In this document: positions 1 through 37,638 of the stretch, in pieces
Layout: each line of letters starts with the position of its first letter
Numbering within the stretch: the first letter of the stretch is position 1
NCBI GenBank assembly: GCA_030669595.1
Contig: DAOVDG010000004.1
Location: 1-37,638 of the forward strand
Direction of reading: 5' to 3'
Source: Candidatus Thorarchaeota archaeon
GTDB taxonomy: Archaea > Asgardarchaeota > Thorarchaeia > Thorarchaeales > Thorarchaeaceae
Length of the DNA stretch: 37,638 nucleotides
Made by a program: the position numbers and the translations under genes
Notes under the pieces: model-generated
What the model was told of the DNA's origin: nothing
Database searches by the model: none
The model's input: only the letters and a program-made list of their open reading frames with translations

Positions 1-254
1 GCATACCGTAGCGCTTCCGCGGGCTCGAGCGCTAACAAGACGTCCGCACCACCCGCAGGCACCAGTGGACCGTATTCACAGCCTAACCGGATATGGTTCA
101 TCACGCTACCGCCACGCTGTGCCATCCCGTGCGTCTCCGCACCCCTTACAGGATAGCCAGCCTTCAACGCCGCCTTGCCAATTATATTAGATAGCAGGAT
201 CACTCCCTGACCGCCAACGCCAACTAAAACGATGTCGCACACAGATGTTCTCAT
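1..254 (-). CDS. iorB: Indolepyruvate:ferredoxin oxidoreductase beta subunit (partial, runs off window edge)
   Basis: Reverse translation MRTSVCDIVLVGVGGQGVILLSNIIGKAALKAGYPVRGAETHGMAQRGGSVMNHIRLG...; GVGGQG and AETHGMAQRGG motifs; ATGA overlap with the iorA stop. Confidence 0.85.
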   Translation of the reverse strand, partial: MRTSVCDIVLVGVGGQGVILLSNIIGKAALKAGYPVRGAETHGMAQRGGSVMNHIRLGCEYGPLVPAGGADVLLALEPAEALRY

Positions 255-2116
255 TCGACCACCTCGATAGCATTGTTGGTGCATATCTGTGCACAGACCC
301 CGCATCCAGTGCAGAGCGCGTTGATTCGTGCACTGTCCTCATCGAACTCAATTGCAGGACAGCCAAACTCCACGCATTTACGGCACCCTATGCAGTTCTC
401 GTTAACCGTGAACGGTCTTCGCTTTATACCCGACTTTCTCGCGATTATACTACAGGTCTGCTTTGCAACGACTACAGATAGCCCCTGAAACCCCCGTGCC
501 CGCTCGAAGGTCTCAATTGTCGTATTTAGGTCGTATGGGTCCACAGTCTCGACAAAATCCGCTCCCAGCGCCTTCGCAACTGTCTCAACCGATACTGCTT
601 TTGTTCTATCGCCGGTTGCGGTAAAGCCGGTTCCTGGATGAGGCTGATGCCCGGTCATTGCAGTTGTGCGGTTGTCAAGTATGACTAGGTTAATTCTATG
701 TTGATTGTAGACAGCATTGGCAATCCCAGGTAGTCCAGATGCGAAGAAAGTACTGTCACCTATTGTAGCAACAATCTCTTGGTCTGTGACTTCAGCGAGA
801 CCGCAGGCGGTTGTAATTGAAGAACCCATGTCAAATAGAATATCAGCAGTTTCTAATGGTGGTGCAATACTGAGCGTATAGCATCCGATGTCCGATGGGT
901 AGATTGCTTTTCCACGTGTAGCTGCTCGAATTGCATAATACGTAGCCCTGTGAGGACATCCAGCACAAAGAAGTGGAGGTCGTGGAGGCAATTCTGAAAC
1001 TTCGTTAGCTTTCTGGTCGATTACCTTCCAGTTAATACTTGTATTACAATTCAGAATCTTCGAGAGGGCCTCAATCACAATTCGCGGACTGTATTCGAAC
1101 GTTCGAGGGAAGAAATCCTGTTCTTTGCCAAGAATGTTTGTCTTGATTTCATTGAGCTGTGCAATCCTTCTAGCATGTGTTTCCAAGAATGGATTGAGTT
1201 CCTCAATCATCACCACTTGTTTATGACGATTAAGAAACTCTGATATCATCTTCTCAGGAACAGGATGTGTCATTCCAAGCTTCAATGTTTCAGCATTAAT
1301 ATCTAAAATTGATAAGGCCTCAACCACGTAATTGTATGAAACTCCGCTAGTTATTATTCCTAGATCTCCACTGCCAGTTGTGAAGTTAAGCTCCGTTGAT
1401 TCTGAGATTTCCATTGCAAGTTCAATCTGCTTCAAAAGCCAAGGATGGCGAATTCGAGCCACTGATGGTATTGGCACGAATCTGAATGGCTCTTTGACAA
1501 ATTTGACCTTTTTTGGTCTTTCTCGAATCGGGCCGAATGTGACTGGTGATCTAGTATGATTGATTCGGGTGGTTGTACGAAAGAGAATAGGTAACTCGAG
1601 CTTCTCTGAGATTTCGTAGGCTTGGAGTAACATTGACTTCGCTTCAGAAGGATCGGATGGTTCTATCAGAGGCATATTACCCATGAGTGCATAGTAGCGA
1701 GAATCATTCTCGTTTTGAGAGCTCCACATACTTGGATCGTCAGCAACAACTATGACCATCCCACTTCGAACTCCAACATAAGCTAATGAGAAGAATGGAT
1801 CGGCAGCTACATTCAGACCGGGTCCTTTGCATACCATCATGGATCGAACACCGGCTACAGCAGCAGCTCCAGCGACTTCCATTGCAACCTTTTCGTTAGT
1901 ACTGAATTCGAAATAGAAATCGGGAATGTGTGGCGCCATGAAAGTGAGATTATTTCCTATCTCGCTACTTGGAGTACCAGGGTACAAAGCAACCAGACGC
2001 ACTCCCGCTTCAAGCACTCCACGTGCTATTGATTCATTGGCAAGCAGAAGTATTTTTTTGCCAATATTGTCTTCTAGAAGTTGTTTTGGTTTGGTCAATG
2101 ATTGGCCTCCGTGCAT
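251..2116 (-). CDS. iorA: Indolepyruvate:ferredoxin oxidoreductase alpha subunit with C-terminal 2x[4Fe-4S] ferredoxin domain
   Basis: ORF 621 aa; LYPGTPSSEIGNNL, TPP region GDSTFFASGLPGIANAVYNQ, LCAGCPHRATYYAI, C-terminal CIGCRKCVEFGCP / CTGCGVCAQICTNNAI. Confidence 0.93.
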   Translation of the reverse strand: MHGGQSLTKPKQLLEDNIGKKILLLANESIARGVLEAGVRLVALYPGTPSSEIGNNLTFMAPHIPDFYFEFSTNEKVAMEVAGAAAVAGVRSMMVCKGPGLNVAADPFFSLAYVGVRSGMVIVVADDPSMWSSQNENDSRYYALMGNMPLIEPSDPSEAKSMLLQAYEISEKLELPILFRTTTRINHTRSPVTFGPIRERPKKVKFVKEPFRFVPIPSVARIRHPWLLKQIELAMEISESTELNFTTGSGDLGIITSGVSYNYVVEALSILDINAETLKLGMTHPVPEKMISEFLNRHKQVVMIEELNPFLETHARRIAQLNEIKTNILGKEQDFFPRTFEYSPRIVIEALSKILNCNTSINWKVIDQKANEVSELPPRPPLLCAGCPHRATYYAIRAATRGKAIYPSDIGCYTLSIAPPLETADILFDMGSSITTACGLAEVTDQEIVATIGDSTFFASGLPGIANAVYNQHRINLVILDNRTTAMTGHQPHPGTGFTATGDRTKAVSVETVAKALGADFVETVDPYDLNTTIETFERARGFQGLSVVVAKQTCSIIARKSGIKRRPFTVNENCIGCRKCVEFGCPAIEFDEDSARINALCTGCGVCAQICTNNAIEVVE

Positions 2117-2238
2117 TCGTATGAATGGTGTCGGGCGAAGAAAGAATCGTGGGTATCAGTCTTGCGGTATTAGACCTTATACATAAAAATCACCGAATAG
2201 AAAATCACAAATATTGAAAAATAGATTTAAAAACTCCT

Positions 2239-2252
2239 AGAACACGTGTTCC
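2239..2252. promoter_or_regulatory. Palindromic site copy 1 (AGAACACGTGTTCC)
   Basis: Read directly; one of three AGAACAYRTGTTCY copies within about 650 bp. Confidence 0.6.
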
Positions 2253-2312
2253 AAATATCCGTGTCATATATTACCCAAATAGCTATCCACGTATTCGATT
2301 AATATGACATAA

Positions 2313-2335
2313 CACCCCTTCATTTCCACTGGAGA
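2313..2335 (-). other. ORB-like element A (minus orientation: TCTCCAGTGGAAATGAAGGGGTG)
   Basis: Dyad TCCAGTGGA followed by a G-string, as in archaeal origin recognition boxes bound by Orc1/Cdc6. Confidence 0.7.
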
Positions 2336-2455
2336 ATAGCTTGTGAGATGCATTGAGTGGTTATATATATAATATAATAAAATGGAGATGATCATTGAGT
2401 TCCAAATCTTATATAAATACTTTTCGGCATCTATTCTTATTGATACTTCTCTTAA
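2336..2455. other. AT-rich segment between inverted ORB-like elements (candidate duplex-unwinding element)
   Basis: Contains gttatatatataatataataaaatgg and cttatataaatacttttc; bounded by inverted ORB-like sites. Confidence 0.5.
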
Positions 2456-2477
2456 TTTCCAGTGGAAATATAGGGGT
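2456..2477 (+). other. ORB-like element B (TTTCCAGTGGAAATATAGGGGT)
   Basis: Same dyad plus G-string as element A, opposite orientation. Confidence 0.7.
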
Positions 2478-2516
2478 CGGAGAGATGTGCTGATCGAAAC
2501 ACAATTCAAAAGAACT

Positions 2517-2534
2517 TTAGAACACGTGTTCTAA
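2517..2534. promoter_or_regulatory. Palindromic site copy 2 (TTAGAACACGTGTTCTAA, perfect 18-bp palindrome)
   Basis: Read directly. Confidence 0.65.
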
Positions 2535-2571
2535 CGATTGTAATACGATAGATACAAAATCCGAAACAATT

Positions 2572-2874
2572 CTACATCACTTCTTCAAGTACTATGAAGA
2601 TTCGGACCGTCAGAATGTCTTGGTATGAATGGAAGAGAGAATCGAATTCACCTCGATACTCCCTCGGTACAAAGATCGCAGAATTAGCAACAGCTTCTGC
2701 ACCTACACACTTGTCAAGTAACCCTGGCTTTCGTCTTTGTTTAGTCCCTGTCTTTGTCTTCCAAGAATACAAGAATCCGTAAAGCTCCTTTGTGAAAGAA
2801 ACCCTTCTGGCATTCCTCTGACGAGCATGTCTGCAGTCATAGAGATAAACAAAGCTTGACATTTTTTCAGCCAA
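2572..2874 (-). CDS. Small hypothetical protein (100 aa from TTG; ATG alternative at 2862)
   Basis: ORF FVYLYDCRHARQRNARRVSFTKELYGFLYSW...RRKPGLLDKCVGAEAVANSAIFVPREYR...; protein-like composition; palindromic site just upstream. Confidence 0.55.
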   Translation of the reverse strand: MAEKMSSFVYLYDCRHARQRNARRVSFTKELYGFLYSWKTKTGTKQRRKPGLLDKCVGAEAVANSAIFVPREYRGEFDSLFHSYQDILTVRIFIVLEEVM

Positions 2875-2878
2875 AACT

Positions 2879-2892
2879 AGAACACATGTTCT
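2879..2892. promoter_or_regulatory. Palindromic site copy 3 (AGAACACATGTTCT)
   Basis: Read directly; immediately upstream of the 100-aa ORF and upstream of the LKR gene. Confidence 0.6.
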
Positions 2893-3006
2893 GATTCTTT
2901 AGTCCAAGTATTACACGTACAAGAGGGAAGGCTTAAAGCGGAAATGCCTTTCTCAACAGCCGCCCCAGTCCTTGGGTCACATTCCCATCCCCAAGGAGGA
3001 AATATC

Positions 3007-4320
3007 GTGAACATCATTGGTCTGAGAAAAGAAGAGAAGATGTTCGAAACCAGAATTCCCATTGTTCCTGAGCATATCAAACTCTTGACCACCAAATACG
3101 GGATTCAGTTCGTTGTTGAACCGAGTAATCAACGAGCTTTTGGATCCAGCGAGTTTGAAGAAGTTGGCGCGGAGATCAAACTCCTAAAGGGAACAGATGT
3201 TCCTGTGATTCTGGGAGTGAAAGAGATGCCTAACAACTTCTACGAAAAAGGAAAGGTGTACATTTTCTTCAGTCATACAATCAAGGGCCAGAAGCACAAT
3301 ATGCCAATGTTGAAACAAATCATGGACGTAGGTGCAACTCTCATCGACTACGAACGCATTGTGAATGAGAAAGGGTTCAGATTGATTTTCTTTGGCAACT
3401 GGGCCGGCCTCGCAGGGATGTCCGAAACATTTCGTATTCTGGGCTTAAGGCTTGAGGTCGAGGGTATTAAACCGAATCCATTCTCTGGTATGAAACATAC
3501 TACACAATACAAAAACCTTGATGAACTCAAGAAAGGAATCCAAACATTAGGCAAGCGCATCGAAGAACTGGGTCTACCTGATTCTTTGACACCTTTTATC
3601 GTGGGATTTGCAGGATACGGGAATGCATCACGGGGCGCACAGGAGATATTCGACATACTTCCACACGAAACAATAGAACCCAAAGACTTGGCTAGTATTA
3701 CAGCAAAGCGGGACCTGCTCTACAAGTGTATCTTCAAGGAAGAGCATATGGTGCAGCCACTAGATTCTTCAGCAAAATTCGAACTTATGGACTACTACGA
3801 ACATGGTGCTACGAAATACAAGGGCATATTCGAATCTTATGTTTCTCATCTGACGGTATTAATGAATTGCATTTACTGGACGAAGAAATCCCCACATCTT
3901 GTGACAAAGGACTTCATCCGAAAGCACTGGAGTGATCCTAATCGCCGACTACGAATTGTCGGAGATATCTCGTGTGATGTTAACGGCGCAATGGAATTCA
4001 CTCTTCAGTGTACTGATGTTGGCGAGCCTGCATTCGTCTACCTCGTGGACGAAAACCGTGCGGTTTTAGGTGTGGAAGGCAATGGACCAGTTGTCATGGC
4101 AGTGGACAACCTTCCCACAGAGATTCCACGCGAATCATCCACTTCATTCAGTGAAACTCTGCTAGGTTTCATACCTGCTCTAGCAAAGGCAAATTTCACA
4201 GTTCCCTTTGGCCAGCTCAATCTCACCAGAGAGCTCAAGGATGCAACAATTGTATACAATGGAGAGCTGACTAAGAATTACGAATATCTCAAGCAATATC
4301 TACCAACCAAGGAGAATTAG
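3007..4320 (+). CDS. Lysine-ketoglutarate reductase (LKR; alanine dehydrogenase/PNT N-domain fold) of the saccharopine pathway
   Basis: ORF 2944..4320; probable GTG start at 3007 with SD AAGGAGGA at 2993; GLRKEEKMFETRIPIVPEHIKLL, FFSHTIKGQKHNMPML, GDISCDVNGAMEFT. Confidence 0.85.
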   Translation: MNIIGLRKEEKMFETRIPIVPEHIKLLTTKYGIQFVVEPSNQRAFGSSEFEEVGAEIKLLKGTDVPVILGVKEMPNNFYEKGKVYIFFSHTIKGQKHNMPMLKQIMDVGATLIDYERIVNEKGFRLIFFGNWAGLAGMSETFRILGLRLEVEGIKPNPFSGMKHTTQYKNLDELKKGIQTLGKRIEELGLPDSLTPFIVGFAGYGNASRGAQEIFDILPHETIEPKDLASITAKRDLLYKCIFKEEHMVQPLDSSAKFELMDYYEHGATKYKGIFESYVSHLTVLMNCIYWTKKSPHLVTKDFIRKHWSDPNRRLRIVGDISCDVNGAMEFTLQCTDVGEPAFVYLVDENRAVLGVEGNGPVVMAVDNLPTEIPRESSTSFSETLLGFIPALAKANFTVPFGQLNLTRELKDATIVYNGELTKNYEYLKQYLPTKEN

Positions 4321-4322
4321 CA

Positions 4323-5639
4323 ATGCAGAAAGTACTCTGTCTTGGTGCGGGTCTCGTGGCCCGCCCGTACATTCAATACTTGTGCAAACACGGATTTCAT
4401 GTTATTGTGGCTAGTCGGACAAAGAGCAAAGCCGAGCGATTGATTGAAGGATGTGAGAGCGCAAAGGCTATCACCCTGAACATCAAGGCTGATGATGAAC
4501 TACTTGACAAGCTAGTTGCCGAAACTGACTTGACTTGTTCGCTGTTACCTTACACCTACCACGTGAAAGTTGCAAAACTAGCAATTAAATATCACAAGCC
4601 ATTCTGCACAACTTCATACATTTCCGATGAAATGCAAGCGCTGAATAATGAGGCAAAGAAAGCAGGAATCTTGGCACTGAACGAGTGTGGAGTTGATCCT
4701 GGAATCGATCACATGAGTGCCATGAAGATAATCGATGACATTCACAGCAAAGGCGGCAAGGTCATAAGTTTCACATCTTTTACTGGAGGACTTCCGGCTC
4801 CTGATGCCAATAACAATCCATTTGGATACAAACTTTCTTGGAGTCCAAGAGGCGTTCTTCTTGCAGGCAGGAACGAAGCTCACTTCCTACGCGACGGCAA
4901 GGATGTAGTGATTCCGGGTCCCGAACTCTTTGATAATTATGAGATCATGGAGGTTCCAAGGATGGGAAAGTTTGAAGGATATCCCAACAGGGACAGTATA
5001 TCCTATATTGACATCTACAATATATCAGAAACAAAGACAATGCTACGTGGAACTTTCAGAAACCCAGGTTGGTGTAACACACTCAAAAAAATTGCAGACT
5101 TGGGCCTATTAGAACTTGATGAACAGTCCTTTGAAAATATGACATACACAGACATGATGCGCAAACTAACAGATTCTAAGAATGGTGATTTACAGGGTGC
5201 AGTTGCAAAAGCGGCTGGTCTAGAGAAGAGTGACCCAATCATTTCCCGCTTGAAATGGCTTGGCCTCTTCAGTGATACAGAGATTCCTTCCGATATCACA
5301 ACATGTCTTGATGTATTATGCCATCTCTTTGAAGAGAAGCTGCAGTACGCTTCTGGGGAACGTGACATGATAGTCATGCATCACGAGTTCATAGCAGAGT
5401 ACAGAAACAAGAAAGAGAAGATAACATCAACACTGATTGACTATGGTATTCCAAATGGGGACAGCTCGATGTCAAGAACTGTCGCACTACCTGTAGCAGT
5501 GGCAAGCAGAATGATTCTTGAGGGTAGAATCACCCTAACCGGAGTTCACAGACCAATAATGTCTGAATTATACGAGCCGATTCTAAATGAACTTGAAAGC
5601 CTTGGAATCAAGCTTGAAGATTGCACTATGACACTATGA
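4323..5639 (+). CDS. Saccharopine dehydrogenase (SDH, glutamate-forming type)
   Basis: 438 aa; N-terminal MQKVLCLGAGLVARPYIQYL; NECGVDPGIDHMSAMKIIDDI; SFTGGLPAPDANNNPFGYKLSWSPRGVLLAGRN. Confidence 0.9.
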   Translation: MQKVLCLGAGLVARPYIQYLCKHGFHVIVASRTKSKAERLIEGCESAKAITLNIKADDELLDKLVAETDLTCSLLPYTYHVKVAKLAIKYHKPFCTTSYISDEMQALNNEAKKAGILALNECGVDPGIDHMSAMKIIDDIHSKGGKVISFTSFTGGLPAPDANNNPFGYKLSWSPRGVLLAGRNEAHFLRDGKDVVIPGPELFDNYEIMEVPRMGKFEGYPNRDSISYIDIYNISETKTMLRGTFRNPGWCNTLKKIADLGLLELDEQSFENMTYTDMMRKLTDSKNGDLQGAVAKAAGLEKSDPIISRLKWLGLFSDTEIPSDITTCLDVLCHLFEEKLQYASGERDMIVMHHEFIAEYRNKKEKITSTLIDYGIPNGDSSMSRTVALPVAVASRMILEGRITLTGVHRPIMSELYEPILNELESLGIKLEDCTMTL

Positions 5640-5734
5640 GCCAGCGCTCCCAACTCGGGGCCACTCACAAGGACACAAGCTCACACTTGCAAGAATAGAA
5701 CAAGGTTCACAGCATAGTTGCTCTCAAAAACAAC

Positions 5735-6361
5735 TTACTTACCAATTCGTATTTGAATCGCTGCCAGTATCTCTTCTGCTCTTTCAATATCACTTTGAAC
5801 TTCTGTCAGCTCTGTCTTGAGACGGTATGTATAACCCGATCTGTTACCATGTCTCTCCAGATGGGCTTCGCCGTTGCTCCACATTCGTGCAAGGTACGTT
5901 GATGCAGTGCTTTTCGGCAGGTCCTCCTCAAACGTAGATTCATAGATTTCTGCTACATCTAATGATGAGAACTTTCCATGTTTGAACGAAGCATAGATTA
6001 TCATCTGCATCTTCTCATAGTTGCTCATAGATTCATAGCTGATGTCTTCAAAATCAATATCTGCCAATTCTTCAACTGTTGGGGCAAATGTGCAGCCTGT
6101 ACTAGTTTCCAAAAACACCTTAAACTTTCCAACCATTTCTTCAGGGTTCCCTTTTACTTGGAAGCTTGATTCTTCTCCAGTCGATTCATCAGAAACCAGA
6201 ATCTTGAAGTCAAAAGGCGATTGAGTAAGTGAAAGAATCTTTTGAAACCGATTGAGAGCTTCATCTGGTCTGACGTACTTGCATTGAAAAATCTCGCGTA
6301 AACCAGGTCCAGAGCTGTAAGTGAACTCGTATACGTAATTGGTTCTTTCACCTTCTGCCAT
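5735..6361 (-). CDS. Winged-helix-type putative transcriptional regulator (ORF extends to 6394; ATG at 6361)
   Basis: C-terminal region MQMIIYASFKHGKFSSLDVAEIYESTFEEDLPKSTASTYLARMWSNGEAHLERHGNRSGYTYRL reads as a wHTH. Confidence 0.65.
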   Translation of the reverse strand: MAEGERTNYVYEFTYSSGPGLREIFQCKYVRPDEALNRFQKILSLTQSPFDFKILVSDESTGEESSFQVKGNPEEMVGKFKVFLETSTGCTFAPTVEELADIDFEDISYESMSNYEKMQMIIYASFKHGKFSSLDVAEIYESTFEEDLPKSTASTYLARMWSNGEAHLERHGNRSGYTYRLKTELTEVQSDIERAEEILAAIQIRIGK

Positions 6362-6394
6362 GATTCTAGCACACTCCAAATAGGGGACCCACAC

Positions 6395-6841
6395 TATTGC
6401 TATTCACAATAGAATACACACATTTTGCAAATAAATGTGAGTATGTGAATTGCCAATACCTAGGTAAGCGCAAGATATTGCGTCTGTATACGTTCAAGAG
6501 CCCCTCATCACGATTCTCCTGTGGTAGCATGCTCTACACTCCGTAATGAACAAAATAGGACCTATCCGCCCCCTAATTAAAAAAATAAGCAATTACTCCA
6601 CATCTTCAAGCATTCACTTGAATATGCGATTTGTGAATAGCCTATAAGGGATAAAGAACTCTTCTTACTCAGTTCCAGTGGAAACGGAGGGGTGTGTCCA
6701 TTCACAAGGATGAACGGCATTATGAACTCCTTCTGCATACAATGAAGGCTTATAGTCCCCAATTTCTCTGAACGATTCACAATTATGGCGCCATTCACAA
6801 CAGAATAGTGTGAACTACTGTTAATGTGGTGAATTTGATAA
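6395..6841. promoter_or_regulatory. Long AT-rich intergenic region with five ATTCACAA octamers and one ORB-like element
   Basis: ATTCACAA (either strand) at 6402-6409, 6631-6638(-), 6700-6707, 6775-6782, 6793-6800. Confidence 0.6.
6673..6695 (+). other. ORB-like element C (TTCCAGTGGAAACGGAGGGGTGT)
   Basis: Dyad plus G-string, strongest of the three matches by eye. Confidence 0.7.
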
Positions 6842-7852
6842 TCAAAGGGGAATTAGGTAATCATCCCAGTTTTCTCCAAGCACTAACTGACTGAACTCTT
6901 CTCCAGACCTTCTATCTGCAACGGATTCAAGTCGCCCTTTGGCTTCCACATCCATTCCCTTTGAAACCTGCTCTGTGAAACGTCCTCGGTAGCTCACAAG
7001 TCTTCTTAGATTGCCAAATCTATTGCATTGAACTCCATACGCACACGGAGTAAAGATTGAATCATGATCATCAGTCACATGACACTTGACTATTAGCGTT
7101 CCTTCATTATGAATCTCAAAGTCCTCATACTCATATCCAATCTCATCCGGTGATTTGACCATCCGAATGAAGAACTCGTACCCGCCGAAAAGTCCCTGTA
7201 ACACCTTTTTTGATTCGACCTTCCGCAAAACATCACACCATCGAGGATTCTCACCCCATCTGAATTTTACATGCTTATCCAGTAGCTCGTCCGCATACCA
7301 ACCCAAATCTCCAATCGCATGAAACTGCTCCTTCAGAATGGAATATACCTTTCTAGCCGACTTTTCACCATAAATTACGAGGTCAATGTCAGATTCACTT
7401 GAGGCAAGCCCAACCAGTTGAGACCCTGTAAGCCCAATGGCTTCCCATTCAATCCCCGTTGCGTCAATCAATGTTTGGACCAAATCCAAGGACGCCTGCT
7501 GCAATGAGCTTGAATGTCGCTCCATATCTCTAAACTGACGCAGACAGTCAACTGGGTTAAGAGCAAATGCAATCCTATTCAAGGGAACAGCCTGCAAAAG
7601 CCGTCCACGGGTTTCATCAAACCAGAGGTATTCGCTATGCATTCTTTGTAGATAATCTTCACGTTTTTTCAACGAAGTGATTTTTCTATATCGAACCCCA
7701 TTTGAAGAAATGCGATTTCCATCCTGGGTGGGCAAATATCTCAGGTACGCTACTAATCGATTCTTGGGATGAATATCGCCTTTAACCTCAAAGATGTGAT
7801 CATCATCGGTAACAAGGAAAAACCCTTCAACAGCTTGGAGATTCAATACCAA
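6842..7852 (-). CDS. Predicted nucleotidyltransferase (COG2413-like, Pol beta superfamily)
   Basis: GLTGSQLVGLASSESDIDLVIYGEKSARKVY (GS..x..DxD motif). Confidence 0.75.
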   Translation of the reverse strand: MVLNLQAVEGFFLVTDDDHIFEVKGDIHPKNRLVAYLRYLPTQDGNRISSNGVRYRKITSLKKREDYLQRMHSEYLWFDETRGRLLQAVPLNRIAFALNPVDCLRQFRDMERHSSSLQQASLDLVQTLIDATGIEWEAIGLTGSQLVGLASSESDIDLVIYGEKSARKVYSILKEQFHAIGDLGWYADELLDKHVKFRWGENPRWCDVLRKVESKKVLQGLFGGYEFFIRMVKSPDEIGYEYEDFEIHNEGTLIVKCHVTDDHDSIFTPCAYGVQCNRFGNLRRLVSYRGRFTEQVSKGMDVEAKGRLESVADRRSGEEFSQLVLGENWDDYLIPL

Positions 7853-7875
7853 TCAGAAACACCAACCATAGCACG

Positions 7876-9126
7876 ATGTTAAAAACGTGTAGCAAGCGAT
7901 GTCAAACCATGCCAATCAATCCGGATGATGTGAAGAAGGAATTTGGCATCTATGACGACAATCCAGACCTTGCCTATTTCGATTCTGCAAGTACCACATT
8001 GGTTCCAAAGACTGCCATAGATGCGGTGACCACGTTTCTAATGTCAACAGTGGTGTCTTCACGACGTGGAGCCTACAAACTAGCAGTCAATGGAAGTGCC
8101 ATCGTCGAAGACGTTCGTGCAAAGCTTGCCACATTCCTAAACACTGACAAGGTGCAGGTTTCCTTTCAAAAGTCAATTCCATCAGCAGTTGCTTCTCTTG
8201 TGTATGGCTATGATTGGAAAAGGGAACAACGAAACAAAATCATCGTTTCACAGAGTGAGGAACATTCAGTATTAGTTGCACTCTTGAGAGCAGCCCAAGT
8301 TCTCAATCTTCAGGTCGAAACAATCCCCGTAGACAAGAACGGTATTCTAAACATAGAAGCGCTCAAGGATACAGTCGACAAGAAGACGGGAGTTGTCGCA
8401 GTTGGTCATGTGACTGTTGGCATCGGTGTGTCCAACCCAGTTGAAGAAGTCGCAAAAATCGCCCACGAGAACGAATCCTTGCTCCTGACTGATATCTCGC
8501 GTTCTGTTGCTTTCCTTGATACACCACCTACCTCACTCAAGGCGGATATTCTGCTATTCTCAGGTAACATTGGATTAATGGGCCCTCCAGGTTTCTCAAT
8601 ACAATGGACCACAAAGACACTAGGCACCAAACACATCCCTGGAATCTTTGGGGGATCTTCAGTGGCAAACGTTGAGAAAGCATCATTCGAGTCCTCATTT
8701 CAACCTGACAAGTTCGAATCCGGAACAATCAATGTTCCTGCTATTGCTGGCCTGGGAGCAGCAATCGATTATCTATCCCATCTCCATCAAAATGGCTTTC
8801 ATAGCCACATGAGGATAATCTCCCGTCATATGGCTGATCGACTGAATGACATGAAATGCTTGACTGTATATGGTACACCAAACGACAGAAACACCATCTT
8901 CGGTTTCAACCTACGAAGCGACGGCAGCATGAGCTGTCATGATGTCGCTCTCTTTCTGGATGAGTCCGATATAGCTGTAAGAAGTGGATTTGTCTGTGCC
9001 CATCCTCTAATCAAGTCTATATCTTCGGAAGGAGTTGTACAAGCCTCCTTACATGTCTACAATTCCATTGAAGAGGTCGATCGTCTGATGGACGGTCTCC
9101 GTTTGATATGCAAGCATTTTCTCTGA
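7876..9126 (+). CDS. Cysteine desulfurase-like (class V aminotransferase fold) protein lacking the PLP-binding lysine
   Basis: YFDSASTTLVPKTAIDAV; DILLFSGNIGLMGPPG in place of FSGHKxxGPxG; RSGFVCAHPL. Confidence 0.8.
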   Translation: MLKTCSKRCQTMPINPDDVKKEFGIYDDNPDLAYFDSASTTLVPKTAIDAVTTFLMSTVVSSRRGAYKLAVNGSAIVEDVRAKLATFLNTDKVQVSFQKSIPSAVASLVYGYDWKREQRNKIIVSQSEEHSVLVALLRAAQVLNLQVETIPVDKNGILNIEALKDTVDKKTGVVAVGHVTVGIGVSNPVEEVAKIAHENESLLLTDISRSVAFLDTPPTSLKADILLFSGNIGLMGPPGFSIQWTTKTLGTKHIPGIFGGSSVANVEKASFESSFQPDKFESGTINVPAIAGLGAAIDYLSHLHQNGFHSHMRIISRHMADRLNDMKCLTVYGTPNDRNTIFGFNLRSDGSMSCHDVALFLDESDIAVRSGFVCAHPLIKSISSEGVVQASLHVYNSIEEVDRLMDGLRLICKHFL

Positions 9127-9146
9127 TATGGATTAAACGCAATTCA

Positions 9147-9416
9147 CTAACCGAGGCTGAAGACTGGAGGATACATGACGAAGTACTGAATTATAATTGC
9201 CAGAAGTATGCCGCTAAACACTAGTCCTTTACCTCTCTTCATATTGGCTTCTGTAAACCATAGTATCGCTCCGATGAGCACAATAACGCTCGCCGAAACT
9301 CGGCCAATAAAAATCAGAAAGTCCCATATTTCGTTAAAATACCCTGCAATGAGAATCGCGAAATCTGTAAGTGGGCTTAGCAACTCGAAGAACATTGGCT
9401 TCTCACAGTAGTCCAC
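9147..9416 (-). CDS. Small two-TM membrane protein, VirB2/TrbC-like topology (hypothetical)
   Basis: FLIFIGRVSASVIVLIGAILWF-TEANMKRGKG-LVFSGILLAIIIQYFVMY: two hydrophobic helices with a short basic loop; GTG start at 9416 or ATG at 9395. Confidence 0.6.
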   Translation of the reverse strand: MDYCEKPMFFELLSPLTDFAILIAGYFNEIWDFLIFIGRVSASVIVLIGAILWFTEANMKRGKGLVFSGILLAIIIQYFVMYPPVFSLG

Positions 9417-9440
9417 TCATCAATGAAGGATTTAAGGTCC

Positions 9441-11264
9441 TCAAAGTACAGTAACTGACTTGGCAAGGTTTCGAGGCTTGTCAGGATCGTGTCCACTTCT
9501 TGTCGCCATGTAGTAACTGAAGAGTTGCAAAGGAACTACATACACCATTGTTGAGAACTCCGGCTCAACTCCCGCAGGAACAGTGAATGTGTAGTCCGAT
9601 AAGCTATCCAAGTCAATATCACCCTCCTCGATGACAGAAATAATAGATGCCCCTCTCGCCTTCATCTCCATAATATTTCCAATGACGCAACTTCTGGTTC
9701 CATCATTGGGCGCCACGAATATGACCGGATAGTCGCTCTGAATAAGGGCGATTGGCCCGTGTTTAGATTCGCCTGCAGAATATCCCTCCGCATGATTGTA
9801 AGCAATCTCCTTGAGCTTAAGGGCTCCTTCGTATGCTGTAGCCATAGAAACCCCTCGTCCTAAGAACAGAAGGCTTGGTTTGTCATAGAAAATACCAGCT
9901 AATCGCCTCGCCCGCTCTTCTTGTGTTGAGATGACAATTGAAACAATCTTGGCAATTCCTTGTAAAGATTGACGTTTTCTCTCTATCTCTTCGGAATCCA
10001 TAAACTCCGTAAGCTCTCCTAGGGCAAGTGCAATCTGAGCAAGCGAAGTGAGCTGGACCATAAATGTTTTCGTAGCAGCCACGCCAATCTCAGGTCCTGC
10101 CTGTGTGATAACGGAATAATCAGCCATTCTCGTGATGGAACTACCCACCACATTTGTTATTGCAAGCACCTTGGCACCAAATTTTTGCGCATACTTGACA
10201 GCTGTAATCGTGTCAGTTGTTTCCCCAGACTGTGTGATTGCAACTATACAATCATCTTTGGATAAGGCACCATACACTGTGTCCGGGAAATCACTAGCCA
10301 GTTCAAAGGTCGGAAGGATTCCAGCAATTGATGCAAACATGTGACGTGATGCCATTGCGGCATGTCCAGATGTTCCCATTGCAAGCAGATAGACTCGTCG
10401 TGCATTGTGTATGAGCTTGGCAGCGTCCCTAATTACTCCTGATTTCAATCGAAGTGTATTCCTTATCGCATCAGGTTGTTCATGTATTTCTTTCAACATG
10501 AAATGCGGAAATCCACTCTTCTGCGCTTGATCTGCTGTCCAGCTTATCTTGATTGTTTCCCGATTCACAAGCGTGTCATCACTGAGTTTCCTAATTTCAA
10601 CACCATCCACCGATAATGTAGCTATCTCGCCATCTAGCAGGAGAATCATGTTGCTAGTCATCGGCAAGAATGCCGGAATATCTGAGGAAACATACGATAC
10701 ACCATCTTCCCTTCCAATGACAAGCGGGTTTCCATTGCGTGTGCATACAATCTTCTTGGGTTCTTTTGTCGATATTGCTACCATGGCATAAGTACCCTCA
10801 ATCTGCTTTGTGACCTCTTTGAGAGCAGTCGCAAGGTCCATCCCTTCTTTCATATGTTCCTCAATCAAATGTGGGATTATTTCTGTATCTGTTTCAGACT
10901 TGAACTTATGACCTCTTGAATGCAAGTCTTTTCTTAGTCGAAGAAAATTGTCTATCACTCCATTATGTATTACAGCTATTTCGTTATTACAGTCAAAGTG
11001 CGGATGCGAATTCATGAGCGACGGAATACCATGTGTTGCCCAGCGAGTGTGACCTATTCCAATAGATCCCGGAAGATCATCAAGGTTCAGACTCCTATGG
11101 ACGTCATCAACCTTTCCTTTGTCTTTCTTTGTGTGTAGATGATTGTCAGCAATAGTGGTAATGCCTACGGAATCGTAACCCCTATACTCAAGACGTTTCA
11201 GGGCTTGATGAAGAAATGAGGCAACTTCGCCTCGCCCTTGAACGACACCGATTATTCCGCACAT
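9441..11264 (-). CDS. glmS: Glutamine--fructose-6-phosphate aminotransferase (isomerizing)
   Basis: MCGIIGVVQG..., GIGHTRWATHGIPS, two SIS domains, C-terminal DPDKPRNLAKSVTVL. Confidence 0.97.
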   Translation of the reverse strand: MCGIIGVVQGRGEVASFLHQALKRLEYRGYDSVGITTIADNHLHTKKDKGKVDDVHRSLNLDDLPGSIGIGHTRWATHGIPSLMNSHPHFDCNNEIAVIHNGVIDNFLRLRKDLHSRGHKFKSETDTEIIPHLIEEHMKEGMDLATALKEVTKQIEGTYAMVAISTKEPKKIVCTRNGNPLVIGREDGVSYVSSDIPAFLPMTSNMILLLDGEIATLSVDGVEIRKLSDDTLVNRETIKISWTADQAQKSGFPHFMLKEIHEQPDAIRNTLRLKSGVIRDAAKLIHNARRVYLLAMGTSGHAAMASRHMFASIAGILPTFELASDFPDTVYGALSKDDCIVAITQSGETTDTITAVKYAQKFGAKVLAITNVVGSSITRMADYSVITQAGPEIGVAATKTFMVQLTSLAQIALALGELTEFMDSEEIERKRQSLQGIAKIVSIVISTQEERARRLAGIFYDKPSLLFLGRGVSMATAYEGALKLKEIAYNHAEGYSAGESKHGPIALIQSDYPVIFVAPNDGTRSCVIGNIMEMKARGASIISVIEEGDIDLDSLSDYTFTVPAGVEPEFSTMVYVVPLQLFSYYMATRSGHDPDKPRNLAKSVTVL

Positions 11265-11349
11265 CTCAAAGATGCCTCAAGAAACTACTATGACCGACCT
11301 TACTTGCACTAACTTGAAAGAGCTTGTGAAGGAGATAAATGTTGACCAA

Positions 11350-11661
11350 CTAGCCAGTTAGCTCAATCTCGATATATACCGAGTCTGGAATTCTTATACG
11401 CATTATCTGGCGTATTGCACGTTCATCCGCATCAATATCTATTAGACGTTTGTGAACTCTCATCTCCCATTTGTCCCACGATTCGGAGCCTTGACCACAT
11501 GGAGTCTTGCGAGTTGGTACTACCATTCGTCGGGTTGGCAGCGGAATAGGACCCGCCATTCGGACGCCTGTCTTGCGTGTTATGCGCTTAATTTGATTGC
11601 AAACACCATCAAGGTCTTCTGTACTTGTACTTGATAGTCGAATTCTGGCTTTCTGAGTCAT
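11350..11661 (-). CDS. rpsJ: Small ribosomal subunit protein uS10 (S10)
   Basis: [76 protein letters not shown]. Confidence 0.97.
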
Positions 11662-11853
11662 TTGGAATTACAGCTCCACATGGTAGGGCATCCAAAGCAA
11701 CCGTCTTGCATCCTGATAAAAAGATTGTCTTGTGGGGCGCGTCATAAAGGTATGCAGCAGCAGCTCCTAGACGGATAGCGGTATAATAGCCAGCTCTATC
11801 TAAAATTCAATGTACGGCATATCCATAAGTACGCATTTCCTTTCCGAATCTAA

Positions 11854-12657
11854 GTGTTGCATTTGAAATCTCTTACACTTGTGAAACTGGGTGGTTCAGT
11901 AATAACTCAAAAAAAACTCTCTCCACCTACTGTCAACGAGATGGCAATTAATCGTATTGCCAAAGAGCTTCGAGCTCACAAAGGACCTCTAATTGTTGTT
12001 CTCGGAGGGGGTGCACATGGTCACCAAGCTGCACACGCTTATGGATTTGGAGATTCATCTACTTCACCAGAGAAACTTCTTGCAGGCATCCCATTAATAC
12101 GGCACAATATGACACTACTATCACTTGAAGTTGAGCAAGCACTAAACGTCAATGGTATCCCATCTGTTGTAATTTCGCCATTTTCCTCAGTCAGCATGCA
12201 CCATGGCGTGATATCGAGCTTTCCAACAGACATAATCAAAGGGGCCCTTGAGGCGCACTGTGCAGTCATCATCCACGGCGATGTGTGCCTTGACGATGTT
12301 CAAGGGGCCTCTATCCTAAGTGGCGATACTATTTCGGTCTACCTAGCAAAAGCATTAGATATCCAAAGAATATTCATCGGCACAGATGTAGATGGCATAT
12401 TCGAAGAAGATCCCCGTGTCAACCCGAATGCCACTCTCATATCTGTGATTGATAGTTCCAACAAGGACTCCGTCCTCGCAGGTACAGGGGCTTCTACAGC
12501 CATAGATGTCACAGGAGGTATGGTACAGAAGACACAGGAGCTTTTTGAGATAGCCAATCAGACAACTCACGTTGCAATCTTCAACCTCACAGCTCCAGGG
12601 CGTCTAACCGCTCTTCTCAAAGGCAAATCAACTACTTGTACCAGAATGAACTTTTGA
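11854..12657 (+). CDS. Isopentenyl phosphate kinase (amino acid kinase family)
   Basis: LTLVKLGGSVITQK, VVLGGGAHGHQAAHAYGFG, GDVCLDD..GASILSGDTI, GTDVDGIFEEDP, DVTGGMVQK. Confidence 0.87.
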   Translation: MLHLKSLTLVKLGGSVITQKKLSPPTVNEMAINRIAKELRAHKGPLIVVLGGGAHGHQAAHAYGFGDSSTSPEKLLAGIPLIRHNMTLLSLEVEQALNVNGIPSVVISPFSSVSMHHGVISSFPTDIIKGALEAHCAVIIHGDVCLDDVQGASILSGDTISVYLAKALDIQRIFIGTDVDGIFEEDPRVNPNATLISVIDSSNKDSVLAGTGASTAIDVTGGMVQKTQELFEIANQTTHVAIFNLTAPGRLTALLKGKSTTCTRMNF

Positions 12658-12661
12658 AACA

Positions 12662-15600
12662 CTAGATCAGCATTTCTGCAATCGCGTCGTCCATCGTCTT
12701 CATGGTCAAATTCGCTGGAACTATCACACTATCATCAAGATACTCAGCCGCTGTTAGGAGACATATCACTTGAGTCGACCCACAAATCCGGCATGCTAAA
12801 TCACTATGAAGATTAAGAAGTGTGTTAAGCTGTTGCTGTGTCGGAAATACAACATAGGATTTCTTACCAACGCAGAAATCGTAGTATTCATGGCCTTGAG
12901 AAACAGACCCATTCTGCTTTCCAATCTCTCCGATTAGTAGATTAACTGCTTTCTTCTTGAGATTTCCCAGTACTGATGAATTCACAATCCAGAGGCCTTT
13001 CTTAAATTCGGTATATCGCTTCTTGCCCCCAACACGCAATGCCACTAGCACTTCGTCAGCAAGGAGTTCTGTGAGAGCACGTTTACCTTCTTCAACACAC
13101 ATGGGGGCTGATCTCCCTTTAAGCGACTGCAATGCAGTAGTTTCAATGAATTCTAGAAGGGCATCCCATGCAACATGTCCATCCGACAGACCAACGAAGT
13201 CTTCGATTAGACCAAACCAGAGACGCATTTGGACTGCACGACTCGTAGCTGACCCGACGTCATGCACAGCTCCTCTCAAATCAATCTTTTCTGATTTGGA
13301 GAAGCTAACAACCACACCCGGCTGCTCTTTAACCATTTCGCTCCTGTGAGGCCTTCCATGGACAAGTTCATCCACCACCTTGTTTAGTGAGCTGGGAAAA
13401 GCTGAGATTACAGTCACATCATCAAATGCCTCTGACCGGTCAGTGAGTTCTCTTAGCTTGGCTGCGGCGATGCTTCCTCTCACCACTACCACCAATTTGT
13501 TGATGTCGTTGCCAAGCTCACTCATACATACTCCAATCTGTTCCAGAACCGACTCTATGGAAGATGCTTTCAGATGGTTTGGCAAGATGAGTATAGCATG
13601 ATTACCCACAATCAACTGTGCCCCATTCGAATCCAACTTCTGATATTCAAAATGATGAACGGAGTCCAGACGTTGAATTATGTAGTCCATAATAACGTCC
13701 TTAACAGCTTCCAGTTCTCTGCCTGGAAGTGTAAACACAAAACCCCCAGGGACAAGTGAAAGTGCCTCACGTGCAATAGTTCCCAGAGATACAAAGTCCC
13801 GGATTATCTCAGCAATATCATTTTCAGCAAATTGCGAATCCAGAGCCATCAAAATGCTCTTTATCTCGATCTCAGTGGCCATATCTCTAGATGCAAGAAA
13901 GGCGACCACATGGTTCGCCAGCTCACCCAACCGATCAAACACTACACACTCTGGTTTAGTAATATTGCACGTTTCGTTCACGACTACATCAAATACAGCT
14001 TTTTCACACCTTTGAGTGACCGTTTCTCTAGCATCCTGTCCTGAGGTTTCAGATATGGGCACAAACAGATTCGTTGCAATTTCGAAAGTACTAGAATTCG
14101 GAACATGAATGAGGGCTCTGCCGCACTTCAATAACTTAAGGTACTCCTCTTGTTCAGCATTGAGGGCCATATACTTCGCCCCAATTGAACTGTCGTATGG
14201 CAGACGAAATGTAATCTTAGTTGCAGTATTGGCCAAAATGTTCGACGAAATGTTCGGCCTTGTTGATACAACAATGACTCCTTGTCCGGTTGCCCGTTGA
14301 AGCATAACCATTGACTCGCCAGTGGTGACATCTGCTGCAGAATGTCTTGTATAGCTCTCAGGCACCAAATTACTTGCCTCTTCAAGAACCACTACATGAT
14401 GCAGTCCAAGCCTTATTCCGCGTTTCATAGCACTGTCGAATATTCTCTTAGCAACAAGATTGTAGAGAATCCGGACCGCATCCATCCCGCCTACCCGTGC
14501 AACGTGGCGCATGTCGAATATTACACGCTTGTTCAACAGAGTGGAAATCTTGAGTGTTTTCGGTCCTCCCTTCAGTATGGACCCGAGGGGTTCACGTGAT
14601 AATATCTCAAGACGGTTTAGAAGCGCATCCCTAGTCATGTTTCCAAAACGATCATTGCCAGCCAGCTTTGAGATAATCTGGTTGAGGGCTTGGACTGACT
14701 TTGTCTTACGCCTTGATTTCGCTAACTCCATTACTGATTCTCGCAAGAGCTTCTCCATGGCAGGTGAAAGCTCAGATGACAGACCTCTCTCATTCATGAG
14801 CTCCCTTAGAATCGTAAATGTTGCATGTGCATCTACCTCACTTGAGTCCATTTCAGTGTCTAACAGATCCATCACGAAAGAGGCATCTTCTCCCGGACTG
14901 AGTATGAGAATGTTGGAGTCCCATCCTGCAAGGTCCACGTATTCAGATCCCTTGATATCAAACACCCACCAAGGAACGTCAGTCTTCAAGCTCAGTTCAA
15001 GCATCAATTTCTTCACAAGATTTGTCTTGCCCGTGCCAGTAGCACCGAGAACTGCAACATGTTCTCTCAGCCACTCCGATCTAATCCCGATATCACTAAT
15101 GCGTCGTCCTCCGTAGATTGTCTTTCCAATAATTAGCTCATTCTCTATCAGCTCCCTCAGCGGAACTGGAAAGACTGGAGCCATGATTGCTGTAATTACA
15201 GGAAGCTGTTGTACAGGAGTGTTTACATAACCTACTAAGGAACTCACATGGATTTTTTGACGTTTGAGATGCCGTCTGGTGAGAAATCTACACGCAGTTC
15301 TACCTCGAATTCTCCGTTTCTTCAAGGAGATGTTTCCCTCTCCACCCCAAATCGAGGCGACAAGCCCGTTTACACCATTCGTTACCCTCTCAAGTTCAGT
15401 AGCATCTTTTGCTTTAGCAAGAACGTATACAGAGTTGTAAAACCAGCCAGAATCACCTTGAATTCTCTCATGTTGGTCTAGAAGTTTTCTCTTGGTGGCA
15501 TGATCGGCCAAGGAATCTTCATTCCTCAGCTCCTTTGCGCGAATGTTTTTCCATTCTCCTTCCATTCTCCTTCTCTCTCTGCCTGCTTTTGCACTTGAGA

Positions 15601-16411
15601 ATACACATGTAAGCGTGACAGAATATCTCTGTTTGATTGCAGTAGAGATGAATGTACCAACCTGTGATGCATCAATCGAAGGCGCCACTCGGGGGATTCC
15701 CGAAACAAATGTGAGTGACTGAAGCATCCTGTCATCATGAACCAATGCCGAAGGCTCTCTTAACGAGTCTATGTGATGTACTATTTCAGCCGCTCCTTTC
15801 AGCTTGTCTTCTCCTAGTTGGTGCACCTCAACCCCATTCAAAGAGGCTAGAAGAATTGCTTCCGTTCGTGTGGCTTCTCGCTTCAAAATCTCTTTCATCT
15901 CTGCTAGATTCCTTCCAGATGCTGTAATGAATAACCGCAGGAATGGTTCCCCTCTCTCCACTCCCATCTCGTATGCCATGGAAACTCTACTATCCAATCC
16001 TGCACGTAGTGCCAAAAGCATGGATGTGTTATACATAGGCTTCTTGCCCGGATCAACAACAATTGAGCTAGGCACAGAAGCAAGTCCCAGTACGCAAGTC
16101 ACAACAACATGCCTATCCAGCTGAATAACGAGAAATTTCTCGTCGATAAAAACTGACAATTCATCATTGCGGATTTTTTCAATGGTCAATAACCCACCTG
16201 AAAGGACTGGCAGTGCGCAAACAATGATCTCGACAGTCAGTTTCAAAGGCACTGGCGGCTGTTGGATAAGACCAATAAGAGGTAACAAATACACGACTGT
16301 CATGTAGAGGCCACATACAATCGTTCCACCTATCCACATTACTCTGACTAAAATCCACAATCCTAGATACGTGCGACTGGATACCTGTATCACATTCTCA
16401 TCTCTCTTCAT
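12662..16411 (-). CDS. Large membrane-anchored VirB4/HerA-like ATPase (1249 aa)
   Basis: N-terminal TM helices; Walker A LGATGTGKTNL; Walker B HHVVVLEEASNLVP; ATGQGVIVVSTRPNISSNILANTATKITFRLP; long uncharacterised C-terminal part. Confidence 0.8.
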   Translation of the reverse strand: MKRDENVIQVSSRTYLGLWILVRVMWIGGTIVCGLYMTVVYLLPLIGLIQQPPVPLKLTVEIIVCALPVLSGGLLTIEKIRNDELSVFIDEKFLVIQLDRHVVVTCVLGLASVPSSIVVDPGKKPMYNTSMLLALRAGLDSRVSMAYEMGVERGEPFLRLFITASGRNLAEMKEILKREATRTEAILLASLNGVEVHQLGEDKLKGAAEIVHHIDSLREPSALVHDDRMLQSLTFVSGIPRVAPSIDASQVGTFISTAIKQRYSVTLTCVFSSAKAGRERRRMEGEWKNIRAKELRNEDSLADHATKRKLLDQHERIQGDSGWFYNSVYVLAKAKDATELERVTNGVNGLVASIWGGEGNISLKKRRIRGRTACRFLTRRHLKRQKIHVSSLVGYVNTPVQQLPVITAIMAPVFPVPLRELIENELIIGKTIYGGRRISDIGIRSEWLREHVAVLGATGTGKTNLVKKLMLELSLKTDVPWWVFDIKGSEYVDLAGWDSNILILSPGEDASFVMDLLDTEMDSSEVDAHATFTILRELMNERGLSSELSPAMEKLLRESVMELAKSRRKTKSVQALNQIISKLAGNDRFGNMTRDALLNRLEILSREPLGSILKGGPKTLKISTLLNKRVIFDMRHVARVGGMDAVRILYNLVAKRIFDSAMKRGIRLGLHHVVVLEEASNLVPESYTRHSAADVTTGESMVMLQRATGQGVIVVSTRPNISSNILANTATKITFRLPYDSSIGAKYMALNAEQEEYLKLLKCGRALIHVPNSSTFEIATNLFVPISETSGQDARETVTQRCEKAVFDVVVNETCNITKPECVVFDRLGELANHVVAFLASRDMATEIEIKSILMALDSQFAENDIAEIIRDFVSLGTIAREALSLVPGGFVFTLPGRELEAVKDVIMDYIIQRLDSVHHFEYQKLDSNGAQLIVGNHAILILPNHLKASSIESVLEQIGVCMSELGNDINKLVVVVRGSIAAAKLRELTDRSEAFDDVTVISAFPSSLNKVVDELVHGRPHRSEMVKEQPGVVVSFSKSEKIDLRGAVHDVGSATSRAVQMRLWFGLIEDFVGLSDGHVAWDALLEFIETTALQSLKGRSAPMCVEEGKRALTELLADEVLVALRVGGKKRYTEFKKGLWIVNSSVLGNLKKKAVNLLIGEIGKQNGSVSQGHEYYDFCVGKKSYVVFPTQQQLNTLLNLHSDLACRICGSTQVICLLTAAEYLDDSVIVPANLTMKTMDDAIAEMLI

Positions 16412-16695
16412 CTTATTCTAAGCTGTGTGATAGAGCTAACTCATCCGTTGCGGATGACAATACCCAATTCCTTCAGCATAGATATGCGGTCAGTTCATGG
16501 TTTCAGACTTCTCCATAAGAACTCCCCCCAGTTATCCTGCAATCTGGCTCACTGAGAAAAAGCACAGTAACGGTAGGAGGTTAATAGCCCCAGTTCATGA
16601 CCCACATCAGAGTGATCTACACCTGCTGCTTCGTACCAGAGTAAGAAAAGCACAGGCAAACGGAGATCAAAACACAAATCGAGGAGGAATCTATC

Positions 16696-18663
16696 TTGAG
16701 AAACAGTGCAGTTCCCTTGCTGATTGTTCTGGCTGCCATTCTTCTTCTCTTCTTATGCAGCGTGCCTACCGTTTCTGCTGAAGACGAAACTGTTGTTTCC
16801 AGAGGCGAAACCATAAACATTACTGCTCAGTTACTGCAAAATGGGACCTATGGCGACCCAGTTGTCCACCAGAGGATAGAATTCTTCGATCAGACCCACG
16901 ATTCGTTTCTTGGTTCCAACATGACCGATTCAAATGGCTTTGCACACATCGATTGGCCTCTCCCCTCCGGATATCCACTGGGTTTCATGATGATTAATGC
17001 AACTTTTCGCGGCAATCAATCGCTTTCACTATCGCCTTCTTGTCAGTGGATGCCACTTACAGTTGTTTCGTCAACAACAATGGAGATTCAAGTCGAGGAC
17101 AGTGACTTGGCGCCAGGCGACAATCTATCCCTCATAGTCCACCTGCTTGACGACATGAACGAACCACTTTCAAACGCCTGTCTTATGGTAGTCAGTGACT
17201 CTCTACTACTTGGTTCTGGCATCACCAATGACACTGGCTATGTTAGTATCTCTTTCCATTGTAACACTTCTTGGGCACAGCTGGGTGCGAATACTGTTAC
17301 TGTTATCTACGAAGGGAACTTGGCAGCCTTTCAAGCAGGCGCAGAATCATCTTTTTCCGTGACATTAGAGCAGATTGCAACCTTCATCGAACACGATTAT
17401 GCTCTATCTGATATTGTTACTTTGAACGATTCGATTACTCTTGCCATCACGCTTTGGGCTAACGAGGAAACATTGCCTAACTTCCTCATGATGGCGTCGC
17501 TTGATGGCGCAACACAGTCCTCGATAACGACCAACGGCTCAGGCGTAGCAACTCTTGATCTACAAGTCAATGAGGCAATCTCTCTGAATGATCATACACT
17601 GACAATTGAATACATGGGAACTGACCGATACTGCACTTCAATTCTTCAGATTCACTTTTTTGTCACAAGCCCTGCACTGATGGAAATACTCTTGCCAGAG
17701 TACATTATCACTGGGGCTGAAATTGAGATTTCAGTAAAGGTGCGGGACATTCTGGATCGACCGATTCCCAATGTATCCATTACAATCCTCGATACACTAA
17801 CTGAAGAAGCAGTTACAAAACCCGTGATTGGTAACAACAACCCAACTCTGCTTCTTCTACCTATAACAGGACCCAGAGGAACTAGGGAATTCGTCGTTAT
17901 TGTCAATGAGGCACCATACATCACGAATGGAACTCACCGATTTAGTGAAACAGTATGGTTTCGTCCTACATTGTCACTTAATCAGAGCAACATTATGGGA
18001 TTTGCATCCCCTCGACAGGAGATATCACTTGTAGTCCATCTTATCAACGACAATACCAACTATTCCAACAAACTAGTGGAAGTCTACTCGATTGATAATA
18101 CTCTCGTTACACAGTCGATGACCAATCAGGATGGCATTGCGACCATGGCTTTCTTGGCACCTTCCAGTGAAGGCCACTTTATTTTTCTAATTGCATGCAG
18201 CGGAAATGAATCAGCATACGAACTGTCAGTCATCTTGGAGTATAGTTTCACTGTAGCTAGATCGATACCTGTCATAATAATTTTCAATTGCCATGAGATA
18301 GTACCACAGCTCAAGGAGATACACGTTCAGCTTACTATTCAAGCGTTGAATGGGTCATTACTGAGAAGCATTCCAATAAGCTACGTATGGCTCTCAGCTC
18401 ATATGGAAATAGATAGCAGTAACGGTGGTCTCATCAGTCTGCAGCTAGCAATTCCTTCCGCACCGGGTAGCTATCTTCTATCGTACGAATCGGAAGCGTC
18501 AGATTCCCTTCAGTCATACGCAGGGTCAGTTGTAATTGTGATTGAAGATGCTGATATTTCAGCAGCTCAAGGCGTCGGAATAATCGGCCTAGCTGTCGGT
18601 TTTTGCTTGTCAATTGGCCTAGTTAGCATACCATTAATCAGACGTCGACATATATTGGCTTGA
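16696..18663 (+). CDS. Secreted/surface protein with Ig-like repeats, N-terminal signal peptide and C-terminal TM anchor
   Basis: TTG start with SD GAGGAGG; LLIVLAAILLLFLCSVPTVSA signal; repeated beta-sandwich-like segments with D.NG motifs and NxT/S sequons; C-terminal GIIGLAVGFCLSIGLVSIPLIRRRHI. Confidence 0.75.
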   Translation: MRNSAVPLLIVLAAILLLFLCSVPTVSAEDETVVSRGETINITAQLLQNGTYGDPVVHQRIEFFDQTHDSFLGSNMTDSNGFAHIDWPLPSGYPLGFMMINATFRGNQSLSLSPSCQWMPLTVVSSTTMEIQVEDSDLAPGDNLSLIVHLLDDMNEPLSNACLMVVSDSLLLGSGITNDTGYVSISFHCNTSWAQLGANTVTVIYEGNLAAFQAGAESSFSVTLEQIATFIEHDYALSDIVTLNDSITLAITLWANEETLPNFLMMASLDGATQSSITTNGSGVATLDLQVNEAISLNDHTLTIEYMGTDRYCTSILQIHFFVTSPALMEILLPEYIITGAEIEISVKVRDILDRPIPNVSITILDTLTEEAVTKPVIGNNNPTLLLLPITGPRGTREFVVIVNEAPYITNGTHRFSETVWFRPTLSLNQSNIMGFASPRQEISLVVHLINDNTNYSNKLVEVYSIDNTLVTQSMTNQDGIATMAFLAPSSEGHFIFLIACSGNESAYELSVILEYSFTVARSIPVIIIFNCHEIVPQLKEIHVQLTIQALNGSLLRSIPISYVWLSAHMEIDSSNGGLISLQLAIPSAPGSYLLSYESEASDSLQSYAGSVVIVIEDADISAAQGVGIIGLAVGFCLSIGLVSIPLIRRRHILA

Positions 18664-18673
18664 GAGAAAGAGG

Positions 18674-18751
18674 TGGTGCTCCGGCCGGGATTCGAACCCG
18701 GGTCGGGGGATCGAGAGTCCCCCATGCTGGGCCGGACTACACTACCGGAGC
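18674..18751 (-). tRNA. tRNA-Glu (anticodon CTC); mature body 18677-18751, CCA encoded at 18674-18676
   Basis: Reverse strand GCTCCGG...GGGGA-CTCTCGA-TCCCC...GGGTTCGAATCCC...CCGGAGC-A-CCA cloverleaf. Confidence 0.93.
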
Positions 18752-18914
18752 CATCCTAATCGAGTCCGAAGCGCGAAACCTCTCCAACTACAAATAAGGC
18801 TTTCCCACGAACAGAAACATTTTCATTCCGAAATGCAATTATTGCTGTATATCTGATGCGGGCTGAAACAGGGCGTGTGGCTCCATGAGAACGCTGCAGT
18901 TACGCAAGTGGAAT

Positions 18915-19121
18915 CTATGGGACCAGCCCAGTAAAATCACTCCAGCTACTCTCCAAAAGCTGAAGAAGGCTGGTGACTACATCTTGAGCCCAACCAGTGG
19001 CTTGCAGGATTACCGCGATTACGATAGAAACAGTCACTACCGCTATACCTAGTAGAAGGCTCTCTTCTACTAGTGGACCTGCATGATTATCATGAAGGAG
19101 GTCAGCATTATTAGCCATCAT
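18915..19121 (-). CDS. Small pilin-like single-TM protein
   Basis: MANNADLLHDNHAG|PLVEESLLLGIAVVTVSIVIAVILQATGW: short N-terminus, possible prepilin cleavage after G, Glu at +5, hydrophobic helix; next to a pilus ATPase gene. Confidence 0.55.
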   Translation of the reverse strand: MMANNADLLHDNHAGPLVEESLLLGIAVVTVSIVIAVILQATGWAQDVVTSLLQLLESSWSDFTGLVP

Positions 19122-19251
19122 CAAGCACCTAATCACTAACCTCTTTCAATGCTATTTTAACTCCTTCAAGGAATCGCATCTACTAAAGGTATGCAACAGC
19201 TGCCAAGAATTGTACAAGTTTCGGGCAACGGTTGACCTACTCTAGATATAT

Positions 19252-20937
19252 CTAAACCATATCGTGCTCACCGCACCACAATTCTTTGACCAGTGAAGTC
19301 ACCGAGTCAATAGTAGCTTCCTCAAGTGCAAATCTAAGGCCTTCTGTCGCCTTCTTGAACACCTGAGCATAATCCTTACAACTGGCATTCTGTGCACGCA
19401 GTCTGAACGCCCCGTCCTTGGCCCATCTTCTATCTTCGACTCTTGGACGTCGCAAATCGAAGACCTTGTTAAGTCCCATAAAGACCACGCCGCGATAATC
19501 AATATCTCTTCTCACTTCGACAATTTCCTTCACGTGACGTCTAGACTGTCCCGGCACTGGCCTGTCAAGTGTAACTATGATGTCCATTAAGGCGATGCTA
19601 GATGAATCAACTTTGTGTCCTATGGTCCAACGAGATATGAGACTTGCCGCCGAGTCGCTGTGACATGTCTGAATTGTGCGAAGTCCTGCTGCGACCGCTT
19701 GAAACAACGCCTGGCTATGTTCAGCTGTCTGAATCTCACCTAGAATCAGATAGTCAGGGGACCGGTGCAAGCTCTTTACTATCTCAATGCTCTTGTCAGA
19801 TTGTCTACTTTTCTCATCCACCGGATCGACTTTAATCCTGACCTGATGGTGTCCTCCAAACAACCTACTCTCAACAGCATCCTCGATGTAGATCTTTCTC
19901 CAAGTGATTGGTGTAATCATATCCAGTGCATTCAACAAAGTAGTCTTGCCAGAACCTGGCCCTCCAGTAATAGTGATGTTGAAACGTCCAGCTATGGCAA
20001 CAAGTAGTGTTGCTGCTGCGTCAACTGTCAATGTACCAATACGTATCAAATCCAAGATGGTGAATGGACTTGACCGGGCTCTTCGAATTTCAAGATGCAG
20101 ACCGTCTGGACTTAATGGTGGCACACATGCTGAAAAACGAAGAATCGTGCCGGCTATTCTCATGTCGGTTTTTAATGAAGGATTTGCTCGATCAAGATGT
20201 AGATTACTTTCTGCTCGCATCAGTGTAACAAGGCGTGACACCATCCTGTCAGTCAAAGTGAAATTTGAATGACATCGCCCAAACCTCTGATGATCAAAGT
20301 ATAGCACTGCTCCTGGCCTGTCTAGAAAGACCTCTTCGACTTCATCATCCAACAATAATGAGAAGAACAATCCCACTACAGTCATTCTATGGGCAACAAC
20401 ATCCGAAATCCTCCTCTTGGTTGATTCATTTATCTCAGGAAGTGACTCAGCGATACTTGATGAAACTTGGGATGACGCGGCACTGATTCTCTCAGAAATA
20501 CTAACTCTAAAATTCGAATTGCTATTTGTAATATCCCCAATCTTGCTAGATAATTCATGTAGAAGAGCAAGTTCAAGAGATGTTCTAACTAATGGATATG
20601 ACCTATACATAATCTGATTCTTTCCTTGCAGATAGAATAAAGCTAGATATGGCCCAACTACGTAGGCGTCTACGACATTCTGAAGACCAGACTCTTTTTC
20701 GCCTATGTACACAGACTCCCAGCCTTCAGCATGCCAAGGGGGTTCCAAGGGGAGCCTTGCGTTGTGTCCTCCAAGATGAACAAGATTTTTTTCAGTTTCT
20801 AGAAGAATTGCCTTTACTTGCTGATTTGATGTACCATGTGGAGATTCAAGTTTAGCACATATTGGAGCCGAAAAGTAACGACAGCCGCTGCATCGCGTAT
20901 TAGGACACTCTACAACGAGTATATCACGACTAGTCAT
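19252..20937 (-). CDS. Archaeal type IV pilus/type II secretion ATPase (GspE/TadA/FlaI family)
   Basis: GGPGSGKTTLLNALD Walker A; IYIEDAVESRL Asp-box-like; YLILGEIQTAEHSQALFQAVAAGLRTIQTCHSDSA. Confidence 0.9.
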   Translation of the reverse strand: MTSRDILVVECPNTRCSGCRYFSAPICAKLESPHGTSNQQVKAILLETEKNLVHLGGHNARLPLEPPWHAEGWESVYIGEKESGLQNVVDAYVVGPYLALFYLQGKNQIMYRSYPLVRTSLELALLHELSSKIGDITNSNSNFRVSISERISAASSQVSSSIAESLPEINESTKRRISDVVAHRMTVVGLFFSLLLDDEVEEVFLDRPGAVLYFDHQRFGRCHSNFTLTDRMVSRLVTLMRAESNLHLDRANPSLKTDMRIAGTILRFSACVPPLSPDGLHLEIRRARSSPFTILDLIRIGTLTVDAAATLLVAIAGRFNITITGGPGSGKTTLLNALDMITPITWRKIYIEDAVESRLFGGHHQVRIKVDPVDEKSRQSDKSIEIVKSLHRSPDYLILGEIQTAEHSQALFQAVAAGLRTIQTCHSDSAASLISRWTIGHKVDSSSIALMDIIVTLDRPVPGQSRRHVKEIVEVRRDIDYRGVVFMGLNKVFDLRRPRVEDRRWAKDGAFRLRAQNASCKDYAQVFKKATEGLRFALEEATIDSVTSLVKELWCGEHDMV

Positions 20938-21114
20938 TCAAAGATACATCCTACAACTCATCAGTCGAATAGTACTCTCTTTGATGGAGATTTAAGCACC
21001 TAGTCGAGATGATACGTCCCCCTGCTCAGTGCCACCAATCCATTCAATAGTATCACCGTATGCTGCTGAAAGCACGCTATTCACCAGCGTTGGTTCAAAT
21101 CCATCCTGACATTT

Positions 21115-22176
21115 CTAGACTGCCGTTTCTACAGGTCGAATGAGTTTCTTCATCATGCCAAAGTGATCACGAATACTGTATTCAGCAACCTGTGTTGCTA
21201 TGGATGCCAGCTTTTGAGTCAATACTGCCCGTTTACCATATTCATCGGCAATTAACCGATCGCCAGCGTAGGCTGCTGATACGGTAAAGATGAATGGATT
21301 CCGTCCCCCACGTTTCGACGCGGGAATCAACTCAAGAATTTCAAAGATTCTATCTCTAAGGGCACTCTCATAGGCCTTCGAATCCCATCCACGAAGCCTC
21401 ACCTTACCTATGACTCTTTGATTATTCATCAACATTGACAGAACTCTAGGCACATAGTCCCTTGGCTTGCGAATCTCAGGAGCATACCCCATCATAGACT
21501 TGAGTCTAAGTGCTTCTCTTACAATTGATCTTACACTCACTCTGTGTCCGCATTTCTCGAAAACATTAGCAATCTCTTCAAGTGTTATCGGTGCGCCATC
21601 TTTGAATTCCCTCACTGCCATCAAGAGGCATACTGCCATGAGCAGAATGTTGTTGGTCACCCTTCCAGAAGATTCCGAAACCATTTTCTTGTATAGGTAT
21701 GCAGTGCGATCGCGCACTTGTTCATTCAGCATCAATAGCTTTGACACATGATTCAGTGTTCTAAGAGCACGATACTTCGCCTCACTCGCTCCAATTCGCA
21801 CTTGAGTACTGTATATACTCTTCAGACGCTTGAACCTCTTCTGGCTTGCTGCGGATAGTGAATGGCCGTGTGCATCACGAAAATACCAGTCCTTGTGAAA
21901 CCCTATGTAACTGCCAAGCCCATCAACAATATGCACCCTATTACCGAGAGAAACATACATAGTTGCATCAGGAGCATCACTACGCCTTCGCTCACCCATC
22001 TGATAAGTGGGATCAACATACTTTCTCGAGATTGCAAGGCCGCATTCAGAACAGACTATGTATCCTTGACTGTGTAGCAATCGCCCGCGACAATCAGGAC
22101 AAGACCAAGACGTCAAACTCGACGATTCATTCATTCCATCAGTCAATGACCACACCCGTATCGAGTTAGGCATCAA
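21115..22176 (-). CDS. Transcription initiation factor IIB-like (TFB), divergent
   Basis: Zn ribbon CPDC-x13-CSEC, two cyclin-like regions, B-reader/linker-like DAHGHSLSAASQKRFKRLKSIYSTQVRIGASEAKYRAL. Confidence 0.85.
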   Translation of the reverse strand: MMPNSIRVWSLTDGMNESSSLTSWSCPDCRGRLLHSQGYIVCSECGLAISRKYVDPTYQMGERRRSDAPDATMYVSLGNRVHIVDGLGSYIGFHKDWYFRDAHGHSLSAASQKRFKRLKSIYSTQVRIGASEAKYRALRTLNHVSKLLMLNEQVRDRTAYLYKKMVSESSGRVTNNILLMAVCLLMAVREFKDGAPITLEEIANVFEKCGHRVSVRSIVREALRLKSMMGYAPEIRKPRDYVPRVLSMLMNNQRVIGKVRLRGWDSKAYESALRDRIFEILELIPASKRGGRNPFIFTVSAAYAGDRLIADEYGKRAVLTQKLASIATQVAEYSIRDHFGMMKKLIRPVETAV

Positions 22177-22378
22177 CTCATAACTGAGTTTCAGAAGGGT
22201 TCAATACGTTCACAGACACTATTCATTTACTCGAATGGACTTGCATAAAGGCAGAGTAGTTACTGATGGCCTCCTCAGAATGAGAGATTGCCGAAACTAT
22301 TCGGCACTGGCACTCCTACCTGCTAGGAATTCACTGACGAGTGGCTTGGAAATCCCATTTTGTCACCGTGCCAGATTG

Positions 22379-22744
22379 CTATAACAACATCAAATAGAAT
22401 TTGTCAGCGGCAAACATCTTCTTCTTCGCTGGCGTTGGGTTGACAAGGGTAAGGACGACCCTCAGACCGCCTATTGCTCCTACCATCTCAAAGTCACCAT
22501 TCTCTCCAATCTTGAAGATATCACCCTCTGCATAGAGCTTGCCTTTGTCTCTTCTCGCAATTGGTTTGGAATCGACAATCACCACGATGCCATCACGCAC
22601 ATTCATTTTATCACAAAGTGCTTCTGGAAGTTCCAATGTCAATTTGGCTCCTTCAGCCTTGGATACAATTCTCAGAAGCTTCAATCTCTTTGTTTCTGTG
22701 TCTTCAATCGCATCGATTGTAGCATTTTTCAACCTGACGACCAT
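22379..22744 (-). CDS. RNA polymerase subunit Rpo8/RPB8-like (RpoG)
   Basis: C-terminal AIGGLRVVLTLVNPTPAKKKMFAADKFYLMLL resembles eukaryotic RPB8 YGGLLMRLQGD..GFEVDSRVYLLMKKL (from memory); LYAEGDIFKIGENGD resembles YVMYGKVYRIEGDE. Confidence 0.7.
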   Translation of the reverse strand: MVVRLKNATIDAIEDTETKRLKLLRIVSKAEGAKLTLELPEALCDKMNVRDGIVVIVDSKPIARRDKGKLYAEGDIFKIGENGDFEMVGAIGGLRVVLTLVNPTPAKKKMFAADKFYLMLL

Positions 22745-22865
22745 CGCTTACTGCACTCCACGTTCCTTCAGCGTCGCACTGATGCTGAGCGGTCTTGAAT
22801 TAAACCTGTCGCTATATCAAGTGCTGTTTTTTAGGTGATATGACAACTGACGTTTGGTGTGCTGA

Positions 22866-25520
22866 TTGAATCGAAACGCACTAGTCATCTTTGCAATCGC
22901 AGTATTCATCGCTTTTGGTCTGATTTCACCAGTTAGCGCCTTTTACTTCGAGTTTGACTACTTCGAAACTGATAAGCTAGCATACGAGGTTGGCGAAACC
23001 ATTCACATGGTGGCCAAAGTCACTGCTGATTTCAGCGAGGATGGATGGTGTTACGTTTCTTTCGCAGTAGTCACTGATTTCGGGCCTGTCTTTGATGACG
23101 ACTATTTCATACCACCATCACCCGAAACTAGGATTCTTACCTCCTCATACATAATCCGGCCTGAACATACATTCCCAGGGGTCAATGGGACTAGTGGTTT
23201 TGTCATCTTCAATATCGAAGCCTTCGATGGATATTCTCAAGGAGCCAGTGAAACCATAGGGATTAACATAACCAAGGGCCCACTAACAGCATATGCACTG
23301 GAGCCACTATCTGTCCCTTATGGCACAAACAAGAGCTTTGACCTTGGAATTGTGAGCGTGCACAACAGCAACATAACTCTCTCGAATAGCCCAGTTTCCA
23401 TAGATATCTATAACTCGAATAACGAATTAGTGGTGCATTCAAACGACACGACAGACAATAATGGTGTAGTGACAGTGAACTGGAATTCATCCCTGGGACC
23501 ACCTGGGGACTACAATCTCACTGTTTCGTGTAATGGCACCGATGCATTTCATCTACTTTCAGAATCTCTCACACTCACTGTTCAACCCCCGGAATCTAGC
23601 TTGATTGTGATTTCGCATTCCAACTCAGTACACTGTCAGTCACACGACGGGAGCCATACTGACTTGGCAGATTTGCTTGTGAAACATCTTAATCATCTCT
23701 CAGAGCCGATAAATGACAGTATAGCTACATGGAGTACTGAATTCGCAAACGGAAATATGGCCAGCCTAGGAAATGGTACATACAGTTCCACAATCGCTTT
23801 TGCAGTAAATCCTGGACTCTATTGGGTGAATGTAACTGCAACCAACCCTTCGTATCAAGTAGCTCTAACTTCTGTGCTGATTACCGCCATCCAACGAGAT
23901 GTGATTGTCAATGTCGAGAGTGCGCAACCTGCCATATGTGGGCAGTCAATTATCATTGATGTTGTCGTAACTGATCAAACAGCCAACACTACAATCAACG
24001 CCATACCTCTATCTGTTAGTCTTTCAATCGGAAACAGCACGGAAATCATAGCCCAAGGGACGACTAACGAATCCGGCTGCTTCAGGCACTCCTTCCTGAT
24101 TCCGGAAACAAGCTGGGGCATAGGAGTAATCTCTGTTCAAACAAATGAAACAACTCACTACGTCCAGACGCATTGTCAAGAACCACTCAATGTTTCATTC
24201 ATCCCCAAGGTCACCCATGAAACATTGTTTCCTTCGGCTCTTGGCTATGAAACTGCGATATTGCTACATCTGACGGATCCACTGGATACTGATGTTGGAA
24301 GCATCTCTGTCGAACTTCTCAATTCTACGGGCTACATATTGGCTACCGGTACGAGCGATATGATTGGTCTGATTCTGCTGCAATGGTACACGACTCCGGG
24401 AACACAAGTGGGACTGGAGAACTACTCATTAATTATTCTTGATGAGCCCTCGAAACATGTCTGTGAAACAACACTTCTCCTTGAGTTTATGACATACTAT
24501 CCTCTTACACTCTCTTCAGTCCATACAATATGGAACGTTGTACGTGGTCAAAATGCAACTATTTGTTTCTCGATAGAATCCGAATGGGCTTTCCAACAGA
24601 CCATTGGGATAGATCTTCTAGATAGCGAACACCAGCTCTCCACAACTGAAATCATCGTAACTGACACGCTTGTGAATCTTACGTTTACAATTGCTCACAA
24701 TGTGTTTCTCGGTATGCATACGATTACTGTAAGCATCAATAACACAAAATGCATCGCGATAGGACCATTTGATCTCGAACTGATTGTCTATGGGACTATG
24801 GATGCAAACATCGTGATTATGGAGGCATTCTATGGAGAAACCATCGCCATGAGTCTGGATGTCCATGACGACAATGGCAGCATCCCGAATTCAATCAATG
24901 TCAATGTCTTTGTGGACCATATTGGAGATCCATTCTTCGTATGGATGAATCTAAGTCCGAGCTTACTTGGCTCGATTCCGCTGCCTCTTTGGATTATTCC
25001 CGGAGTTCACAACATCACATTCGAAGTGAGCAATCCGTGGCTCGAAACCGCGAACAGGTCTCTAGCTGTACTTATCTGGATGCGAACGAATCTGATACTT
25101 AAAATCTCAGTGGACGAACGTGGACAGGACGGCCAATCGAGTGTAGAGCCATTTGGTATTCAGACTGAAGTCATCGCAGCATCTATTTCATCAGGCTCAA
25201 TCATGAGTCCTCCCCCAATCTTGTTAAGAGATACTACACCGACGGATTCGCCAACTGCACGCGACACTTCTCCTGCCAATTGCCCCAAGTTGAGCTCCGG
25301 CACGAGTAATCGCTCCACAGTATGGGCAAACTCCTTAATTTCCTTGTCTGGAAATGGCCATAGAGTACGCAGTCTTAGAGATCTGATTGAGCTTGCGCTG
25401 GTGTCGGTGGCCATGACCTCATCAACTGACCTTGAAGTACAGCCAAATGAAACGATACCCCATTCAGCTTCAGAGGGGCCGGCAACAACAACATCAGCTA
25501 GGAGATCGCGATTCTCCTGA
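22866..25520 (+). CDS. Secreted Ig-like repeat surface protein, apparently 3'-truncated; last ~360 nt are antisense to korA
   Basis: TTG start; LVIFAIAVFIAFGLISPVSA signal; repeated Ig-like segments with many NxT/S; no C-terminal TM; tail codons from 25160 overlap korA on the opposite strand. Confidence 0.65.
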   Translation: MNRNALVIFAIAVFIAFGLISPVSAFYFEFDYFETDKLAYEVGETIHMVAKVTADFSEDGWCYVSFAVVTDFGPVFDDDYFIPPSPETRILTSSYIIRPEHTFPGVNGTSGFVIFNIEAFDGYSQGASETIGINITKGPLTAYALEPLSVPYGTNKSFDLGIVSVHNSNITLSNSPVSIDIYNSNNELVVHSNDTTDNNGVVTVNWNSSLGPPGDYNLTVSCNGTDAFHLLSESLTLTVQPPESSLIVISHSNSVHCQSHDGSHTDLADLLVKHLNHLSEPINDSIATWSTEFANGNMASLGNGTYSSTIAFAVNPGLYWVNVTATNPSYQVALTSVLITAIQRDVIVNVESAQPAICGQSIIIDVVVTDQTANTTINAIPLSVSLSIGNSTEIIAQGTTNESGCFRHSFLIPETSWGIGVISVQTNETTHYVQTHCQEPLNVSFIPKVTHETLFPSALGYETAILLHLTDPLDTDVGSISVELLNSTGYILATGTSDMIGLILLQWYTTPGTQVGLENYSLIILDEPSKHVCETTLLLEFMTYYPLTLSSVHTIWNVVRGQNATICFSIESEWAFQQTIGIDLLDSEHQLSTTEIIVTDTLVNLTFTIAHNVFLGMHTITVSINNTKCIAIGPFDLELIVYGTMDANIVIMEAFYGETIAMSLDVHDDNGSIPNSINVNVFVDHIGDPFFVWMNLSPSLLGSIPLPLWIIPGVHNITFEVSNPWLETANRSLAVLIWMRTNLILKISVDERGQDGQSSVEPFGIQTEVIAASISSGSIMSPPPILLRDTTPTDSPTARDTSPANCPKLSSGTSNRSTVWANSLISLSGNGHRVRSLRDLIELALVSVAMTSSTDLEVQPNETIPHSASEGPATTTSARRSRFS

Positions 25521-26293
25521 ATCTTCGTTGCCAATCTGCGTACAAGTCTATCATGGACCCTAGGATCAGCAGTTTTCCTGAAGCCATGTTGATCATGAGT
25601 GGAACCAGTGACAAGTAGATTGTGGCCATCTCCAAACCTCGGCATCATTGATTTCCCCTCCTCGTCTACCGCTCCATACGGCAGCTCACCGACTCTTGCT
25701 AGTCTTCTCTTGATGGTAACGTTTTGGTTGGGGCTCACAACCACTCTCTCTCGGGAATGTGCCACTATCTCATCAGAGAGGAGTATCACAGGATGCCGGA
25801 GGTGTTCTGATAACTTGAATGCTCTTACTGTAAGCTCATAAGTTTCTTGAGCGGAGCTTGGTGCCAAGACAATGCTTTCATGGTCCCCGTGTGTCCCCCA
25901 TCTGGCCTGCATGAAGTCGCCTTGGGCTGCTTTCGTAGCTTGTCCTGTACTTGGTCCAGCACGTTGCACGTTAACAATTACACAGGGAGTTTCAGTCATA
26001 ATGGCATATCCTATGTTCTCCTGCATCAAACTGAAGCCAGGTCCCGAAGTGGCAGTCATTGTGAGCTTTCCACCCCACGAACTACCAATAACTGCTGAGA
26101 TCGCTCCAATTTCGTCCTCCATCTGGAGATATACGCCTCCCACTTCTGGCAAACGGCGCGACATTATTTCTGCGATCTCCGAAGCAGGAGTTATCGGATA
26201 ACCTGCAAAGAATTTGCACCCTGCAGCAATTGCAGCTTCCGCACAGGCGTGGTTTCCCTGCCAAAAATTCACAGACTGCTCTTGGGAAGACAT
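25160..26293 (-). CDS. korA: 2-oxoacid:ferredoxin oxidoreductase alpha subunit (KorA-like)
   Basis: GNHACAEAAIAAGCKFFAGYPITPASEIAEIM, MEDEIGAISAVIGSSWGGKLTMTATSGPGFSLMQE; start placed at ATG 26293 because the longer ORF start (26428) lies inside a tRNA gene. Confidence 0.9.
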   Translation of the reverse strand: MSSQEQSVNFWQGNHACAEAAIAAGCKFFAGYPITPASEIAEIMSRRLPEVGGVYLQMEDEIGAISAVIGSSWGGKLTMTATSGPGFSLMQENIGYAIMTETPCVIVNVQRAGPSTGQATKAAQGDFMQARWGTHGDHESIVLAPSSAQETYELTVRAFKLSEHLRHPVILLSDEIVAHSRERVVVSPNQNVTIKRRLARVGELPYGAVDEEGKSMMPRFGDGHNLLVTGSTHDQHGFRKTADPRVHDRLVRRLATKIQENRDLLADVVVAGPSEAEWGIVSFGCTSRSVDEVMATDTSASSIRSLRLRTLWPFPDKEIKEFAHTVERLLVPELNLGQLAGEVSRAVGESVGVVSLNKIGGGLMIEPDEIDAAMTSV

Positions 26294-26420
26294 ATAATCA
26301 ATCTCAGGAATCCCCACTCCATGAACCCAAGATAAGGATATTCTTGGGGCACTTCGAACACCACACGATTCCTTATGCCGATACCTTTTTTTTATCCTAT
26401 GATACAAGGCAGACTGCCAA

Positions 26421-26494
26421 GCGGCCATGGTCTAGTTTGGTTAGGATGGAAGCTTCCCAAGCTTCTCGCCCGGGTTCAAATCCCGGTGGCCGCA
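26421..26494 (+). tRNA. tRNA-Gly (anticodon CCC)
   Basis: GCGGCCA...GAAGC-TTCCCAA-GCTTC...CGGG-TTCAAAT-CCCG-TGGCCGC-A cloverleaf. Confidence 0.93.
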
Positions 26495-26761
26495 CACTTT
26501 TGTTCCAATATCCCAACCTAGGTGGCTCACCATTTGCACATACCATACCGTTCTCCTGCAGTCAAGTTTAAGGGCAATGCGATGAATCTATCCCTGGCGA
26601 GTGATGATTGCTATGACCCCGATGAGTCAAACATGACGATGATATGGATCTTGAGTGAGGAGCTCGCCACAATTACTTTCGGCAACCTCTGCCGTCAATG
26701 TGCATTTAATCGCACACCGCACGTAATGCTTTTATGCATCCATAAGTGAGAAAACAATGAG

Positions 26762-27955
26762 ATGCCCCACGATTATGTTGAGGAAGAACTAGGTCGACAC
26801 AGTGTGTTCAAGTCAGAGCAATTTCTGTCCATCGACTATGTCCCTGAAGTTCTTCCACATCGAGAACTAGAACTAAGGACCTTAGCACAGAGCTTCAAGA
26901 CACTCATAACAACTCCAGGACGTACCAGTCAGCGATTCATAATCGAAGGCTCAGTCGGGACAGGCAAGACGGCGGTTGCGAAGCGATTCACAGAACAAAT
27001 GGTTCAAGCTGCCGAGAGACGTGGAATTCGCCTGCATAAGCTTCACATCAACTGCAGGATTAACAAGAGCGAATACCTAGTATACTTACGAATGCTAAGA
27101 GAATTCAAACCGAAATTTCCCCGTAGAGGCCACTCGCCTGAAGAGCTTTTGCAGATGCTAGTCGAAGTGCTAGACATGGAGGACCGCTATCTGCTCCTGA
27201 TTCTAGATGAACTTGACTATTTTATCAATCAGAGGGGGGCTAACATTCTATATGACCTTACACGCCTGATGGATGATCGATTGAACGCGCCACAACGACT
27301 TTCCATGATTGCGGTAGGACGAAGCATACCTCTCGACGGGGACATCCTCGATTCAAGCATTTTAAGCACACTGCAGCGGAATGTTATGCGATTCGAGAGA
27401 TACAGTTCAGAAGCTCTCTATGCTATTCTAGAAGATAGAGTGAAAATTACTTTTGAGAATGACACAATAATGGATGAAACGCTCCAGGTAATTTCTGACA
27501 TCGCATCAGAACATGGAGATGCCAGATACGCCATCGAACTACTGTGGCGAGCAGGAAAACAGGCTGATCGTAACCGAGTCAGAGTCGTAATTCCTGACTA
27601 TGCTCGCCAAGCAAAGGTCGACACACATCCCGAGCTCCGGAAGGAGATTTTCGCCACACTTCCTATTCACAACAAGCTAGTCCTTCTGGCCGCAGCCAGA
27701 CAACTCAAGGAAGTTAGGAGCGCTTACGTGACAATGGGGGAGGTTGAAGAGAGGTATCGAGCAGTCTGCGAGGAGTATGACGAAGAGCCACGGGCACACA
27801 CACAAGTCTGGGAATGGGTTCAAAACCTTAATGCACATGGTGTAGTAGATACAAAGCGCTCTGGAGCGGGCCAAAGAGGACAGACCACACTCATTGGCCT
27901 TTCTGACGTGCCTGCTGAGATGCTAGAACGATTTCTTTTGGAACTGCTAGAATAG
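26762..27955 (+). CDS. cdc6: Orc1/Cdc6 replication initiator
   Basis: PEVLPHRELELRTLAQSFKTL, GSVGTGKTAVAKRF, LLLILDELDYFINQRG, C-terminal winged-helix region. Confidence 0.95.
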   Translation: MPHDYVEEELGRHSVFKSEQFLSIDYVPEVLPHRELELRTLAQSFKTLITTPGRTSQRFIIEGSVGTGKTAVAKRFTEQMVQAAERRGIRLHKLHINCRINKSEYLVYLRMLREFKPKFPRRGHSPEELLQMLVEVLDMEDRYLLLILDELDYFINQRGANILYDLTRLMDDRLNAPQRLSMIAVGRSIPLDGDILDSSILSTLQRNVMRFERYSSEALYAILEDRVKITFENDTIMDETLQVISDIASEHGDARYAIELLWRAGKQADRNRVRVVIPDYARQAKVDTHPELRKEIFATLPIHNKLVLLAAARQLKEVRSAYVTMGEVEERYRAVCEEYDEEPRAHTQVWEWVQNLNAHGVVDTKRSGAGQRGQTTLIGLSDVPAEMLERFLLELLE

Positions 27956-27963
27956 TCCACGAT

Positions 27964-28260
27964 ATGGTGACCCCTATGAATTTGCGGACACAGACCAAGA
28001 TTCCTATTGAAGAGCTATTCTCTTCGAGGGGGCGAATCAAGATAATCAAAGAACTCGCAACATCAAGCGAGCTAAACATCACAGAACTATGCAAACGCGT
28101 TGGCCTTAATCATAGCTCAACAAAACAACACCTCACAATCCTTATGAAAACAGGCCTTATTGAAGAGAAGGTCTTTGGACGAATCAAAATCTACAGATAT
28201 CGCATCGAGGACATGCGTGCCCGTTCTCTTAGGAATCTCATCGATTTGTGGGAATCATAA
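27964..28260 (+). CDS. ArsR-like winged-helix transcriptional regulator
   Basis: GRIKIIKELATSSELNITELCKRVGLNHSSTKQHLTILMKTGLIEEKVFGRIKIYRY. Confidence 0.85.
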   Translation: MVTPMNLRTQTKIPIEELFSSRGRIKIIKELATSSELNITELCKRVGLNHSSTKQHLTILMKTGLIEEKVFGRIKIYRYRIEDMRARSLRNLIDLWES

Positions 28261-28276
28261 TGGAGACCGGAGTCAA

Positions 28277-29107
28277 TTGACCTCTTACATTGGACGACTC
28301 TTCTATCTCGGGGATGAATACCATGGATCCCAGTGGCAACCTGGTCTACGTACAGTTCAGGGCGAACTTATCGATGCCTTGGCCGCGTGGAGCGGAGAAA
28401 CTCATTCACCTTCCACGGTTCAGCTTGCTGGCAGGACTGATAGAGGGGTGCACAGCATTGGTCAGATAGTGTTGGTTAAGACGGACAAGCGTTTCGACGT
28501 TGATGGTGTAAACAAGCACCTACCAAATGACATCAGACTGTGGGCACATGCTAAAGCTCCCGAAGATTTCAAACCTCGCTATAGTATACTCATGCGACAT
28601 TACAGGTACTACCTTGACACCACTGAACTCAATCTTGACCTTTCCTTAATGAAACAAGCCGCACAACTCCTAACGGGGTCACACGATTTCTCACTGTTGT
28701 CAAAGCCTGATGGAAACCGTGGCACGTCCGCAACAATCCTGAATATGAGCTTGAGGGCAGCAAACGGGACCCTCTCGATTGATGTCTTTGGCATTAGTTT
28801 TCTCTGGAAACTCGTTCGAAAGATAGTTTCTCTATTGACTAGGATTGGGAATGGCGAACTTCAGCTGAACGCAGTACGCAAGCTCTTGGAACAGACAAAT
28901 GTACTTCCCGGGGGAATCAACCCCTCTCCTCCAGAGAGTCTTGTTCTCTTGGATGTAATAGTGCCGATTCGTATGAACGTGAGCAAACACGGCAGACGAA
29001 AAATCCAAAAGGAACTCGCAAGACGACTTAGCTATCTTCACCGATCTACAATGACTTTTTCCGCTCTTACCGAGAGCTTCGACTCCGGTCGAAGACACCA
29101 CCCTTGA
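28277..29107 (+). CDS. truA: tRNA pseudouridine synthase A
   Basis: YHGSQWQPGLRTVQGEL, AGRTDRGVHSIGQ (catalytic Asp), HDFSLLSK; probable TTG start at 28277 (ORF opens at 28160). Confidence 0.88.
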   Translation: MTSYIGRLFYLGDEYHGSQWQPGLRTVQGELIDALAAWSGETHSPSTVQLAGRTDRGVHSIGQIVLVKTDKRFDVDGVNKHLPNDIRLWAHAKAPEDFKPRYSILMRHYRYYLDTTELNLDLSLMKQAAQLLTGSHDFSLLSKPDGNRGTSATILNMSLRAANGTLSIDVFGISFLWKLVRKIVSLLTRIGNGELQLNAVRKLLEQTNVLPGGINPSPPESLVLLDVIVPIRMNVSKHGRRKIQKELARRLSYLHRSTMTFSALTESFDSGRRHHP

Positions 29108-30287
29108 TTTCTAGCCAGCTGGCGAAGTTTCCTTTCAGCTTCGGTTCTCGTTCAAGTATTCTCTCAATTGCATCCTGATGAGTGCGAGCGCCTCTTCTAA
29201 CTGAAACACCCGTGAATTTCGCCAGTTTCGTAAGAATTTGTGTCTTTTTCTCCCGCTTTCTATTTCCTTGCCAGACCAGCAATGGCCAATTGGGTTCAGC
29301 ATAATCAACATGTCGAAATGGCGATTCTTGTCGACTTGTCGCTACTCCTGCAGAGAGGAAGTCATAGACGTAGGAGAGCAGTTTCCAATTCTGCTTTCGC
29401 ATTATTCGTCCCAGAGTGAGGTCTCCGAGAGATAGCGCCTCAAATCCCAAGTCCAATTCTTTGGTACTCCTAAGATGGAGGTGTACATTCTGCTCAAGCC
29501 ACAGCAGCAAACTCTCATAATCGACATCAGCCTCAGACACAACTCTCTGTGCTGCAACTGAGTCAGTGGTCATGAAGAGTCGACGAAGTGCCTCCTTCAC
29601 ATTGCGCTTGATGTCCCGCGAGGGAAGTTCTCCCTCTAGAGGAGGTCCTCCCTTCAGGATAGCTTCCAAGTCTGATATTGCAGCACGAAGGTCTCCAGCA
29701 GAACGATCTGCTATCTCCTCTAGAATCTTGTCTTTCACAAGTGCATCCTGGTTATCAGCTATCCGCCTTAACACACCCATAACATCACTGGGTTCTATAG
29801 GTTCAAAGACCAACACAAGAGAGTTTTTTCTAAGGTCTTTCAAACGGGGACTACTAGGATCATTCGCTGTCATCACAATTGGATGTACAGACTCTGCAAT
29901 CACATTCAGTATTGCACCAACTCCTCCTCGATCACTTGTCCCCGAAAGTCCATCCACTTCGTCGAGCAGAATTATCCTCAGGCGTCCATCTAGAGTCTGT
30001 TGCGTGGCAGCTATCCAAACAGTTGTTCCTATACTCCCCTTGTTGCGCTTATCACTTGCATTGAATTCAACTAGTTCTATGTCTAGGTCGTGACTCAATG
30101 CACCAATGGATGCTGTCTTTCCTACTCCCGACGGACCGATAAGAAGTATTGCCTTTCTCTTAGGAATTCCTCTCCTCCAAGATGATATCCACTCCCTCAG
30201 CGTGTGAATTGTGTCCGTGTTTCCCACAAGCTGCCCTTGACTTCTTGGTCTGTATCTCTCTGGCCATGGGAGGTTGTCCCTGTTCAC
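29067..30287 (-). CDS. rfcL: Replication factor C large subunit
   Basis: PWPERYRPRSQGQLVGN, GPSGVGKTASIGALSHDL, LLDEVDGLSG; adjacent rfcS. Confidence 0.93.
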   Translation of the reverse strand: MNRDNLPWPERYRPRSQGQLVGNTDTIHTLREWISSWRRGIPKRKAILLIGPSGVGKTASIGALSHDLDIELVEFNASDKRNKGSIGTTVWIAATQQTLDGRLRIILLDEVDGLSGTSDRGGVGAILNVIAESVHPIVMTANDPSSPRLKDLRKNSLVLVFEPIEPSDVMGVLRRIADNQDALVKDKILEEIADRSAGDLRAAISDLEAILKGGPPLEGELPSRDIKRNVKEALRRLFMTTDSVAAQRVVSEADVDYESLLLWLEQNVHLHLRSTKELDLGFEALSLGDLTLGRIMRKQNWKLLSYVYDFLSAGVATSRQESPFRHVDYAEPNWPLLVWQGNRKREKKTQILTKLAKFTGVSVRRGARTHQDAIERILEREPKLKGNFASWLEIKGGVFDRSRSSR

Positions 30288-30293
30288 GTTTTG

Positions 30294-31238
30294 TCACAGC
30301 CCCATAAAGGCAAGTAATGCAGCCAGCTGAATTTCCCCATCTGCTCCTTCTGATATTCTAAACTCTGCCTCTGCAGTCCTTTCCAGCACATTCATTTTTC
30401 CTTGCTCAGGGAGTTCTGACGATAGTATTTCACGGTGAATTTGCCGAACCAAATCTACGGGTGAAACGCCTTGATGATACGTCAGGTCCTTCAAGATATC
30501 AAGGGCTTCGTGGTATCTCTTCTCCCGGGACGCACTTAGCATACTTCTGATTCTCGCAGGATCAGCTCGTCCAGAAATGGAGTAGATAACATCGTCGGTG
30601 ACTTTCTCACCGGTAGATGACGATGCCTGCAACAAATTGATTGCAGCTCTCATATCACCCTTGGAAAGATAGAGAATTGCATCAATTCCCTTAGTGCCCA
30701 GCTTGACTCCTTCTGCCTTTGCGATATACTTCAGTCTCCCTAACATCGCTTCATCGCTAAGTCGAGCGAACTTGAAGATGACACATCTTGATTGAATCGG
30801 CGGAATTATCCGGCTTGAGTAGTTGCATAGCAGAATCATTCGGCAGGACGCCGCGTATGATTCCATGGTTCGTCTCAGAGCGTGTTGAGCATCTCCAGTC
30901 AGATGATCAGCCTCGTCCAAGGCAAGAATCCTGAATGGTGCATCACCAGCTGGCATGGCCCTTGCGAAATTCTTAATCTGATTCCTCACGACATCGATAC
31001 CCCTCTCATCACTCGCATTCAGCTCCATAAAGTTACGATTAAAGGAATCGCCAAAGAGATCTCTTGCCATTGCCATGACTGCAGTTGTCTTACTGGTCCC
31101 CGGAGGACCTGCGAATAGACAATGAGGTACCGCCTTTGCTTTAACGAATCTGACCAACCTATCGACCACAGGCTCTTGCCCGATGATATCATTCAGTGTC
31201 CGAGGGCGATATTTTTCAGTCCATAGATCGATATCCAT
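30294..31238 (-). CDS. rfcS: Replication factor C small subunit
   Basis: LWTEKYRPRTLNDIIGQE, FAGPPGTSKTTAVMAMARDLFG, LALDEADHLTGDAQHALRRTME, SRC motif. Confidence 0.96.
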   Translation of the reverse strand: MDIDLWTEKYRPRTLNDIIGQEPVVDRLVRFVKAKAVPHCLFAGPPGTSKTTAVMAMARDLFGDSFNRNFMELNASDERGIDVVRNQIKNFARAMPAGDAPFRILALDEADHLTGDAQHALRRTMESYAASCRMILLCNYSSRIIPPIQSRCVIFKFARLSDEAMLGRLKYIAKAEGVKLGTKGIDAILYLSKGDMRAAINLLQASSSTGEKVTDDVIYSISGRADPARIRSMLSASREKRYHEALDILKDLTYHQGVSPVDLVRQIHREILSSELPEQGKMNVLERTAEAEFRISEGADGEIQLAALLAFMGL

Positions 31239-31456
31239 TCAAAATCCCATCCTGAATATGAAATTCCTGCCTTCCGTAGAGAGGAGTGATGGACACACTC
31301 TATAAAACCCTTAAAAGATTCACTGGAGAGTCTTGGCAACTCTATTACATTCCCTATGCTTATGAACTGCAACTAGTCTGACGTCTTCATACAAACAAGC
31401 TTCTCTTTGTTTTAATTCTTTCAGCCGTCTTACAGCAATGTCTTTATCACATTGGA

Positions 31457-32041
31457 ATGCGAGTTGCGCGTAGTGCAACCATCATGAAGCTTCACAGCGA
31501 ATCTACAGAAGTTATTGACCGCTTCAGAATGATGTTCATGAATGACTCTCGAACATGTACATTCAAGGAACAAGCCCCAGAGCTAATAATCGGAGGCCGA
31601 AAACTAGGCCCTTTTCAATCTGGTGAGCAGGCAAATCTACCGAATTGGGTTATAGAGCAACTCGTGACACATGGATTGGCTAACATAGCTCCTGAAGATG
31701 CTTACGAATCGTTGAGACGCCTTCTGAATCTTCATCGGGAGGAGGAGAAACAACCTCATAAGCTTCAGACATTTCATCCGTTTCTGTATGCTGCGCTCAA
31801 CCGCAAGATGCTTCGACTCCAAAAGGACAGGACCTCAATAGATCCGCGCAGATACGAGGAGATTGAGAGGATGCAGCGCATGGTTCCATTCTTAGTAGAA
31901 ACTCGACTTTCCAAAATAATCCGCGTGGCCAAATCGGGCGCATATCAGGAGAAGCGGAAGCAGATGACGAATGAAGAACGATGGTTGTGTGCGGAGGTCG
32001 CAGAGCTACTCTCTGTTTGGCGCACAAAAGTAATGGAATAG
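31457..32041 (+). CDS. GINS complex subunit (B-domain then A-domain order, Gins23-type)
   Basis: LGPFQSGEQANLPNWVIEQLVTHGLANI followed by helical RLSKIIRVAKSG...NEERWLCAEVAELLSVWR; directly upstream of mcm. Confidence 0.8.
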   Translation: MRVARSATIMKLHSESTEVIDRFRMMFMNDSRTCTFKEQAPELIIGGRKLGPFQSGEQANLPNWVIEQLVTHGLANIAPEDAYESLRRLLNLHREEEKQPHKLQTFHPFLYAALNRKMLRLQKDRTSIDPRRYEEIERMQRMVPFLVETRLSKIIRVAKSGAYQEKRKQMTNEERWLCAEVAELLSVWRTKVME

Positions 32042-32131
32042 ACTCCATGAAATACAGGAGCTTAAATACAACTCCAATGGACTTAACGATGAGGGCTGAG
32101 CAGGTGCTCGACCGAATCCCTCCTTCGTGCA

Positions 32132-34225
32132 ATGACTTCGAGGCGCAGTCTGATGTCCGGGCTTAATGATGAAGGTCCACAAGAACGATTCGAAGAGTTC
32201 CTTCGCACTTACAAGGATGAGGAAGGTAAGCTTGCTTATTGGTCACGTTTACAACAAATGTCGATTAACGACGAGTCTTCAATTGTTGTAAACTTTCAAG
32301 ATTTAGCTAGTTTTGACAGTATGTTCATAACGCTGGCCACAGAGGATCCTGCACAGTTCTTGAAGATGATTGATGGCGCCTTGGTTTCAGTTTTGAAAAT
32401 TGAGGACCCAGAGTATGTTAGCTCAATCGACACAAATCTGCTGAAAGTTCGAATTATTGATTATCCTGAGCATATTCCGCTCAGAGCCATTCGTTCAAAA
32501 CACATCGGACGACTATTGCACATTAGTGGCATCATGATGCGGGCGAGCATAGTCAAGCCGCTTCTGGTTGAAGCGATGTTTAGGTGTCGCATCTGTGGGG
32601 GGGATATCCCTCAGACTCAAGAGGACGGAAGATACACGGAACCGGCACTCTGTCCTGTTTGTGGAAAGAAGACAGCTATGAGGCTTATCCCAGGACAATC
32701 CCATTTCATCGATTGGCAAAAGGTGAGAATTCAGGAATCACCTGAGGAGCTACCTCCAGGTCAGATGCCGCGATCCGTTGATGTCATTCTTGAAGGTGAC
32801 ATCGTTGACATGTCAAGACCGGGCGATTTCGTGAAAGTAACAGGACTTCTTGAAACAACACCCGATTTCACCAGACGCGGCAGCAGACTGGCAACATTCA
32901 ATGTGTTCATCGATGCAAACGGGTTAGAGATTACAGAGAAAGAATACGAGCAGTTGGAAATTTCTGAGGACGATGAGAAGAAGATACGGGAGCTGGCAGA
33001 AGATCAGTATGTCCACGAGCGGATATACGCTTCAATTGCGCCCTCCATTCATGGCCACGAACAAATAAAGGAGTCAATCGCGCTTCTTCTCTTTGGCGGA
33101 GTTGGGAAAAAGCTGCCAGACGGCACCCGACTTAGAGGTAAATCAAACATCCTGATGATTGGAGACCCTGGCACCGGGAAGAGTCAGATTCTCAAGTTCG
33201 TTTCTGGTTTGGCTGCACGAGCGTTGTACACTTCTGGCAAAGGTACTACTGCTGCAGGTCTTACTGCTGCAGTACTTCACGATACCGAAACAGGTGCCAT
33301 GACTCTGGAAGCAGGGGCATTAGTATTGGCTGACCAAGGAATCGCATGTATCGACGAGTTTGACAAGATGGACCCGAATGATAGGAATGCAATTCATGAG
33401 GCCATGGAACAACACACGGTCAGTATCGCGAAAGCTGGAATCATAGCAACGTTGAACGCAAGAACATCAATACTGGCAGCAGCAAATCCAACACTTGGCA
33501 GATATGAGCCTTCGCTCTCTGTACAAGACAATATACGGCTCCCATTCACAATTCTCTCAAGGTTTGACCTGCTTTGGATTATGGTTGATACAGTAGAACC
33601 CACCAAAGACCGAGAGCTGGCACAGTTCATTCTTAATTTACATCAGAAGAAGATATCAACCAAGTCTGCAACGCCGCCACTCTCCCCTGAATTCCTGAAG
33701 AAATACATTGGCTATGCCAATCGATACGTTGTGCCGCAACTCACTTCTGAAGCCGCAGAAGTGATTGAGAACTTCTATGTTGACCTTCGAAAGACTGCTG
33801 AGGGTGGTGCAGCACCTGTTCCCATAACTGCACGTCAGCTGGAGTCCTTGGTTCGTCTTGCTGAGTCAAGAGCTCGGATGGCGCTGAGGTCTAAGGTGAA
33901 CAAGGAAGATGCGCAAGCTGCAGTGCGACTAATGGAGGAGTCGCTGCGAATGGTTGCGCTCGATAGTATCACTGGCAAAATCGACATAGACCGTCTAGTA
34001 TCAAAAATGAGCGCAGCTCAGCGTAGTTCTTCTGATATTATCCTCAAAGTGATGAAAGACTTGGAATCTGAAGGAACTTCCACTGTCGATGAAGAGGCGC
34101 TGCTTCAACGAGTGCAATCAATGGGTCTCCCCCGCGATAGAGCGGAACAAGTAATCAAAAAGCTAGTTGCAGAAGGCATTCTCTTTCATCCTAGGGAGGG
34201 CAAGGTTAGACGGGCCCAGAGTTGA
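32132..34225 (+). CDS. mcm: Replicative DNA helicase MCM
   Basis: CRICGG...CPVCGKK zinc site; GDPGTGKSQILKFVSGLAARALYTSGKGTTAAGLTA; CIDEFDKMDPNDRNAIHEAMEQHTVSIAKAGI. Confidence 0.97.
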   Translation: MTSRRSLMSGLNDEGPQERFEEFLRTYKDEEGKLAYWSRLQQMSINDESSIVVNFQDLASFDSMFITLATEDPAQFLKMIDGALVSVLKIEDPEYVSSIDTNLLKVRIIDYPEHIPLRAIRSKHIGRLLHISGIMMRASIVKPLLVEAMFRCRICGGDIPQTQEDGRYTEPALCPVCGKKTAMRLIPGQSHFIDWQKVRIQESPEELPPGQMPRSVDVILEGDIVDMSRPGDFVKVTGLLETTPDFTRRGSRLATFNVFIDANGLEITEKEYEQLEISEDDEKKIRELAEDQYVHERIYASIAPSIHGHEQIKESIALLLFGGVGKKLPDGTRLRGKSNILMIGDPGTGKSQILKFVSGLAARALYTSGKGTTAAGLTAAVLHDTETGAMTLEAGALVLADQGIACIDEFDKMDPNDRNAIHEAMEQHTVSIAKAGIIATLNARTSILAAANPTLGRYEPSLSVQDNIRLPFTILSRFDLLWIMVDTVEPTKDRELAQFILNLHQKKISTKSATPPLSPEFLKKYIGYANRYVVPQLTSEAAEVIENFYVDLRKTAEGGAAPVPITARQLESLVRLAESRARMALRSKVNKEDAQAAVRLMEESLRMVALDSITGKIDIDRLVSKMSAAQRSSSDIILKVMKDLESEGTSTVDEEALLQRVQSMGLPRDRAEQVIKKLVAEGILFHPREGKVRRAQS

Positions 34226-34251
34226 ACACAGAAGTCACAATAGGTGTCCCA

Positions 34252-36507
34252 ATGACAAGGAAGAAGAAGACCCTGGAAAGCCTCCCAATCAATCAGAAGA
34301 TTATCGATCTTCTTCACAGTTTCGGCATAAGCAAGCTCTTTCCCCCTCAAGAACATGCTTTTGAAACGGGTGTACTTGAAGGCAAAAACCTTGTGCTTGC
34401 AATCCCCACAAGCTCAGGAAAGACACTTGTTGCTGAGATATGCATGCTCAAGACCATTTTGGAGGGGAAAGGCAAGGCTCTCTATTTAGTCCCATTACGT
34501 TCTCTTGCTCATGAAAAGTATGTTGAGTTTAAGAAATACGAGCAGCTTGGAATCACGACAGCGATGTCAGTGGGAGATTATGACTCGCCAGGCACACGTT
34601 TGCGTGAAGCTGACATTGTCATACTAACAACAGAAAGGGCTGATTCACTCATTCGTCATGGCACAAAATGGTTGAGTGAAATCGGAATCATTACAGTTGA
34701 CGAAGTTCATCTCGTGAATGACCCGTCAAGGGGCCCCACAGTTGAAATGGTACTGGCGAAGCTATTGCGAATAATCCCAGGGATTCAGATTGTAGCGTTG
34801 AGCGCCACAATATCAAATGCTGGAGAGATAGCTGACTGGCTGGATGCAGAACTTGTGAAAAGCGATTGGCGTCCTGTACCATTGCGCGAAGGAGTCCTAC
34901 TCGATGGCACAATACTGTTCAATGAGGGATCAACGAGGGGAATTAAGCGAGCTCGCAGTGAGGAACTAATTGATCTTGTTTGTGACATCCTTGATGAGAA
35001 AGGCCAAGTCTTGGTGTTTGTATCAAGTCGAAGGTCTACAGTATCAGTCGCCAAGAAACTAGCGTCCAGTGTACGTCCATACATTGCCAAAGACACTCTT
35101 ACAGAACTCTCCAGAGTAGCTCGTCGAATCGGGAGTGGCGAGTCAGTTCCTGAATCGTCCAAGACTCTTGCTCGAGTTATGAGTATGGGTGTAGCGTTTC
35201 ACCATGCTGGTCTGGCGAATCGCGAGCGCACTCATGTTGAGGAATGCTTCAAGAAGGACCAGTTGAAGGTAATCGTTGCCACCCCCACACTCGCAGCTGG
35301 CGTAAACCTGCCTGCAAGACGAGTAATACTACGCGACTATCATCGTTTTGAAAAAAGTCGAGGACGCTATGCAATCCCCATACTTGAATACAAACAGATG
35401 GCGGGTCGTGCAGGACGACCTAAGTACGACAAGTATGGTGAGGCAATACTAATCGCGAAAACTGAGCAAGAACAGGAGTCTCTGATGGACCATTATGTAC
35501 TCTCAGAACCCGAATCAATCACTTCCAAGTTGGCTTCTCCCTCTGCACTACGCTCTCATCTGCTGGCTTCAGTTGCTGCGGAGATGACCCATAACCGTGA
35601 TGAGATAGATGATCTGATCAGTGGCACTTTCTTCTCATCTCAATTTGAAGGCTGGGAAATTGAAGATCATATCTCAGCTGCATTATCTTTCCTTGAGAAT
35701 GGCGGCCTGCTTGCGTGTAGTGAGCACGGAACACTGGTAGCCACTCCTTTGGGCCAGAGAGCTTCTAAATTGTACATAGATCCATACACGGCCATCCTGT
35801 TTCGAGATGCTCTCTCCGAAGCACAGGCTCTCTCATCGATTGGAGTGCTTCACCTCATCTGTCACACTCCAGATCAGCCCACCACTTATGTAGCCCATTC
35901 TGAGATTGAGGATTATGAATACTACATCGAAGGTCACCTTGACGATTTCCTCATAGACCCACCAGACAGCTGGGAAGACAGAGACGCCTACTCTTCATTT
36001 CTAGCCCAAGTCAAAACTGCTCGTATGCTGCTAGATTGGCTTTCGGAGCGATCAGAGAGAGATATTACTGAGGACTATAGTGTCGGCGTAGGCGACGTTC
36101 GTCGCTACATCCAAACTGCTGGATGGCTGCTCTATTCGGCGTCAGAGATTGCCAGAGTCACAGGGGCAACTCATCACGTGTCGATTCTGCATACACTCCA
36201 TTCGAGAATGAAATATGGAGTGCGCCAAGAGCTACTTGAACTTGTTACGCTCAGAGGAGTTGGGCGCATCAGAGGAAGAATGCTATACAACCATGGACTG
36301 CGTGCAATGGCTGATCTGTATCATACACCCCTTGAGAAGATTGCACGTGTGCCAACGATAGGCACAGGTGTGGCCACTTCAATCAAGAAACAGCTGGGCA
36401 TTGAGGTTAACACAACGGGCCATTCTTCTCAGGCCCCCTCAGACGGTGAAGGCAATTTAGGTCCAATGCAGACTCTATTAGAAGACTTCGAATCCTCTGA
36501 TGACTAG
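34252..36507 (+). CDS. hel308: Ski2-like DNA helicase Hel308 (ORF opens at TTG 34222)
   Basis: PTSSGKTLVAEICML, VDEVHLVNDPSRGPTVEMVL, ALSATISNAGEIADWL, QMAGRAGRPKYD, C-terminal HhH-like LRGVGRIRGRMLYNHGL. Confidence 0.93.
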   Translation: MTRKKKTLESLPINQKIIDLLHSFGISKLFPPQEHAFETGVLEGKNLVLAIPTSSGKTLVAEICMLKTILEGKGKALYLVPLRSLAHEKYVEFKKYEQLGITTAMSVGDYDSPGTRLREADIVILTTERADSLIRHGTKWLSEIGIITVDEVHLVNDPSRGPTVEMVLAKLLRIIPGIQIVALSATISNAGEIADWLDAELVKSDWRPVPLREGVLLDGTILFNEGSTRGIKRARSEELIDLVCDILDEKGQVLVFVSSRRSTVSVAKKLASSVRPYIAKDTLTELSRVARRIGSGESVPESSKTLARVMSMGVAFHHAGLANRERTHVEECFKKDQLKVIVATPTLAAGVNLPARRVILRDYHRFEKSRGRYAIPILEYKQMAGRAGRPKYDKYGEAILIAKTEQEQESLMDHYVLSEPESITSKLASPSALRSHLLASVAAEMTHNRDEIDDLISGTFFSSQFEGWEIEDHISAALSFLENGGLLACSEHGTLVATPLGQRASKLYIDPYTAILFRDALSEAQALSSIGVLHLICHTPDQPTTYVAHSEIEDYEYYIEGHLDDFLIDPPDSWEDRDAYSSFLAQVKTARMLLDWLSERSERDITEDYSVGVGDVRRYIQTAGWLLYSASEIARVTGATHHVSILHTLHSRMKYGVRQELLELVTLRGVGRIRGRMLYNHGLRAMADLYHTPLEKIARVPTIGTGVATSIKKQLGIEVNTTGHSSQAPSDGEGNLGPMQTLLEDFESSDD

Positions 36508-37568
36508 AGTTTCCATACTCCGCCCAGCATCCCATCCATGCCATCCAACAGGGCCTTGGTATACTCGGTGCAATTTTTGCTCTCCATATGACTATCTTCG
36601 AAGCGTGTAATCGGGGCTCCTGCAAGCTGTTCCACCAGATTCTGTGAGCCCCCTCCGACAATGTCAAGATTATATCCCCCCTCAAGAAAGAACGCAAGCC
36701 GTCCGCGTGAGTGTTTCCTTGCCATAGCATGAATCTTTGCATTCATCGTTGAGAGTCCTGATGTAGTCAAACCCAAAGAGGTGAGCGGGTCACTGAAGTG
36801 TCCATCAAAGCCCACTGAAACGAGGATGAATTCTGGATTGAATGAAGCGGCTATTGGCTCGACAACCCTTTGAAATGCCATCTCATAAGACCGGTCTCCA
36901 GCTCCAGGATACATTGCCAGATTCACATTGTATCCCTCGCCTTTTCCTGAGCCTATTTCATTGGGGAATCCAGATCCCGGGAACAAGGTTCTTCCGTCTT
37001 GGTGCAGTCCAATGTATAGTACACGATTGCTAGAATAGAAGGCGCTCTGTGTTCCATTCCCATGATGAGCGTCATAGTCCACTATTAGCACCCGCTCAAG
37101 GTTCTGTTTCTCTATGAGATGCTGAGCAGCTACTGCGATATTATTGATGAAACAGAACCCAAATGCTCTCGAATGCTCAGCATGATGTCCTGGAGGTCGA
37201 CAGAGAACATACGCATTCTCAGATACACCGTCCTGAATCCTGTCTACTGCCAGTATGCCCCCACCTGCAGCTAGTAGAGCTGCATCATACGTGTATCTAT
37301 TGGCAGACGTGTCCAGTGTGAAAGATCCCCCGCCTTTCTCTGACTTCGCATGCAGTTCTTGGATATAGTCATTACCGTGCAGAGCGAGCACTTCGCTCAG
37401 GGCCGCCTTTTCCGGATTCACAATGGTGACCTTTGAACTCTCAACAAGTCCCGTGCTGCCAATGCATTCCAATGCAACTTTCAGCCTCTTAGGACTTTCA
37501 GGATGTCCAGGGGAGAGGATATGTTTCATGAACGTTTCATGATAAATTAGGTCAGTAGTCATTTGCAC
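36504..37568 (-). CDS. Histone deacetylase-like / acetoin utilisation family deacetylase
   Basis: RPPGHHAEHSRAFGFCFINNIAVAA, VDYDAHHGNGTQ, SVGFDGHFSDPL, LEGGYN. Confidence 0.93.
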   Translation of the reverse strand: MQMTTDLIYHETFMKHILSPGHPESPKRLKVALECIGSTGLVESSKVTIVNPEKAALSEVLALHGNDYIQELHAKSEKGGGSFTLDTSANRYTYDAALLAAGGGILAVDRIQDGVSENAYVLCRPPGHHAEHSRAFGFCFINNIAVAAQHLIEKQNLERVLIVDYDAHHGNGTQSAFYSSNRVLYIGLHQDGRTLFPGSGFPNEIGSGKGEGYNVNLAMYPGAGDRSYEMAFQRVVEPIAASFNPEFILVSVGFDGHFSDPLTSLGLTTSGLSTMNAKIHAMARKHSRGRLAFFLEGGYNLDIVGGGSQNLVEQLAGAPITRFEDSHMESKNCTEYTKALLDGMDGMLGGVWKL

Positions 37569-37638
37569 TTACCCTGTCTTCATCTATCAACTTAGGTATT
37601 TCTATTCTTTGTGAAACCCAGCTGACCCAGAACAATCC

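Follow-up and report, generated by a model that had tools for sequence, protein, structure and literature searches.

The window, meaning here the whole 37,638-nucleotide stretch of Thorarchaeota DNA that was analysed, carries a gene for a protein resembling a cysteine desulfurase in which the lysine that binds PLP appears to be replaced, transcribed divergently from a nucleotidyltransferase gene. The locus raises the question of what a desulfurase-like protein could do once it has lost this residue, and whether the nucleotidyltransferase is its partner. A sequence-only reading had predicted a pseudoenzyme or altered chemistry (sulfur carrier or scaffold), with the two genes possibly linked in function, for example in tRNA or cofactor sulfur chemistry.

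Family assignment and gene start

The protein belongs to the Aminotran_5 family (Pfam, 247.8 bits), and among all NCBIfam models the one for SufS, the group II cysteine desulfurase (TIGR01979), scores best, at 252.5 bits, without reaching its curated cut-off of 475.1. Its best PDB sequence matches are SufS chains, and homology to Bacillus subtilis SufS extends over the full length (phmmer, 180.9 bits). An AF2 model, which was built from only eight sequences, is of low confidence in two stretches (residues 1-59 and 242-274) and supports the fold only, reached a pLDDT of 70.8; with this model Foldseek ranked SufS structures first (TM 0.75 to Escherichia coli SufS). Fold, full-length homology, the Cys loop and the equivalent of Arg359 are common to SufS and the SufS-like protein, whereas the latter is without the Schiff-base lysine, the histidine before it, most PLP contacts and the carboxylate-binding arginine.

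As first delimited, the open reading frame (7876-9126, + strand) encodes 416 aa. In the orthologue alignment, two sequences from the same genus show in-frame stop codons between 7876 and 7909, within the first ten codons of that frame, and because these stops lie upstream and positions 7874-7894 form an invariant block, ATG 7909, and not 7876, is probably the start; residues are numbered from this methionine. With this start the gap between the divergent genes is 56 bp, so that the divergent arrangement described earlier stands and its spacing of about 24 bp does not. The features of the locus are collected in Table 1.

Table 1. Coordinates of the SufS-like gene, its conserved segments and its neighbours in the window.
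Feature	Positions	Strand	Remarks
Divergent nucleotidyltransferase	6842..7852	-	336 aa; NTP_transf_2; GS..SD.D motif invariant
Intergenic region between divergent starts	7853..7908	.	7874-7894 (CGATGTTAAAAACGTGTAGCA) identical in seven genomes
Lys-less SufS-like protein	7909..9126	+	405 aa; Aminotran_5 match; SufS best PDB chains; probable start, from orthologues
Segment SGNIGLMGPPGF in place of SxHK..GPxG	8560..8595	+	residues 218-229, Lys-free
Cys343	8935..8937	+	second Cys, invariant in the Thorarchaeota family only
Cys loop RSGFVCAHP	8980..9006	+	residues 358-366; Cys363 codon 8995-8997 invariant
QASLH	9040..9054	+	residues 378-382; Gln378 at the former carboxylate-binding Arg; His382 nearly invariant
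89-aa hydrophobic protein	9147..9416	-	convergent neighbour; missing with the pair in two genomes

Loss of PLP-binding residues

Codons 8560-8583 (tca ggt aac att gga tta atg ggc) read S G N I G L M G where SufS has S-x-H-K, and the segment as a whole (SGNIGLMGPPG against ..HKMCGPTG) has one residue more than its counterpart in classical SufS, that of B. subtilis included. Two relatives from other Asgard genomes that contain the His-Lys pair (HK; L133 and L228) have a segment of the same length, HKGPLGPPG, and this register places Asn220 at the His position and Ile221 at the Lys position, indicating that His was replaced by Asn and Lys by Ile. In a position-by-position table of 36 Thorarchaeota (Thor) sequences and 18 Lys-less members from outside Thor, in E. 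coli SufS numbering, neither His225 nor Schiff-base K226 is present in any of the 36 Thor sequences, the His position being Asn in all of them. The absence of the lysine from the FSGHKxxGPxG segment, first noticed in the one gene, is thus a conserved property of the Thorarchaeota homologues, and sequencing error or chance is excluded as its cause. The source MAG is 84.59% complete, which could leave room for a sequencing error, a strain artefact or a decaying pseudogene; this explanation was rejected and is given practically no weight, as the losses are common to 36 homologues, the frames are open and same-genus dN/dS values are well below 1 (0.10-0.24, 21 pairs), placing the gene under purifying selection.

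The remaining contacts with the cofactor have largely gone as well. In the 36 Thor sequences the equivalent of the PLP-stacking H123 is Glu or Asp, that of N175 is Val or Pro, that of Q203, which contacts PLP-O3', is Arg in 86%, and that of the carboxylate-binding R379 is Gln in 100%, while the positions of the phosphate cup (T94/T95/E96/N99) carry other residues, which vary. The Asp that contacts PLP-N1 (D200) is retained in 94%, so that weak cofactor binding is conceivable, and on this ground the protein might be considered a PLP enzyme still, holding its cofactor non-covalently or through another lysine. That is very improbable given the joint loss of the stacking His, Gln, Asn, phosphate cup and carboxylate Arg. 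A search for a substitute Schiff-base lysine also led to rejection of this candidate: no alignment column of the Thor family reaches 90% Lys, and the highest, K268 (86%), sits in a KFE segment that is common to SufS. Loss of PLP catalysis across the family is strongly supported at the sequence level, in keeping with the pseudoenzyme or altered chemistry that had been predicted.

The conserved thiol end of the former active site

The RSGFVCAHP loop had been described as retained, and it is present with its cysteine. Both the persulfide Cys364 and Arg359 of SufS are kept in the Thor family, the former (Cys363) in 100% and the latter (Arg358) in 97% of the 36 sequences, and position 383 of the E. 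coli enzyme (His382) is His in 97%. In addition, Cys363 and His382 are invariant in 18/18 of the non-Thor members tabulated. The alignments therefore show an old active site of which the PLP/phosphate end has decayed, whereas the thiol end (Arg358, Cys363, Gln378 and His382) is strongly constrained.

Such a pattern could reflect a new enzyme, in which Cys363, His382 and Gln378 form a thiol catalytic site of a transferase or hydrolase, possibly acting on a substrate activated by the nucleotidyltransferase. The invariance of Cys363, the near-invariance of His382 and Gln378 in Thor and the intact GS..SD.D motif of the neighbouring nucleotidyltransferase would fit this proposal; however, Gln378 is Arg in one third of the non-Thor members, and His382 also occurs in the HK-containing L133 and is consequently not tied to the loss of the lysine, making the proposal an unlikely one.

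Distribution and origin of the Lys-less branch

A profile search covered 228 genomes of the phylum, after which selected loci were read. Orthologues of the gene in family f1 have identities of 37% to 91%, and further Lys-less SufS-like proteins were found, in the selected loci, in Asgard families f3, f17, f18, f19, f20, f23 and f26; the f26 sequence (L134) diverges strongly and is masked in part, which leaves its placement unsure. In both of two maximum-likelihood trees, the second with the three longest-branched rows left out, a single branch (100/99) parts the Lys-less proteins from HK proteins, also when an IscS outgroup is included. L133 comes out as sister to the Lys-less clade, with weak support (85/71). 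Both L133 and L228 have in common with the SufS-like protein the one-residue insertion and the His at 382, but retain the equivalents of His-Lys, Gln203 and Arg379, and are presumably PLP users. Since L133, with its HK, already has the insertion and His382, these two features probably preceded the loss of the lysine. By these phylogenies, the Lys-less proteins are a large, old branch on the SufS side of the cysteine desulfurases. Several of the genomes with Lys-less proteins also hold a separate HK-containing SufS gene; such genes are present in Thor genomes (L001, L158-L160) and in the Heimdallarchaeota genome (L207).

Outside the Asgard archaea, the SufS-type proteins in the 32 best loci from 194 genomes of a DHVE2 archaeon's phylum and 200 of a gammaproteobacterium's phylum all have HK, and viral contigs gave a single distant match, with HK retained. 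A search of one literature collection found no paper on Lys-less SufS in Asgard archaea. One genome (G031) holds two copies of the Thor gene on contigs C192 (L075) and C288 (L074); one copy is 89% identical to that in the window and lies on a 3.2-kb contig, which is probably a contaminant that stems from the genus of the window.

Two neighbouring Lys-less copies occur in 13 genomes of the Heimdallarchaeota-type family f18, with Gln at position 378 in one copy and Arg in the other. SufS-type enzymes are dimers, and the paired copies suggest hetero-oligomers, raising the speculation that the protein is a structural pseudoenzyme which pairs with, or docks instead of, the canonical SufS (in Heimdallarchaeota, a Lys-less twin) and regulates sulfur flow, with Cys363 serving folding or docking. 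This is doubtful, as the thiol region of the old active site ranks with the best-conserved parts of the protein, beyond what would be expected of a mere dimer partner. In the f18 loci a gene whose product matches Pfam ARPC4 (Arp2/3 subunit) and one for a 148-aa orphan adjoin the Lys-less SufS genes divergently (L118:4020-5024), an arrangement that has the same place in L117, L119, L120, L122, L124 and L130 and is kept in seven loci. In f3 and f23, an endonuclease V gene follows the Lys-less SufS gene (L112:6639-7331, identified by Pfam match; L113:5478-6164 and L111:4762-5463, by similarity).

The divergent nucleotidyltransferase

The neighbouring protein, which we take to be COG2413-like, shares the NTP_transf_2 domain (23.9 bits, against a Pfam cut-off of 21) and the GS..SD.D motif with COG2413-type nucleotidyltransferases, and its motif residues G143, S144, D155 and D157 (GS, DxD) are invariant. 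Its profile had no match in the PDB, its AF2 model has a pLDDT of 32.8, and the search of one literature collection found no paper on COG2413.

The SufS-like and nucleotidyltransferase genes lie side by side in all Thor loci of sufficient length, and the pair stays together in three loci (L061, L064 and L074) despite altered surrounding gene order. Across f1 genomes the two are also either both present or both absent, contig ends excepted. Nine Thor genomes are without the pair; seven of these are uninformative because the flanking gene is missing too, while in the other two, which are near-complete (G016, 99%; G026, 96%), the gene immediately after glmS is the orthologue of that at 5735-6394, and the pair and the 89-aa gene are gone. 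Conservation of the pairing, which had been put forward as a check on the functional link, is borne out by the three rearranged loci and by the joint absence at an intact site. The flanking gene at 5735-6394 (-) is itself conserved, with a product that is 96-98% identical within the genus; neither it nor the gene at 9147-9416 (-) has a Pfam match. The 21-bp block at 7874-7894 holds the sequence TTAAAAA, some 26 bp from ATG 7909, and may belong to a promoter that the divergent pair shares.

Other Lys-less SufS-like genes, outside Thor, have different neighbours, and the nucleotidyltransferase partner is specific to Thor. Relatives of the nucleotidyltransferase occur in other Asgard genomes, where in several cases they are not divergent from a SufS-like gene as in Thor but in tandem beside pterin-pathway-type genes: in L197, L198, L202, L204 and L205, tandem nucleotidyltransferases lie by genes for GCHY-1 (GTP cyclohydrolase), Pterin_bind/DUF6513, a flavoprotein, a GHMP kinase, DUF1464 and CooT-like proteins. 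These neighbours suggest, as a lead only, that the nucleotidyltransferase family has a part in the metabolism of pterin or methanopterin. No tRNA-thiolation genes were seen beside the relatives in other Asgard genomes.

Possible function and significance

The reading that is preferred here, with a probability of roughly 0.5, is that the protein is an ancient non-PLP paralogue of SufS with a repurposed thiol pocket, probably a persulfide or metal site that works with the nucleotidyltransferase. The SufS fold is kept, but an internal aldimine could no longer form, PLP would probably be unbound, and sulfur could then not be released from cysteine by the normal route. Cys363 would be the working group, either accepting a persulfide or serving as a site for a metal, a cluster or a small ligand, with the SufS body as a docking platform. 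In Thorarchaeota, where the two genes are linked, the protein may act together with the divergent nucleotidyltransferase, possibly in a physical or functional complex, and desulfuration in the same cell would be left to the product of the separate HK-containing SufS gene. Several observations weigh against this preferred reading: the residue losses are known from sequence, with a structural model of limited depth; the PLP-N1 Asp is retained and His382 occurs in an HK-containing protein; and the partner is confined to Thor, with the 89-aa gene also missing from the empty site. A broader proposal, more tentative, is a single-origin, Asgard-wide family in which the PLP pocket became a cofactor-free Cys/His thiol site, for new chemistry or as a metal or persulfide carrier. 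In Thorarchaeota such a protein would act with the nucleotidyltransferase; in Heimdallarchaeota, two unlike subunits would form a pair.

If the preferred reading is true, the archaea closest to eukaryotes possess, next to their normal SufS, a paralogue that is old, strongly conserved and without PLP. Annotation by homology would likely name such genes cysteine desulfurases, and the sulfur-mobilising capacity of these genomes would be overstated. The family would also offer a clean test case for the use of the SufS body with a thiol and without a cofactor, and would supply a possible partner to a family of archaeal nucleotidyltransferases that is uncharacterised.

Comparison with archaeal IscS proteins that lack the lysine

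The IscS of Archaeoglobus fulgidus (AfIscS) has no catalytic lysine and no desulfurase activity, and gives a cysteine ligand to the IscU cluster; IscS1 of Methanosarcina acetivorans is likewise without the lysine (PMC7585200). AfIscS (4eb5), IscS1 and the SufS-like protein all have an archaeal cysteine-desulfurase fold from which the lysine is gone and in which the cysteine is kept. By comparison of the proteins, the Lys-less IscS of Archaeoglobus is the closest precedent with an experimental basis, on a different branch: AfIscS belongs to the IscS branch, has Asp at the Lys position and works with IscU, whereas the SufS-like protein, which has a hydrophobic residue there, is separated from IscS by a 100/100 branch and lies with SufS. 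The AfIscS-type motif SSNDIYGP, with Asp at the Lys position, is absent from the SufS-like protein, which has SGNIGLMGPPG instead, and no iscU lies beside its gene, the neighbours being the nucleotidyltransferase and the 89-aa gene. On another contig of the same genome (C159, 2014-4236), genes for TusA, an AfIscS-type IscS (SSNDIYGPRG) and IscU lie in a row, and this IscS represents a second, unrelated loss of the lysine.
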